Origin: Candidatus Reidiella endopervernicosa
GTDB lineage: Bacteria; Pseudomonadota; Gammaproteobacteria; GCF-013343005
Reading direction: 5' to 3'
DNA: 64,000 nucleotides
NCBI RefSeq assembly: GCF_013343005.1
Contig: NZ_CP054491.1
Location: 744,001-808,000 of the forward strand
The notes below the pieces were generated by a model that did not search any database, was not told where the DNA came from, and worked only from the letters and a program-made list of their open reading frames with translations. Shown here in pieces: positions 1 through 64,000 of this stretch. Numbering within the stretch: the stretch's first letter is position 1; every line of letters starts with the position of its first letter. The translations under genes were made by a program, and so were the position numbers.

Positions 1-80
1 AGCATATCAGTGGTAAAGCAAATAGGCAGCATCAACTGTGGAGTGTGCTGATGTTTCAGGCGTGGTTGGAAAATCAGTAG
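1..80 (+). CDS. C-terminal end of an asparagine-synthase-like protein (partial)
   Basis: Only the last 25 codons lie in the window, read in the frame starting at base 3 and ending with TAG at 78-80. The peptide HISGKANRQHQLWSVLMFQ resembles the conserved C-terminal segment of glutamine-hydrolysing asparagine synthases, where a histidine, a glycine and an LW-(S/A)-LLMFE-x-W pattern recur. Such genes are common in exopolysaccharide clusters, which fits the three sugar-polymer genes that follow. The stop lies 3 bases before the next start, so the genes are probably co-transcribed. The identification rests on a short peptide. Confidence 0.55.
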   Translation, partial: HISGKANRQHQLWSVLMFQAWLENQ

Positions 81-83
81 ACA

Positions 84-1124
84 ATGATCTCCTTCTGGCT
101 CTCATTCTTATTTCCTGTTGCAGGTGTTTTTAGCCCATATAGAACAGGACAAGAGCTGCGAATAATCGCGTGGTTTAGTGTCGGATTATTCCTGACAATA
201 TTAATTGGTCTTCGTCATGAGGTGGGCGGTGACTGGGTGAATTATCTCCGTCATTATGATATTACCTTGGGGGAGTCATTCTCAGAGGCGGTCGTAACAT
301 CTGATCCCGCTTACGCATCGTTAAACTGGCTGATCGGCCTGTTTGATGGCGGTATCTATAGTGTAAATCTTGTCTGTGCAGTGATATTTGTTTTAGGTCT
401 AATAAGGTTATGCCAAAAACAACCCTTGCCTTGGCTGGCTCTTGCAGTGGCCGCCCCCTATCTGGTTACTGTTGTAGCCATGGGTTATACACGCCAGGCA
501 ACTGCGCTTGGCATTATAATGTGGGCATTGGCGGGGCTGCGTGAAGGTAAATTAATACGGTACTCAATTCTGGTGGTTTTGGCCTGTACCTTTCATAAGA
601 CGGCAGTGATTATGTTTCTTCCCGTAATACTGCTCTCTAAGCGAGGCAAGGTAATTAAAGCCGTTGCAATATCGGCGTTGATGCTAGTCACTGCTGGCGC
701 TCTGCTGGCAGAGCACTATGAAAGGTTGATGAGAAGTTACGTTGACAACCCGATGGTTTCGGAAGGTGGTGAAATAAGGGTGTTAATGAATGTGCTCCCC
801 GCACTGCTGTTGATTATCTCATGGAAACGTTGGCAGATGGTTTGGGATGATAGCGCTGCGTGGGTGTTGATTGCGCTGATGGCGATAGCCTGTTTACCGC
901 TGCTTTCAATAGCATCAACCGTTGCAGATAGATTGGCGCTCTATCTGATTCCACTGCAGCTGGTGGTCTACGCCAGAACGCCACTGTTAATTAATAATAT
1001 GCAGATGCGTACAGGCTTTGTGCTTGGTGTGCTGGTGATGCATGCGGCCGTTCTATACGTCTGGTTGAATTATGCAGGCCACGCCCATCTTTGGGTGCCT
1101 TACAGGAATATTCTCTTTGAGTGA
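84..1124 (+). CDS. EpsG/Wzy-like exopolysaccharide polymerase, multi-pass membrane protein
   Basis: This 346-residue protein is almost entirely hydrophobic, with about ten predicted membrane segments. Near residue 45 it has RHEVGGDWVNYL, which matches the conserved R-x-x-(V/I)-G-x-D-(W/Y)-x-x-Y pattern of the EpsG family. A further conserved-looking RQATALG lies near residue 137. EpsG proteins act in the inner membrane in assembly of exopolysaccharide or O-antigen. The gene follows the asparagine-synthase-like gene by 3 bases and overlaps the downstream glycosyltransferase, which indicates one operon. Assignment to the family is good; polymerase activity is inferred. Confidence 0.8.
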   Translation: MISFWLSFLFPVAGVFSPYRTGQELRIIAWFSVGLFLTILIGLRHEVGGDWVNYLRHYDITLGESFSEAVVTSDPAYASLNWLIGLFDGGIYSVNLVCAVIFVLGLIRLCQKQPLPWLALAVAAPYLVTVVAMGYTRQATALGIIMWALAGLREGKLIRYSILVVLACTFHKTAVIMFLPVILLSKRGKVIKAVAISALMLVTAGALLAEHYERLMRSYVDNPMVSEGGEIRVLMNVLPALLLIISWKRWQMVWDDSAAWVLIALMAIACLPLLSIASTVADRLALYLIPLQLVVYARTPLLINNMQMRTGFVLGVLVMHAAVLYVWLNYAGHAHLWVPYRNILFE

Positions 1125-2241
1125 TGTAAGCAAGAGAATATTGATCGTTTCCAATACTGCATGGTCGGTATCCAATTTTCGGTTGGGACTGATCAAACGA
1201 TTACTTCGCGATGGTTGCAGTGTGATGGTGGCAGCCCCGCGTGATGATTCCTCAGTTAAATTGGTTGAGGCGGGTTGCGAGGTCGTGGATATCAAGCTCG
1301 ACAATAAGGGGATGAACCCGGTGCGCGATGCAGGCGCACTGCTGCAGCTAATCCGACTCTATCGAAATCTCGCGCCATCCTTGGTTCTGCACTACACAAT
1401 CAAACCGGTAATATACGGAGGGGTGGCTGCACGGTCATTGAAGATACCCTATATCAGTACAATTACCGGACTGGGTACAGTCTTCATCAAGGAAGGATGG
1501 GTTACGAGACTTGTCGAGTGGCTCTACCGAATCAGTCAGAAACGTGCTGCAAGGATCTTCTTCCAAAACAGCGACGATCGACTGCTCTTTCAACGCCGTA
1601 GACTGGTGCCGGAACAAGCGACGGAACTGGTGCCCGGTTCTGGTATAGATGTCGGCTATTTTGCACTGAACCGTTACCCGTCGAATGGCCGTGCCGTCCG
1701 CTTTCTGCTGATTGCTCGCATGCTGCGAGACAAGGGGGTGGTCGAATACGTTGAGGCCGCAAGAATAGTTAAGCAGCGCTACCCAGAGACACGCTTCCAA
1801 CTGCTGGGTGAGGCGGGTGCCGAGAATCAAACTGCCATCCATCTGGAAGAGATCGAACAGTGGGTGGATGCTGGCTATGTTGAATATCTGGGAACGACTG
1901 ACGATGTAAGGGGCTATATCACACAGGCAGACTGTGTGGTGCTCCCTTCATACCGCGAAGGGATGCCTCGAACTCTTCTCGAGGCCGCCAGTATGGGGCG
2001 TCCTATCGTGACGACCGATGTGCCCGGTTGCCGTGAGGTTGTCAGTGATGGAGTCAACGGTTATCTCTGCAAGGTAAAGAGTGCCGAAAGCCTGGCCGAT
2101 AGCATCAAGCGCATGCTCAGTGCGAGTGAGACGGAACGGGAACAGATGGGGTTGCGTGGGCGTGAGCTTGTGTTGAGTCGGTTTGACGTGCGTATAGTCG
2201 TTAACCAATATATGGCTGTTATCAATCGATATATCGGTTAG
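1117..2241 (+). CDS. Family 4 glycosyltransferase (GT-B fold)
   Basis: The protein starts with the GT4 N-terminal strand KRILIVSNTAWSVSNFR and carries the EX7E motif as EGMPRTLLE near residue 280, followed by PIVTTDVPGCREVV, the nucleotide-sugar binding region. It probably transfers a hexose to a lipid-linked intermediate on the cytoplasmic side. The start is uncertain. ATG 1072 would overlap the preceding gene by 53 bases and add an unusual N-terminus. I prefer TTG 1117, which has AGGAA about 9 bases upstream and overlaps the EpsG-like stop by 8 bases. Tight overlap supports translational coupling. Confidence 0.85.
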   Translation: MSDVSKRILIVSNTAWSVSNFRLGLIKRLLRDGCSVMVAAPRDDSSVKLVEAGCEVVDIKLDNKGMNPVRDAGALLQLIRLYRNLAPSLVLHYTIKPVIYGGVAARSLKIPYISTITGLGTVFIKEGWVTRLVEWLYRISQKRAARIFFQNSDDRLLFQRRRLVPEQATELVPGSGIDVGYFALNRYPSNGRAVRFLLIARMLRDKGVVEYVEAARIVKQRYPETRFQLLGEAGAENQTAIHLEEIEQWVDAGYVEYLGTTDDVRGYITQADCVVLPSYREGMPRTLLEAASMGRPIVTTDVPGCREVVSDGVNGYLCKVKSAESLADSIKRMLSASETEREQMGLRGRELVLSRFDVRIVVNQYMAVINRYIG

Positions 2242-2293
2242 AAGATAGTCCAGCAGTGGAACGAATCACGATCAAGAGCGCTTAGATAGAACC

Positions 2294-3346
2294 GTGCAAG
2301 AAAACATCATACTACTCATCATCTCATTCATACTGACGCTCTTTTTAGCAAGCTATCTGCGACCGATGGCCATCAAGGTAGGGCTCGTCGATCTTCCCTC
2401 TCAGCGAAAGCACCACAGTGGTGAGGTGCCGCTGCTGGGTGGGGTGGCGATGGGGGTCACATTCCTTGCGGTGCTGATACTGAGTGGTGTTCCGTTAGAC
2501 GGATATCGGGTTCTGATCGGTGGAGGGCTGTTGCTGATTTTCGTCGGTGTGCTTGATGACATCCATGAGCTCTCGGCCACTGCGCGAATGGTCATCCAGA
2601 TCAGCGTCGCCCTGCTGATGGTGACACTCGATGGGGTGGTGTCGGCCTCACTGGGAAATCTGCTGGGTCTGGGTAGTATCGAGATGGACGCATGGGCGAT
2701 CCCCTTCACCGTGCTGGCGGTGGTCGGAGTTATCAACGCCGTAAACATGTCGGACGGTATCGATGGTCTTGCAGGCGGCATTGTTCTGATCGCAGTGGCC
2801 TTCCTCGCGTTGGTCGCCGCCCTCTCGGGACGTACTAGTGACTTGACAGTATTGATGGTGTTGATCGGGGTGGTTGCAGGTTTTCTGATCTATAACTTCC
2901 CCTCGCGCTTCAGCAACCAGAGCAAGATATTCATGGGTGACTCAGGTAGCACCCTGCTCGGTTTTCTCGTCGTCTGGTTCATGCTATCGCTCTCGCAGGG
3001 GGAGGGGAGCGAGCTGCGCCCTGTAACTGCGCTCTGGATCCTTGCCTACCCGATCATGGACATGGCAGCGATCATGATTCGACGCAAACTCAAAGGGCGT
3101 TCGCTCTTCGCGCCAGATCGTGAACATCTGCACCACGTATTTCTACTGACAGGCTATTCGAGTAGAAAAACGGTCACGACACTGCTGCTGATTAATCTGC
3201 TGCTGGGCAGTATCGGGATTGTCAGCCAGATTATGGGGGTGGCCGAGTATGTGATGTTCTATGCATTTCTACTATTGATGCTTGCCTATCTCTTTGCCTT
3301 GCGCCATGCGTGGAAGCTGATGCGCGCAATCAAGAGCGATGGTTGA
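2294..3346 (+). CDS. WecA/MraY-family undecaprenyl-phosphate glycosyl-1-phosphate transferase
   Basis: This 350-residue membrane protein has the family's cytoplasmic motifs in order: NMSDGIDGLAGG near residue 150, FMGDSGST near 213, and DREHLHHVFL near 275 with the metal- and phosphate-binding histidines. LDDIHELS near residue 85 is the first acidic motif. The enzyme transfers a sugar-1-phosphate from a UDP-sugar to undecaprenyl phosphate at the inner membrane, starting a polysaccharide repeat unit. WecA (GlcNAc) and related enzymes share these motifs, so the sugar is not determined. The start is GTG at 2294. It fits the preceding polymerase and glycosyltransferase. Confidence 0.88.
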   Translation: MQENIILLIISFILTLFLASYLRPMAIKVGLVDLPSQRKHHSGEVPLLGGVAMGVTFLAVLILSGVPLDGYRVLIGGGLLLIFVGVLDDIHELSATARMVIQISVALLMVTLDGVVSASLGNLLGLGSIEMDAWAIPFTVLAVVGVINAVNMSDGIDGLAGGIVLIAVAFLALVAALSGRTSDLTVLMVLIGVVAGFLIYNFPSRFSNQSKIFMGDSGSTLLGFLVVWFMLSLSQGEGSELRPVTALWILAYPIMDMAAIMIRRKLKGRSLFAPDREHLHHVFLLTGYSSRKTVTTLLLINLLLGSIGIVSQIMGVAEYVMFYAFLLLMLAYLFALRHAWKLMRAIKSDG

Positions 3347-3410
3347 CTTGAACAACGCTTGATTAACGGGCTGGTGCAACTCCGCCAGATGGGTTTCAAT
3401 ACTCACCACC

Positions 3411-4949
3411 ATGAGAATCAGATCGTTACTCACACTACTCCCGCTGCTACTAATGAACTGCCAGATAGAGGCGGCCGGCTCTGCTGATCTCACGTTCCGT
3501 GACACCAGCGTCGTACTGACTCTTGAGGAGCTGGAGCTGCCTGAAAGTGAGCAGATGGGGCTCGCTGGCATCAGCTATCTGTTTAGACCAGAGCCCTGGT
3601 TCTATGTCGGTGGTTCCGCATACGGCGCGGCGACAGGCGAGCGCGGCGGTTTCTTCACGGGGGGGCTGACGGCCGGGCTTCAGAGCGATCCTGAGCGCTT
3701 GATCTCTCTCGATGGTGGTCTGTTTGTTGGTGGTGGTGGCGGTTCTGCCCCACAGGGTGGTGGTCTGATGATACGCCCCCACCTTGGCATCAGTCTCAAT
3801 AGCGGTATCGGGAGTGTCGGGCTGCAATATTCAGTAGTTCAGTTTCCCAACGGCGATATCGAAAGCAGCCAGTTTGCTCTCTCTCTCTCTCAGCCAACCT
3901 CTCTGCTACTCGGCAAAGGGTGGCTTGATGAGGATCGCTTCTTCTGGGCATTCCGAAATCTTGATAGCGAACGGCGGCTCGCTCCACACTCGCGCAGATT
4001 CCTGGCAACTCTCAAGTATTACCAACCACCAGAGGGAACCGTAGGTGCGGCCGGCAGCTTGAAAGAGGATGGGCACGCGGTGGTCGGTTTTGAGTGGAAC
4101 CGTGATTACGACAGTGGATTCTTCTACCGACTTGAATCATCCGGTGCGGCGGGGGGTACCAGTGACGGATTTGCTGAAATCCTCTTCGGTGGTGGCTATG
4201 GCATCTCACTGGCTGATCGGACCCGTCTGAAATTGGCTGTCGGTTTCGGCGCGGCAGGTGGCGGCGATGTGGAAACCGGTGGCGGAATTATTGCCGATAG
4301 CTATCTCGGTTTTGAGCACCAGTTTCAGAGCGGAATCTCCATCGGTGCCCGGGCTGGTTATCTAATTGCGCCAGACGGTGATTTCGAGGCGCTAACCTCT
4401 GCCCTGCAGCTCGGCTACTCCTTCGATGCACCCGATATCACGCCAGCTGGCGGCACGCTAGTGGCGCGTGACGAGTATGCACCTCAATTTATGCGCGTGC
4501 GGTTTATGCACCAGAGCTACCTGCCTGAGGAGGGAATGCGACGCAAGGGTGGGGCCGTTGATGATCGTCGCGTTGATCTGATCGGTGCCAAGTTCGACTA
4601 CATGCTGAATAGGCACGTCTACCTGACCGGTCAGGCGATCTCCGCCTACGCTGGCGGTGCCGGTGGTTATGCCGTTGGCCTGCTCGGTGCGGGCGTTACT
4701 CGCCCCTTCTGGCGCCACAGCCGCTTGCAGTGGAATGCCGAGCTGACAGTGGGGGCCGCCGGTGGTGGCGGTCTGCCGGTCGGTGGTGGTTATATCGTCC
4801 AGCCGATGGCAGGTATCGAGTATCTACTCACACCGAATATGGGAGTGGCCCTTAACGGTGGTCTGATCTGGGCGCCGGAGGGAGAGCTGACGGCGGGTCT
4901 GGTTGAATTTGGGATCAATTACCGTTTCAGTACGGTCGAAAGGCAGTAG
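3411..4949 (+). CDS. Putative outer-membrane beta-barrel protein built from repeats
   Basis: The 512-residue product starts with a clear signal peptide (MRIRSLLTLLPLLLMNC then IEAAGSA). The rest alternates glycine-rich turns with amphipathic strands and ends in FSTVERQ. At least three related units occur, with GGGLMIRPHLGISL near residue 122, GGGIIADSYLGF near 287 and VGGGYIVQPMAGIEYL near 460. Each is followed about 20 residues later by PNGD, PDGD or PEGE and an aromatic strand. This suggests a barrel or porin-like protein, possibly for polysaccharide export given its position, but I recognise no named family. A (CT)7 tract at 3877-3891 lies inside the coding region. Confidence 0.6.
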   Translation: MRIRSLLTLLPLLLMNCQIEAAGSADLTFRDTSVVLTLEELELPESEQMGLAGISYLFRPEPWFYVGGSAYGAATGERGGFFTGGLTAGLQSDPERLISLDGGLFVGGGGGSAPQGGGLMIRPHLGISLNSGIGSVGLQYSVVQFPNGDIESSQFALSLSQPTSLLLGKGWLDEDRFFWAFRNLDSERRLAPHSRRFLATLKYYQPPEGTVGAAGSLKEDGHAVVGFEWNRDYDSGFFYRLESSGAAGGTSDGFAEILFGGGYGISLADRTRLKLAVGFGAAGGGDVETGGGIIADSYLGFEHQFQSGISIGARAGYLIAPDGDFEALTSALQLGYSFDAPDITPAGGTLVARDEYAPQFMRVRFMHQSYLPEEGMRRKGGAVDDRRVDLIGAKFDYMLNRHVYLTGQAISAYAGGAGGYAVGLLGAGVTRPFWRHSRLQWNAELTVGAAGGGGLPVGGGYIVQPMAGIEYLLTPNMGVALNGGLIWAPEGELTAGLVEFGINYRFSTVERQ

Positions 4950-5069
4950 AATAGCCACCTAACAAATAGAGATGACATGAGTGTCATTGACGTTTCGGGA
5001 TTCTGCGCCCATATTTACTGGCCGTGCCCCGGCAGAAACTGCTGCATGGATGAGCTCCCAAGGTTTGAA

Positions 5070-5915
5070 ATGAATAAAGATAAGATCGTCGAATACTACG
5101 ATACCTGTGACAAGGACTACCGACTCGTGTGGCACCTCGATCGCTGCATGGCGATGCATATGGGTTTCTGGGATGAGGATACCAAGCGCATCAGCGAAGC
5201 CCTGATTCGTGAAAACGATATCCTTGCGCAGCAAGCCAATATCACCCCTAACGACCGCGTACTCGATGCAGGCTGTGGTGTCGGTGGTAGTTCAATCCAT
5301 CTGGCCAAGAACTACGGCTGTCACGTCACCGGCATTACCCTCAGCGGTAAACAGGTAGAGAGTGCTGAGCACTTTGCCGATCGCCACGGTGTCTCCGATA
5401 AAACCAATTTCCAGATCGCTGACTACACAAAGACCCCTTTTAAGGATGAGTCCTTTGACGTTATCTGGGCCGTCGAGAGTGTCTGTTACGCCCAGGACAA
5501 AAACGATTTCATCAAAGAGGCACACCGTCTGCTCAAGCCGGGTGGCCGTTTAATCGTGGCCGACGGCTTCCAGCGTGCCTCACCGCTATCACCCAAAGAG
5601 GAGCGCCTACTCTCAAAAAGCTATCTTGGCTGGGAGGTGCACAATCTTGAGACCGACGCACGCTTCAGAGATGGCATTGAATCGCACTCCTTCTCTAACA
5701 TTCGTGAAGACGATGTGACGCCGATGGTAATGACCTCGTCACGTCGCCTGCACCTCTACTCCTACCTCGCCTTTTTCGTCAACATCTACGGATGGCTGAG
5801 AGGGCGTCGTGGCCGTGTCGAAATGGGAAACGTCGTCGCTGCCTACAATCAGTACAAGAGCCTCAAACGCGGCATCTGGACCTATAAGACCTTCTACGCC
5901 GAGAAAATCAGATAA
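5070..5915 (+). CDS. Class I SAM-dependent methyltransferase
   Basis: The protein contains the SAM-binding glycine motif VLDAGCGVGGSSIHLA near residue 65, an acidic loop at ADY, FDVIWAVES (motif II) and LLKPGGRLIVADGF (motif III). The architecture resembles UbiE, sterol and tocopherol methyltransferases that act on lipid or quinone substrates. ATG 5070 is preferred because it has AAGG 7 bases upstream and gives the usual short N-terminus MNKDKIVEYYD. The longer open frame from 4977 adds a cysteine-rich leader that looks non-coding. The substrate is unknown. Confidence 0.85.
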   Translation: MNKDKIVEYYDTCDKDYRLVWHLDRCMAMHMGFWDEDTKRISEALIRENDILAQQANITPNDRVLDAGCGVGGSSIHLAKNYGCHVTGITLSGKQVESAEHFADRHGVSDKTNFQIADYTKTPFKDESFDVIWAVESVCYAQDKNDFIKEAHRLLKPGGRLIVADGFQRASPLSPKEERLLSKSYLGWEVHNLETDARFRDGIESHSFSNIREDDVTPMVMTSSRRLHLYSYLAFFVNIYGWLRGRRGRVEMGNVVAAYNQYKSLKRGIWTYKTFYAEKIR

Positions 5916-6225
5916 CCCATCTTTGCATGGTCGTGCAACTCTGAGAGCACTTTTTATCAAGAGTGTACGGAGCGCATACAGGCTTGATGGTGCTGGTAGT
6001 TGATTTCGAAAAATGTGTGACGCAGATTGATGCGTAAATTAATTATTCAGTCAATGCGTTGAATATTTCGAGGTGTTCCTGCTGTGATTCTTATGGTGAT
6101 CTAATGCTTTTTCTGGATGGGTTGTTTGTGTTTCGATAATAGGTTGTGACGCTTTTGGATGCGCTAATACTTTAGCGCCCTCATTGAGAAGAAAGATTGC
6201 CGATGTGTTTGTGTGAGAAATATAT
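5916..6225. other. Intergenic stretch without a recognised gene
   Basis: No reading frame here has convincing codon use or motifs. The region is AT-rich compared with the polysaccharide genes to its left and leads into the degraded methyltransferase gene. I see no clear hairpin terminator after the methyltransferase stop at 5915. Confidence 0.5.
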
Positions 6226-6384
6226 ATGAGATCAATAGCAAAAAGTTTATAAAATATTTGTTCCCAAAAGCGTTTTGAAGTACAAAGCTTATGATGCACT
6301 GATAAAAATACTGGGTCATATTGAACCTCCCCCAGTTTAACGGGTACTTTTAATAAGCGACAATGTCGCAATAGGAGTATCCAA

Positions 6385-6693
6385 ATGACTAGAAAACGCA
6401 AGCCATATAAGACCTACACCAAAGAGTTCAAATTAGAAGCGGTTCGCCTGATGGATGAGTCTGATAGACCAGCCACTGATATCGCTATGGAGCTTGGTAT
6501 TCGGCGTAATCAACTCTACAAATGGAAAGAGCAGTTATCGAATAAAGGAAACAAAGCCTTTGAAGGTCCGGGAAGGCCAAAGAAGCAGGATCAAAGCGAA
6601 GTCACCACCCTTCGCCAAGAGAATGAACGGCTGAAAGAGGAGCTTGAAATCCTAAAAAAAGCCGCCGCGTACTTTGCGAGGGATCTCAAGTGA
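6385..6693 (+). CDS. IS3-family transposase OrfA (helix-turn-helix)
   Basis: The 102-residue protein has an HTH of the InsE/transposase_8 type (YTKEFKLEAVRLMDES, then TDIAMELGIRRNQLYKWKEQ) followed by a leucine-zipper-like coiled coil (LRQENERLKEELEILKKAA). It binds the inverted repeats. The run of seven A at about 6655-6661 (frame CTA AAA AAA G) is a typical -1 slippery site, and a -1 shift there enters the orfB frame and would give the OrfAB transposase. Confidence 0.93.
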   Translation: MTRKRKPYKTYTKEFKLEAVRLMDESDRPATDIAMELGIRRNQLYKWKEQLSNKGNKAFEGPGRPKKQDQSEVTTLRQENERLKEELEILKKAAAYFARDLK

Positions 6694-7550
6694 AGTACGC
6701 CTTTATTCAATCGCTCAGCACAAAGCATCGAATTATACGGCTCTGTCATGCGCTTGATGTATCAGTGAATGGCTACTATTCATGGTGCAACCGACCTGAA
6801 AGCAAGCGCTCCATTGAGGATCGCCAGCTCACCGCTAAAATAAAGCTGTTTCACAAGGCAAGTCGGCAGATCTATGGATCGCCTCGCATCCATAAAGATC
6901 TGCAAGAGATGGGCGAACGTGTTGGTGTTAATCGTGTGGCCAGACTGATGAGGGCAAATGACATTGCCTCTAAGATGGCTAGAAAGTTTGTCATAACGAC
7001 CAACTCAAAGAACACGATGCAGCCCGCACCTGGTCTGCTTAAGCGAGAGTTTGATGTGGAAAGACCCGATAAAGCCTGGGTGTCTGACACCACCTTCATA
7101 CCGACACGGCAAGGTTGGCTTTATCTGGCCGTCATCATTGATCTCTATTCAAGGCATGTCATAGGCTGGGCGATGAGCAACCATAACAACACCCTGCTGG
7201 TGCAGGACGCACTCACGATGGCGATCTGGCGAAGAGGCCGAGTAGAGTCTGTAGTTGTGCACTCAGACCAGGGCAGCACCTATGCTTCAGGAGACTACCA
7301 GAGGTTGTTGAAAGAGAGCTCATTACGTTGCAGCATGAGCCGTAAAGGTGAATGCCTGGATAATGCGGTGGCGGAAAGTTTCTTCGGTACACTTAAGACC
7401 GAACTGGTAGATTACGAAGATTACAAAACCAAACAGGAAGCAAAGCAGAGTCTGTTTGAATACATCGAAGTCTTTTATAACAGACGCAGGCGTCACTCGT
7501 ACTTGGGGTATGTAAGTCCTGCAGAATACGAGGCAAAGTGTGCCTCTTAA
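6690..7550 (+). CDS. IS3-family transposase OrfB (DDE integrase core)
   Basis: This 286-residue protein has an HTH_21-like N-terminal part and the rve integrase fold. The catalytic triad is visible as D in WVSDTTFIPT, D in VVHSDQGSTYAS and E in CLDNAVAESFFGTLKTE, with the K/R-rich end YNRRRRHSYLGYVSPAEYE. The GTG start at 6690 overlaps the orfA stop as GTGA. The DDE residues and end motif are all present, so the protein is probably functional, most likely as the OrfAB fusion. Confidence 0.93.
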   Translation: MKYAFIQSLSTKHRIIRLCHALDVSVNGYYSWCNRPESKRSIEDRQLTAKIKLFHKASRQIYGSPRIHKDLQEMGERVGVNRVARLMRANDIASKMARKFVITTNSKNTMQPAPGLLKREFDVERPDKAWVSDTTFIPTRQGWLYLAVIIDLYSRHVIGWAMSNHNNTLLVQDALTMAIWRRGRVESVVVHSDQGSTYASGDYQRLLKESSLRCSMSRKGECLDNAVAESFFGTLKTELVDYEDYKTKQEAKQSLFEYIEVFYNRRRRHSYLGYVSPAEYEAKCAS

Positions 7551-7962
7551 TTATTTCATCCGTTAAACTGGGGAGCCTCATATCTATATATCAATGGATG
7601 GATTCAAAGCATGGATCAGAGAAGGCCGGTTGATGCTGATGGTAATCCGGTGCCGTGGATGAACTATTCGATTATTGGTGTTTTAAACGAAAGGCTGAAT
7701 AGTAAGATGTCATTGTTTGAGTATGGTAGCGGATATTCAACATGCTACTTTGCGAATAGAGTTAAAAGCGTTACCTCTGTTGAGTACGATAAAAGTGGTT
7801 GTCTTTGGTTGAGGAAATGGTTCCTAGTAATGTGAAGCTTGTGTTTATGTCTAAAGATATTGATGGCGATTACTGTCGTGTGATTAGCTCCATGGATGAG
7901 AAGTTTGACGTAGTTATAGTGGACGGAAGAGATAGAGTGAATTGTATAAAGCAGAGTGCGAA

Positions 7963-8247
7963 CGCTGACCGCCATGGATAGCGAAGCGAAGGCGGTTAGT
8001 CCGCGATAGTCGACGCCGTCTGCCTATTCGTAGTTGAGAGCGCGAGCGAACGACGAAGAAGATGCAGCAGCGGCTTTATGTCGGCGTAGAGTCACTGAGG
8101 GAGTTGTGTAGAGCCGCGAAGAGGTGATTACGCAACGTACGCAGGACGGTCGGGGCGCCGTAGGCATAAACGGTCGCGTTAAGTATTTGCCGCTTGCTTG
8201 GGCTTGGACGCCCAAAACAAGCTTCCGCAAAAATAGCGACTCCCCGG
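7963..8247 (+). repeat. Dispersed hairpin-ended element, copy A (285 bp, subtype 2)
   Basis: The copy starts CGCTGACCGCC and ends CTCCCCGG. It lies inside the methyltransferase-like gene in the same orientation as the gene. Deleting exactly 7963-8247 joins GCGAA to TGTA and restores the frame (QSA-N-VLTEIGV), so there is no target duplication. The 3' hairpin has GCTTG/CAAGC where the other seven copies have GTTTG/CAAAC, a compensatory change. The copy belongs to the subtype with GGATAGCGAAGCGAAGG in the 5' loop. Confidence 0.95.
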
Positions 8248-8652
8248 TGTATTAACCGAAATAGGCGTTATGATACTGGATGATTCGCACCGTGAACGAT
8301 ATGCGGAGGCTTTTACCTATGTGAGAAAGAAAGGTTTTAAGGTGTTAAGTTTACAAGGGTTGAAGGTGTCAGGATATGGTCTTGATCAAGCGACCATTAT
8401 ATACCGAGAAGGTAATTGTCTAGGCATTTAATGGTTGTGAATTGTTAGTATTTTCTATTAGTGTTTGTTTGTCGTTACTAGAAAATGGCTGGGATCTAGT
8501 GTGGCCGGTTGTTTGGGAAGCACATTCCGTTGTTAATTTTCGCAGAAGCTAGGAACGACAATCAGTTATATAGCAAAGGGATCTTCACTTGCGTACTAAT
8601 AGTATTATCATTGCATAGTAGCGTGATCAGTTGACGATATCAGGGAGTATTC

Positions 8653-9513
8653 ATGCCAGCAGATCTCGACGTCTATGTCGAACGCATCGCTACAGTTGCC
8701 AACTCAGACCACTACATCCTCTCGCGTCTGCTAAAGGGGCTCGCTGATAAGGGTTTGAGCTATCGTCTGCGGGATCGCTTCAATGGTCGTGATCTGGCAC
8801 CGTGCGCCTTCATGCATATCGACCTGACCGAGGTACCCGAGCATTTTCATCGGATCGACCGGTACTATACCCGCGTGGTCAATGGCAAGGCACCCTCCAT
8901 TGACCGTCGGCGCTACTCACGAGCGATGCTACAGCAGGATTCCTCCTATGGCGGCCCCGTCATCAGCAAGTCGATCTACAACCATCGCGGTGTGCCAGAG
9001 TTTAACTACTATCGTCGCCTAACGGTCCTGGCACGCATCGGTCACCTATTGAAGAAGCTGATCAAACCGCACTATAAACAGCTACGCTGCCCTGAGTATC
9101 AGGTTCATGCTGACCTCAATGAGGTACCAGAGTTGGTGTGGTCCAATAAAGAGCTGATGGTCGAACGCTTCCTACCAGGCTCACTTGAACTACCGATTGA
9201 GAAACACCGCTACAACTTCTTCTACGATTACGAATTCACCAGTCGCTCCGCCTTCGACTCGCTGCTCTGTGACCCTGCCAAGGTGGTCTCAGTTGATTCC
9301 TTTGAGGAAGTTCCTGATGAGGTGGCTGCCATACGCAAAATGCTCAATCTCGATTACGGTTCGATTGACTACTTCATGGTCGATGGTGGGCATTTGTCAT
9401 CGATGCCAACAAGACAACGACAACGGGGATGAGTGGATCGAACGCATCCGCTGATAGCAGAATATATGCAGTGCATGCAGGATGAGATGATCAGGTATGT
9501 CAAAGATGAATAG
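8653..9513 (+). pseudogene. ATP-grasp-like protein, 3' end frameshifted
   Basis: The open frame to 9432 encodes LDVYVERIATVANSDHYIL, then LRCPEYQVHADLNEVPELVW, MVERFLPG and LDYGSIDYFMVDGG. This pattern of an acceptor strand followed by VDG and, after a frame change near 9388, AFVIDANKTTT matches the metal-binding end of ATP-grasp ligase-like proteins. Another shift near 9450 gives YMQCMQDEMIRYVKDE before TAG at 9511-9513. The substrate is unknown. The fold assignment comes from motif order only, so it is moderate. A degenerate copy follows directly. Confidence 0.55.
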
Positions 9514-9570
9514 GCCAGAGCAGGAGCGCTCTACAGCACCACACATCCGTGCCAGAGGCGGGGTCACGCG

Positions 9571-10424
9571 GTGGTGATCCTCGATATATACGTCGAACGT
9601 GTGAAGGCGTTTGGAGACGCCAACCACTACATCCTCTCGCGCCGCAGCCGTTCGAAGGCTGCCGGGCTGGAGTTATCGTCTGCGTGACCGTGTCGATGGC
9701 AACGATTTGGCACCCTGCGCGATGCTGCATGTCGATCTCACCGAGGTGCCGAAAAGTTTGCTGCCGTTGAGCAGCTCTATCCGCGTGTGATCAACGGTAA
9801 GGCGCTCTCGATCGCTAGAGAGCTCTATTCACAGTCAATAGTTGAGCGGGTGATCACATGCCGGGCCAGTTATTGCCAGTCGATCTATAACCATCGTGGC
9901 GTACCAGAGTTGAGCTACGAACGGCGAACAATCTTGTTGCGAGACTCGCATCAGTTTCTCAAAGCTGGTTAACCGCCACTACAAGGAGCAGCGCTGTCCC
10001 CACTATCAGGTCTTCGAATCGTTGGCGGCCGTCCCGAGGCGTGTGGGAAAACCGTGAACCAGATGGTGGAGCGATTCCTACCGGTTCGCTCGATTTTCCG
10101 ATCACCAAGCAGCGCTACCCTTCTCCCGGGAGTGATGGAATGATCACCCGTAGCCGTTATAACTCACTGCTCTGTGATGATCACATGCTCTCTCATGAGG
10201 AGATAGAGGTGAGGGCCTGACCAAGAGCTTCCCAGGTGCGACGCGATCTGCACCTGGACTACGGGGCGATTGACTTCTTTATGATAGATGGCCGCGCCTA
10301 CGTGGAGTCGATGCCAATAAAACCACTCACCGTGAATGACCACTTTATTCAGACATACCCTTTGTCGCACGGTTGATGGACAGACTGGCTGGAAGATCTG
10401 ATCGCCTTCGTTCGAGATCAGTGA
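9571..10424 (+). pseudogene. Degenerate tandem copy of the upstream ATP-grasp-like gene
   Basis: Segments in all three frames align in order with the 8653 gene. LDIYVERVKAFGDANHYILSR matches LDVYVERIATVANSDHYILSR; LAPCAMLHVDLTEVP matches LAPCAFMHIDLTEVP; SIYNHRGVPELSYERR matches SIYNHRGVPEFNYYRR; and LDYGAIDFFMIDGRAYV then VDANKTT matches the C-terminal ATP-grasp motif. At least six indels or stops break it. The final WLEDLIAFVRDQ ends at 10424. It is an old tandem duplication that has lost function. Confidence 0.75.
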
Positions 10425-10896
10425 TAGTTGCTTAATGTTGGAACAGATGATGCAAGATCAAGCGCCCCTCAACGACACTGATAGCACATGTACTGGAGAG
10501 CCCCGAGGCGTTGATCGACCTCTACCCAGGCCTTCAGAGAAACGTTTTGCCAGGGCGAGCACTGTTTGCTGGCAATGCCGTGATGGCACGTTGTGAGATG
10601 GGTACCGGGGCGGGAGTCGAACCGATCGATGCCGCGCTACCGGAGCAGGAGGAGTATGGCGAAGAGAATAGCCGGTCTGAAGGCTGGGTTTAATGCCAGG
10701 GTCGAACGAAACGGCCATATCGCCGTGGTAACTGCCGACTACCGATTCACCGTCGACCGAGAAGTGCGCGAGGGGGTGGATGTGTTAACCCTGGTAGGCG
10801 ACGCGCGGGGCTGGCAGATCGTCTCGCTGGTCTACGAACAGCACTCACTCAGGAGTATCTGATTCATTCAGGGTGACTGAATCGATCGGTGGCTGC
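10425..10896 (+). pseudogene. Unassigned coding remnant
   Basis: The only protein-like stretch is in the frame ending at 10862, with NARVERNGHIAVVTADYRF, EGVDVLTLVG and GWQIVSLVYEQ. That strand pattern resembles the end of an NTF2/SnoaL-like fold, but no full gene can be assembled because the upstream half is split over two frames. I do not assign a function. It probably belongs to the same decayed tract as the two ATP-grasp-like genes. Confidence 0.3.
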
Positions 10897-10915
10897 TTAA
10901 CACTCGGCCAGCTTC

Positions 10916-11965
10916 TCAGACTCCCGAACAGGGAAGAGCGCCAGATCCTCCACATCGAGACGGATGCCGATCTTCTCTCCCAAAATTGTGATTGTGGTGG
11001 CTCTGCACCATACAGAGAATCTCCTGACCGCTCGGCAGTAGCAGGGTATAGAGATACTCGGCGCCGCGAAAATCCTTACCCTTCACCTCTAGCTGCAGTT
11101 TGCTCTCATCATCATGAATCACATCGTCGGGGCGCAGTAGCAGTTCAACCTCGGCGCTGCTGTGGCAGGAGGCGGGCACCGCCTCGCCGATGATGCCGAG
11201 CTCGGTCTGAATGCGCCCACCTTCGACAATCTGACCCGGTAGCATGACGCCCTGGCCGATGAAGCCGGCAACAAAGCGGTTGCTCGGGTTGTGGTAAGTG
11301 GTGTAACCGTTGGCCCACTGGTGCAGTCGACCCTCACCCACCACACCGATGGAGTCGGCCATCGCAAACGCCTCCATCTGATCGTGAGTCACCAGAATGG
11401 CGGTGATGTTGTCGCGCTTGAGCAGATTGCGCACCTCACGTGCCAACTGTTCCCGCAGTTCGGTATCGAGGCTGGAGAAGGGCTCATCCATCAGCAAGAT
11501 CTCTGGACGTGGCGCCATCGCTCGGATCAGTGCGATGCGTTGCTGCTGTCCGCCGGAGAGCTGGTGTGGATGCACGTTCGCCAGATGTGACATGCCCACT
11601 AATGACAATAGCTCTTCGACTCGTGCGCTGCGTTCTGCACCGTTCATATGTTCAAGACCGAAGCCGACATTTTTCGCCACACTCAGATGGGGGAAGAGGG
11701 CGAACTCCTGGAACACCATGCCGATGCGGCGCTGCTCGGGTGATAGCGTTTGGCCGACGGCCGAGACGCTGCGCCCATGCAGATCGATCTCACCGCTGGA
11801 GAGCGGTTCAAACCCTGCAATGGCGCGCAGCAGGGAGGTCTTGCCGCAGCCGCTTGGCCCGAGCAGACAGCCGATCTCACCGGAGGCGAGTGAGAACGAC
11901 ACCCCTTCGATAACGGTTTTATTGCCGTAGGCGACGGCAGCGTCTCTTACATCAAGTTGCATCAT
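10916..11965 (-). CDS. fbpC: Iron(III) ABC transporter ATP-binding protein FbpC-like
   Basis: The ATPase has Walker A GPSGCGKTS near residue 37, Q-loop FQEFALFPHLS, signature LSGGQQQR and Walker B ILLMDEPFSSLD with the H-loop LVTHDQ. The C-terminal TOBE-like region follows. It energises periplasmic Fe(III) uptake with the FbpB permease, whose gene it overlaps by 14 bases. The end is frameshifted near 10978. In the alternative frame the sequence runs EKIGIRLDVEDLALFPVR to a stop at 10897-10899, which fits the family better. The last 30 residues as read are therefore probably wrong, from either an error or recent damage. Confidence 0.88.
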   Translation of the reverse strand: MMQLDVRDAAVAYGNKTVIEGVSFSLASGEIGCLLGPSGCGKTSLLRAIAGFEPLSSGEIDLHGRSVSAVGQTLSPEQRRIGMVFQEFALFPHLSVAKNVGFGLEHMNGAERSARVEELLSLVGMSHLANVHPHQLSGGQQQRIALIRAMAPRPEILLMDEPFSSLDTELREQLAREVRNLLKRDNITAILVTHDQMEAFAMADSIGVVGEGRLHQWANGYTTYHNPSNRFVAGFIGQGVMLPGQIVEGGRIQTELGIIGEAVPASCHSSAEVELLLRPDDVIHDDESKLQLEVKGKDFRGAEYLYTLLLPSGQEILCMVQSHHNHNFGREDRHPSRCGGSGALPCSGV

Positions 11966-13589
11966 GGTCTCTGGCCCTTGAGATGGAACGGCTGAGAAGA
12001 ATTACGGGAACGATTCCGGCGACGACGATTGCAAGCGCAGCGGCAGAGGCGTCTGCGAGGCGCTCATCGGCGGCCAGCTCGTAGGCACGCACCGCCAGGG
12101 TGTTGAAGTTAAACGGACGTAAGATCAGCGTCGCTGGCAGTTCTTTAAGCACATCTACAAACACCAGCAGCAGGGCGGTGAGCAGACTCCCCTTGAGGAT
12201 CGGAATATGGACCCTGCCGAGGATCGCCAATGGACGAAGGCCCATCGACTGCGCCGCCTCATCCATAGAGGGGGTGATGCGCTGCAGCCCGGTCTCGACC
12301 GCATTCAGAGAGACGGCGAGAAAGCGCACCATGTAGGCAAATAGCAGTGCCGCCACGGTGCCGCTCAGCAGCAGTCCGGTGGAGATATCAAACTCGGCTC
12401 GCATCCAGCTATCGAGGGCATTGTCGAACCAGCCAAAGGGGATCACCACGCCGACCGCAATAACAGTGCCCGGCACCGCGTAACCCAGCCCGGCACTGCG
12501 CACCGCAAAGCGTACCGGTCGGGTTGGGCGTAGGCGGCGACCGTAACCGAGCAGTAGTGCCAGAAAGAGTGCCAGCACGGCGGCGGCTGCAGCGAGCCCG
12601 ACGCTGTGCAACACCAGCTCGGCAAAGCGCCCATCGACACTATCCTCAAAGGTTGCCACGGCCCAGAAACCGAGCTGTCCAGCCGGTAGGAGGAAACCAA
12701 ACAACAGTGGCCCGAGGCAGAAGAACAGGGCAAAAAGAGATCGCCAGCCGTGCAGTGGGTAGCGTTTGATTGGCTGCTGTTTGTGCCCAGTGTGGTGATA
12801 GCGCGCCTGTTTGCGTGAGATTCGCTCCAGGCTCAGTAGCACAAAGACAAACAGCAGTAGGATCGCCGAGAGCTGCGCCGCCGCAGCGGCATTATCGAGT
12901 CCATACCAGGTACGGAATATGCCGGTGGTGAAGGTGGAAACACCGAAGTATTGCACTGTGCCGTAGTCGGCCAACGTCTCCATCAACACCAGTGAGAGAC
13001 CGGCGACGATCGAGGGGCGGGCCAGCGGCAGGGCGACGCTGTAGAAGGTGCGCCACGGTCCCTTGCCCAGGCTACGACTCACCTCTGTCACACAGAGTGA
13101 CTGCTCGATGAAGGCGGTGCGAGTCAGCAGGTAGACGTAGGGGTAGAGCACCAGTGCCAGCATGATCGCTGCCCCCTCAATGGAGCGTATCTCGGGGAAC
13201 CAGTAGTCGCCATAACCCCAACCAGTCAGCTCGCGTAGTGCACCCTGTAGCGGACCGGCGAAGTCGAACATGCCGGTGTAGGTGTAGGCGATGATATAGG
13301 CGGGGATCGCCATCGGCAGTAGTAGCGCCCACTCGAACAGACGACGACCTGGGAACTCGGTCATCGTGACCAGCCATGCGGTGCCAACCCCCATTACCAA
13401 TGTGCCGAGTGTTACCCCTACCATCAGCAGCAGCGAATTGACCACATAGTCGCGCAGTACCGTCTCAACCAGGTGATCCCATACCGCACCAGCGGGCACA
13501 AACAGGTTTGCCACAATGACAAAAACCGGCAGCGCCAGAATCAGGGCGGTGCCGGTTACGCTCGTACTCCAGTAGTTAAATCTAATCAT
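11952..13589 (-). CDS. fbpB: Iron(III) ABC transporter permease FbpB-like (fused two-domain permease)
   Basis: The 545-residue protein has about twelve membrane segments in two homologous halves, as in FbpB/SfuB. EAA-type loops that contact the ATPase occur in each half (VTEVSRSLGKGPWRTFYSVALP near residue 166, and MDEAAQSMGLRPLAILGRVHIP near 440). It moves Fe(III) across the inner membrane. The start ATG is at 13589, after a 31-base inverted repeat that separates it from fbpA. The gene is intact although the binding-protein gene upstream is split. Confidence 0.88.
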   Translation of the reverse strand: MIRFNYWSTSVTGTALILALPVFVIVANLFVPAGAVWDHLVETVLRDYVVNSLLLMVGVTLGTLVMGVGTAWLVTMTEFPGRRLFEWALLLPMAIPAYIIAYTYTGMFDFAGPLQGALRELTGWGYGDYWFPEIRSIEGAAIMLALVLYPYVYLLTRTAFIEQSLCVTEVSRSLGKGPWRTFYSVALPLARPSIVAGLSLVLMETLADYGTVQYFGVSTFTTGIFRTWYGLDNAAAAAQLSAILLLFVFVLLSLERISRKQARYHHTGHKQQPIKRYPLHGWRSLFALFFCLGPLLFGFLLPAGQLGFWAVATFEDSVDGRFAELVLHSVGLAAAAAVLALFLALLLGYGRRLRPTRPVRFAVRSAGLGYAVPGTVIAVGVVIPFGWFDNALDSWMRAEFDISTGLLLSGTVAALLFAYMVRFLAVSLNAVETGLQRITPSMDEAAQSMGLRPLAILGRVHIPILKGSLLTALLLVFVDVLKELPATLILRPFNFNTLAVRAYELAADERLADASAAALAIVVAGIVPVILLSRSISRARDHDAT

Positions 13590-13601
13590 CTAAATAAAGA
13601 T

Positions 13602-13632
13602 GCCCGATAGCGCTCCGTCAGCGCTATCGGGC
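13602..13632 (-). promoter_or_regulatory. Intercistronic stem-loop between fbpA and fbpB
   Basis: GCCCGATAGCGCT and AGCGCTATCGGGC form a perfect 13-bp stem with loop CCGTC. There is no strong T-run, so it is better read as an mRNA-stabilising or partial-attenuation hairpin. In binding-protein transporter operons such hairpins often let the binding protein be made in excess over the permease. Confidence 0.7.
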
Positions 13633-13659
13633 CATGCCTACATCCTGTTTGTATTACGG

Positions 13660-14970
13660 TTACTTCCAGCCTGCGCGATCCATCAGCATCACGGCGTTGG
13701 GGTTGAGATTTCCGAGCTGACTCAGGTTGAGCGTGTCGGCCTTGAAGTGGCCCCATGATTCAAGAACCGAGCTGGTGGCGATGTTATCACGCACAGGGTA
13801 CTCGCCATTCTTCTCTGCATACCACTGCTGCGAGGCATCACTGGCAAGAAACTCGATCAGTTTGACCGCATTAGCACTGTTCTTGCTCGCCGAGGTGATT
13901 GCGGCACCGGAGATATTCACATGGGTGCCACGTCCATCCTGATTGGGCCAGAAGAGCCCCATCTTCCCTGCGGCAGCGCGCTGCGCCTCATCTTTGGAGG
14001 TGAGCATACCGGCCAGATAATAGGTGTTAGCCACGGCGATATCACACTGCCCGGCAGCCGCTGCCTTGATTTGATCGCGATCACCACCCTTGGGGGTGCG
14101 GGCGAGATTGGCCGCCATCCCCTTGGCCCAGGTCTCAGTCTCTGCTTCGCCGTTACTGGCGATCAATGAGGCGACCAGTGACTGGTTGTAGATATTGCTT
14201 GAGGAGCGGATACAGATTCGCTTCTTCCACTTCCGCTGACCGCCATGGAGAGCGAAGTGAGGGCGGTTAGTCCCGATAGTCGACGCCGTCTGCATATTCG
14301 TAGTTGAGAGCGCGAGCGGACGACGAAGAAGATGCAGCAGCGGCTTTATGTCGGCGTAGAGTCACTGAGGGAGTTGTGTAGAGCCGCGAAGAGGTGATTA
14401 CGCAACGTACGCAGGACGGTCGGGGCGCCGAAGGCATAAACGGTCGCGTGAAGTTTTGCTGTTTGCTTGGGCTTGGATGCCCAAAACAAACTTTCGCAAA
14501 ATAGCGACTCCCCGGGGATCAGCCAGCGCCTCATAACTTGAAAGTTCTGCAGGATCGACCTTGCCCTTTACGTAGAGGATTGGACGCGAGCGTAGTGAGA
14601 GGCCATACCAGTGGCCCTCGGGATCGCGATAGCTGGCAGGGACCAGCTTCTCGAGCGTTGCCGAATCGAAGCTACGGGTGACACCAGCGCTCTTGGCGCG
14701 GTGCAGACGTCCGGCATCGGTGGTCAGCAGCACGTCTGCGGGGGTGTTGCGACCCTCGCTCTTGAGGCGTTTGAGCAGCGCATCGGCCTTACCGGTGACC
14801 AGATTGACCGTAATACCTGTTTCACTGGTGAAGCGATCGAGCAGCGGTTTGATCAGAGCCTCTTTACGTGCCGAGTAGAGGTTAACCTCGCCGCTGGCAG
14901 CGGCGGTCAGGGGGAGTGCCACGGCAGCGGTGGTGGCGAGCGCGGCGATCAGCTGTTTCAGGTTCAACAT
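13660..14970 (-). pseudogene. fbpA: Periplasmic iron-binding protein FbpA-like, split by repeat copy B
   Basis: The N-terminal piece starts at ATG 14970, with GAGG about 8 bases upstream, and a signal peptide MLNLKQLIAALATTAAVALP. It continues through GEVNLYSARKEALIKPLL to YEALADP. The C-terminal piece resumes with KWKKRICIRSSSNIYNQSL and runs to LMDRAGWK at 13660. Between them lies the 282-bp element in antisense orientation. Removing 14234-14515 joins the halves in frame as ADPKWKK. The protein would bind Fe(III) in the periplasm. As sequenced only a truncated form can be made. Confidence 0.9.
14234..14515 (+). repeat. Dispersed hairpin-ended element, copy B (282 bp, subtype 1)
   Basis: It starts CGCTGACCGCC after CCACTTC and ends CTCCCCGG before GGATCAGCC. 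It lies inside fbpA, antisense to the gene. Exact removal restores the ADPKWKK reading frame without a missing or extra base. It shares with copy H the variants GCATATT and CGAAGGCAT, so B and H are close relatives. Confidence 0.95.
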
Positions 14971-15015
14971 CTTCGTTTCCTCAATTTCGACAGTAGTTAT
15001 CTTGAAATAGATACT

Positions 15016-15034
15016 ATTGCGAATCGTTCTCATT
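15016..15034 (-). promoter_or_regulatory. Candidate Fur box upstream of fbpA
   Basis: Read on the minus strand, AATGAGAACGATTCGCAAT matches the 19-bp Fur consensus at 13 positions and lies 46 bases before the fbpA start. Iron repression of fbp operons by Fur is well established. The match is by eye and binding is inferred. Confidence 0.6.
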
Positions 15035-15213
15035 TGCAGTGATAGAGTGATTCTAAATCTGAGCGGTGTCGAGAGAGGGTTAAGCGCAGCCTAAATCTCG
15101 TCTCTTTGTAGTACGCCCTAACCGCGAATGCGAATAGCGATGGTGACCTTTCACCGTAGATCGGCTGGTCCTGATTCGAATCTTTGACTACGCTCAAACT
15201 AAATAATCAGAAA

Positions 15214-16366
15214 ATGACATATCCATATGAAAGTAATGGTAAATATCTCACCTCGGACACGTTTTTAGTGTTGGCGAGTCTGGCCTTGATACCGCTGCTC
15301 GGCATCATGTCGTTGGTGCTGGTGAGCACCTACTTCCCCGTATTCAAGGCGATGGACAATATCGTCTACGAATCGATGGAGGAGATGATGCCGCTGGTAC
15401 GGCTCGAAAATGCGCTGCACCGATCCGTGATGCCACCGAACGACTATCTGATCCACCAGAATCCGGAGGAGAGGGAGAACTGGAAGCGATTAATCGCATC
15501 AGTTGATAACCAGCTTCAAGCGGCAATGGAGAAGATGAAGTTCGAGGAGGAGCGTAGCGCGCTGCAGGAGATAGAACAGAGTTGGCAGCAGAGAAGAAGC
15601 GAAGGGTGGGCGATTATTAATAATCCAGAGGGGCTCTCAGCGCTTCAACTCGGTGAGGCGATGGAGCAGTTTGATGCCAATATGTATCAGCTCATTGACC
15701 AGATCGAGGTGCAACATGAAGAGATGCACCAGTTTATTCACCACGAGTACTTGCGCACAAAGGGCTCAAGACGAGGGCACTGCTTGTCACAGTGCTGACA
15801 CTGCTCGTTACCCTGGCGGGAGGCTTCTACGCCAGTCTCTATCTCAACCGCGATAGGAAGAAGCTAGTTGCTGAAAATGAGCAAGACCCACTGACAGGCG
15901 TGCACAATCGCCGCGCCTTTGAGGCGAGGGTCAAATCGCTGGAGCGATATACGCTGACGCTGATCAATACACACTACTCGATGGTGATGTTCGATATCGA
16001 TCACTTTAAAAGATCAATGACCAGTATGGCCATCAGACGGGCGATACGGCGATCTGTCATATCAGCCATCTGGTTGAGAAGATGATGCGGGAGGATGATT
16101 TCCTCGCACGGTGGGGAGAGGAGTTTGTACTGCTACTGCAAAACACCGACAAGAATACTGCTGCCAAGGTCGCCGAACGTGTGCGTACAGCGATTATGAA
16201 CCACCCCGTACTGGCCAAGGAGCAGGGCGAGATTGCATTGACCGTCAGCCTGGGCGTCTCGACCTATCCTGAGGATGGGACCAATGCAGACGAAATACTT
16301 GAAGCCGCTGACACAGCGCTCTACCGTGCAAAAGGGAATGGTCGCAACTGTGTAATGATGGCCTGA
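15214..16366 (+). pseudogene. Membrane diguanylate cyclase, frameshifted twice
   Basis: The first part has a membrane segment (FLVLASLALIPLLGIMSLVL) and a helical periplasmic sensor rich in Glu and Gln, then a second membrane segment after a frame change near 15780 (LTLLVTLAGGFYASLYL). The GGDEF domain starts DPLTGVHNRRAFE and has MVMFDIDHF. After another shift near 16009 it continues INDQYGHQTGD to the signature. The signature reads ARWGEEF, one glycine short of the usual RWGGEEF. The end DTALYRAKGNGRN is normal. Starts are ATG 15214 or TTG 15184. The product would make c-di-GMP, but as read it is broken. Confidence 0.8.
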
Positions 16367-16647
16367 TGCAGAGATTGAAGGCGATCCTGAGGCTAAATCA
16401 CTCGACGGTTAAACAATCACCTACTAGGTGAGCAGAAGCCACCATGAGGCGGTTAACGCAATTCAGGTTGTCTCAGCACCTTCTCGTTGATCAGGTAATC
16501 TATCAATAATCTCTAATTCACCGGCTGTAGGCCAAAGCGATATCTACAGGCGGATAACTCTCTACTGTACAAAACGCCCGTTTGGAGATTTTGTTGCATC
16601 AAAATGGCAGCGGTTACTGCTCGAACCAATCTTGGTAAAGTGACGTC

Positions 16648-17404
16648 ATGAAGGGCAAATGGTCATATGGCGGGCTGTTCATGCTGTTGAGCATGCTCCT
16701 GGTCCAGCCAGCGGTGCAGGCCGCTGAAGTGAAGGTAGCGGTAGCCGCCAACTTTACCTCGGCGGCTCGAGATCTATTACCGCTGTTTGAACAGACGACC
16801 GGACATACCGCTCGCGTTAGTTTCGGCTCCACCGGTAAGCTCTATGCACAGATCGAACACGGAGCACCGTTTGGTCCTCCTGGCGGCTGACAGAGAACGC
16901 CCGTTACGTGCCGAGAATGAAGGGCTGGCGGTCGCGGGAACACGTGTCACCTATGCCATCGGCAGAATCGCCTTCTGGAGTCCGAAATCGAATCAGTTTG
17001 TGAACGCAGAGCGCTATCTGCAGCAGGCGCAATTCAAACGCGCAGCGATCGCCAACCCCAACACGGCCCCTATGGTCTGGCAGCGAAGCAGGTGCTGGAG
17101 CAGTTGAGATTGTGGCAAAAGATAGAGCCGAAGCTGGTGCGTGGTGAATCCATTGCACAGACCTTCCAGTTCACCGCAACCGGAAATGTTGATGCCGGTT
17201 TTGTTGCGTTGTCGCAGGTTGATGCGTGGCAGGCGAAGGGAGGAAGTCTCTGGGTCGTACCGCAGGACTACTATGCACGATCGAGCAGCAGGCCGTGCTG
17301 CTGAGTCGAGAGCGTGATAATCCGGCGGCGATCGCCTTTATCAAATTCCTGAGAAGTGTAGCGGCACGCAAGGTAATATCCTCCTACGGGTATGGCGTGG
17401 AGTG
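16648..17404 (+). pseudogene. modA: Molybdate-binding protein ModA, frameshifted three times
   Basis: The start has a signal peptide (LFMLLSMLLVQPAVQA) and the ModA strand EVKVAVAANFTSAARDLLP, then FGSTGKLYAQIEHGAPF. One-base losses near 16868, 17076 and 17277 move the frame. Between them lie LLAADRERP, VTYAIGRIAFWSP, KQVLEQLRLWQKIEPKLVRG, ETIA-like GESIAQTFQF and NPAAIAFIKFLRS, ending GYGVE at 17404. The protein would bind molybdate or tungstate in the periplasm for ModBC. The downstream modB and modC are intact, so this is either recent damage or sequencing error. Confidence 0.85.
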
Positions 17405-17470
17405 ATTATTATCTTTTACTTCGCGCCCCTTTGCGTACTTTGCGGCTAAATATACATACGAGAGTGATCA

Positions 17471-18148
17471 ATGCCATTTGACTGGACACCCGTCTGGCTG
17501 ACGCTGAAACTGGCGAGTGTCACCACAATTTTCCTGCTAATGATCGGCACCCCGATCGCCTGGTGGCTGTCGCAAACAGAGTCGCGCTTTAAACACGCCA
17601 TCAGCGCTGTAGTCGCACTACCGCTGGTGTTGCCACCCACGGTGCTCGGCTTCTATCTTCTGGTCTTCCTCGGCCCCAATGGCCCCGGAGGACAGCTCAC
17701 CCAGGCGCTCGGCATCGGCACGCTTCCCTTTACCTTTAGCGGTCTGGTCTTCGCATCGGTGCTCTATTCGCTTCCCTTCGTCGTACAGCCACTACAGAAC
17801 GCCTTTGAGGCGTTGGGAAAACGTCCGCTGGAGGTGGCCGCCACACTGCGCGCATCAAAATCAGACCGTTTTTTCAACGTCGCCGTACCCTTGGCTCGGC
17901 CCGGTTTCCTCACCGCAATGGTGCTCGGTTTTGCACACACCGTCGGAGAGTTTGGCGTGGTGCTGATGATTGGTGGCAACATCCCAGGTGAGACCAAGGT
18001 GCTCTCGGTCGCCATCTACGACCACGTTGAAACACTTGAATATGGTCAGGCACATCTTCTCTCTGCCGGTATGATCGGCTTTGCATTCACAGTATTGCTG
18101 GCGCTCTACCTGCTGAACGGGCGAGTCTCTCGCGGTGAAGCTGGATGA
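17471..18148 (+). CDS. modB: Molybdate ABC transporter permease ModB
   Basis: The 225-residue protein has five to six membrane segments. [15 protein letters not shown] at the N-terminus, [13 protein letters not shown] and the EAA-type loop [19 protein letters not shown] are standard for ModB. It forms the inner-membrane channel for molybdate with ModC. The stop overlaps the modC start as ATGA at 18145-18148. No damage is seen. Confidence 0.93.
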
Positions 18149-19224
18149 GTGAGATCGAAGCACAATTTGATATGCAGCTCGGTGAATTCACTCTGAATGT
18201 TGAGCTGACACTACCGGGGCAGGGCGTCATTGCGCTATTCGGTGACTCCGGTTCAGGCAAGACAACACTGCTGCGTGCCATTGCAGGCCTGGAGCAGGCG
18301 TCGGGCAGCCTCAGCGTCAATGGTGAGGTGTGGCAGAGTGAGGCCCACTTCATGCCGGTACACCAGCGCCCGATCGGTTACGTCTTTCAGGAGGCGAGTC
18401 TCTTCTCACATCTCAATGTCAGGCAGAACCTCGCCTTCGGTCTAAAGCGCATCCCCAGGGCTGCACGTCAGATCGAGATGAGCCAGGTGGTCGAGTGGCT
18501 CGGTATTGAGCATCTGCTTAAACGTATGCCGCAGCACCTCTCTGGTGGTGAGCGTCAACGTGTTGCCATAGGACGTGCCCTACTTACCAGTCCACGACTG
18601 CTGATGATGGACGAACCGCTCTCGGCACTCGATGAGCGCAGCAAGCACGACATCCTCCCCTATCTGGAGCGGTTGCATGACGAGCTGGCGATCCCGGTGC
18701 TCTACGTCAGCCACTCGGTCAAAGAGGTTTCGCGCCTTGCCGACCACATGGTCTGGCTGGAGCAGGGGCGGGTGAAGGCGAGCGGTTCGCTGCAGCAGAT
18801 GATGAGCAACCTGGAGCTGGCCATCTCCCACGAGGATGAGGCCTCAGCGGTGCTCGAGACCGAGGTGGTTGGCCATGACGAGGAGTACCAGCTCACCATC
18901 CTTGAGAGCCGCTTCGGCAAGCTGCAGGTGCGTCGCTGCGACAAGGCAGTCGGTGAGAAGGTGCGAGTCAACATACCCGCCAAGGATGTCAGCCTTAGCC
19001 TCGATCATGAGGAGCGCAGCAGCATCCTTAACATCTGGGAGGCCGTTGTTATCGAGGTGGCCGATGCCGGCCACGGTCAGGTGATGGCAAAGCTCTGCTG
19101 CCCGGAGAATGTGGGCAATCAACCGCTGCTGGCACGCATTACCCGCAAGTCACGCGACAAGCTCGACGTGAAGCTCGGTACACAGCTCTATGCACGGATC
19201 AAGAGTGTTGGTCTACTCGACTGA
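18145..19224 (+). CDS. modC: Molybdate ABC transporter ATP-binding protein ModC
   Basis: This 359-residue ATPase has Walker [10 protein letters not shown] near residue 33, [16 protein letters not shown], Walker [13 protein letters not shown] and H-loop YVSHSV. After about residue 290 a Mop/TOBE-type molybdate-binding domain is present ([20 protein letters not shown]). The usual ModC length is about 350, so the gene is complete. It overlaps modB by 4 bases and powers molybdate import. Confidence 0.93.
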
Positions 19225-19242
19225 TGTGAGCAAAGAGACGCA

Positions 19243-19371
19243 GTGAGTGTTGGAACAGGGCAGGTACTCGCTGTACTGCGTGAGGCAGGTATCGACTACG
19301 AGCAGAACTATCACATTGGTACCCACCGTCCGCTGATCCAGATGAGTGGAAGGGTCTTTATACCGAGGTGA
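19243..19371 (+). CDS. Short open frame after modC, function unknown
   Basis: GTG 19243 opens a 42-residue frame (VLAVLREAGIDYEQNYHIG and MSGRVFIPR) that follows modC closely. It has plausible codon use but no recognisable motif and may be a remnant of a longer gene. It could equally be non-coding. Confidence 0.2.
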   Translation: MSVGTGQVLAVLREAGIDYEQNYHIGTHRPLIQMSGRVFIPR

Positions 19372-19377
19372 TTTCGG

Positions 19378-19467
19378 TAGCCCGGATGGAGCTTATGCGT
19401 AATCCGGGGTTTATAAGAACTTACCTGTTTTCTGTTTCCCGGATTACGTTTTATTCCATCCGGGCTA
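19378..19467. repeat. Imperfect palindrome, REP-like / candidate bidirectional terminator
   Basis: The arm TAGCCCGGATGG...GTAATCCGGG at 19378-19408 is matched in reverse by CCCGGATTAC...CCATCCGGGCTA at 19438-19467. The spacer is about 29 bases. The outer 12 bases and inner 10 bases pair perfectly and the middle does not. It lies between the convergent modC side and the minus-strand gene at 19472, where a terminator or REP-type sequence is expected. Confidence 0.7.
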
Positions 19468-19471
19468 CGCT

Positions 19472-19956
19472 CTAGTTGCCGTTGATTTTCAGCATGGTCA
19501 TCAACTTCTGATCACACTCTGCGCTACGGACTATGCTGCCACCCTTCTGCTCTAGCACAGCGCGAATCTGTCCGAAGATATTCTTGCCCAGCTCCGAGGC
19601 GAAGTGGTCCATCTGGTAACCGGCACCAATGTTGCTCGGGAGCTTGTGGTAGAACATCGCTGGTTTATGGTCGGCCTTGCCGTCGTGCAGCATCGCTTTA
19701 GTGAGGTAGTCGACCGACTCAGTACACGCCTCGGCGGTAATGGATGTCTCTACTGGCTTGCCGCTCTCGGTCTCGGTGTAAGGAGTCGTGCAGCTGACGA
19801 GGTAACCAGCAGGTGCGCAGAGTGCGGCAGTGATGCGCTTCTCACTTTTGATCTTAGCCGACCACTGATCCTTGGTCTCATAACCGGCGGCGCTGGTGAG
19901 GCCGGAGAAGGTGAGTGCTGCGATCAGGGCAGGGTGGTCGAGACGGTCTTCTTCAT
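19472..19956 (-). pseudogene. Secreted conserved protein of unknown function, one frameshift
   Basis: ATG 19956 starts MKKTVSTT; after one frame change in the signal peptide the sequence reads LIAALTFSGLTSAAGYETKD. It continues TAALCAPAGYLVSCTTPYTE, CTESVDYLTKAML and ends MTMLKINGN at 19472. Four cysteines and a cleavable signal peptide suggest a small disulfide-bonded periplasmic protein. I recognise no family. A single indel at about 19930 separates start and body. Confidence 0.55.
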
Positions 19957-20136
19957 GGAAATCCTCAGTGGTCGATATTGATTTTGGTTAGCGTCGATAG
20001 TTGCAGATATCGTCGACCAGGGCAAAGTCCTCTTCGTACTCAGGGCTTTCGTATGGATGTGCAAGAAACGGGTGGCCTGATGGTCTGGATTGGATGAGAC
20101 TAATCACAGATCAAACAAACTATCCGGGAGAGAGAC

Positions 20137-20989
20137 GTGTCGGGCCCACTGACAGATCAGCGACGTAACTATGCGGTGATTGAAAGTGCTATTGCTTATC
20201 TGCGAGCCCATGCACGGCAGCAGCCGACGCTTGCTGAAATTGCCACAGCAGTCGGTCTGAGAGTCACACCTGCAGCGTACCTTCAGTGAGTGGGCCGGTA
20301 TCTCACCGAAGCGCTTTCTCCAGTTTCTGACCAAGGAGCACGCCAGGCAGCAGTTGCGCCAGTCACAGGCAGTGTTACAGACAACTATAGAGGTTGGCCT
20401 ATCCAGTCCGGGCCGACTGCACGATCTGATGGTCACAACCGAGGCGATGACGCCAGGTGAGGTGGGCGCATTAGGTCAGGGTGTAACGGTGAATTATGGT
20501 GAGGCCAACACTCCCTTCGGCCGGGCAATGATCGGCTGGACGTCACGCGGCATCTGTAATCTCGCTTTCTGCGACGATGGTTGTGAAGCGTGGATTAAAG
20601 AGTTGGCCGCAGAGTGGTCGGCGGCGACACTCAGTAGTAACGATAGGGAGGCGGCCGATCTAGCCCAGCGGATTTTTGCCAAACCCTCACTCGATAAACC
20701 GCTACATCTCCTGTTACGTGGCACTAACTTTCAGATCAAGGTGTGGGAGGCGCTATTGAGCATCGGGTCATCCCAGCTCAGCTCCTACGGCGCCCTGGCC
20801 TCAGCGGTCGGTTCACCGCGTGCGCAGCGTGCCGTTGGCAGCGCGGTGGCGGCCAACCGGATCGGCTTCCTGATCCCCTGTCATCGCGTGATTCGTGAGA
20901 GCGGTGAGATTGGTCAATACCGCTGGGGCTCCGACCGCAAGGCAGCTATGGAGATGTGGGAGGCCGCGCAGTCAGCACTGGTGGAGTAG
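20137..20989 (+). pseudogene. Ada-like methylated-DNA-cysteine methyltransferase with AraC domain, one frameshift
   Basis: GTG 20137 starts an AraC-type HTH (RRNYAVIESAIAYLRAHARQ, PTLAEIATAVGL). After a one-base change near 20262 the second helix follows (HLQRTFSEWAGISPKRFLQF). The main domain has an O6-alkylguanine transferase active site IPCHRVI near the C-terminus, with FQIKVWEALLSI and SYGALASAVG before it. The protein moves an alkyl group from O6-methylguanine to its cysteine and may regulate transcription. The transferase part from 20354 is intact and could still be made from an internal start. Confidence 0.82.
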
Positions 20990-21065
20990 TGAGGGCAAGA
21001 GACGCAGATCGGCTGGCTGGCTAGCTATGTAGATAACAATCACCTCTTTGCAGAGTGCGGCTTGT

Positions 21066-21989
21066 TCAATCATCCAGGTCGAGTGGCTGGGTTACGCCGG
21101 GAATCTCCGCCTCCTGTATAAATTCGAGAAACGCCTGTGCGGCACGTGAAAGGCGTTTGCCCCTGCGGTGTACGGCGTGCCAGCGTCGGCTGATGGGAAA
21201 ACCCTCCACATCGAGTACCACCAGTCGGCCTGTCTCCAGCTCCAGCTTGAGGCTGAAGGTGGAGAGGGCGCCGATACCGATGCCTGACATGACCGCCTGT
21301 TTAATTGCCTCACCGCTACCGAGCTCCATGTAGGGCTCAATGGAGACTCCCTTCTCTTTGAGCATCCGCTCGTAGGTCAAGCGAATGCCCGATCCCGCTT
21401 CACGGGCAATGACGCGCTCTTTGCTTAGTTGTTCCAGGGTGATGTTCTTCTTTTTAGCCAGCGGATGTTCAGGGTGGGCGAAGACCACCAGATGGTCGTC
21501 GAGGAAGGGGTGTGTCTCGATATCATCGCGCTGCGGCAGAGTGACCATGATGTAGAGGTCATCCTCGTTTGCATCGAGTCGCTCAATGATACGTTCGCGG
21601 TTACTCGCCTTGAGCTGTGGCACGACGTTGGGATGCTGGCGCAGAAAGGCACCGAGGTAGTTGGGCAGGAAGTACTTGGCGGTGGTCACGGCGGCGAGAT
21701 TGAGCGGACCGGCAACCTCGCCGTGAATCGAGGCGAGCTCCTCTTCGAACACCGCCAGCCTCTCAAATAGATCGTGACAGGTGGCAAACAGCGCCTTCCC
21801 CTCAGCGGTCAGATAGATCTGGTTACCGACCTTTTCAAACAGCGAAACCCCCAGAATCTCCTCCAATCGCTTCACCTGAATCGACACACCGGGCTGGGTG
21901 AGGTGGATCACCTCGGCCGCCTTGGTAAAGCTGCGATGCTCTGCAACTGCTTGAAAAACACGCAGTTGCTGCAGGGTTGCTCTGATCAT
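21066..21989 (-). CDS. cbbR: LysR-type regulator of the RuBisCO operon
   Basis: The 307-residue protein has an N-terminal HTH (LRVFQAVAEHRSFTKAAEVI, LTQPGVSIQVKRLEE) and the two-lobed effector domain of LysR regulators (AAVTTAKYFLPNYLGAFL, LDDHLVVFAHPEHPLA, GSGIRLTYERML). It lies directly upstream of cbbL on the other strand, the standard arrangement of CbbR. CbbR activates cbb transcription in response to metabolites such as NADPH or RuBP. A perfect palindrome at 22012-22027 lies in the shared intergenic region. Confidence 0.92.
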   Translation of the reverse strand: MIRATLQQLRVFQAVAEHRSFTKAAEVIHLTQPGVSIQVKRLEEILGVSLFEKVGNQIYLTAEGKALFATCHDLFERLAVFEEELASIHGEVAGPLNLAAVTTAKYFLPNYLGAFLRQHPNVVPQLKASNRERIIERLDANEDDLYIMVTLPQRDDIETHPFLDDHLVVFAHPEHPLAKKKNITLEQLSKERVIAREAGSGIRLTYERMLKEKGVSIEPYMELGSGEAIKQAVMSGIGIGALSTFSLKLELETGRLVVLDVEGFPISRRWHAVHRRGKRLSRAAQAFLEFIQEAEIPGVTQPLDLDD

Positions 21990-22011
21990 GGTTCCCTCAA
22001 CTCATGAGGTC

Positions 22012-22027
22012 ATTAACGATCGTTAAT
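22012..22027. promoter_or_regulatory. Palindrome in the cbbR-cbbL intergenic region, candidate CbbR operator
   Basis: ATTAACGATCGTTAAT is a perfect 16-bp palindrome, 22 bases upstream of the cbbR start and 127 bases before cbbL. LysR regulators bind T-N11-A-type dyads, and this is the only perfect dyad of that length in the spacer. A second TTAAT-containing AT-rich block follows at about 22040. Function as an operator is inferred. Confidence 0.5.
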
Positions 22028-22153
22028 GGCGCTCATATTTACTATTAATTTCCATTATTTCGTGATTCAGCTAGATTTGCATCGTGTCTTAACCAAGCGC
22101 AGCGGTCAACGATAACCGCGCAATTTTTGTAGTTACAAGAGGAGCAACACGAC

Positions 22154-23575
22154 ATGGCTGAAAAGAGCTATAACGCGGGTGTAAAAGAGTACCGCGAAAC
22201 ATACTGGATGCCCGAGTACACCCCCAAGGATACCGATATTCTTGCGTGCTTTAAGGTTACCCCACAGCCGGGTGTACCGCGTGAAGAGGTTGCTGCCGCT
22301 GTAGCTGCTGAATCTTCAACCGGCACCTGGACCACCGTATGGACTGACCTGCTGACCGATCTCGATCACTACAAGGGTCGTGCCTACTCTATCGAAGACG
22401 TACCGGGTGATGACACCTGCTTCTACGCCTTCGTTGCCTACCCAATCGATCTGTTCGAAGAGGGTTCGGTTGTAAACGTAATGACCTCACTGGTCGGTAA
22501 CGTATTCGGCTTTAAGGCGCTGCGTGCTCTGCGTCTCGAAGATATCCGCTTCCCTGTTGCCTATGTAATGACCTGTAATGGACCACCTCAGGGTATCCAG
22601 GTCGAGCGCGATCTGCTCAACAAGTACGGTCGTCCAATGCTCGGTTGCACCATCAAGCCTAAGCTCGGTCTCTCGGCCAAGAACTACGGTCGTGCCTGCT
22701 ACGAGGGTCTGCGTGGTGGTCTCGACTTCACCAAGGATGACGAGAACGTTAACTCACAGCCCTTCATGCGCTGGCGTCACCGTTTCGACTTCGTTATGGA
22801 AGCGATCCAGAAGGCAGAGGCCGAGACCGGCGAGCGTAAGGGTCACTACCTGAACGTTACCGCGCCTACCTCTGATGAGATGATGAAGCGCGCCGAGTAC
22901 GCCAAGGAGATCGGTGCTCCGATCATCATGCACGACTACATCACCGGCGGTTGGGCAGCCAACACCCAGCTGGCACAGTGGTGTCAGGACAACGGCATGC
23001 TGCTGCACATTCACCGTGCGATGCACGCGGTACTCGACCGTAACCCCCACCACGGTATCCACTTCCGTGTACTGACCAAGATCCTGCGTCTCTCCGGTGG
23101 TGATCACCTCCACTCAGGTACCGTTGTCGGTAAGCTCGAAGGCGACCGCGAGGCAACCCTCGGCTGGATCGACATCATGCGCGACTCCTACGTCAAGGAA
23201 GACCGTTCACGCGGTATCTTCTTCGATCAGGACTGGGGCTCAATGCCTGGCGTACTTCCTGTTGCCTCTGGTGGTATCCACGTGTGGCACATGCCCGCGC
23301 TGGTTAACATCTTCGGTGATGACTCTGTACTGCAGTTCGGTGGCGGTACGCTGGGTCACCCCTGGGGTAATGCTGCAGGTGCTGCTGCTAACCGTGTTGC
23401 GGTTGAGGCCTGTGTTGAGGCGCGTAACTCAGGTCGTGAGCTGGAGAAGGAGGGTAAGGAGATCCTTACCGCCGCAGCAGCACACAGCCCAGAGCTGAAG
23501 ATGGCGATGGAGACCTGGAAGGAGATCAAGTTCGAGTTCGATACCGTCGACAAACTGGACGTTTCTCACAAGTAA
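22154..23575 (+). CDS. cbbL: RuBisCO form I large subunit
   Basis: The 473-residue protein has all main active-site segments: [16 protein letters not shown] with the carbamylated lysine near residue 195, [32 protein letters not shown] on loop 6, and [16 protein letters not shown]. Together with CbbS it carboxylates ribulose-1,5-bisphosphate in the Calvin cycle. Linkage to cbbQ and cbbO, and absence of carboxysome genes, point to form IAq. AAGAGGAGC lies 8 to 16 bases before ATG. The codon use is strongly biased, as expected for high expression. Confidence 0.98.
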
Positions 23576-23589
23576 GAGGGATAGCCCTC
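23576..23589 (+). promoter_or_regulatory. Short hairpin directly after the cbbL stop
   Basis: GAGGG-ATAG-CCCTC lies immediately after TAA in the 156-base cbbL-cbbS spacer. It could stabilise the cbbL 3' end. No T-run follows, so termination is unlikely. Confidence 0.4.
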
Positions 23590-23731
23590 GGGCCAAACGG
23601 TTTGCGGCAAGCGCCGCTCCTACGCAGATGGTTTGCAGGACCATGTAGGAAGTTCACCCCCGACTGAACCGTTTGCGAAGAGGGCAACACTTCTACAGAA
23701 CCGAATTTGAAATTAAATTGAGGAATTAATC

Positions 23732-24088
23732 ATGAGTGATATGCAAGATTACAATTCGAGCCTGGCCGATAACGCCAGCCGCAAGTTTGAGACCTTCTCA
23801 TACCTGCCGTCCATGGACGCGGATCAGACCCGCACACAGATCGAGTACATCGTGAGCAAGGGCTGGAACCCATCAATCGAGCACACCGAGCCGCAGAATG
23901 CGTCGGGTAGCTACTGGTACATGTGGAAGCTGCCTATGTTCGGTGAGACCGACGTAGATGCGATCCTGGCTGAGCTGGAGGCGTGCCACAAGGCGCACCC
24001 AGACAATCACGTTCGTCTGCTGGGCCTGGATAACTTTGCCCAGTGCGCAGGTGCCTCGATGGTTGTCTACCGCGGAGTCGCTGCATAA
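23732..24088 (+). CDS. cbbS: RuBisCO form I small subunit
   Basis: The 118-residue protein has the small-subunit features: [20 protein letters not shown] near the N-terminus, [25 protein letters not shown] and [16 protein letters not shown]. It caps the large-subunit octamer to form the L8S8 enzyme. The spacing from cbbL is 156 bases with GAGG about 10 bases before ATG. A strong terminator follows, so cbbLS may be made in excess over the downstream genes. Confidence 0.98.
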
Positions 24089-24112
24089 GCAGCCCCTGGG
24101 GTAGCTAGAAGA

Positions 24113-24146
24113 AGCCCCTGCCCGACCTTCGGTCAGGGGCTTTTTT
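24113..24146 (+). terminator. Rho-independent terminator after cbbS
   Basis: AGCCCCTG pairs with CAGGGGCT, with an inner CCGA/TCGG pairing, followed by six T. It separates cbbLS from orf103a and cbbQO and would lower their expression relative to RuBisCO by partial readthrough, or mark a separate promoter. Confidence 0.92.
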
Positions 24147-24229
24147 ATTAGGTGTGTGCAGTCAGTGTTGCTAAGAGAGTAGGCTTAACGCATTACCCGT
24201 TATTCACACCTAATGAGAGGAACAGAATC

Positions 24230-24541
24230 ATGGCAAAACCAGACAAGTATGTAGGCATCAACAATGAGATTAATGGTGGCATGACCACCATCGGCAAGAT
24301 CATTCGTGATGCGTGGGTATTTGGTTTACTACCCGAGTCAGAGACCTGCGAGGGATGGAACATCGCTGGAATCGACTCACTGCTACAGAAGGTCAACGCC
24401 GAATGGGACAAGTATGGCTGCCTGGTCAGCCACCTGCCCGAGGAGCTGGCCGAACGCCATAGCCGTATCCATGACGAGGCGCTCGCCAAGGCGAAAGCCG
24501 CCGGTTGGAACGGTGAAGTAGAGACCGACGACGAAGAATAA
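24230..24541 (+). CDS. 103-residue protein of the cbb cluster, paralogue a
   Basis: ATG 24230 with GAGAGGAA upstream is chosen because the protein then aligns end to end with the paralogue at 27833 (MAKPDKYVGINNE, GGMTTIGKIIRDAWVFGL, SETCEGW, VNAEWDKYGCLVSHLPEE). A longer frame from 24152 runs back toward the terminator and is unlikely. The protein is soluble, acidic at its end and has no cofactor motif. I recognise it only as a conserved hypothetical of RuBisCO-CbbQO clusters. A role in RuBisCO assembly or activation is inferred from position. Confidence 0.8.
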   Translation: MAKPDKYVGINNEINGGMTTIGKIIRDAWVFGLLPESETCEGWNIAGIDSLLQKVNAEWDKYGCLVSHLPEELAERHSRIHDEALAKAKAAGWNGEVETDDEE

Positions 24542-24565
24542 GTTTATCGAGAGAGAAGAGCCGCT

Positions 24566-25381
24566 ATGACCGATATTACAGTTGATCCCGATCAGTACGT
24601 TATCAAGAAGGAACCCTACTACGAGGCGGTCGGCAGGGAGGTTGCGCTCTACGAGGCGGCCTACAACGCCCGCATGCCGATGATGCTCAAGGGGCCAACC
24701 GGCTGCGGTAAGTCGCGCTTTGTCGAGTACATGGCACACAAGCTCGGCAAGCCGTTGATCACCGTCGCCTGTAACGAGGATATGACCGCCTCCGATCTGG
24801 TTGGTCGTTTCCTGCTCGATAAGGATGGCACCAAGTGGCAGGACGGGCCGCTGGCCACCGCCGCTCGCATCGGTGCGATCTGCTACCTCGATGAGGTGGT
24901 CGAGGCGCGTCAGGATACAACCGTTGTTATCCACCCGCTGACCGACCACCGTCGCACCCTGCCGCTCGACAAAAAGGGTGAGCTGATTGAGGCGCACCCC
25001 GACTTCCAGCTGGTGATCTCCTACAACCCCGGTTACCAGAGCCTGATGAAGGATCTGAAACAGTCGACCAAGCAGCGTTTTGGTGGACTCGACTTCGACT
25101 ACCCGGAGGCGGAGATCGAGACCGCGATCGTCTCCAAGGAGTCGGGTGTCGATCCTGTGACCGCTGGCAAGCTGGTACAGATTGCCCATCGTGCTCGTAA
25201 CCTCAAGGGTCACGGTCTTGATGAAGGTATCTCGACCCGTCTGCTGGTCTACGCGGGTCAGCTGATCAGCAAGGGAATCGATGCCACCGAGGCGTGTTCG
25301 ATGACCATGGTCACCCCGCTGACTGACGATCCCGATATGCGCGACACGCTCGACGCAGCGGTACAGACCTTCTTCGGCTAA
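24566..25381 (+). CDS. cbbQ: CbbQ, MoxR-type AAA+ ATPase of the RuBisCO activase
   Basis: The 271-residue protein has Walker [11 protein letters not shown] near residue 42, Walker [13 protein letters not shown] near 108 and sensor region [11 protein letters not shown] near 150, as in CbbQ/NorQ. CbbQ hexamers with CbbO remove inhibitory sugar phosphates from RuBisCO active sites. It follows orf103a by 24 bases and lies 98 bases before cbbO. The length is typical. Confidence 0.96.
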
Positions 25382-25479
25382 GCGATAACGGCTGCCGGGG
25401 TACGGTATTCACATCGGCCGGTGCGTTATAGCGCATTGTCTCTCCGTGAATAGCGCGCCTCGGTAGCGAGGCTGCAACG

Positions 25480-27822
25480 ATGAGCATTAACCTCGAAGAT
25501 TACGAAGAGTTTCTGCAGGATGCCGCACCGGAGGTGCGCGACGTGCTTGATGGCACCTTCCAGGAGGCGGCTCGCATCATGTCGCCTGCCGGACTGCGGG
25601 ACTATATGGATGGCGCCAAGGGGCTCTGCAATCTGGGGCGCGGCAGTGATGTCGTTATCACCTACCTGCAGGAGATGCCGCAGGTTGCCAAGGAGTGTGG
25701 CGAGGATGTGATTCCCGATGTGATCACCGCGGCGATGAAACTCGCCTCGATGGTCTCCGGTGAGGTGGTTGGCCTGCTCTTTAGTAGCCTGCCCTCCGCC
25801 GCACGTAATCTCGGTGATGCCGAGCTGCTACGCGGCTACCTGACCCTGATCCACCAGCTCTCTGGTACCGCTGCACGCGGCCTGCGCCCGATGCTCAACC
25901 ATATGGATGAGCTGCTTTCGAAGCTGACCATCAGCGGCCTGCGCCGCTGGGCCAACTTTGGTGCCCAGGCCTACCGCCGCGATTTCAACAACCTGACCGC
26001 CTACTTCAATCTTGAATCGGCTGATAGCAAGGCGATGCTGCAGAAGGAGCGCCGCGGTGTACTCTTTATCAGGGTGCAGCGTAAGCTCAACTTCTACCTG
26101 CGCGCACTCTGGGGCCGTGATTTCTTCCTGCGTCCTACCGGCGCCGATTACACCGACTTCAAGCCCTACATCGAGAGCCGCATCTTCCATATGCCGGATG
26201 CGGTCGATGATCTCGGCGAGACCAGTGGACTGGAGCTCTACCGCGCTACCGCCGCACATATGGCGGCACATATGTCCTACACTACCAAGCCGATCTCGGC
26301 CGAGCAGCTCAGCCCGGCACAGATGTACTTTATCGGCATGCTCGAGGATGCTCGTATCGAGTACAAGGCGGTCAACGAATTCCCCGGTCTGAAGAAGCTG
26401 TGGGGAACGCTGCTCGCCCACGACTATGAGACGGCGGTTGAGCATCCGACCATGGAGCTTCTGGAGGATGTGGCGCAGATGCTGCTCGACAGCAACGCCT
26501 CTTGCGGTGATGAAGAGCTCAACGCCTTCGCCCAGCGCTTCCATGAGCAGGTTGTCGAGAAGCAGGACGACAACAGCTTCTCCTGGCACATGGGCATGGA
26601 GCTGTTCAACATCTTCTCCGCCCGCAAGGAGGTGCCGAGCCTACGCATCCTTGAACGCAACCGCATCTCCTACCGCGACGACAACCGCTTTATCTGGGAG
26701 TTCGAGGAGTTCGACTTCAACCTCGGTAAGGAGTACATCCCCGCCAGCCAGCGTCAGGTGCGCAAGCGGATGAGTGTCATCGAGATGGCCAACGAGGTCG
26801 ACTGTGAGCTGGCCGGTGACGATGCGCAGGAGATCTGGACCTGCGATACGGAGATGTACCCCTACGAGGATGATCTCAGCGAGAACCAGAAGAGCTTCAA
26901 TGACATGTGGGGCAAGGAGCCGGTCTCCGAGCCGTTCCACTACCAGGAGTGGGACTACCAGATCCAGCTGGCGCGGCCCGACTGGTCAACAGTCTATGAG
27001 CGCCGCCAGCCGAAGGGTGATGTCGATGACATCGAACAGATCCTTACCGACTACAAGCCAATTGCCCATCGCATTAAACAGATTATCGATCTGCTCACCC
27101 CCGAGGGTGTGCAGCGGGTGCGCAATATGGAGGATGGTGACGAGATCGATCTCAATGCCGCTATCGATGCGATGGTTTCGATCCGCATGGGCGAGCAGCC
27201 CAATCCACGCATCACCATGCGCAACGTACTGAAGAATCGCGACCTCTCGGTGGTGGTGCTGCTCGACCTCTCCGAGTCGACCAACGAGAAGATGGCTGGA
27301 TCGGACAAGACCGTACTGGAGCTGACTCGTGAGGCGGCGACACTGGTCGCCACCGCCATTGAAGGTATCGGCGATCCCTTTGCACTGCACGGTTTCGCCT
27401 CCGATGGGCGTCACGATGTGCAGTACTACCGCTTCAAAGACTTCAATCAACACTTCGACAATGAGGCAAAATCACGCCTGGCAGGAATGAAGGGTGGTCT
27501 CTCGACCCGCATGGGTGCGGCACTGCGCCACGCCGGTCACCACCTGCTCAAACAGCCTGAGCGTCGCAAGCTGATCCTGTTGGTCACCGATGGTGAGCCG
27601 GCCGATATCGACGAGCGTGATCCGCAACATCTGCGCCACGACACCAAGAAGGCGGTCGAGGAGCTCTACAGTCACGGCGTGCTCAGCTACTGCCTGACAC
27701 TCGATCCCAACGCCGACAGCTACGTTAAGCGCATCTTCGGCGAGAGCAACTACACCATTATCGACAATGTCGATCGTCTACCGGAGAAGCTGCCGACCCT
27801 GTTCGCCAGCCTGACCAGTTAG
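25480..27822 (+). CDS. cbbO: CbbO, von Willebrand factor A-domain subunit of the RuBisCO activase
   Basis: The 780-residue protein has a long helical N-terminal part and a C-terminal VWA domain with MIDAS residues in VVLLDLSESTNEKM near residue 595, then LVTDGEPADIDERD near 705. CbbO bridges CbbQ and RuBisCO through the metal-dependent VWA site. The next gene starts 10 bases after its stop, so co-translation is likely. It has the typical CbbO length and no damage. Confidence 0.96.
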   Translation: MSINLEDYEEFLQDAAPEVRDVLDGTFQEAARIMSPAGLRDYMDGAKGLCNLGRGSDVVITYLQEMPQVAKECGEDVIPDVITAAMKLASMVSGEVVGLLFSSLPSAARNLGDAELLRGYLTLIHQLSGTAARGLRPMLNHMDELLSKLTISGLRRWANFGAQAYRRDFNNLTAYFNLESADSKAMLQKERRGVLFIRVQRKLNFYLRALWGRDFFLRPTGADYTDFKPYIESRIFHMPDAVDDLGETSGLELYRATAAHMAAHMSYTTKPISAEQLSPAQMYFIGMLEDARIEYKAVNEFPGLKKLWGTLLAHDYETAVEHPTMELLEDVAQMLLDSNASCGDEELNAFAQRFHEQVVEKQDDNSFSWHMGMELFNIFSARKEVPSLRILERNRISYRDDNRFIWEFEEFDFNLGKEYIPASQRQVRKRMSVIEMANEVDCELAGDDAQEIWTCDTEMYPYEDDLSENQKSFNDMWGKEPVSEPFHYQEWDYQIQLARPDWSTVYERRQPKGDVDDIEQILTDYKPIAHRIKQIIDLLTPEGVQRVRNMEDGDEIDLNAAIDAMVSIRMGEQPNPRITMRNVLKNRDLSVVVLLDLSESTNEKMAGSDKTVLELTREAATLVATAIEGIGDPFALHGFASDGRHDVQYYRFKDFNQHFDNEAKSRLAGMKGGLSTRMGAALRHAGHHLLKQPERRKLILLVTDGEPADIDERDPQHLRHDTKKAVEELYSHGVLSYCLTLDPNADSYVKRIFGESNYTIIDNVDRLPEKLPTLFASLTS

Positions 27823-27832
27823 GAGGTTGAGT

Positions 27833-28144
27833 ATGAAGAGTGCAGAGAAGTATGTAGGCATTCACAACGACCGCAACGGCGGTATGACCGAGATGGGCAA
27901 GATCATCCGTAACGCCTGGATCTTCGGCATGATCCCCGAGCGCGAGAGCTGCGAGGGGTGGCCCGCCACCGGCATCAAGAAGCTGTGGCGTCGCGTCGAT
28001 GCCGAGTGGGAACAGTACGACTATATGGTCGGCAATCTGCCCGATGATCTGCGTCAGCGTTTCAGTCGTATCCACAGCGAGGCGGTCGAGCGCGCCAGAG
28101 AGAGTGGCTGGGAAGAGGGGTCCGAACTCGCCCGCGTGGCGTAG
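27833..28144 (+). CDS. 103-residue protein of the cbb cluster, paralogue b
   Basis: ATG 27833 is preceded by AGGAGG at 27822-27827. The sequence repeats the plan of the protein at 24230: KYVGIHNDRNGGMTEMGKII, RNAWIFGMIPERESCEGW, AEWEQYDYMVGNLPDD and a helical basic end. The two copies flank cbbQ and cbbO and have clearly diverged while keeping the same length, so both are probably selected. The function is unknown. Confidence 0.82.
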   Translation: MKSAEKYVGIHNDRNGGMTEMGKIIRNAWIFGMIPERESCEGWPATGIKKLWRRVDAEWEQYDYMVGNLPDDLRQRFSRIHSEAVERARESGWEEGSELARVA

Positions 28145-28162
28145 TCGACGAGTGGCGGCCTG

Positions 28163-28558
28163 ATGTATACCCGCCACAACGAGGTGCCCGTCTATGCGAC
28201 TCGTGATGGTGAGATCAATGCGCTGCACTACAGCACCGTACAGACGGCGTTCAAGCGACTCGGTGAGGAGATCAGGCTCTCGATCCCAAAGCTGAAGACG
28301 CTCGATCTTATCCTGCAACGCGATGCCTGGATCGTCGTCGATCGCGCCTTCAACGATATTCCGGTGGTGGCGTGGACCGATTTCGAAACTCGACGTGAGG
28401 CGATCCATCTACCGGTGAAGTGTCAGCTGCGCTACTTCCACGCCAATGCCGTGATGATCAGAAACCGGGTGTTGGAGGCGATGGAGATGCTGCTGGGCGA
28501 ACAGCTTGAAGAGGAGAATGGATCGCATGATGTGATCGATTTTCCTGACAAGGAGTAG
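28163..28558 (+). CDS. 131-residue conserved protein of the cbb cluster, function unknown
   Basis: The protein starts MYTRHNEVPVYATRDGEIN and contains LDLILQRDAWIVVDRAFNDI and a helical acidic C-terminus. It follows paralogue b by 18 bases in the same operon. I see no signal peptide, membrane segment or metal motif. The beta-rich middle section with paired tryptophans could be a small regulatory fold, but I recognise no family. Confidence 0.7.
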   Translation: MYTRHNEVPVYATRDGEINALHYSTVQTAFKRLGEEIRLSIPKLKTLDLILQRDAWIVVDRAFNDIPVVAWTDFETRREAIHLPVKCQLRYFHANAVMIRNRVLEAMEMLLGEQLEEENGSHDVIDFPDKE

Positions 28559-28634
28559 TTAGGTAAACAAAATTTGAGGTCGCGTGCGCAACGCACTATC
28601 AGCACGCGAAAGCAATTTTGAACGGAGGTGCAGA

Positions 28635-30284
28635 ATGCCGCAGTTACCCAGCGGTAAGTACGTGGAGATCATGTCAGAACGGGCGCGCTACCATGCGCGT
28701 CGTCTGAAACTGCGTGTAACCAGCACTACCCCCCACCGTCAGCTCTACCCGCTGGTCGATATTCTGATCGACCCCACCAATAACACGCACGGCTGTCGTG
28801 GCTGCACCACCTTCTCCGGCCACACGCTCGCCGATCATGAATGGCTCGATCAGTTCGAGGAGGGTGACCGCCGCTGGTTTGCAAACTGGCTGCGCGAAGC
28901 TCCCCAGAGGCGGGTGATTGAGCAGGCGCGTACCCGTCTGTTGGCAGCGCGCAGCACCGCCAGTGAAGAGGTGCATGACTACCCCAGTCAGCTCTATAGC
29001 CAGCTTCGAGATCGTATCGAGGCACTGCCGCAGCAGCGAGCCAGTGCTGAGCAGTGGCAGCGCACCCTGCTCAACATGCGCCGTGACGGGTTGCGCCGTG
29101 AGGAGCTCGACTGGTCGAGGCTGCCGGAGTTTCTCTCTGAGCATGCAGGGGAGGCGGGCATCGATAAAGCGGCGCTACTCGAATCGCTCGACTTCACACA
29201 AATCGTGCCGCGACTGAGTAACGATCTGGAGTGTGACCTTGAGGCCCATCTTCCCTTTACCGAGGTGGCAAAACGCATTCCGACCTACCAGCTGCAGATG
29301 TCTGGTTACCCGATCGATGATCAGGATCTCTGTGTGGTGCGCTACCGATGTGAGTCGCCCAGCTACCGTATCGGAAGTGTGCGGCCGCATGGACGCGCAC
29401 TTCACGGTAGTGATCAGCCGCGCTGGTTTCTGCTCGCTCCCTACGGCAAGGTGGTGACCGATAGCGAGAACAGTGCGCTGTTTTTCCCCACCAGTGAGGC
29501 CGCGCTGCAGGCGGCCGATAACCATGCCCGCAGCAGCCATCGGCTACGCCCGGCACTCACCTACAGCAAGCCCTACGAATATATGAGCCTGCACGGTGGC
29601 GAGGCGTATCGAGAGTGGCTGGTGACGCTGCCAGACTACCACCGCTCCCACTTCACGGCCCACTACCATGAGCGCAATGTACTGCTGCATATCCGCACCA
29701 AGATTCGCCACAGCGAGGATGGTAGCAAGGTGCTCTTCATCGAAGAGCTACAGAGCGACTGGCAGCAGGCGATCGCTCAACACGGACTGCATAGTGGTAT
29801 TCCGTTGGCACCTTTTCGCAAGGAGTGGGCATCACTGGCGCTGAAATTGATGTTGATGCATGTGGTGAAGAGCGATCTTGACGGTATCGCCTGGGCCGAT
29901 GGTGCGGTGCATGCACTGCGCTACGACCGTGAAATGGGGCCGTTGATGCGACTCTACGATCAAGAGATCCCGCAGATACTGACCCGGCTGGCCAAGCCGT
30001 GGCAGGCGAGTGTTGAGCGTGCCTATTTTGAGACCCGTAGCCCCTGGTTGCATGCGGCGCGGTGCGATGAGTGCTGGAAGGTTGAGGGCGGCGCCGGCAA
30101 GTTCTCCACCCGTCCTCGTTATGACAAGAGCGAAGCACTGGCACTGATTCAGCGCCATACCAAGGCGCTCAGCATGAGTCTGCCGATCCTGCGTCTCTCT
30201 GCTGAGATGAAGAGGCATATCGCCGAGCACGGCCTGCCGCTATTTGGTGAGCAGACGAACAAACCAACCCCCTTAACTGATTGA
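28635..30284 (+). CDS. 549-residue protein with a phage/plasmid polyvalent-protein-type domain
   Basis: ATG 28635 has GGAGG 8 bases upstream. The N-terminal 200 residues are basic and helical with CRGCTTFSGH near residue 56. From about residue 325 the protein shows REWLVTLPDYHRSHFTAHY, NVLLHIRTKIR, VLFIEELQSDWQQ near 365, APFRKEWASLALKLML near 392, GIAWADG and LYDQEIPQIL near 440. That order matches a domain found in large polyvalent proteins of phages and conjugative elements (EE-(I/V)-QSDWHQ, W-x-x-x-x-LK, W-x-x-G, YD-x-x-xP-x-x-L). It lies between orf131 and the aldolase. The function in a RuBisCO operon is unknown. Confidence 0.75.
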   Translation: MPQLPSGKYVEIMSERARYHARRLKLRVTSTTPHRQLYPLVDILIDPTNNTHGCRGCTTFSGHTLADHEWLDQFEEGDRRWFANWLREAPQRRVIEQARTRLLAARSTASEEVHDYPSQLYSQLRDRIEALPQQRASAEQWQRTLLNMRRDGLRREELDWSRLPEFLSEHAGEAGIDKAALLESLDFTQIVPRLSNDLECDLEAHLPFTEVAKRIPTYQLQMSGYPIDDQDLCVVRYRCESPSYRIGSVRPHGRALHGSDQPRWFLLAPYGKVVTDSENSALFFPTSEAALQAADNHARSSHRLRPALTYSKPYEYMSLHGGEAYREWLVTLPDYHRSHFTAHYHERNVLLHIRTKIRHSEDGSKVLFIEELQSDWQQAIAQHGLHSGIPLAPFRKEWASLALKLMLMHVVKSDLDGIAWADGAVHALRYDREMGPLMRLYDQEIPQILTRLAKPWQASVERAYFETRSPWLHAARCDECWKVEGGAGKFSTRPRYDKSEALALIQRHTKALSMSLPILRLSAEMKRHIAEHGLPLFGEQTNKPTPLTD

Positions 30285-30293
30285 GAGATAGCG

Positions 30294-31451
30294 ATGCCAC
30301 TGGTACAGATGAAGGACATGCTACGCCACGCCTACGACAACCAGTACGCGGTTGGCGCCTTCGACGTGGTGAGCCTGGAGCTGTTGCAGGGGGTGATCCA
30401 CGCCGCCGAGCAGTGTCGTGCACCGGTCATTCTCGGTCTGGCCGAGCCGCATCTGCAGCACTTCGATATCGAACTGCTCGCCCCTGCGGTGGAGGCGGCT
30501 GCACGGCGTAGCAGTGTGCCGGTGGCGATCCACTACGACCACGGTAGTGGTGTGGAGGGAGCGGTGAATGGTGTTCGCCACGGCTGTAATGGTGTGATGT
30601 TTGACGGCTCTCACATGCCGCTGCAGGAGAATATCGAGACCACTAAGGCGGTGGTGGCGATGGCGCATGGCATCGGTGTGCCGGTTGAGGCAGAGCTCGG
30701 TTACATCCCCGATAATAGTGATGAGCTGGTCTTTACATCGGTGGAGGAGGCACGTGGTTTTGTGCGTCTTACTGGGGCCGACTTTCTTGCCGTCTCAATC
30801 GGTACCGTACACGGGCGGCTGGTTGGTAAACCGCGCCTCGACTTTCAGCGTCTGAAGCAGATCAACAAGGCACTACAGATCCCGCTGGTGCTGCACGGCA
30901 GCTCTGGTCTTAGCGATGATCACTTTCGCAAACTGATCGCCAGTGGCATCGCCAAGGTCAACTACTTCACCGCCATTACCGATCGTGTAGCAGAACTGCT
31001 ACGCAATAACGCCAAGGATGCCGATGACAACTACCTGAAGCTCCACAGCGGCGTCAGAGAGAGTGTGGAAGAGGAGGCGGGTCGACTGATGCGCGTCTGG
31101 GGCAGCGCCGGTCGCGCTGCAGAGGTGATGGAGCAGTGCCAGCCGTGGCACGGCATTGAGTACATGCTCAAGTTCAATCTCCCCGGCGTCGATGCCGAAG
31201 AGGAGGAACTGATTACCCGCAAGGGCAGAAAGATCCTGATGAAGATCCCCGGTGTACGCGAAGTGATGGTCGGCAAGGCCTACAACGATAGCTCGTCACA
31301 GCGCCACTGCTGGCAGCTGCGTCTGGCCAGCCCCGCCGTGGCTGAGATACTTAAACGTAATCACGATTTCCTGGGATTTAGTCGACGCTACCTACGGGAT
31401 GAAGCGACCGAGCTGACAGGGGCTGGTTATCAGCAATCGAAGGTGGCTTGA
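30294..31451 (+). CDS. cbbA: Class II aldolase with a C-terminal Dabb-like domain
   Basis: Residues 1-285 are a class II aldolase barrel with zinc-binding motifs IHYDHGSG near 78, PVEAELGYIPDN near 132, SIGTVHG near 168 and LVLHGSSGLSDDHF near 200. It probably splits or forms fructose- or sedoheptulose-bisphosphate in the Calvin cycle. The last 85 residues (ILMKIPGVREVMVGKAY, CWQLRLASPAVAEIL) resemble a ferredoxin-like Dabb fold and are not part of ordinary aldolases. The start is 9 bases after the upstream stop. Confidence 0.85.
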   Translation: MPLVQMKDMLRHAYDNQYAVGAFDVVSLELLQGVIHAAEQCRAPVILGLAEPHLQHFDIELLAPAVEAAARRSSVPVAIHYDHGSGVEGAVNGVRHGCNGVMFDGSHMPLQENIETTKAVVAMAHGIGVPVEAELGYIPDNSDELVFTSVEEARGFVRLTGADFLAVSIGTVHGRLVGKPRLDFQRLKQINKALQIPLVLHGSSGLSDDHFRKLIASGIAKVNYFTAITDRVAELLRNNAKDADDNYLKLHSGVRESVEEEAGRLMRVWGSAGRAAEVMEQCQPWHGIEYMLKFNLPGVDAEEEELITRKGRKILMKIPGVREVMVGKAYNDSSSQRHCWQLRLASPAVAEILKRNHDFLGFSRRYLRDEATELTGAGYQQSKVA

Positions 31452-31487
31452 GACAGGCGCTCTATTAAAGAGGGTGGGGAAGGTTAA

Positions 31488-31994
31488 CTAACGATCCTCT
31501 TCAATCGTCCGGGTACGAGTAAAGACCTGTGGTGTAATCAGTGCGTACCCTTGCTGCTGCCAATGCACCAGTTCAGGAAATGCCGAAGGGACAACTTCGA
31601 TAAATTCATAAAAATCGGCAACCTGATAGTCATAATCGGTAGCAGCTAGATTACATACCTTGAACTCCACACCCAGAGCGGCGTAATAACGCATTCGCTC
31701 GACCGCTTCCTCATACTGCGCATAGTTCTTCTTCGCCACCGTCGCGATCTCGGTGCCGTGGATCACCACCTTGATATCCATAAACTCCGGCGCGTAGTTA
31801 TAGGGTGCTTCAGTGAGGGGATTGATCAGCGAGCGAATCCAGTAGAGCGCCGAGTTGATCTTCTCCGGGTCATCCAGGTAGAAGTCATAGACCACCTTTG
31901 GCTCCTCGTAGGGTGGCTCGACATAGCGGGCGCTCTCTTCGGCCAGAGTGAGGCCTGCGTAGAGAGTGATGAGCGCGATCAGAATAGTCTTCAT
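31488..31994 (-). CDS. Periplasmic DsrE-family protein
   Basis: ATG 31994 gives a signal peptide MKTILIALITLYAGLTLA and then a DsrE-like fold (VVYDFYLDDPEKINSALYWI, DIKVVIHGTEIATVAKKNY, RMRYYAALGVEFKVCNLAA, ELVHWQQQGYALITP). Cys near residue 127 is at the position of the conserved cysteine of the family. DsrE-type proteins carry or sense sulfane sulfur or contact partner enzymes. The longer frame upstream has no family character, so this start is preferred. The gene is convergent to the aldolase. Confidence 0.85.
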   Translation of the reverse strand: MKTILIALITLYAGLTLAEESARYVEPPYEEPKVVYDFYLDDPEKINSALYWIRSLINPLTEAPYNYAPEFMDIKVVIHGTEIATVAKKNYAQYEEAVERMRYYAALGVEFKVCNLAATDYDYQVADFYEFIEVVPSAFPELVHWQQQGYALITPQVFTRTRTIEEDR

Positions 31995-32022
31995 TGTCAG
32001 CTCCTCACAACATCCCCTGAAA

Positions 32023-32679
32023 CTAATTACTGCTATCGAAGTTGACGGTTTTATGGCTGCCGTCACAGAAGGGTTTGTTCTTCGAGGCACCACAGCGACA
32101 GAGTGCAGCGTTGGTGCCGCTCCAGGCGCTCCGACCACTGCTACTGAGAATGGAGAGATTGCCGTCGATCAGCAGAGGACCGTTCGGTAGCGCCTTGACC
32201 GATAGCTTTCCGCTGGTTATCTCCAGGGCTGTTCCCTGTTCACCCACGGCACCGAAATCGTGGAAGCTGATGTTCTCGTGCTGGTTGTCGCAGAAGGGTT
32301 TGTTCTTCGACTTTCCGCAGCGACAGAGTGCAGCCCGGTAGCGGACGCCAGGCATATCGTCGCCAGCACCCTCAATATCGAGATCACCCTTAAGAAAATA
32401 GGGGCCGTTGTAGGAGACCAGCAGGGTGTTCTCATCAGCGACAGTTTCGGTGGTGCTCCCGTCCTTCGTCTCGTAGGTCAGCGCCCCACTCGGACAGCGC
32501 TCAATCACATCGACCACATTGTCGAGATCGACCAGATCGGGTTTACACCAGGGTTCACGTCCACCCTCAAACAGCTCACCCTCCGCCTGACCGCACTCGC
32601 CCATATGAATACAGAGCCGACTGTCCCACTCCACATCAATCTGGGTGCCGGGGAATTTGAATTTGACGCTCTCACTCAT
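32023..32679 (-). CDS. CDGSH iron-sulfur protein with divergent 4Fe-4S domain
   Basis: ATG 32679 starts MSESVKFKFPGTQIDVEW. The first domain has CIHMGECGQAEGEL, a lone C at EPWCKPD and ERCPSGALTY, the Fer4_19 type. Two zinc-finger-like CDGSH units follow: CRCGKSKNKPFCDNQH near residue 125 and CRCGASKNKPFCDGSH near 202. Each binds a 2Fe-2S cluster through three Cys and one His; in the first, GS is replaced by NQ. It probably works in electron transfer or cluster handling. It is next to the DsrE-like gene on the same strand. Confidence 0.9.
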   Translation of the reverse strand: MSESVKFKFPGTQIDVEWDSRLCIHMGECGQAEGELFEGGREPWCKPDLVDLDNVVDVIERCPSGALTYETKDGSTTETVADENTLLVSYNGPYFLKGDLDIEGAGDDMPGVRYRAALCRCGKSKNKPFCDNQHENISFHDFGAVGEQGTALEITSGKLSVKALPNGPLLIDGNLSILSSSGRSAWSGTNAALCRCGASKNKPFCDGSHKTVNFDSSN

Positions 32680-32866
32680 CTCGTCGGTCTCCTGTGTGGG
32701 TAGCCAGCAACAAGGGATATAGGTGAGTAAAGCAGATTCTTGACTGATTACCTCATGATTAGGTGTTGGTGTGGTGCGTAGTAATGTGTTTATGCACATT
32801 GTTCAACGCTATGCGTCTATCAATAACAAGGGGCATAGAAGTATTTAGATACCGTAGTGGTTCAAA

Positions 32867-34105
32867 ATGTATACCTCGTACACTCCCAATAGAGCTTTAG
32901 AAGCATGCCGTAAAGTGAGTGATCCCCTGGTCGCACTGGTCGATCTGGATGCATTCTTTGCACAGATCGAGCAGCTCGAGAATCCTCAATATCGTGGCAA
33001 GCCGGTCATCATCGGTGGCCGCCCAGGCGGTCGTGGTGTGGTTGCCACCGCCTCCTATGAGGCGCGTACCTTTGGGGTTCACTCTGCGATGCCGACCAAC
33101 ACCGCCTATCGCCTCTGCCCCGATGGCATCTTCCTACGCGGCGATATGGCCAAATACTCAGACTACTCGCGGCGTATCTTTGAGGCGCTACATGACGTGA
33201 CGCCAGTCGTAGAGAAGGCATCGGTTGATGAGTTCTATCTCGATCTCTCGGGGATGGAAAAGTTAAGCGGTTCAGCAAAAGAGATAGGGACACGATGTAA
33301 GGCGGTCATTAAAGAGGCGACTGGTCTCACCTGCTCGATCGGTATCGGTCCAAACAGATTAATAGCTAAACTCGCCTCGGAATATCGAAAACCGGATGGT
33401 CTGACCGTTGTTAGTAAAAACCAGATCAACCGCTTTCTCGATGCACTCCCACTCAAGGCGATGCGGGGGATCGGACCCAAGACCCTTAAGCGCATTGCCA
33501 AACTGAATGTGGAGACCATCGGACAACTCAGAGAGCGCTACACCCTGTCTGAACTGCAGCAGGCGGTTGGAGAGCGTACTGGTAGCAATCTCTATCATCA
33601 GTCGCGTGGTAGCTATCCAGAGCGCAGCGCAACACATAGGCCACGACACTCCGTATCGAAAGAGACAACCTTTAGTGAAGATATTAGTGATCCACAACAG
33701 CTAAAGCAGATTATGCAAAAACTTGCCTTTATGTGGCGCGTACACTAAGAAAAAAAAATCAGAAAGGAGATGTGATCAATATTCGGGTTCGTCTTGCTGA
33801 CTTCTCGACCTACACACGCCAACGTAAATTGAGCAGTGCGACCGATAGCGATGTGGAGATCGCGCGAGTTGGCTGGGAGCTGTTTGAGCAGAATGGTTAT
33901 GTGGGAAAGGCATTAAGGCTGATTGAGTCGGAGTGGTCGTCGCTGAAGAGCGTCCAACCAGGGAAGAGGGGAGCAGTCTCAAATCGATCTGTTTGCGACA
34001 GATGAGATTGAAAAGGATGTGGTTGACAGTGACAACGATGTGACCACGGCCATGGACGAGATTCTCGATAAGTTTGGTGAAGGTTCAATTCGGCGCGGTG
34101 GTTGA
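32867..34105 (+). pseudogene. dinB: DNA polymerase IV (DinB), frameshifted near the 3' end
   Basis: The first 280 residues are a good Y-family polymerase: LVALVDLDAFFAQIEQLENP, RGVVATASYEARTFGVHSAMP, EKASVDEFYLDLSG, SIGIGPNRLIAKLASEYRKP and the HhH segment MRGIGPKTLKRIA. A frame change near 33733 leads to VARTLRKKNQKGDVIN and RVRLADFSTYTRQ in the little-finger domain. Further changes near 33920 and 33965 lead to QIDLFATDEIEKD and a stop at 34103-34105. The palm and catalytic residues are intact but the DNA-gripping domain is broken. Confidence 0.87.
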
Positions 34106-34343
34106 TGAGTATAAAGGGTTATGGCGTCTCTGATCGTTAACACACCTATAGAGGTTGACTGCAGAAAGAGCCAGTCACCCTGAAAATGCGTGAGCATATT
34201 TTTCTATGATTTCATAGGGATGTCGTTACTGTTATATAGGCATCGTCCAATGTTTGAGCCGCAGGTCCAAAGTACCTGTTAAACCGGTGTAGGTCTCGGT
34301 GCGATTACCATGGGCTGTATTACACTCATAATTAATATGAGTC

Positions 34344-35571
34344 GTGATCTGTTCTTATGGAATCACATACCTTTTTCTCCACCTGCTGATAATCCTGGTA
34401 TCTGCACGCGTCTTAGCTGAAATAGCCGTACGTCTGAATGCGCCTGCGGTTATCGGTGAGCTGGCTGCTGGCATTATTCTCGGTCCAAGTCTGCTTGGTT
34501 ATCTAGAGCCTACGGAAGCGATTCGCTTGTTGGCCGAAATAGGCATTATTTTATTGCTGTTTTCCGTGGGTCTGGAAACCGATGTCAAGCGATTGGTGGA
34601 TGCTGGTAGGCAATCGATCATTGTTGCCGTGTTTGGTTTTCTGTCGCCGTTACTGCTGGGATTTATTGCCGGCTATTACTGGTTCGGTTTTTCCCTGCTG
34701 GTCTCACTGTTTATTGGTGGCACGCTAACAGCGACCAGTATCGGTATAACTGTTCGCGTGTTATCAGACCTGAAACGACAGAAAGAGACTGAAGGTCAGG
34801 TTGTGCTTGGTGCTGCCGTACTTGATGACATTATGGGTGTTATGTTGCTGGCGTTCCTCTATGAGTTTTCAATCGGGGGCGGTCTAAGTTTTGCTAATGT
34901 TGGTCAGGTCATGCTATTTGTTACGCTGTTTTTGTATTGGCACCGGTCGTCGCCAAGCTGATCTCGCTGTTCATTAAAAAGGCAGATGAAGTCAAATATT
35001 TACCTGGCCTGATACCTACAAGCATTGTATCGCTGGTGCTCTTCTTTGCCTGGCTGGCCCATGTCGTTGGTGCTCCGGAATTGTTGGGTGGTTTTGCGGC
35101 AGGCTTGGCATTGTCGCGGCGATTCTTTCTACCCTTTGGTATTGCGCTTAGCATGGATCCAGTTTTCGCCAGACGCATCGAAGTGCGCATGTTGCCTATT
35201 ATTCAACGCTTCACACCGATTTTCTTTGTGATGATCGGTTTATCATTGAACCTGCGTGAGATCGACTGGGGATCACCATTCATCTGGATCTTTTCACTGG
35301 TGTTCTTTATTGTCGCGGTAATAGGCAAGTTTGTTGGTACATTGTTTATACCCCAAAATGGCCGATGCGCGTCATTATAGGCTTGTCCATGGTGCCCCGC
35401 GGAGAGGTCGGCCTTATATTCGCTGAGCTTGGGCATATAGCCAATATCTTCAATAATGAAGTGCATGCGGGAATGGTAATTGTCATCGCACTAACAACGC
35501 TAATACCACCCTTTTCAATCAAGGCGTTCTATTGCCGTGTGTATAGAAAACTCGATAAGTACCACCGGTAG
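34344..35571 (+). pseudogene. CPA2-type cation/proton antiporter, frameshifted twice
   Basis: Three open stretches form one Kef/Na+-H+ exchanger domain: LAEIAVRLNAPAVIGELAAG, IILGPSLLGYLEP, EIGIILLLFSVGLETDVK, then LDDIMGVMLLAF with the conserved DD-like pair. A frame change near 34937 leads to APVVAKLISLFIKK and FAAGLALSRRFFLP; one near 35365 leads to GLSMVPRGEVGLIFAELG, a conserved end motif. It would exchange Na+ or K+ for protons at the inner membrane. The start is GTG 34344 or, with one more shift, ATG 34358. Confidence 0.85.
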
Positions 35572-35712
35572 AAGGCTGATGATTGATCGGGGTGAGAAAT
35601 TAAACCGGATCAAAGAGCATTATTCTCTAATATTATTAACAATTGCTCTCTGAACCTCCCCAGTTTAACGGGTACTTTTAATAAGCGACAATGTCGCCAT
35701 AGGAGTATCCAA

Positions 35713-36084
35713 ATGACTAGAAAACGCAAGCCATATAAGACCTACACCAAAGAGTTCAAATTAGAAGCGGTTCGCCTGATGGATGAGTCTGATAGACCAG
35801 CCACTGATATCGCTATGGAGCTTGGTATTCGGCGTAATCAACTCTACAAATGGAAAGAGCAGTTATCCAACAAAGGAAACAAAGCCTTTGAAGGTCCGGG
35901 AAGGCCAAAGAAGCAGGATCAAAGCGAAGTCACCACCCTTCGCCAAGAGAATGAACGGCTGAAAGAGGAGCTTGAAATCCTAAAAAAAGCCGCCGCGTAC
36001 TTTGCGAGGATCTCAAGTGAAGTACGCCTTTATTCAATCGCTCAGCACAAAGCATCGAATTATACGGCTCTGTCATGCGCTTGA
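35713..36084 (+). CDS. IS3-family OrfA, copy 2, with altered C-terminus
   Basis: The first 96 residues equal OrfA of copy 1, including the HTH and zipper. One G is missing in the tract after TTTGCGAG, so the frame misses its TGA and adds RISSEVRLYSIAQHKASN before stopping at 36084. DNA binding may survive. Confidence 0.88.
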   Translation: MTRKRKPYKTYTKEFKLEAVRLMDESDRPATDIAMELGIRRNQLYKWKEQLSNKGNKAFEGPGRPKKQDQSEVTTLRQENERLKEELEILKKAAAYFARISSEVRLYSIAQHKASNYTALSCA

Positions 36085-36877
36085 TGTATCAGTGAATGGC
36101 TACTATTCATGGTGCAACCGACCTGAAAGCAAGCGCTCCATTGAGGATCGCCAGCTCACCGCTAAAATAAAGCTGTTTCACAAGGCAAGTCGGCAGATCT
36201 ATGGATCGCCTCGCATCCATAAAGATCTGCAAGAGATGGGCGAACGTGTTGGTGTTAATCGTGTGGCCAGACTGATGAGGGCAAATGACATTGCCTCTAA
36301 GATGGCTAGAAAGTTTGTCATAACGACTAACTCAAAGAACACGATGCAGCCCGCGCCAGATCTGCTTAAGCGAGAGTTTGATGTGGAAAGACCTGATAAA
36401 GCCTGGGTCTCTGACACCACCTTGATACCGACGCGGCAAGGGTGGCTTTATCTGGCCGTCATCATTGATCTCTATTCAAGGCATGTCATTGGCTGGGCTA
36501 TGAGCAACCATAACAACACTCTACTGGTGCAGGACGCACTCACGATGGCTATCTGGCGAAGAGGCCGAGTAGAGTCTGTAGTTGTGCACTCAGACCAGGG
36601 CAGCACCTATACTTCAGGTGACTACCAGAGGCTGTTGAAAGAGAGCTCATTACGCTGCAGCATGAGCCGTAAAGGTGAATGCCTGGATAATGCGGTGGCG
36701 GAAAGTTTCTTCGGTACACTTAAGACCGAACTGGTAGATTACGAAGATTACAAAACCAAACAGGAAGCAAAGCAGAGTCTGTTTGAATACATCGAAGTCT
36801 TTTATAACAGACGCAGGCGTCACTCGTACTTGGGGTATGTAAGTCCTGCAGAATACGAGGCAAAGTGTGCCTCTTAA
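36002..36877 (+). CDS. IS3-family OrfB, copy 2
   Basis: The DDE core is complete (WVSDTTLIPT, VHSDQGSTYTS, DNAVAESFFGT). In the copy 1 arrangement it would start GTG 36017; TTG 36002 is an upstream option. Because of the missing G, a -1 slip at the A7 tract runs into TGA instead of entering this frame, so the normal OrfAB fusion cannot form. It needs copy 1 in trans to move. Confidence 0.88.
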   Translation: MRGSQVKYAFIQSLSTKHRIIRLCHALDVSVNGYYSWCNRPESKRSIEDRQLTAKIKLFHKASRQIYGSPRIHKDLQEMGERVGVNRVARLMRANDIASKMARKFVITTNSKNTMQPAPDLLKREFDVERPDKAWVSDTTLIPTRQGWLYLAVIIDLYSRHVIGWAMSNHNNTLLVQDALTMAIWRRGRVESVVVHSDQGSTYTSGDYQRLLKESSLRCSMSRKGECLDNAVAESFFGTLKTELVDYEDYKTKQEAKQSLFEYIEVFYNRRRRHSYLGYVSPAEYEAKCAS

Positions 36878-36923
36878 TTATTTCATCCGTTAAACTGGGG
36901 AGCCTCACTCTGACCCGGTTTTA

Positions 36924-37211
36924 TTATATATTGACTTTTCCGTCGTAGAGCACTCTACCGCTGGCTTTAGAGGCCACGATTATCCGAGCGCCTCCATCAA
37001 GGATGAATCCGCGCTCTGCCCTGCTAGGGAGAATGACGTACCAGCAAGGTTCAGGGCTTGGATTGTATATGTAGGCGCCCTTCGGTAAGTGATCGTAGAC
37101 TCGAAACTCATCGAGGCTAGGTGTGGTGGCGCATCTAGCAATCTTAGCAGCCTCTCTCCTGGCTATGGGGATATGTAGCCACTGTCGAATTATTTTGTAT
37201 AACTGTTTCAC
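36924..37211 (-). CDS. Small hypothetical protein, 95 residues
   Basis: GTG 37211 starts MKQLYKIIRQWLHIP. A predicted beta-rich part has YDHLPKGAYIYN, EPCWYVILPS and RIIVASKASGRVLYDGKV. Coding appearance is fair and the gene is intact, but I recognise no family. It lies between IS copy 2 and the tandem repeats C and D. Confidence 0.45.
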   Translation of the reverse strand: MKQLYKIIRQWLHIPIARREAAKIARCATTPSLDEFRVYDHLPKGAYIYNPSPEPCWYVILPSRAERGFILDGGARIIVASKASGRVLYDGKVNI

Positions 37212-37285
37212 TGATATAAGTATGAACGATAATTCAGTTGTCTATGTGTTGTTTTGGGCTGGCATGTAAAGGCAAGTCAGACAAC

Positions 37286-37568
37286 CGCTGACCGCCATGG
37301 AGAGCGAAGTGAGGGCGGTTAGTCCCCGATAGTCGACGTCGTCTGCCTATTCGTAGTTGAGAGCGCGAGCGGACGACGAAGAAGATGCAGCAGCGGCTTT
37401 ATGTCGGCGTAGAGTCACTGAGGGAGTTGTGTAGAGCCGCGAAGAGGTGATTACGCAACGTACGCAGGACGGTCGGGGCGCCGCAGGCATAAACGGTCGC
37501 GTGAAGTTTTTGCTGTTTGCTTGGGCTTGGATGCCCAAAACAAACTTTCGCAAAAATAGCGACTCCCC
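37286..37568 (+). repeat. Dispersed hairpin-ended element, copy C (283 bp, subtype 1)
   Basis: It begins CGCTGACCGCC after GACAAC and ends CTCCCC, with the terminal GG missing where copy D begins directly. It has the subtype 1 loop GGAGAGCGAAGTGAGGG. Confidence 0.95.
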
Positions 37569-37852
37569 CGCTGACCGCCATGGATAGCGAAGCGAAGGCG
37601 GTTAGTCCGCGATAGTCGACGCCGTCTGCCTATTCGTAGTTGAGAGCGCGAGCGAACGACGAAGAAGATGCAGCAGCGGCTTTATGTCGGCGTAGAGTCA
37701 CTGAGGGAGTTGTGTAGAGCCGCGAAGAGGTGATTACGCAACGTACGCAGAGACGTCGGGGCGCCGTAGGCATAAACGGTCGCGTTAAGTTTTTGCTGTT
37801 TGCTTGGGCTTGGATGCCCAAAACAAACTTTCGCAAAAATAGCGACTCCCGG
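37569..37852 (+). repeat. Dispersed hairpin-ended element, copy D (284 bp, subtype 2)
   Basis: It follows copy C head to tail without spacer and ends CTCCCGG. It has the subtype 2 loop and the GTAGG variant shared with copy A, so the pair C-D did not arise by simple tandem duplication. Confidence 0.95.
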
Positions 37853-37899
37853 GAGTTGTTGAATATGTTAGAGAATAATGCTCTCAGTCATGGGTTATT

Positions 37900-38112
37900 T
37901 TATTTGTTGTGCTCATCGAGTTCTTTGAGGTATTCGTTTAGTCCCTTGTGTGTAGAAATTAATATCAGTCCAACTGGACCCAAAGCTATAACAGTTATGT
38001 ACATTGCAATAGAATCCGAGCCAAAGCTTTCTGAGACTGCGGATATAATTATTCCGAAAACCGCCAAATATCCGGTGAGAATGAACAAAGTACCAAGAGT
38101 GCTACGCTTCAT
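37900..38112 (-). CDS. Small membrane protein, 70 residues
   Basis: MKRSTLGTLFILTGYLAVFG and TVIALGPVGLILIS form two predicted membrane segments with a short loop between them and a charged end KELDEHNK. The start ATG 38112 has GGGAATTC upstream. Function unknown; small two-helix proteins often belong to stress or toxin-antitoxin systems, but nothing here shows that. Confidence 0.5.
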   Translation of the reverse strand: MKRSTLGTLFILTGYLAVFGIIISAVSESFGSDSIAMYITVIALGPVGLILISTHKGLNEYLKELDEHNK

Positions 38113-38353
38113 TAGAATTCCCTCCTGCGTATGATTGGTGTAAGATGTTTTGGGTGTGTATTAAAGGCTCAATGTAATCTATTCGCAGCACATCGGTCTC
38201 GCTGAGGATTTCACAATACCAAATTATCTATCTTCATATCCATTGTATCTCTGTCTAACGTTTTACTGCGGGGCGCGGAGTCGTTAGTCGGGTGTCAAGT
38301 GCCCTGCCCTTTAACACGACCCCTTTAACTTTCGGCCCCTGTTTATGGATTTA

Positions 38354-38952
38354 TTAGGACTGCGATGGCAAATCATAGCTAACCTTTGTGCCATTAACGA
38401 TGACTACCTTTCGTTTAACAAGCTCTTCTACTATTTCAGAAAGCTCTTCATGTCCTAGTTTTTCATAAAAGATTGTTGATGGAATTTGAAAGAGTCTTTA
38501 TAGCCCTGGGTTTTGCGTTACCTCTAGCCTTCAGAAATTCGATAATAGAACTTACTCTATCAGGTAGTGATTCAGAGTTTGATATCTTTAGAAGCGGTAT
38601 TTCAGAGACATCCTTTTCTCTCTGTACATATATTTTCTTTGCTTTTAAATGCCTGATTAAAGGGTCAAAACCTGTATCTTTTGAAATTATATGAAAATAG
38701 CAATTATTGTCCTTTGCTGACATCTCTCCAACATAAAGGCGATGTGAAAATCTAGTGCATTAGGGCCATTGCCTTCAATCTGTATGTGTTCTGCATTATC
38801 GCCAAGAGACTGCATGGCAGTAGCTAGCTCGAGGAGATCTTGGTTTGTTTAGCGCCTACGAAGACAATAACTTTAAAATCATGACCTTTAAGGATCCCTA
38901 GATTCTTCGGGTGTACATTCTCGAAGTCAATTAAAATGTAATTAGTTCTCAC
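38354..38952 (-). pseudogene. PIN-like/NYN ribonuclease-type protein, frameshifted
   Basis: GTG 38952 has GGAGG 5 bases upstream and starts RTNYILIDFENVHPKNL with the first acidic motif. It continues KVIVFVGAKQTKI, then after one frame change ELATAMQSLGDNAEHIQIEG, GPNALDFHIAF and FHIISKDTGFDPLIRHL, which contain the other conserved Asp residues. Another change near 38465 leads to IFYEKLGHEELSEIVEEL and a stop at 38354-38356. The D-x-E-N, N-A-L-D and D-T-G-F-D motifs match PIN-like NYN-type nucleases. Confidence 0.72.
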
Positions 38953-39248
38953 TACTCCTCCATTCTAATGTTTTGGCCGTAACTATTCTTTTCGACACCT
39001 AAATGCTCCATTACTAACGGAGCCTAAAAGGTTTGCAAGCGGAGCAGGTGTGCTGTCGTCTATTCGGGGAGTAATGAATGGGGGCTGTTGTTGTCAATTT
39101 CGCCTCCTGCGTTGCTGTGTGTGGCGGAATCACCACGCTTCTCCTTGATGTTTCTTAGCCTTTAATTAATTAAGATTCAATGAGCAATTGTTTCTAATGT
39201 TAGAGAGTAATTCACTCTGTCCGGTTTTTCTTGGAAGGTGTTGAGTGT

Positions 39249-39663
39249 TTATTTGTTTGTTGTGCACTTTGATGATCCGTTTACCCAAGAGGTGATTTCA
39301 GGGGCTAATGACTTGCTCGTTAATGGATTGTGATCTCCACCCTCAATGATCTCAACTTTAGTTCCATTGTTGTGTTCGATAAGTGTGATTTCTATAAATG
39401 GCTGCCTGGTTCCAATGTCGGATGCGTAACGTCTTGCTTCGATAATGTTGCCAGATACAACAGTGGCTTGAGTTTTGATGACAACACCATCTCCAAACCA
39501 CCCCACTCTCGTTCCCAACATTTCACGGCTAAGTTATGTAGATTGATAAAAGGGTGTCGGGTGTGTCTTTGCTTAGAAGCGAACCTTGTGTTTTTTGGTG
39601 GAGTTGAACATCCTAATTGTGTGGCAGCGATTGATGTGACTGCTAGAAAAGTAGTGCTTTCAA
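39249..39663 (-). pseudogene. Small lipoprotein, frameshifted
   Basis: TTG 39663 with one indel gives KALLF then LAVTSIAATQLGCSTPP, a lipobox-bearing signal peptide. The middle runs KNTRFASKQRHTRHPF and, after another frame change near 39523, MLGTRVGWFGDGVVIK, TVVSGNIIEARRYASD and the end. It directly follows a second lipoprotein gene on the same strand. The reconstruction is plausible but the family is unknown. Confidence 0.45.
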
Positions 39664-39694
39664 TTGATTGGTTCCTGTAAGTGTGCTTCTGGGA

Positions 39695-40306
39695 TTAATG
39701 TGGGTTGGTAGATGAAATGGTTTGGTGTGTATTGCTTATCCATGGCTTAAGATCATCAATGATTGCGCTAATAAGCTTTGATGAGGCTTTATTCATAGCG
39801 TCGGTAGTGTTATCGAAATACGCGCCAAGAAAAGTATCCTCTGATTTTATGTGATATCTCTTGGTGATAGATGATTTGCTGTTTGTAGCTTTCATGGCCA
39901 CATCGAATGTATACACGTGAGGGTCTGGTTGATGGTGGGTGCGGATGAACTCTATGGTAATGTTTGCATCAGCATTCCCCGTGTTTCCGATGGCCACATT
40001 CTTGTATGCATGATTGTTTATCAGGGCGTTTTTCAGGCTTTGAACAAGAATTAATTGTTTGTCCATTCCGAACCATTGGCTTGTGGATGGTCCACTACTG
40101 ATCGGCATATATACGCCGTTGCCAATGTATGCCATGGTTGTTGTTGAGCCGCCATTGCTTCTGCCAGATATCACATTGATTTCCGCTGTCTGATTGGTGA
40201 CGATTCCAATTTCTTTGTCGTAAATGACTCCCTTATATGCTGGTACGCAGCCCATTAATATGGTCGAGAAACAAATGGATGTTATAAGTAGCATGTGCAG
40301 CTTCAT
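39695..40306 (-). CDS. Lipoprotein, 203 residues, function unknown
   Basis: MKLHMLLITSICFSTILMGC is a signal peptide with lipobox LMGC at residues 17-20. The mature part has a GGSTTTMAYIGNGVYMP turn region and strands such as NITIEFIRTHHQP and YTFDVAMKATNS. It is probably an outer-membrane or periplasm-facing lipoprotein. No family is recognised. It is intact in contrast to its neighbours. Confidence 0.7.
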   Translation of the reverse strand: MKLHMLLITSICFSTILMGCVPAYKGVIYDKEIGIVTNQTAEINVISGRSNGGSTTTMAYIGNGVYMPISSGPSTSQWFGMDKQLILVQSLKNALINNHAYKNVAIGNTGNADANITIEFIRTHHQPDPHVYTFDVAMKATNSKSSITKRYHIKSEDTFLGAYFDNTTDAMNKASSKLISAIIDDLKPWISNTHQTISSTNPH

Positions 40307-40662
40307 GGTTGTATTCCTGTGATATCAATTATTGATTGCGACTTGAGGTATGAGAGGGTGGTGTGCTGATAAAGTGTTTATAAATATACGCATAAGGGGC
40401 CGCAGTCTTGCGCGTCTTATGCGAATAAGATTTGCAAACGGGCTGTGCTCCTAGTGTGTTCTGGAAGAGGTCTGAATAGATGTGCTGGTGATGTTATTGT
40501 CATCGTAGCTTCCTGCTAAATTGTGAGGCATGGGGTGGCCAACGTTTCCCGTATGTGTTGAGCCTCTATCAATCATGAGTGAAAATCAAGGTCGATCCGA
40601 TAATATGTTTTGTTGATACGTATATCCGATTCAGAGTGTCTTGAATTTGTATGGGGGCAGGG
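40307..40662. other. Intergenic stretch without a recognised gene
   Basis: No frame has good coding character. An inverted repeat CGCATAAG...CTTATGCG lies at about 40390-40425, with a 19-base spacer, and may be a weak terminator or operator for one of the flanking minus-strand genes. Confidence 0.4.
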
Positions 40663-41414
40663 CTACTGGGGTTTGGCTCTATTTCTTGCTGCCATCAGCG
40701 CCGCATACTCTTCGGGTGCAATGATCTCGCGAATATCGACAAAGCTGCCGCTCTCGAACTGCTTCAGTTCATCCAATATCCCCATTACCCGCTCGGCCGC
40801 CTGGCGCGGTTTAGGCATTACTTCGGTACCGCGTGCCTCGCGGATACGGGCCAGCGCTTGATACTCCTCAACATCGGGTTCGATGCAGAGGTAGTCCATG
40901 ATTGCTGAGTCGATCAGCCCCGGTGCGATGGCCGAGAGGTGGGTGTCGGGGAATTCGTGTGAGTAGAGACGCATCACCATATTGAGCGCCGCCTTGGTGA
41001 GGGTGTAACCGCTCCACCCCTTGTTACCGAGTACCGCCGCACCGGAGGAGATCGCCACGATCTGTCCCACCGCGATACCGCTCTCCAGTAGCCAGTCGAG
41101 TACCACCTTGTTCGACCAGACGTTGATGTCGGTGATCTCACGCAGTGCCTCCAGCGAGGTCTCGTGCATCGGCTTGATCTCGCCGAGCATGCCGGCGTTT
41201 AGAATTACCAGGTCGAGCCGATCAACGCCGCCAAGCAGGTGATTCAAAGCGTTAGGAACCGCATCGAAGTCGGCCAGGTCGCACTGCTGATCGTGCACAC
41301 CCGCCAGATCACAACCGCGACGACTGCAAGCCATAGACCTCCCAACCCTGTTCAAGGGCGTACTCGAGAAGCCGCGACCCAGGCCGCTGCTGTTACCGGT
41401 GATAAGAGTTTCAT
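40663..41414 (-). pseudogene. Short-chain dehydrogenase/reductase with frame damage at the N-terminus
   Basis: The cofactor motif TLITGNSSGLGRG opens the protein. The next 20 residues are garbled by two compensating indels; in the other frame they read LLEYALEQGWEVYG. It continues CDLADFDAVPNAL, LDLVILNAGMLGE (NNAG-type), IVAISSGAAVLG with the catalytic Ser, and YTLTKAALN with the YxxxK pair. It would be an NAD(P)-dependent oxidoreductase. The start ATG 41414 is one base out of frame with the motif. The substrate is unknown. Confidence 0.75.
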
Positions 41415-41482
41415 TTATATCCTCGTCGTATTGATCGTCTGTTGGAGGAGGGCTTGTTATTGGGTGCCTATTTGGGCTTTGA

Positions 41483-41573
41483 CTATACATATGATGCTTT
41501 TAATGTATAGAAAATACAATAATCTATACATATGTGGGTTGATGGGTATAGAGTATCGGGATTCCTATACATA
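41483..41573 (+). promoter_or_regulatory. Four copies of a CTATACAT motif upstream of the Fic gene
   Basis: CTATACATATG occurs at 41483-41493 and 41524-41534, CTATACATA at 41565-41573 and the reverse form ATGTATAG at 41503-41510. The spacing is 21 to 41 bases, about two to four helical turns, ending 28 bases before the Fic start. Such iteration is typical of operators. Fic proteins with a C-terminal HTH often regulate themselves, which makes autoregulation plausible. Confidence 0.55.
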
Positions 41574-41601
41574 AGGCTTCAAGGCAAGGGAGGCGTTTGA
41601 A

Positions 41602-42657
41602 ATGGAGTTGCTTATACAAAATTTGCCGTTTCCTGATGAGGAGGAGCTGGAGAGTCGCGCTGTTTTGAAAAAGGCAGCGTTGGCGAATCGTTATCTGGCA
41701 GAGCTGAAGGGGATTGCCAAGACCATACCCAATGAGGCGATCCTGATAAATACGCTTACCCTTCAAGAGGCAAAGGACAGCTCTGAGGTAGAGAACATCA
41801 TCACTACCCATGATGATCTCTACAAGGCAGGGATATTTGCTGACTATATTCAGAGCCCAGCTGCGAAAGAGGTGCAGGATTATGCGACTGCGATCAGACA
41901 GGGTTTTAGTCAGGTTCGGGAAAGCAAGCTTATCCGCCTGGTAGATATCGTCTCGATTCAGGCCACTCTGGAGAAGAATAGGGCAGGTCTTCGCAAGCTT
42001 CCGAGAACTGATCTTAAAACCAGCAGACAGGTGAGGTGGTTTATACACCGCCGCAGGACGCTCGTGAAATTGAGCGGCTGATGAACAATCTGGTCGACTA
42101 TATTAATGACGAGGCGCTATCTGATGTTGACCCCTGATAAAATGGCACTGATACATCACCAGTTTGAGACTATTCATCCCTTTTATTATGGCAATGGCCG
42201 CTGTGGAAGAATTCTCAATATTCTCTATCTGAACGCCAAGGGCCTGCTTGACCTTCCTGTCCTCTATCTCAGTCGATACTTTATTCGAAACAAATCGGAA
42301 TACTACCGACAACTTCAGCTTGTGCGTGAAGGGGATGGACGGAGTGGTTGCTCTATATGCTTGAAGGCGTGGTAGAGACATCTCAACAAACCCTTTCACT
42401 TATCGAGCAGATAAAAGGGTTGATGCAGGCATACAAGCATGGCATTCGTGCTTCACTGCCAAAGATCTATAGCCAGAACCTGATCAATAATCTCTTTCGT
42501 CACCCTATACCAAGATCGACTTTGTAATGAAGGATCTTCAGGTGTCTCGTATTACTGCGACAAAATATCTGCAGCAGTTGGTTGATGCGGGGTTTTAGCG
42601 AAAGAGAAGATCGGTCGGAGTAACTACTATATAAACACCCCTATTTCAGTTGCTTAG
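41602..42657 (+). pseudogene. Fic-family protein, frameshifted and with altered Fic motif
   Basis: ATG 41602, with GGGAGG 8 bases upstream, gives the Fic N-terminal domain (LPFPDEEELESRAVLKKAAL, LTLQEAKDSSEVENIITTHD). Further frames give [15 protein letters not shown], the core [33 protein letters not shown] and a C-terminal winged-helix-like end (LQVSRITATKYLQQLVDAG). The consensus is HPFx(D/E)GNGRxxR; here Tyr replaces the acidic residue that binds magnesium. At least four indels break the gene. Fic proteins AMPylate targets or act as toxins. This one looks inactive twice over. Confidence 0.82.
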
Positions 42658-42770
42658 TGAAAGCAGAGAGGGAAATTAGGAAAGCGCTCTGAATCGTTGT
42701 TTACCCGTAGGAGCTTCGTCATAAATCAACAGGATGTTGTGTTCGGCGAGTCCGCTGCTCTGGCAGGCTG

Positions 42771-43279
42771 TCAGGGCCAGCTCTCTTTGTTGGTGCTGAA
42801 CTCGTTGTCCTGGCTCGGTGAGTCATATCTGATCTGGATTCCATCATCATCTAGTGACCAGTTTAGGAAGTAGGCTCCCACGGCCTCTCTGATCGGTTCT
42901 GCCCGGTTTGGCTCGTAGAGCTGGGCGCGCTGTGAGTTGACGCCTATATGGCAGACGAGTAGCAGCAGTGGCGTACTTCTCTTCTCAAGCGCAATCCAGC
43001 GGATGCCGTCCTGACGGCAGTTGTCGCCCTCGGTGGGGTTATCGCAGGGGTGCAGTCGACTTCGATGTGGTTTCGTACGATCCACTTACCGTTGTGTTGT
43101 TGCTCTATATCGATCCAGTCGAGCGCAGTCGTCTCCCGGTAACTGCGCCAGCGCCAATCTTGATAGGTCGCTCGGCCTATCTCTGTAACCGTCGGCACAG
43201 TATCTACAGCGCGCTTCTCTGCTGCATGTGTTGAGAGGGTGGTCAGTAACAGGGTGGATATCAGAATTACGATTTTCAT
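42771..43279 (-). pseudogene. Secreted hypothetical protein, one frameshift
   Basis: ATG 43279 starts a signal peptide (MKIVILISTLLLTTLSTHAA) and TVTEIGRATYQDWRWRSYRE. After one frame change near 43050 it continues CDNPTEGDNCRQDGIRWIAL and YFLNWSLDDDGIQIRYDSP. Cysteines in pairs suggest disulfides. Element copy E ends one base upstream of this ATG, so promoter and ribosome binding site are separated from the gene. No family recognised. Confidence 0.6.
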
Positions 43280-43280
43280 T

Positions 43281-43559
43281 CGCTGACCGCCATGGAGAGC
43301 GAAGTGAGGGCGGTTAGTCCCCGATAGTCGACGCCGTCTGTATATTCGTAGTTGAGAGCGCGAGCGAACGACGGAGAAGATGCAGCAACGGCTTTATGTC
43401 GGCGTAGAGTCACTGAGGAGTTGTGTAGAGCCGCGAAGAGGTGATTACGCAACGTACGCAGGACGTCGGGGCGCCGCAGGCATAAACGTCGCGTGAAGTT
43501 TTGCTGTTTGCTTGGGCTGGATGCCCAAAACAAACTTTCGCAAAAATAGCGACTCCCGG
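43281..43559 (+). repeat. Dispersed hairpin-ended element, copy E (279 bp, subtype 1)
   Basis: It starts CGCTGACCGCC after TTTCATT and ends CTCCCGG before ATTTTGAG. It is the shortest copy, with several single-base losses that also break the long frame on its minus strand. It lies directly against the start codon of the minus-strand gene ending at 43279. Confidence 0.93.
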
Positions 43560-43763
43560 ATTTTGAGTGGTTTGGTTTCGTGACCAGTTAGTTTACAGGT
43601 TGGGACATTGATGCAGTGGCAGCGGGTTTGGCAACAGCTTCAATAGGGATCGGGGTCGGATCGACTCCGATCCCTTGAGTTGACTTGATAGGTAGAGGAA
43701 CAGATCAGACTAGCCGCTGCACAAATGCCATTCTATACTGCCCGAATACCATAAAATAATGAG

Positions 43764-45959
43764 GTGTTTTATGAAAAGGAATTCCAGAAATGCAGCCCCT
43801 ACGATTTTTTGATCTGCCGCAATCAGCAGAATGACTCCTATCAGCTCTACCGTGTTGATCCCGATGCTGATGAACTCTTTACCCCGGTTACATTAGGCGC
43901 AGATGTCTCCTTTGATCACTCCTATCGAATCGCCCAGCTGGGGGCTATCTTTTACAGTGGAGTCCGATTAGCAATCAGGGTGGGGTTCCTGGTTATCACT
44001 TCAATCTGATCGAGTTCAATCCGAAAGCCCCGATCCGATGAATGGAAAACCCCTTCAGAGCGGTTACTGGGAGAAGAAGAAGTTCTGGGACTACCGTGAT
44101 TACTACAGTAAAATCCGGATGAGGACCAGTTGCTGGATCTCATTCCGATGGCCAGTTTTGTCCTCTGTACGATACCGACCAAGGGCCGTGGAACGTTCGA
44201 GCTGTGGAATTTCGATCCGCAACCAAACGCACCGGGTAAGTCTGATCCTCTTCCCCACCCCTATACCGGCCAGGGTGCCTTCCCGCTGATCAAGAAGGGG
44301 CATACCCTGATTCCCATTGGGAACTACGTGCTGGACCGACTGCCAGACCGCAAACACTACCGGCTCTGGAGCTTTGATCCCCAACAGAAGACGCCGCTTT
44401 CGCTTCCCGCGATCCATGAGGGTCACTGGGATCACATCGATCCTGAATGTGAACTCACCGCTATCGGTGGCCATCTGCTGGAGTGGCATCCCGGCGAGGG
44501 TCGCTACCGATTGTGGGCGTTCGATCCAGACCATGAGGATGTTCTGATAGGTCCTATCCGTGAGGGCAAACTTCCCTCCGCCATCGGCGCGGATGCGGTG
44601 CTGACCGGTTATCAGCCGCATATTCCGGTTCAGACAGAGCGGGCCGATACGCCGGGCACCCTTGATTTCATGCGTTCGAAGATCAAACACGTGGTCTATT
44701 ACATGGTCGAAAGCCGCTCCTTCGATAACGTCTGTGGCTGGCTCTACGAGAAGGGTGATGAGGGTGTAACTACATCGGTTCAGAAGCGCCGTTTGATGGT
44801 GCGAGCAGGGATGATTTTAATTTTGATGGCGATAAGAAGGTTCACGTCAGTCAGTTCAAGCAGGGCAAGCTCAGTGATGAGTGGGATCTCATTGCACTCG
44901 ATCAGGACCCCTTCCACAACACCACCGACGCGCTGCAGCAGATGTTCGCCGAGGCGCCCGGCTACTGGGGTGGCGACAAGCCGGATATGGGTGGTTTTAT
45001 TCTCAATAATGCCAATGACCAGGTGATGGAGACATTCAGTCCCGAACAGCTTCCGGTTCTAAACGGCCTGGCGCGCAATTTTGGTATTTCCGATCGATGG
45101 TTCTCATCCGTGCCCGGCGGCACCGATATGAATCGTGCCTTCTCCGTCACCGGCTCCGCCTTCAACAAGCTCGGAACCTGGGAGGGGTAACGCCTACAAG
45201 TACTGGCCCTATACAGCTCACCGCCAATCGATCTGGAAGGTGCTTTGGAGTCATGGGATTACTGATTGGAAAATCTACAACGCGATCCTGTGGGAGAAGT
45301 GCGTCTTCACATACCAGCTCTATCTTAAAGGACAGATTCCATCGGTCGATGCGGACACGACTCCTACCTGGCGGGATTGGAACAGTTTAAGAGCGACGCC
45401 AAAACGGCAATCTGCCCGCTTTCAGCTTTCTGGAGCCGGTGTGGATCGCACCCAGCGGTGCCACCTCCTACCATCCGGGAGCCGATCTAGTCCCTGCAGA
45501 GAGAGCACTGAACGAAATCTACGAGGCGATCAAGAGTGGACCCGGTTGGGAAGAGACGCTGCTGGTTATCACCTTCGATAAAACAACGGCACCTACGACC
45601 ACGTCGCACCGCCCTATGCCAAGAAGCCGTGGCCTAACGACCTCAACAATGGCTTTGCCTACGACCTGATGGGACCGAGGGTGCCAACGGTGATGGTGTC
45701 ACCCTGGATCAAGGAGCAATCCGTTTTCCGTGCGGAGGGCGATACTCCCTTCGATTCAACCTCATTCGCCGCCACGCTGCTTGATTGGTTTGGAATTCCG
45801 AAAACCCGCTGGGGGCTTGGGGATCGTATTGAGATAGCGCCCACTTTCGAGACCGTTCTGCAGGCAGACCAGCCGAGAAAGGAGGCGCCCACCTTAACGC
45901 CGCCCTATGACAAATCTTTCCCAAAGGCAAAACCGGGGCCTGATAAAGGGGCGGGTTGA
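43764..45959 (+). pseudogene. Phosphoesterase (phospholipase C/acid phosphatase type) with N-terminal repeats
   Basis: The N-terminal half has four related units of about 50 residues ending in a strand such as RLWSFDPQ, LWAFDPDH or LWNFDPQ, a propeller-like pattern. The catalytic half has IKHVVYYMVESRSFDNVCG (family form E-N-R-S-F-D), FGISDRWFSSVPGGTDMNR, GADLVPAERALNEIYEAI, LLVITFDK and DHVAPPY. It ends FPKAKPGPDKG at 45959. At least five indels break it. The family hydrolyses phosphodiesters outside the cytoplasm; no signal peptide can be seen, perhaps because the start is also damaged. Confidence 0.82.
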
Positions 45960-45990
45960 TTGCGTCATTCCGCTTTAACCGGGTTTGCGA

Positions 45991-47015
45991 TTAGGACGGG
46001 TCAAGCTGATGGAGCTGCTCTTCGGCATTTTTCAGGGCATCCCATAAGCGGCTCTCCTGAAAGCAGAGGCTTCCGCCGCCGCGTCTCTCCTGTGAGACCA
46101 TGCGGTTGAGGTCGGCGATGCAGACCCAGGGTAATGAATTTGTACCGTTCTTCAGAGCGGTTGCCCATTTGGCGCGGTCCTTGGTGTAGCGCCACTCGTA
46201 GTTTAGAGAGTTCGAGCTTGAAATTCAGGGTGAGCGCGTCTTCATCGAAGCGATTGGAGCGATCATCTTGCAGGGTGTTACCGCCCCCTTCTCCATGTCT
46301 CAACCACCAGATCGCACTTTAATTCTGGCGATACCAGATCGAGCCAAAAATCCTCGCCCCACTTTCTGCTTTTGGCGATGAGAAGAAAATCTTTACCGCC
46401 TCGGGATTTAAACCGAACGGTCGAGGGCTGTTTCGATTCACTAATGTTGTTGCCATGGAATAGACGCGAGAATGGTTCGTTATTGCCAATCGAGGGCGGC
46501 ATGCGTGAACTCGCCTGCAGGATTTGTGGATTCTGCTGACACAGCATCTGCTCAGCGATCTGGTTGGCGGTTTGATAATTGGGTAGGGAGATGCAGATAA
46601 AGGTCTGACCATAGATCGCCTCTCTGTCCGGAAGTGTCGACTCCTTGTTGGCGGGAAAGCGTGGCGTCGAGTGGAGTAGAAAGAGTGCTGAATCGGGTTT
46701 TTGTCGAAGGCCAATACTCCTTTGCAGTGACCTTTTCAGAACTGTTTTCTCCTTGTCGGCGTGTTCGTCGTTATAGACGAGATAGCCCGTACTCTCCGGG
46801 TATTAAAATAGCCTTCAAGGTTTGGCTCAATGCCTGTTTCTCCTGATCCAGGCCGATCGGGGAGCGCTGCAATTTATTTGAGTCAGGATCGAAGTATAAA
46901 AATCAAAACCCTCGTTGCTTTCACTGCCGGTGTGCTCGGGGTTTTATAGATAAACCACCAATCCACCGGCTCTCCCTGTTGGTTTTTGCTTCGACCATTA
47001 AACCGGAACCTCCAT
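45991..47015 (-). pseudogene. Deoxyribonuclease II homologue, frameshifted
   Basis: Segments in several minus-strand frames follow animal DNase II in order: GEPVDWWFIYKTP near 46950, LFLLHSTPRFPANKES with the first catalytic His near 46660, YGQTFICISLPNYQTANQ, QNPQILQASSRMP, GGKDFLLIAKSRKWGEDFW, LVVETW, DRAKW, and WVCIADLNRMVSQERRGGG followed by LCFQESRLWDALK. DNase II has DHSKW where this gene has DRAKW, so the second catalytic His is Arg. The enzyme class cuts DNA in acid conditions without metal. Frame changes are too many for a product. Confidence 0.8.
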
Positions 47016-47228
47016 TTCACGCTGCTTGAATTGTGAATCGTATCAGGTCATCGAAATATTCGGGCGCGGATCATTAAACGGTAAAGAATCTTTATGTCCA
47101 ATATTTATCAATAGATTGATTTCGAGCCAGAGAACAGTATGGTTTAGGCTTCTGGATCGTCAGCGAATAGAAGCCTCTGGCTGTGCGCTGACCTGTGCGA
47201 GTTACCGCAGGATGTGGTTGATAAGGAT

Positions 47229-48308
47229 ATGTTTCGCTATTTCGGTTTTGGCTCCAACTTAAACATCACCTCGCTACGTGCCAAGGGTGTGGAGCCGTTG
47301 GCATCGCGGCTTGCGGTCTTGCACGGCTGGCAGCTGCGTTTCAACGTGCAGCACTTCTTCCGCCACGAGGGCGGTGTCGGCAATATCGAACCATCCGAAG
47401 CGCCGGATGCGCGGGTGCTGGGTGTGCTCTATGAGTGTCCTGATGATTCTCTTCTGTCACTGGATGCCATGGAGGCCTGCGGACACGGTTACGATCGCAT
47501 TACTGTTGAGGTGGAGGCGGATGGCGAGCAGCTTTCTGCGCTCACCTATATCGGCATGCCCGAGTTCATCGACGATAGCTGTCGGCCGAGTCAACGCTAT
47601 CTAAATATCGTTGTTAATGGTGCCCGTCAGGCTGGGCTCGATCACGACTATGTGCAAAACCTTGTGGCGCAGTCTGTCCACCGGCCCGATGAGTATCCTC
47701 CATTCACGCCGCCATCCGGTGACTACCCCGTTTTCGATACCGACTCCTGGCGAACAAGCCGTTATATACAGCGCTCTACGATGCAGTATTCGATATGTCG
47801 GCAGCGAGGCCCCTGCACGAATTTTTGAAGGGTTTCTTTGGTGGGCGTGATATGACACTGTTTCATCTTAAAAGACTCGACAGCAGTGATGGCAACGAAT
47901 CTATGGACGATGTCAGGAATGGACGCCTCAGTGAGGCCCAGCAGCGTTATCTCAACGGCTACCTTCGCTGACCGCCATGGAGAGCGAAGTGAGGGCGGTT
48001 AGTCCCCGATAGTCGACGCCGTCTGCCTATTCGTAGTTGAGAGCGCGAGCGAACGACGAAGAAGATGCAGCAGCGGCTTTATGTCGGCGTAGAGTCACTG
48101 AGGGAGTTGTGTAGAGCCGCGAAGAGGTGATTACGCAACGTACGCAGGACGGTCGGGGCGCCGCAGGCATAAACGGTCGCGTGAAGTTTTTGCTGTTTGC
48201 TTGGGCTTGGATGCCCAAAACAAACTTTCGCAAAATAGCGACTCCCCGGAATAGTATGCCAGGGAGTATCGTTACGTAGGCCGCTACAACAACAAATATA
48301 AAGAGTGA
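47229..48308 (+). pseudogene. Gamma-glutamylcyclotransferase-like protein, split by copy F
   Basis: ATG 47229 starts MFRYFGFGSNLN, the YGSN substrate loop of the GGCT fold, and continues ARVLGVLYECPDDSLLSLDA with the conserved acidic residue and YDRITVEVEADGEQLSALTY. A frame change near 47752 leads to NKPLYTALYDAVFDMSAARP and a C-terminal region EAQQRYLNGYL, where copy F is inserted at 47966. After it YAREYRYVGRYNNKYKE ends at 48308, in the same frame when the element is removed except for one TAG codon at the junction. Confidence 0.78.
47966..48249 (+). repeat. Dispersed hairpin-ended element, copy F (284 bp, subtype 1)
   Basis: It begins CGCTGACCGCC after GGCTACCTT and ends CTCCCCGG before AATAGTATG. 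It is inserted in the 3' part of the cyclotransferase-like gene in sense orientation. Removal joins the frames of LNGYL and YAREYRY, with one stop codon at the scar. Confidence 0.95.
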
Positions 48309-48319
48309 GTAGCACAGCA

Positions 48320-49032
48320 ATGGATCAGTTTCCCCGGCACTACCCCATGGAAGCATTGAAGAGGTTTTCCCGACGTATTTTTCGTTAGTGGCGCGATGGA
48401 GACCGTTCTCCAGGGTATGGACTGGAAGTTCAGCCGCAACATGACGGTGGTACGCGACGGTGAGCGCCTGGTTGTGGTCAACAGCGTACGTTTAACGGAT
48501 GAAGGGATGGCTGCGCTCGACAAGCTCGGCAAGGTGACCGACGTTGTCCGCCTTGGATCACTGCATGGTCGAGACGACCCCTTCTATGTTGATCGCTATG
48601 GTGCTGAGTACTGGATGATGCCCGGAATGGAACACGAGACCGGACTGAAGGCGACACAAACACTTTCACCGGACAGCGCATCACCAATCTCAGGCGCTTC
48701 CGTTTTGAATTCCAAACCACTCAGCTGCCCGAGGGAATCCTTCGTCTCGACCGTGAAGGCGGCATTCTCATCGCCTGTGATGCACTACAGAACTGGCTCA
48801 GCCCCGATGAGTTTTCTCAGACTCTTCACGTGAGCTGATGGAGAAGATGGGTTTCTTCACACCAGCCAACCTCGGTCCGGTCTGGGTTCAGGCTGCGACT
48901 CCTGGCGGAGATGATTTCGCACGCCTCAAGGAGCTGTCGTTCAAGAATGTCCTCTGCGGTCACGGCGAGCCGCTGCGTGATAGTGCGCATGAGGACTACT
49001 CCGCCACCTTCAAACGCATGTTCAGTATCTAG
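48320..49032 (+). pseudogene. Metallo-beta-lactamase-like hypothetical protein, frameshifted
   Basis: ATG 48320 gives MDQFPRHYPMEA. After two frame changes the body has GAMETVLQGMDWKFSRNMTV, RDGERLVVVNSVRLTDEG, VTDVVRLGSLHGRDDPFYVD, LRLDREGGILIACDALQNW and KNVLCGHGEPLRDSAHEDY. The order of a secretion-like strand, SVRL, GxxHGxDD and GHGEP resembles MBL-fold proteins without the full HxHxDH motif. The function is not known. It lies 17 bases upstream of the large signalling gene. Confidence 0.6.
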
Positions 49033-49048
49033 CCCTGGTAACGCGATC

Positions 49049-52000
49049 GTGAACGTTGAGGCAGCGGCTCTGCAACTGCCCGGCTACGAGGTCGGTCCGG
49101 TCCTCTACCGCTCCGAGGGGCGCGTTGTCTACCGTGCACGCCGACTTGCCGATGGTGAAGAGGTGGCGATCGAGACGATCGACGCCGAATATCCTGAGCG
49201 TCATCAGGTGGCCGGAATCCGTCGCGAGGGTGTCATCGCGCAGAGCCTCGTAGATGTTGCTGGTGTGCGCAGGGTGCATGCTGTGCTGTCACACGGTAGC
49301 GGCAACCTGGCCCTGGTCTGCGAGCTGTTCGATAGCCCACTCAGTACCCATCTTGTCCAGACGAGCAGCGTTGGCTTGCCGCTGGCCGAGGTGCTCGATA
49401 TTGCCCTGCGTCTTGTCCGAATATTAGGTGGGATACACGACCAGAATATTGTGCACAAGGCGCTGACACCGGAGAACGTGCTTTTCGATACCGCCAGTGG
49501 TGCCATCGCCCTGGCTGGCTTCGGCATCGCTTCCGAGCTGGACCGGGAGCGGCAGTCGGTGCAGATGTCGCGACGCATCGAAGGATCGCTGCCCTATATC
49601 TCGCCGGAGCAGACGGGGCGCATGAATCGCGACCTCGACTACCGCTCCGACTACTACTCACTCGGTGTGCTGCTGTTCGAACTGCTGACTGGTCAGCGGC
49701 CGTTTCAGGCCGACACCACACTGGAGTGGGTCCACAGCCACATCAGCCGTCTGCCACCGGCACCACACGAGATCTCGCCCGAGCTACCCGAGGTGCTATC
49801 GGCCATTGTGCTCAAACTGCTCGATAAGAGCCCCGATGTACGTTACCAGAGCGCCGAGGGGCTGATCGACGACCTGACACGCTGCGCCGATGAGCTGGCG
49901 ACGACGGGCAGAGTTGAGCCCTTTCTGCCGGGACGCCACGATGTGGCACAAAATTTCTGGTGCCTCACCACCTCTACGGGCGTGAACGAGAGCTGGAGCA
50001 GCTGTTCGAACTGTTCGAGGTCGCGGCGGCCGGGGGCACGGAGTTCTGTCTGGTCCACGGCTACTCCGGTGTCGGCAAATCGGCCCTGGTCAACGAGATC
50101 GACCGCCCGCTGGTACGCGAACGCGGCTTTCTGGCCCAGGGCAAGTTCGAGCAGTTCCAGCACGGTGAGGCGTACAAGGCGCTCGCAGCCGCCTTTCGTG
50201 GGCTGGTCCAGCAGGTGCTGGCTGAACCGGAAGAGCGCTTAGCAAAGTGGCGCCAACGACTGCTTGAGGCGCTGGCACCTAATACACGTCTGGTGGTGGA
50301 GCTGATACCGGAGCTGGAGCTGATCGTCGGTGATCAGCCTGAAGTGGCTGAGCTGCCCCTGCAGAGGCACGCAACCGACTGCACATTGTGTTGACTGCCT
50401 TCCTGCGTGTCTTCGCCGGGGAGGGGCACCCGGTGGTGCTTTTCCTCGACGATCTGCAGTGGAGTGACGCGCCGACTTTGGAGCTGCTGCGTCGTCTGGT
50501 CACCACCGAGAGCTGAGCCACCTGTTATTGATAGGCGCTTATCGCAGCAATGAGGCCGGTGCCGGGCACCCGCTGCGTCTACTACTCGATGATCTGCAGG
50601 CGCAGAGAACGATCCGACAGCTTCCACTCGGACCGCTGGATCGTGATTCGGTGGCACATCTGGTGGCTGATGCACTCTGTAGTGGACTGAAGAGACGCGT
50701 CCGCTGAGCGACATGCTCTATGAGAAGGCGCTGGGCAACCTTCTTTACCAACGAGCTGCTGCGGCAGCTCTATAAGGATGGGGCAATCGCACCGGATCAG
50801 GCCAGCGGGCAGTGGCACTGGGATCTCGATCCGGACCGCTGGTCTGGTGTGAGTAGCGATGTCGTCGAATTCATGGTGGATAACCTGCGACGATTACCCT
50901 CCGCGACACAGGAGACGCTACGACTTGCTGCCTGTATCGGCGGTACCTTCGACCTGCAGACACTCGCGACGATTTACGACCACCCTGTCGATGAGACGGC
51001 AGCGGCACTGCTACCGGCACTTAAACAGCACACCGTATTGCCGCTGCATAACGACTATCGACTGGTCGATGAGTGTGCCGAAATGCAGGCAATCAACCCG
51101 GCCTACCGGTTCGAACACGACCGCGTGCAGCAGGCGGCCTATGCCCTGATCGATAGCCAACGACTGAGTGAGGTCCACCTCTCCGTGGGCCGCCTGATGT
51201 GCACACACCGGCGAGCGGGTGCCGGACGATCGGATCATCGATATCGTCAGTCACCTCAATGAAGGGCGTACGCTGATCGACTCCGCTGAGGAGCGGCTGC
51301 AACTCGCTGAACTGAATCTGCGTGCCGGTATACGTGCCAAGCGCTCTGCCGCCTACGATGCGGCGCTGGAGTACCTGCGGGTGGCGGCAGAGCAGCTGCC
51401 TGAGGATCCCTGGCGGGAGACACCGACGCTGATGCGGGCACTGGCGGCGGAGACACAGCAGTGCTGTTACCTTACCGGGCGTGCCGAGGAAGCCGATCAG
51501 TGGATCGGCATTCTGCTCGGGCACGCCCACATCGATCTGGAGCGCAGCGATATCCTCGCCACCCGCACCCGGCAGTACGCCACCCTTGGGCGCATGGAGG
51601 AGTCGATCCTTGCGGCGATTCAGGGCTGGCCATCCTCGGTGTGGAGTTTACCGACCACCCACGGCGGAAGATATCGCCGAGGAGCGACGACTGGTTGAGC
51701 ACTATCTCGGTGAACGTGCTATTGCCGATCTGGTCGATGCACCGCTGGTGGAGGATGCGGCCACCCTGACCGCGATGCGTCTGCTGATGGAGATCTTCCC
51801 CGCCGCTTTCCTCTCCGGCAGTGGCAACCTCTTTCCTATCTGGTGCTGAAGTCGGTCAATCTGTCGCTGCGTCACGGCAACAGTCCCGAGTCGGCCTTCG
51901 CCTACGCCGCCTACGGCATGCTGCTCTGCGGTGAGCTTGATGAGCCGGCGGTCGGTTTTCAGTATGGCAAGGTTGGGTTGGCGATTAATGAGCGGCTGGA

Positions 52001-54387
52001 CGATGTCGCCCTGCGGCGCGGGTGGTCTACGTCTACGCCATGTTTATACACCACTGGAGCAACCACTGGTCGAGCCTGACGCCGTGGTTCCGCAAGGGCA
52101 TTGAGGCGGGCTACCAGTCGGGCGATCTACTCTATCTCGCCTATAGCGCTCAGGACTGCGTGATCTGGGATCCGAGCCTCGATCTGGAGACCGCCCACCG
52201 GCTGCACGCCGAGAACCTGAGATCGTGCGCGAATGCGCTATCAGGACTCCTCGACTCGGGCACCCTGTTCCTGCAACTGCAGCGCAACCTGCTCGGTCTC
52301 ACCGATGCGCCGTGCACGCTGAGTGATGATGAGTTCGACGAAGAGCAGTGCCTGGCCGGGATGCGCCAGCGCCAGTTCATGACAGGTATCGCCAACTACC
52401 ATATCTACAGTGCCGAGCTCTGCCTGCTCTACGGCAACTACGATCGTGCCCTTGTACATGTGCGCGAACAGGACAAGCTGATCAAGTCAGCGATGTCACT
52501 GCCCCAGCTGGTACGTTTCTACATCGTCGCGTTTCTCACCCTGGCGAGCCACTACCCTGAGATGGAGGCCGATGAGCAGGCCGCGACGCACAAACGGCTG
52601 GAACACGATCTGGCCCGCATGCGGCGCTGGGCTGATAACTGTGAAGAGAATTTTCGCCACCTTCAGTACCTGATGGAGGCGGAGCTGGCGCGAATCGACG
52701 GTGCCCAGGACAGGCGCTGGCGCACTACGACAATGCGATTGATACGGCGAAGAGGCGGTTTCCTGCGCGATGAGGCGATGGCCTGTGAGCGGGCGGCGAG
52801 CCAGCTGTTGGCGCTCGGTCGTCGGCGCTCGGCAGAAGGCTATCTACGTGGTGCCTACCACCTCTACGATCGCTGGGGTGCACAGCGCAAGGTTATCCTG
52901 CTGGAGCAGGAGTTTCCGGTGCTGGGTGAGCTGGTTGGTGGCTCCCGACTCTCCGCTGATGGTGGTGAGATCGTCGACCTCGACCTTGCATCGGTGATGA
53001 AGGCGTCACGCGAGATCTCTGGCGAGATTTTCCTCGACCGGCTGCTCAAGAGAACGATGAATATCCTGCTGGAGAACGCCGGTGGCCAGTGGGGCTGTCT
53101 GGTGGTTCGGCGCGAGGGTCAACTGGTGGCGGAGGCGGTAAAACTACCAGCGGAGGGGCTCTCGACGGTCGATGTGCCATCCCATCTATTGGTAGCGGAC
53201 ACCAACGGCGGACGGTTGCCACTGCCCGCCACCCTCATCAGCCAGGTTCTCTACAGTGGTGAGGCGGTGGTGCTGCGTGATGCGGCCCGCGAGGTCAGTT
53301 CATACAGGATCCCTACATGCTCAGCTACAGGCCGACCTCGGTGCTCTGCGTGCCGATTCGCCGCGAACGTTTCGAGGGTGCCCTCTACATGGAGAACAAT
53401 CTCGCCAGTGGCGTCTTCACCGAAGCGCGCCGGGGGTCGCTATTTTGCGAAAGTTTGTTTTGGGCATCCAAGCCCAAGCAAACAGCAAAAACTTCACGCG
53501 ACCGTTTATGCCTGCGGCGCCCCGACCGTCCTGCGTACGTTGCGTAATCACCTCTTCGCGGCTCTACACAACTCCCTCAGTGACTCTACGCCGACATAAA
53601 GCCGCTGCTGCATCTTCTTCGTCGTCCGCTCGCGCTCTCAACTACGAATAGGCAGACGGCGTCGACTATCGCGGACTAACCGCCTTCGCTTCGCTATCCA
53701 TGGCGGTCAGCGGTCGAGGTGATTCGGCTGTTGGTGGCACAGGCGGCGGTCGCGATCGAGAATGCGCGCCTCTACGAGCAGGTGCAGGAGTACACACACA
53801 CCCTGGAGGAGCGAGTGGCTGAACGGACCGCGCAACTGAGCAGCTCAACCAGGAGCTACAGGACCTTGCAGACCGTGACGGTCTCACCGGTGTTGCTAAT
53901 CGGCGACGCGGCGATGCCTATCTGGCGGAGAGCTGGGTGCGTTCACGGCGCGAGCGCCAGCTGCTCTCGGTGATCATGCTCGATGTCGACCACTTCAAGC
54001 TCTTCAACGACAACTACGGCCATCAGGCCGGGGATGACTGCCTGGTGGCGGTGGCGGGCGCACTGCACGACCAGCTGCTGCGACCGGGCGACATGGTGGC
54101 GCGTTATGGCGGCGAGGAGTTCATGATCATCCTGCCCAACACAGACAATGAGGGTGCCGTGCTGATGGCTGAGAAGCTGCGCCAGACAGTCGAAGAGCTG
54201 GCGATCAGACACGAACACTCAACGCAGCCCGGTGGTCACGGTGAGCATGGGTGTTGCGACCACGATACCCGTTTCCAGCGAGGGCGCCGATGCGCTGCTG
54301 AAGGAGGCGGATAACGCGCTCTACCATGGCAAACACACGGGACGAAATAGCGTCCACTCGGCAGCTGATATTGCAGCCGATGGGTAG
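49049..54387 (+). pseudogene. Giant kinase-like/AAA ATPase/GAF/GGDEF signalling protein, broken
   Basis: The gene starts GTG 49049 and would encode about 1680 residues. A Ser/Thr kinase-like domain has VYRARRLADGEEVAIETI and IVHKALTPENVLF, where Ala replaces the catalytic Asp of the HxDLKPxN loop, so it is a pseudokinase. It is followed by an ATPase with Walker A GYSGVGKSA, Walker B VVLFLDDLQWSD, a long helical TPR-like region, a GAF domain and a GGDEF domain with normal RYGGEEF and LDVDHFKLFNDNYGH. More than ten indels and copy G interrupt it. The end is at 54387. Confidence 0.85.
53430..53712 (-). repeat. Dispersed hairpin-ended element, copy G (283 bp, inverted, subtype 2)
   Basis: This is the only copy on the minus strand. 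It reads CGCTGACCGCC from 53712 downward and ends CCCCCGG at 53430. It sits in the GAF domain of the giant signalling gene, antisense to it, between FTEAR and VEVIRLLVAQAAVAIENARL. The join is one base out of frame, unlike A and B, so either the target was slightly altered or one base is missing. Confidence 0.94.
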
Positions 54388-54435
54388 CCGCACTCAGGAA
54401 TGACAGTCACACCAATAACAACTCAGGAGGAGTAG

Positions 54436-56168
54436 ATGAGCAGATCGACATGGAGCAGTAAACCGGCAAGTGGTGAATGGAACAGTGCAGAGAATTGGAA
54501 CCCTGCAGGGGTGCCGAAGGAGAGTGCCACCTTTGCCGACTCATCCCAGACGGCAATCACCTTTTCAGCAACGGGCAACGCCACGGTGAGGAGATCGAGT
54601 TTGTCGATGGTGCGACCTCGTACACCTTCACCTTCGGCACCTCCACCACGCCGGCGTTGACGATTAGCGGTGAGGGGTCAGTAATCAATCCAGAAGACAG
54701 CAGAGCTTCATCGTGGCCGCCACTACCAAAGGCCGCGAGGATCCGCAGTTGATGTTCACCAACACCGCGACTGCGGGTGGTGGTGATAACTACTACTGCG
54801 CCGGTCCAGAGACGCAGCAGGGCTACGGGGGCGTCATCAGTTTCTGCGACAAGGCGACGGCGGGCTCTGCCTCGTTTAAGGCGTGGACCGGCGCGGGCGC
54901 ACCGCCGAAGGGGAGTACCGTCGGCGGTGAGATCAGCTTCTCCAACTCAGCCTCGGCAGGCACCGCCCGCTTCTCCATCTACGGCACCCTCGGCAGCGAC
55001 GGTGACACCTTCGGTAACGTCGTCTTCCACGACACAGCGACAGCGAAGAACGCCACATTCACCAATGTTGGTGGCACGGTCTCGGTGGTGATGGCGGTAA
55101 TACTCAGTTCTACGGAAACTCAACCGCCGCCTACGGTATCTTCAACAACGGGGTGGAACACACAGCAAGGCCAACGGCGGTGATGTTGCATTCGATGCCA
55201 CAGCCGACGGCGCACATGGCCACTTCTACAACCATGCCGCCAAGGCCGCCGGTGGATATGGTGGTGTCACCAGCTTCAACAACAACTGGCCTGATATGCA
55301 GAACAGGCAGGGGCATCCGCTGGCCACGGCTCCTACTTCAACTACGGCGCCCGTGAGGATGAGCAGGGTGGAGGGGGCACCTCGAATTCAGTGCCAAATA
55401 TGGTTGGCCGACGGCGGCAAATGCCACCATCGTCAACTACGGCAGCACACTTGAGAGCAAATTGACGGCTGGTCATTCAATCTTCTCGATCTCTTCCAAA
55501 CGAGCATGACTACTCTCCAGATGCCGGTAACGCCACTATCTGGAATCATCCCGGGGTAAAGGGGAGCCGCTGCAGGTTTCACGGAATTCGCGGTCTTTAC
55601 CGGCAAGGATAGCGGCAGCAGCGAACCGGGTGGCGTGCCGACAGCGGCCAATGCCACACTCATTAACCTCGGTGGTTACGCAGCGAAAACGGCCGGTGGC
55701 TATACGGTATTCTCGGGCACATCGAGTGCGGGGAGTGCCACTTTGATCGCCTATGGTGGAAGCAATGGCGGTGATGGTGGGCGTATCGTCTTCTACGATG
55801 AGGCACTGGGTGGTAGCGCCAGGGTTCAGCTCTTTGGCAACGGTGAGCTCGATATTGGTGACCATACGGGTAGCGTGACTCTCGGTGCGCTCGAAATGAG
55901 CGGCGGCATCATTGTCACCCAGCTGGGAACCAACATGACCATGCTCAAGCTCTCTGAGGATCTGACGCTCCACTCATCTCAGGCGAACTTCTCTTTCTGG
56001 AAGAGTGATGGAGGAGGTTTTGCCTTTAATTCACCCTACACAATTCTCACCAGTGCCAACCTCTCCAACTTCACAGCAGAGCAGTTCAGTGGCAACACCA
56101 TTGAGGGGATAGAGCCGACCTTCACCCTGGTCGGTCACGCCCTGAAGGTTAGCTTTTTAAAAGAGTGA
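54436..56168 (+). pseudogene. Beta-rich repeat protein of autotransporter-passenger type, frameshifted
   Basis: ATG 54436 opens STWSSKPASGEWNSAENWNP, the W-x-x-x-x-SG-x-WN-x-x-x-NW pattern seen at the N-terminus of autotransporter-associated repeat regions. The body alternates short strands with motifs such as GNATF, GSATLIAYGG, AGTARFSIYG and ANATLINLGG, consistent with a beta-helix. No signal peptide and no C-terminal barrel can be seen, so secretion, if any, would use another route. At least six indels break it. It lies 48 bases downstream of the giant signalling gene with AGGAGG before the start. Confidence 0.7.
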
Positions 56169-56335
56169 CGGACTCAAGGAGAGCGCTCGTCAGCAGAGGG
56201 CTTTGGGCTATTGAGAAAGGATTGATTCGGGCCATCCCTGGCCCTCACCCTTCGGGCGCACGTTGTGCGTCCAGATCGGCAATCCTGCCGATTTGTCGAA
56301 CGGAGGTTCTCATCGGGCTTTCAGGCTAACCATAT

Positions 56336-56364
56336 AAAAAGCCCTCCATGTGGAGGGCTTTTTT
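56336..56364 (-). terminator. Terminator downstream of tRNA-Arg
   Basis: The stem GCCCTCC/GGAGGGC at 56341-56358 is flanked by AAAAA on the left and TTTTTT on the right. On the minus strand it ends transcription after the tRNA; its symmetry allows use in both directions. Confidence 0.93.
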
Positions 56365-56367
56365 ATA

Positions 56368-56444
56368 TGGCGCGCCCGAGAGGATTCGAACCTCTGACCG
56401 TCGGCGTCGGAAGCCGATACTCTATCCAGCTGAGCTACGGGCGC
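56368..56444 (-). tRNA. tRNA-Arg (anticodon CCG)
   Basis: Read on the minus strand, the acceptor arms GCGCCCG and CGGGCGC pair fully, followed by discriminator G and encoded CCA. The D arm has GCTCAGCTGGATAGAGT, the anticodon stem TCGGC/GCCGA carries the loop TTCCGAC, giving anticodon CCG (codon CGG), and the T arm has AGGTTCGAATCCT. The length is 77 bases and the cloverleaf is standard. Confidence 0.97.
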
Positions 56445-56640
56445 GTGGTGTGGGTGGAGCCTGTGGACGATTCTTATATATAGGTGGCCGGGGCTAACCT
56501 CATCTGGATCGTTACAGCGCAGCAAAGGATACCCTGACTCCTGAACCTAGTCTATGAATCGTCCCATTTAGACCGATTTTCATGTTTTGGTCCTTGGGGC
56601 TATAATCGCCGCTCAAATTTTTCTATGTATTTCTGGAGTT

Positions 56641-57129
56641 ATGGTTGTGAGCACTGAGAGCGAGAGCAAGAGTTTTGTCATGAGCGCGATTATTTTCATC
56701 GTGCTGTTTGTTGTGGTTGTGTTGATTTCTAAGATGATGGGCAGCCTGCTGGCCGTTCCTGGTAGCAGCGCCGCTTCAACACTGGAAGAGCGTATCGCGC
56801 CTGTTGGTATGGTTAATACCGGTGCTCCGATCGCGGCGGCAGCACCTGCGCCCGCTCCTGTTGCCGATGCCGGTCCAGTTGATGGTGGCAAGACCTACAA
56901 CACCACCTGTGTAGCCTGTCACGGTACCGGCGTTGCTGGTGCTCCCAAGGTGGGTGACGCAGCTGCATGGTCTGCCCGTATCGCACAGGGCGAGGCGGTA
57001 CTGTTTGATCACGCGATCAACGGCTACAACGGCGCTGCTGGCTTCATGCCGGCCAAGGGTGGTAACCCAGGCCTGAGTGATGAGGCGGTTAAGGCGGCTG
57101 TTCAGCATATGGTTGAAAACTCCAAGTAA
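56641..57129 (+). CDS. Membrane-anchored cytochrome c5-like protein
   Basis: ATG 56641 is preceded by TGGAG 5 bases upstream. An N-terminal anchor (SAIIFIVLFVVVVLISKMM) is followed by an Ala/Pro-rich linker (AAAAPAPAPVADAG) and a class I haem domain with CVACHGTGVAGAP and the distal Met in FMPAKGGNP. The domain order matches cytochrome c5, which passes electrons in the periplasm, for example to a terminal oxidase. The upstream GTG/ATG options in the longer frame have no binding site. A terminator follows but is split by copy H. Confidence 0.9.
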   Translation: MVVSTESESKSFVMSAIIFIVLFVVVVLISKMMGSLLAVPGSSAASTLEERIAPVGMVNTGAPIAAAAPAPAPVADAGPVDGGKTYNTTCVACHGTGVAGAPKVGDAAAWSARIAQGEAVLFDHAINGYNGAAGFMPAKGGNPGLSDEAVKAAVQHMVENSK

Positions 57130-57150
57130 ACAGAGTCTTCAAACGTGATG

Positions 57151-57460
57151 AAAAAGGGCTGCCTCGGCAGCCGCTGACCGCCATGGAGAGCGAAGTGAGG
57201 GCGGTTAGTCCCCGATAGTCGACGCCGTCTGCATATTCGTAGTTGAGAGCGCGAGCGGACGACGAAGAAGATGCAGCAGCGGCTTTATGTCGGCGTAGAG
57301 TCACTGAGGGAGTTGTGTAGAGCCGCGAAGAGGTGATTACGCAACGTACGCAGGACGGTCGGGGCGCCGAAGGCATAAACGGTCGCGTTAAGTTTTGCTG
57401 TTTGCTTGGGCTTGGATGCCCAAAACAAACTTTCGCAAAAATAGCGACTCCCGGCCTTTT
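57151..57460 (+). terminator. Terminator of the cytochrome c5-like gene, split by copy H
   Basis: The left part, AAAAAGGGCTGCC-TC-GGCAGC, ends at 57171 and the right part, CCTTTTCG, starts at 57455. Joined without the element they form the perfect 12-bp stem AAAAGGGCTGCC/GGCAGCCCTTTT. As sequenced the terminator is disrupted and transcription may enter the element. Confidence 0.9.
57172..57454 (+). repeat. Dispersed hairpin-ended element, copy H (283 bp, subtype 1)
   Basis: It starts CGCTGACCGCC and ends CTCCCGG. It is inserted in the right arm of a rho-independent terminator. Exact removal restores the perfect stem, which sets both ends of the element to the base and shows no target duplication. 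It is closely related to copy B. Confidence 0.97.
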
Positions 57461-57470
57461 CGTGTTCATG

Positions 57471-57522
57471 GACGCCTACAAGGATGTAGGCGTGTCGATA
57501 GCGCCGGGAGCAAGCTATCGAC
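57471..57522. repeat. Two adjacent hairpins downstream of copy H
   Basis: GACGCCTAC...GTAGGCGTGTC (57471-57495) and GTCGATAGC...GCTATCGAC (57494-57522) are inverted repeats that share two bases. They look like REP-type extragenic palindromes and are not part of the element. Confidence 0.6.
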
Positions 57523-57582
57523 CCGTTGAGAATATGGCTGAGTTTCGGTCAGCGTGGGTGTGAGAGCGACGTGTAAAAGCGT

Positions 57583-57617
57583 GTAGGGTGGGTCGAGCGA
57601 AGCGACACCCACCCTAC
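57583..57617. terminator. Inverted repeat after the helicase stop, candidate terminator
   Basis: GTAGGGTGGGT and ACCCACCCTAC pair over 11 bases with a 13-base loop, ending 2 bases before the stop of the minus-strand helicase. It lacks a clear T-run and is also a known kind of dispersed palindrome in gammaproteobacteria. Confidence 0.6.
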
Positions 57618-57618
57618 G

Positions 57619-59625
57619 TTAATCGAGCATTCCACGCAGATTGGCAATATGCGCCCGTCCACGCTGCTTGCGCTCTTCGGGTGGACGCTCTTCACCTCGC
57701 CCCTCCCACTGCAGATCATCCTGTGGCAGCTCTTCGATAAAGCGACTCGGCTGACAGATGATCACCTCGCCATAGCGACGGCGCTTGGCGGCGAAGGTGA
57801 TGGTGAGTGTCTTCTGTGCACGGGTCACGCCGACGTAGGCGAGGCGGCGTTCCTCCTCGATCGCATCATCCTCAAGGCTGTTGCGGTGTGGCAGGATCTC
57901 CTCCTCAACGCCGACCAGAAAGACGTGCGGAAACTCGAGCCCCTTGGCGGTGTGCAGGGTCATCAGGCTGACACGGTCGCCGCCATCCTCCTCATCCTGT
58001 CGGTCGAGAATATCGAGCAGGGTGATCTGGCTGACCATCTCCGCTAACCCCTCGTTCGGACCCTGATCCTCACGCATCCGTTTTAGCCAGTCGAGTAGCG
58101 AATCGACGTTCTTTATCCGCCGTTCTGCCGCCTCGACCGAGGCGGAGGTCTCCTGCAGCCACGCCTCGTAGTTGATGTCACGGATCAGATCCTTGACCAC
58201 CTCGACCGGTTCCTCACGCTGCACACGGTCGGATAGATTGGTGAGCCACTCGGTGAAGGTGCGCAGATTGTTGAGACCTCGCCCCTTGAGTGTCTCCTCC
58301 AGACCGATCTCAAAGCTTGCGGCGAAGAGACTGCGCTCACGGCTGTTGGCGTAGGCGCCGAGTTTCTCCAGGGTGGAGGCACCGATCTCGCGTCGCGGCG
58401 TGTTGACGATGCGCAGGAAGGCGGCATCGTCATCGGGATTGGCAAGTAGGCGCAGATAGCTGAGCAGATCCTTGATCTCGCTACGCTCAAAAAAGGAGGT
58501 GCCGCCGCTGAGGTGGTAGGGGATGCGGTGCTCGCGCAGTATCTGCTCGAACAGCCGTGCCTGATGGTTGCTGCGATAGAGGATGGCGAAGTCACTGTCG
58601 CGCGTTTTGTGGATGAACTTGTGGTGCAGGATCTCGGAGACAACACGCTGCGCCTCGTTATCGGCATCCTTGGTGCGCAGCACGCGAATTGGATCGCCGT
58701 AACCGCGATCGCTCCAGAGACTCTTGTCGAAGAGGTGTGGATTGTTGGCGATTAGCTCGTTGGCTGCTTTGAGGATGCGGCCCATCGAGCGGTAGTTCTG
58801 TTCCAGTTTGATTACCTTGAGGGTGGGGAAGTCCTCCTGCAGCTGGGCGAGGTTCTCGGGGCGGGCGCCACGCCAGGCGTAGATCGACTGATCGTCATCG
58901 CCAACCACGGTCAGGGTGCCTCGATCGCCTACTAACAGTTTCACCAGGTCGTACTGGCAGGCGTTGGTGTCCTGATACTCGTCGACCAGCAGATAGCGGA
59001 TGCGCTCGCGCCACGCCTGCAGCACCTCGGGGTGTTCCTGGAATAGCCGCACCGGCTGCAGGATCAGATCATCGAAATCGAGTGCGTTGTAGGCCTTGAG
59101 GTGGCGGTTGTAGAGGGCGTAGAGCCGCGCACAGGCCGCCTCCTGCTCATCGGCGGCGTGGGAGAGGGCGTGGTCGGGGTGGACCATGGCGTTCTTCCAG
59201 TCGGAGATGCGCCACTGAAAGGCGTCGATCTGCTCGGTAGCGTCGTGCTCCTTGCGCCCCAGCTCGCGGATCAGCGCGGCGCTATCCTGAGCGTCGAAGA
59301 TCGAGAAACCCGATTTGTAGCCGAGCGCCTTGTGGTCGCGGCGCAGGATGTTGAGGCCGAGATTGTGGAAGGTGGAGACGCGCAGGCCGCGGGTCTCTTC
59401 GCTCTGCATCATCGAGCTGACGCGGCTCTTCATCTCGCGCGCGGCCTTGTTGGTGAAGGTAACGGCGGCGATGTGGCGTGCCTGGATCGCCTCGTTGCGC
59501 ACCAGGTGCACGATCTTGTGGGTGATCACACCCGTCTTGCCACTACCGGCCCCAGCCAGAACCAGCAGGGGGGAGTCGGTGTGCAGCACCGCTGCCTTCT
59601 GATGTGGATTGAGTTTGTGCGCCAT
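57619..59625 (-). CDS. rep: UvrD/Rep-type superfamily 1 DNA helicase
   Basis: The 668-residue protein has all SF1A motifs in order: Q-motif LNPHQKAAVLH, Walker A LAGAGSGKTGVITHKI near residue 25, AAVTFTNKAAREMKSRV, Walker B LLVDEYQDTN near 212, VVGDDDQSIYAWRGA, EQNYRS, LMTLHTAKGLEFPHVFLVG and YVGVTRAQ. Length and start fit Rep, which unwinds 3'-5' and restarts stalled forks. UvrD is longer and is the alternative. The gene has no damage. Confidence 0.92.
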   Translation of the reverse strand: MAHKLNPHQKAAVLHTDSPLLVLAGAGSGKTGVITHKIVHLVRNEAIQARHIAAVTFTNKAAREMKSRVSSMMQSEETRGLRVSTFHNLGLNILRRDHKALGYKSGFSIFDAQDSAALIRELGRKEHDATEQIDAFQWRISDWKNAMVHPDHALSHAADEQEAACARLYALYNRHLKAYNALDFDDLILQPVRLFQEHPEVLQAWRERIRYLLVDEYQDTNACQYDLVKLLVGDRGTLTVVGDDDQSIYAWRGARPENLAQLQEDFPTLKVIKLEQNYRSMGRILKAANELIANNPHLFDKSLWSDRGYGDPIRVLRTKDADNEAQRVVSEILHHKFIHKTRDSDFAILYRSNHQARLFEQILREHRIPYHLSGGTSFFERSEIKDLLSYLRLLANPDDDAAFLRIVNTPRREIGASTLEKLGAYANSRERSLFAASFEIGLEETLKGRGLNNLRTFTEWLTNLSDRVQREEPVEVVKDLIRDINYEAWLQETSASVEAAERRIKNVDSLLDWLKRMREDQGPNEGLAEMVSQITLLDILDRQDEEDGGDRVSLMTLHTAKGLEFPHVFLVGVEEEILPHRNSLEDDAIEEERRLAYVGVTRAQKTLTITFAAKRRRYGEVIICQPSRFIEELPQDDLQWEGRGEERPPEERKQRGRAHIANLRGMLD

Positions 59626-59699
59626 GGGTCAACTTCGTCGTGGGGAGGCGATTGTAGCAGTCTCGCGTCCCATTCTGAGCAGAATTAATCAGAGCATAT

Positions 59700-60029
59700 T
59701 TAGTTATTACGACTGATCAGCCGGTCGAAGTTGAGAATCAGGGTCAGTAGTTGGGCGGCATCGGTTGGCTGCTGATTGAAGCTGTACTCAGCCAGTGGAT
59801 AGATATCACACTCAGTGGGCAGAGTTTGACCGTTCTCGAGGAGCCGCTTCATCTGCGGCAGAAAGACCCACTGTAGCCACTGGTGGAATTCGAGTGTGTC
59901 GTGGCAGAAAGGGACCAGGCTCTCGAGCCGCTCAGGCTCCGGTGGCTGCTCACCCCACAGCGCCAGACGGCGCATCTCCGTCTCGATGGCGAGCAGTAGA
60001 TCGGCAATCTGGTATTCAACCTTCTCCAT
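59700..60029 (-). CDS. YqcC-family protein (DUF446)
   Basis: The 109-residue helical protein has IADLLLAIETEMRRLALW, PFCHDTLEFHQWLQWVFLP and the end AAQLLTLILNFDRLI, the conserved pattern of YqcC proteins found near truC in enterobacteria. It is soluble and has no catalytic motif. Function unknown; the family is only in gammaproteobacteria, which supports the assignment of the organism. Confidence 0.85.
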   Translation of the reverse strand: MEKVEYQIADLLLAIETEMRRLALWGEQPPEPERLESLVPFCHDTLEFHQWLQWVFLPQMKRLLENGQTLPTECDIYPLAEYSFNQQPTDAAQLLTLILNFDRLISRNN

Positions 60030-60038
60030 CGCAGAGGG

Positions 60039-60710
60039 CTAGTTGATAACGCTGCGGTAGCGCTTGAGCAGGGTCGAGACTCGTTTGACGTAGTTCTTGG
60101 TCTCTTTATAAGGTGGAATGCCGTTGTAGCGAGTCACCGCCGTTGGACCAGCATTGTAGGCGGCGATCGCCAGCTTCTGATTGCCGAAGCGGCCCAGCAG
60201 TTCGCTGAGATACTTCGCGCCACCGTCGATGTTCTGCGCCGCATTGAAGGGATTGCCGACACCGAGATAGCGGGCAGTGGTCGGCATCAGCTGCATCAGC
60301 CCCTTGGCCCCAGCGCGTGAAACCGCCTTGCGATTGAAGGCCGATTCGGCGTGGATTACGGCACGTACCAATGCGGCATCAACGTTGTGGCGCTTGGCTG
60401 CCTTGGCCACCAGATCCTTGAATGCCTCGGTATTGAGTGCCACCTTGCGCCAGTCGGAGTTGGCCATGTCGCAACCGATGTAGGACATCAGGCAGCTCGG
60501 AATCAGCTCCTCGTAGGTGAGCCCCATCGGTTTGAGACTGCTATAGGTGACCACACCATCTTTGTCGGTGTATTTGTAGATATCGGCCTGAATGCTGAAT
60601 GCAGAGAGGGCGAGCAGCGGCAGAAGCAGTCGTGCGAGCAGGTGACCTATTGTGCGGCTGTGGGAGTGGAGATCTTTCATGGTGGGCAATGTAACCGAAC
60701 TGTCGCTCAT
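60039..60710 (-). CDS. Soluble lytic murein transglycosylase-like protein (SLT fold) with DUF4124
   Basis: A signal peptide (LLARLLLPLLALSAFSIQA) is followed by the DUF4124 segment IYKYTDKDGVVTYSS and an SLT domain with catalytic Glu in AVIHAESAFN near residue 121. The domain continues RAGAKGLMQLMPTTARYLGV, KYLSELLGRFGN and AIAAYNAGPTAVTRYNGIPP. It cleaves peptidoglycan glycan strands in the periplasm. The start may be ATG 60710 or ATG 60680; both keep the signal peptide. Confidence 0.9.
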   Translation of the reverse strand: MSDSSVTLPTMKDLHSHSRTIGHLLARLLLPLLALSAFSIQADIYKYTDKDGVVTYSSLKPMGLTYEELIPSCLMSYIGCDMANSDWRKVALNTEAFKDLVAKAAKRHNVDAALVRAVIHAESAFNRKAVSRAGAKGLMQLMPTTARYLGVGNPFNAAQNIDGGAKYLSELLGRFGNQKLAIAAYNAGPTAVTRYNGIPPYKETKNYVKRVSTLLKRYRSVIN

Positions 60711-60743
60711 TTCAAGCGGCCAGTATGCTAATGGCGAGAGTCG

Positions 60744-62249
60744 TTAGCGTCGATCGAGCTTGCGATAGCCAATCGCCTCACTGAGGTGGTGGGTGGCGAT
60801 CTGATCGCTCCCCTCCAGGTCGGCAACAGTTCGCGCTACCTTGAGAATGCGGTGGTAAGCACGGGCGGAGAGACCGAGATGGTCGATGGCGGTATCGAGC
60901 AGCTGGCGGTCATCGCTGTTGAGCCGACAGTGTTTGTTGATGGCGCGGTTATCGAGTTGGTTGTTGCTCTTGCCGTTGCGTGTCAGTTGCCGCTCGCGTG
61001 CCTGTTCGACTCTTGCCCGTACCTCTCGGCTCGTCTCACGCTGCTCGGAGTGATCACGCCCCAGCTCACCGCGCGGCAGGGCGGGGACTTCGATGTGCAG
61101 ATCGATGCGGTCGAGCAGCGGTCCGGAGATTCGTGCACGATAGCGTGCGACCTGCTCGGTGGAGCAGTGGCAGCGACCGTTGTAATGCCCCAGATAGCCG
61201 CAGGGGCAGGGATTCATCGCAGCGATGAGCTGGAAACGTGCCGGGAACTCCGCCTGTCGCGCAGCCCGTGAGATGGTGATCTGTCCCGACTCAAATGGCT
61301 CGCGCAGTACCTCCAGCACCTTGCGATCGAACTCCGGCAGCTCATCAAGAAACAGCACCCCGTGGTGGGCGAGTGAGATCTCACCGGGGCGCGGATGGCT
61401 GCCACCACCCACCAGCGCCACCCCCGAGGCGGTGTGGTGGGGTGAGCGTAGGGTGCGTTGGCGCCAGTTGTTCAGATTGAGCTTGTGATGACTGATAGAG
61501 CGGATTGAGGCGGCTTCGAGCGCTTCCGTTTCGCTCATCAGCGGCAGGATGCTGGGCAGGCGGCTGGCGAGCATCGTCTTGCCGGTACCTGGAGGGCCAA
61601 TCATCAAGATACTGTGATTTCCGGCGGCGGCAATCTCAAGCGCCCGTTTGGCGTGGTGTTGACCGATTACCTCCGAGAGATCAGCGCTCTGCTCCTGATA
61701 GCGATCGCTCAGATCGGGTGTTACGCGGGCTAGTGGCAGGCCACCATCAAGGTGGTTGCAGACGCTGAGCAGATGATCGCTGGCGTAGATCTCGGCCTCA
61801 CTGGCCAGTGCCGCCTCCTCACCGTTCTCAATCGGTACGATCAGTTTGCGTCCGGTACGGCTGGCGGCCTGCGCCATTGGCAGCAGGCCTGGTACGGGAC
61901 GTAGCGCACCTGAAAGTGCTAGCTCACCGGCAAACTCATACTGCTCAATCAGATCACTACTTAGTTGCCCCGAGGCGACCAAAATGCCGATGGCGATCGG
62001 CAGGTCGAAGCGCCCCCCCTCTTTGGGAAGATCGGCGGGGGCGAGGTTGATGGTGATACGACGAGCGGGGAATTCGAACTGGCTGTTGAGCAGCGCACCG
62101 CGCACACGATCCTTACTCTCTTTAACCGCCGCCTCGGGTAGGCCGACAATCGAGAGGGAGGGGAGGCCGTTGGAGAGGTGAACCTCAATGGTGACTTCGG
62201 GGGCTTCAACGCCGACCTGGGCGCGCGAGTGTACGATGGCGAGTGACAT
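60744..62249 (-). CDS. comM: ComM/YifB-type Mg-chelatase-like ATPase
   Basis: The 501-residue AAA+ protein has the N-terminal LonC-like part ([20 protein letters not shown]) and a Walker [16 protein letters not shown] near residue 219. It also has Walker [13 protein letters not shown], a four-Cys loop [18 protein letters not shown] and the C-terminal [19 protein letters not shown]. ComM is a hexameric helicase that moves branches during integration of DNA in natural transformation. Length and motifs are complete. Confidence 0.93.
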
Positions 62250-62530
62250 GGTTCCGTCCCTATCGGCTTCTTGCCGACTCCTGATTCAGTCCGTGGTGCA
62301 CGGCAGGTGTAGCTCGGCTGATGGAAACCACCGAGTGGTAGTCGCTCTGATGCGATTAGAAACGTACTTCATGGTGTTGTAGAGGAGCTGTCGGCCTGGT
62401 TGATCAGCTCGCCGAGGGTGCCGCTATCAATACTCTCCTTATCGATTGAGGTCATGCAGAGGCTGAATGAGTCCTCTTTTATGTACGATGCAGGCGCGTA
62501 TGTGAATCAGATATAAAGGGTGCGAGTGAG

Positions 62531-63373
62531 TTAGGTGAAGTGCTGCTGAATGCGTTTTACAAACGACTGTTTTGATTGGTTTTGGATTTTATAAGTTAGT
62601 TTTTTATCGGTCAGCAGGCCTCTAACCTGTGTGCTGTCAAAGCTAATTGAGGTGGTGTTGCCGTTGTGTAAAATCGCAGCCTCTATTAAGGCGTATAGGT
62701 CGCTTCTGGTCAGCTTCGATAGTGCCGCTTTGTTAATGTTTGTAATACTGCGTTTTATTTGAAAGTAGCTTCTGTTGATTTGGCTGCTGGTCTTTTTGTT
62801 GTCGACAGAGTGATGCCTCATTCTCTCCCTATCATCATGTGCAATTGTTTCGATACCCTTAAGTGGTAGAGGCAGAATGGGTGAACCGCTCTCTTCCAGT
62901 CGCCAATAGAAATCTGAATCTTCGGCTCCCCATCCTTGAATAACGTCGTCATAGCCATCGATGCGTGTGAAGTCCGTGCGTTCTACGAGAACGCAACCGC
63001 TTTTATCGCGATTTTTACCACTAGACTCCGGACGATAGGCGAATCCAGACTCGATTTTGTTGTGAATCGTGGCTATAGCGTGGGTGGGCAACAGGATGTC
63101 TGCATCTATGAAAAAGAGCCAGGGTGCGGTGGCGTTATTTGCACCTATATTACGCGCTGCTGAAAGATTGAAGTGTGGCTGGTTTGGAACGCGTACAACC
63201 GTAATCTCTGGGAAGTACTCTTCAACCCAGTTGCCTGAGTTATCGGGGCATGAGTAGTCGACGACGATGCAGTGGCTCATCTCCTGTGCGGCAGCTAGTG
63301 GTAGAGACCGTTTAAGATGCGCCAGTCGCCCTTTACAGGTGATGATGATGTTGGTTTTGATATTGGACTTCAT
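62531..63373 (-). CDS. Family 2-type glycosyltransferase (GT-A fold)
   Basis: The protein starts NIIITCKGRLAHLKRSLPL and has the GT-A metal site in APWLFFIDADILLP near residue 92. It continues with the galactosyltransferase-like acceptor loop DVIQGWGAEDSDFYWRLEES near 150, then a long helical tail. It transfers a hexose, probably to a surface polysaccharide. It is isolated from the polysaccharide cluster at the left end, and its AT-rich composition suggests transfer. Confidence 0.85.
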   Translation of the reverse strand: MKSNIKTNIIITCKGRLAHLKRSLPLAAAQEMSHCIVVDYSCPDNSGNWVEEYFPEITVVRVPNQPHFNLSAARNIGANNATAPWLFFIDADILLPTHAIATIHNKIESGFAYRPESSGKNRDKSGCVLVERTDFTRIDGYDDVIQGWGAEDSDFYWRLEESGSPILPLPLKGIETIAHDDRERMRHHSVDNKKTSSQINRSYFQIKRSITNINKAALSKLTRSDLYALIEAAILHNGNTTSISFDSTQVRGLLTDKKLTYKIQNQSKQSFVKRIQQHFT

Positions 63374-63551
63374 TGAGAGGATGTACAGTATGGCTCTAGT
63401 AACTGCTAGGTAGTGTGAGATCGGCTGCTCGGACTCTCTCTGCAGAACTAACTCTTCGATTAAATGTAACTAAATAAATAAGTAGATCTTCAGTTGTGAT
63501 GAATTTAATTCAGATATTTATTACTTGATCAAATATCGAAACCTAATTCAC

Positions 63552-64000
63552 TTACTGCTCGACACGGTTACGACCTCGCTTCTTGGCATTGTACAGAGCA
63601 CGATCGGCCTTGCTGATCAGGGTGCCGACATTGCTATTGTCGATGTTTTCCAGGTCGGTTGCAGCAATACCGAGACTGATGGTGCTCTTGATGGTGATGC
63701 CATCGATCTCGACGGGTGACTGCTCCACGCTGCGGCGGATACGTTCGGCGACAGCTGCAGCCTCACGGCTGGGTGTGTTGGGCAGCATGATGATGAACTC
63801 CTCGCCGCCGTAGCGCGACAGGGTATCCTGCTCGCGTTTTACATCGGCAACGATATCGACAACATGTTTCAGTACCTCATCACCTGTGAGGTGGCCGTGG
63901 GTGTCATTGATCGCCTTGAAGTGATCGAGATCGAGCATGATGAAGGAGGTGATCTCACGGTCGCGTTTGCTGCGTGAGAGTGAGTGGTCAGCGATGGCGT
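63552..64000 (-). CDS. GGDEF-domain diguanylate cyclase, C-terminal part (partial)
   Basis: The frame is open to the right edge (AIADHSLSRSKRDREITSF) and continues MLDLDHFKAINDTHGHLTGD, LSRYGGEEFIIMLPNTPS with a complete GGEEF signature and ADRALYNAKKRGRNRV, ending at 63552. The I-site RxxD is not visible here. It makes c-di-GMP. The N-terminal sensor is outside the window. Confidence 0.9.
   Translation of the reverse strand, partial: AIADHSLSRSKRDREITSFIMLDLDHFKAINDTHGHLTGDEVLKHVVDIVADVKREQDTLSRYGGEEFIIMLPNTPSREAAAVAERIRRSVEQSPVEIDGITIKSTISLGIAATDLENIDNSNVGTLISKADRALYNAKKRGRNRVEQ

Follow-up and report, generated by a model that had tools for sequence, protein, structure and literature searches.

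Among Gammaproteobacteria, some RuBisCO operons contain a solo, chromosomal member of a module of the giant polyvalent proteins of phages and plasmids, a module that is unnamed in Pfam and NCBIfam, and this placement is both real and unusual. The case described here comes from a stretch of 64,000 nucleotides of the genome of Candidatus Reidiella endopervernicosa (hereafter, the window), where a gene at positions 28635-30284 of the forward strand encodes a stand-alone protein of 549 amino acids that carries the module, predicted to adopt the GNAT fold, as judged by translation, tblastn searches, alignment of homologues and structural modeling.

An optional gene of the cbb operon

The frame at 28635-30284 is free of internal stops and closes with a stop codon after 549 codons; an alternative GTG start is present in the same frame at 28584, and the alignments of homologues begin at the ATG. 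A ribosome-binding site, GGAGG, is read directly at 28624-28628 on the same strand, 7 nt before this ATG, and is evidently what a preceding sequence-only reading of the window had called the gene's own binding site. That reading had described a stand-alone gene located between orf131 and the aldolase gene of a carbon-fixation operon, which the gene order bears out, and had singled out four peptides, FIEELQSDWQQ, APFRKEW, GIAWADG and LYDQEIPQIL, that occupy, in this order, residues 368-378, 392-398, 417-423 and 440-449 of the translation. The genome holds a single copy of the gene. A promoter-like site at 28545-28573 was dismissed because 2 such sites were found against 4.7 expected by chance, as was an 8-bp hairpin in the 76-nt gap, which is not unusual (z -1.0).

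The gene belongs to a chromosomal cbb cluster, not to a phage or a conjugative element. A cbbR-type LysR regulator gene (21066-21989, reverse strand) is divergent from cbbL (22154-23575), and all the other genes share the forward strand: cbbL is followed by cbbS (23732-24088), orf104 (24227-24541), cbbQ (24566-25381, with AAA_5/CbbQ_C domains; CbbQ_C, 1.2e-33), cbbO (25480-27822; VWA, 7e-9; at least 67% identity to relatives), orf105 (27827-28144), orf131 (28163-28558), the 549-residue gene, and fba (30294-31451), which encodes a class II fructose-bisphosphate aldolase (F_bP_aldolase, 1.5e-84). The large subunit is of form IA and ends in KLDVSHK, a type of C-terminus that is the motif of the CbbQO-dependent form IA RuBisCO (PMC8718961); no carboxysome genes lie between the operon genes of the window. 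The small orf104 and orf105 are paralogues, 54% identical, that flank cbbQ-cbbO and match no Pfam family, and single relatives of them occur in other cbbLSQO operons. The orf131 family, for which there is no Pfam or NCBIfam model, was found in 40 of the 80 genomes tested, most of them chosen for RuBisCO; it frequently has two members in a genome, and most members sit no more than a few kb from RuBisCO genes of form IA or form II. Given this spread, and its presence in operons that lack the 549-residue gene, orf131 was rejected as a dedicated partner and is best viewed as a general neighbor of RuBisCO operons. Elsewhere in the window, a 293-aa frame resembling DNA polymerase IV (DinB) seems to go on in a different frame at 33733-34005, as a frameshift would produce (32867-34005 overall), and at 34344-36877, two overlapping frames make up a gene resembling a cation:proton antiporter, with an IS3-type transposase pair after it.

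A class-wide sample yielded a full homologue in 6 of 369 genomes, and deeper searches of three orders added about 30 more. In seven cbbLSQO operons, which come from three families, a copy follows cbbO, usually after cbbO-orf131: in families f1 and f125, these are the copies of the window, L037 (on the same contig as L002), L039, L040 and L013, and in family f141, those of L082 and L083. The eighth linked copy, L041, is adjacent to cbbR; at 3189-5844 of this locus, the homologue is divergent from a cbbR that is 69% identical to that of the window, on a stretch that has no RuBisCO genes; the cbbLSQO operon is located elsewhere in the same genome (G381). In L082 (genome G513), a small, frame-broken gene separates cbbO from the homologue (1943-2633), and orf131 is undetectable. 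The majority of the cellular homologues, about 24, reside away from cbb genes, next to msrA, GFA, DUF6901 and similar genes, in placements that are stable within a genus. The neighbor survey that the sequence-only reading had proposed therefore returned neither purely random placement, given the seven copies behind cbbO and the one by cbbR, nor specificity for RuBisCO, given the two dozen or so elsewhere. Furthermore, G375 and G378, the latter a congener of G377, possess the operon complete with orf131 but with no 549-residue gene behind it, so that the presence of the gene in the operon is optional.

Co-occurrence with RuBisCO adds little to this picture. RuBisCO is present in all 38 homologue-bearing genomes tested and in all 47 genomes chosen, but the base rate in the class is 187 of 369 genomes (51%), and every tested relative from family f125 that lacks the gene has RuBisCO as well; this line of support was accordingly set aside. 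In the class-wide sample, all six homologue-bearing genomes encode RuBisCO, an outcome with a chance probability of about 1 in 60 among genomes that are related to one another.

The module, its predicted fold and its altered loop

The kinship of the 549-residue protein with polyvalent proteins is manifest in searches of several kinds. The tblastn relatives include a solo protein of the Caballeronia plasmid pSBC2-5 (residues 128-540, 1e-37), with other plasmid proteins also matching, and the search extends to Pelagibacter phage HTVC028P (4e-7) and to a giant LPD23 polyvalent protein of a P. aeruginosa plasmid (7e-5). When viral contigs were searched with the alignment of the cellular family, 541 of the 600 listed viral stretches that matched the peptide patterns proved to encode relatives, which puts the number of viral relatives at 541 or more, and Foldseek against predicted phage polyvalent proteins gave 3e-14. 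Six giant proteins were scanned for known domains: three of the five from phages contain LPD38, ART-PolyVal or LPD22, and the one from a plasmid contains LPD23 and eight ART-PolyVal stretches. The profile and structure searches thus uphold the kinship that the sequence-only reading had asserted and had offered for refutation by such means. Nothing significant was found for the window protein in Pfam, NCBIfam, PHROGs or PADLOC, and the lack of any score from the Pfam, NCBIfam and PHROG families might suggest a chance resemblance; the many independent significant matches, co-linear across some 430 residues, already refute this idea, leaving it with a negligible probability. Neither Pfam nor NCBIfam has a model for the module, and it is in this sense that we call it unnamed, given that the 2017 survey of polyvalent proteins by Iyer et al. 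describes two GNAT families (PMC5512222). In our literature search, the motif appeared in no paper, and no paper linked polyvalent proteins to RuBisCO.

The sequence-only reading had confined the resemblance to residues 300-549; the C-terminal location holds, but the extent does not, because the module spans about residues 115-545. Its N-terminal helical part (residues 115-195; 28977-29219, forward strand, as for the parts that follow), with the pattern SAEQW..T..N..G.R.EE..WS, is common to the phage modules and was modeled with pLDDT mostly above 90. Next comes an insert of the cellular family (residues about 196-319; 29220-29591), absent from the phage modules and mostly of low model confidence, and then, the predicted GNAT-fold core (from residue 310 or 320 or thereabouts to 545; 29592-30269). 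Residues 1-114 and about 196-305 are specific to the cellular family. The window protein retains the co-linear motifs of the module, SAEQW..EE..WS, GG..YRE, H....N, R, E-x-QSDW, APF...W..L..K, YD..iP and GxPLFG, and six residues, all in the core (R354, E371, Q373, S374, D375 and W376), are invariant across bacteria and phages; the phage copies are interrupted solely by insertions. No further known polyvalent domains were recognized in the 549-residue protein with Pfam, NCBIfam and PHROGs, so it is a solo form, a polyvalent protein being one that combines between 2 and 15 different domains in a single chain.

The GNAT fold of the module is a prediction from two models. The AlphaFold2 model of the window protein, built from an alignment of 66 phage modules and one close relative, is of high confidence at residues 120-190 and 320-545, and a whole phage module was modeled with AlphaFold at a pLDDT of 88.9. 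For both models, the best 50 VIA-align matches all have the GNAT fold, the top one being the C-terminal domain of Mycobacterium tuberculosis ICL2 (Z 9.9 and 10.1, over 130-150 residues), followed by AtaT/TacT/KacT, GCN5, NatD and Elp3; the two models share nearly the same input sequences and are, therefore, not fully independent. Foldseek against the PDB was weak (best E-value 0.014), sequence-profile searches of PDB sequences revealed no link to any solved structure, and none of the 68 modules matches any Pfam GNAT model. The predicted strand 4 of the module bears Glu residues, and it is on this strand that the base of several GNATs is located.

The loop after strand 4 (residues 376-389; 29760-29801, forward strand), at the position that holds the CoA phosphates in GNATs, reads WHQxGxxxGY in relatives and is altered to WQQAIAQHGLHSGI in the window protein, which has WQQAIAQHGLHS where the core pattern HQxGxxxGY was sought. 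This pattern is kept in 65 of the 66 phage modules and, outside the cbb-linked lineages, in all 24 cellular copies. It was lost twice, each time in a cbb-linked lineage: once in that of the window protein, L037, L038, L039 and L040, and separately in L082 and L083. The loss is not a rule for every operon copy, since the cbb-linked L013 retains the loop and L041 retains most of it, with one glycine changed; conversely, L038 belongs to the loop-less clade, yet was not seen in a cbb operon. The canonical acyl-CoA signature, Q/R-x-x-G-x-G/A, was not found in residues 373-391. Because the candidate cofactor loop is changed, it appears doubtful that the window protein is an enzyme.

Descent, selection and possible role

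In the phylogenetic tree, the cellular copies form one clade (support 100/99), the nearest neighbors of which (96/83) are solo forms from a plasmid and from an integrase-bearing island, with the phage modules outside. The island form is a 448-aa solo protein of genome G588 (L174, 7433-10657), which is accompanied by a tyrosine integrase and transposases. The origin from a mobile element that the sequence-only reading had suggested is compatible with this tree in the form of recruitment from mobile solo forms, and transfer from mobile elements to cells is the likely direction, although it is inferred from the branching order under midpoint rooting and falls short of proof. The operon-linked copies make up two subclades of a larger group that includes the non-linked genus g263, a topology that one gain of the operon position followed by loss and two gains would fit equally. 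The gene remains under purifying selection: dN to the nearest relatives is 0.28-0.43, while synonymous sites are saturated or nearly so. Amino acid change is about three times faster than in CbbO (dN of 0.28 versus 0.09), and the relative in G418 is broken into fragments.

There is good support for the protein being a domesticated GNAT-fold module, and a RuBisCO-directed role is plausible. In the reading that we prefer, an ancestor of autotrophic Gammaproteobacteria would have taken a solo form from a mobile element, the captured form would have acquired the N-terminal region and the central insert, and, in some lineages, the gene would have settled at the end of cbbLSQO operons. There, its own ribosome-binding site would serve for translation, and its expression would probably accompany that of RuBisCO and its activase. 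The protein would then most likely bind or regulate an enzyme of the carbon-fixation operon, as the GNAT-fold C-terminal domain of ICL2 regulates isocitrate lyase. The E-x-QSDW core is kept, but most operon-linked copies have lost the CoA loop, so that a recruited partner with a binding or regulatory task appears a better fit than a classical acetyltransferase, and this is the explanation that we tentatively rank first, at somewhat less than even chances. A more specific and, in our estimate, unlikely proposal is that the protein is a third helper of form IA RuBisCO beside CbbQ and CbbO that would sense a metabolite or make contact with the complex of RuBisCO and CbbO, its ancestral cofactor loop having been remodeled at least twice to suit this role.

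The faster amino acid change than in CbbO weighs against a partner of the operon enzymes. Two further points against such a partner, namely, that most homologues are found at many unrelated places away from cbb genes and that sister operons lack the gene, speak for a passenger or defense gene, that is, a captured module, perhaps directed against phages or plasmids, that sits behind the cbb genes only for their strong promoter. The 2017 survey puts forward the idea that captured copies may be directed at incoming elements (PMC5512222), and the fragmented relative in G418 points the same way; nevertheless, the position after cbbO is shared by seven operons from three families, with the eighth copy by cbbR, both loop changes fall in cbb-linked lineages, and no PADLOC model matches. 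We consider this possibility to be close behind the preferred one, at roughly one chance in three. An active acyltransferase that modifies the aldolase or one of CbbL, CbbO and CbbQ with an acyl group from acyl-CoA or from some other donor, in line with the suggestion of the sequence-only reading that a recruited enzyme may modify or regulate RuBisCO or CbbQO, would agree with the predicted fold and with the six invariant polar or aromatic residues shared by phages and bacteria, along with the Glu residues on strand 4, but is less likely because the candidate CoA loop has changed and the canonical signature is missing, so that we rate it as improbable. Fragmented relatives and patchy presence could also be taken to indicate a neutral, decaying leftover of an old mobile element; such a relic would hardly be full-length and free of stops, with a good ribosome-binding site, an intact invariant core and far fewer amino acid changes than silent ones relative to its homologues, and it is already disfavored to the point of being very improbable.

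Comparison with known systems

The giant polyvalent proteins that host LPD22, LPD23, LPD38 and ART-PolyVal (PMC5512222) share with the window protein the co-linear module from SAEQW..EE..WS to GxPLFG, including the invariant R and E-x-QSDW; in contrast to these multidomain hosts, which in phages reach 3,600 aa, the window protein consists of a single module in 549 residues, with a cellular N-terminus, an insert and an altered loop after QSDW. The pSBC2-5 protein and the 448-aa protein of G588, its nearest relatives in the tree, are likewise solo and carry the same module, but lie in mobile DNA beside integrases or transposases, and the N-terminal region is absent from the island form. Phage polyvalent proteins contain the module very often, yet it has no Pfam family name, and a chromosomal solo form in a well-understood metabolic operon offers a tractable route to its function. 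Should this form prove to act on RuBisCO, the main carbon-fixing enzyme would have gained a new regulator, and central carbon metabolism would have recruited a conflict protein of mobile elements.

Among proteins of the predicted fold, the GNAT toxins AtaT, TacT and KacT and the acetyltransferases GCN5 and NatD match the predicted models structurally (Z 8-9.5), whereas the window protein has no detectable sequence similarity to them and no canonical CoA loop, and no antitoxin-like gene was recognized beside it. The best structural match, the C-terminal domain of ICL2, likewise has a GNAT fold that is undetectable by sequence. This domain is fused to its enzyme, binds acetyl-CoA and turns the enzyme on (PMC6788997), whereas the window protein, if indeed it has a comparable fold, is encoded separately.
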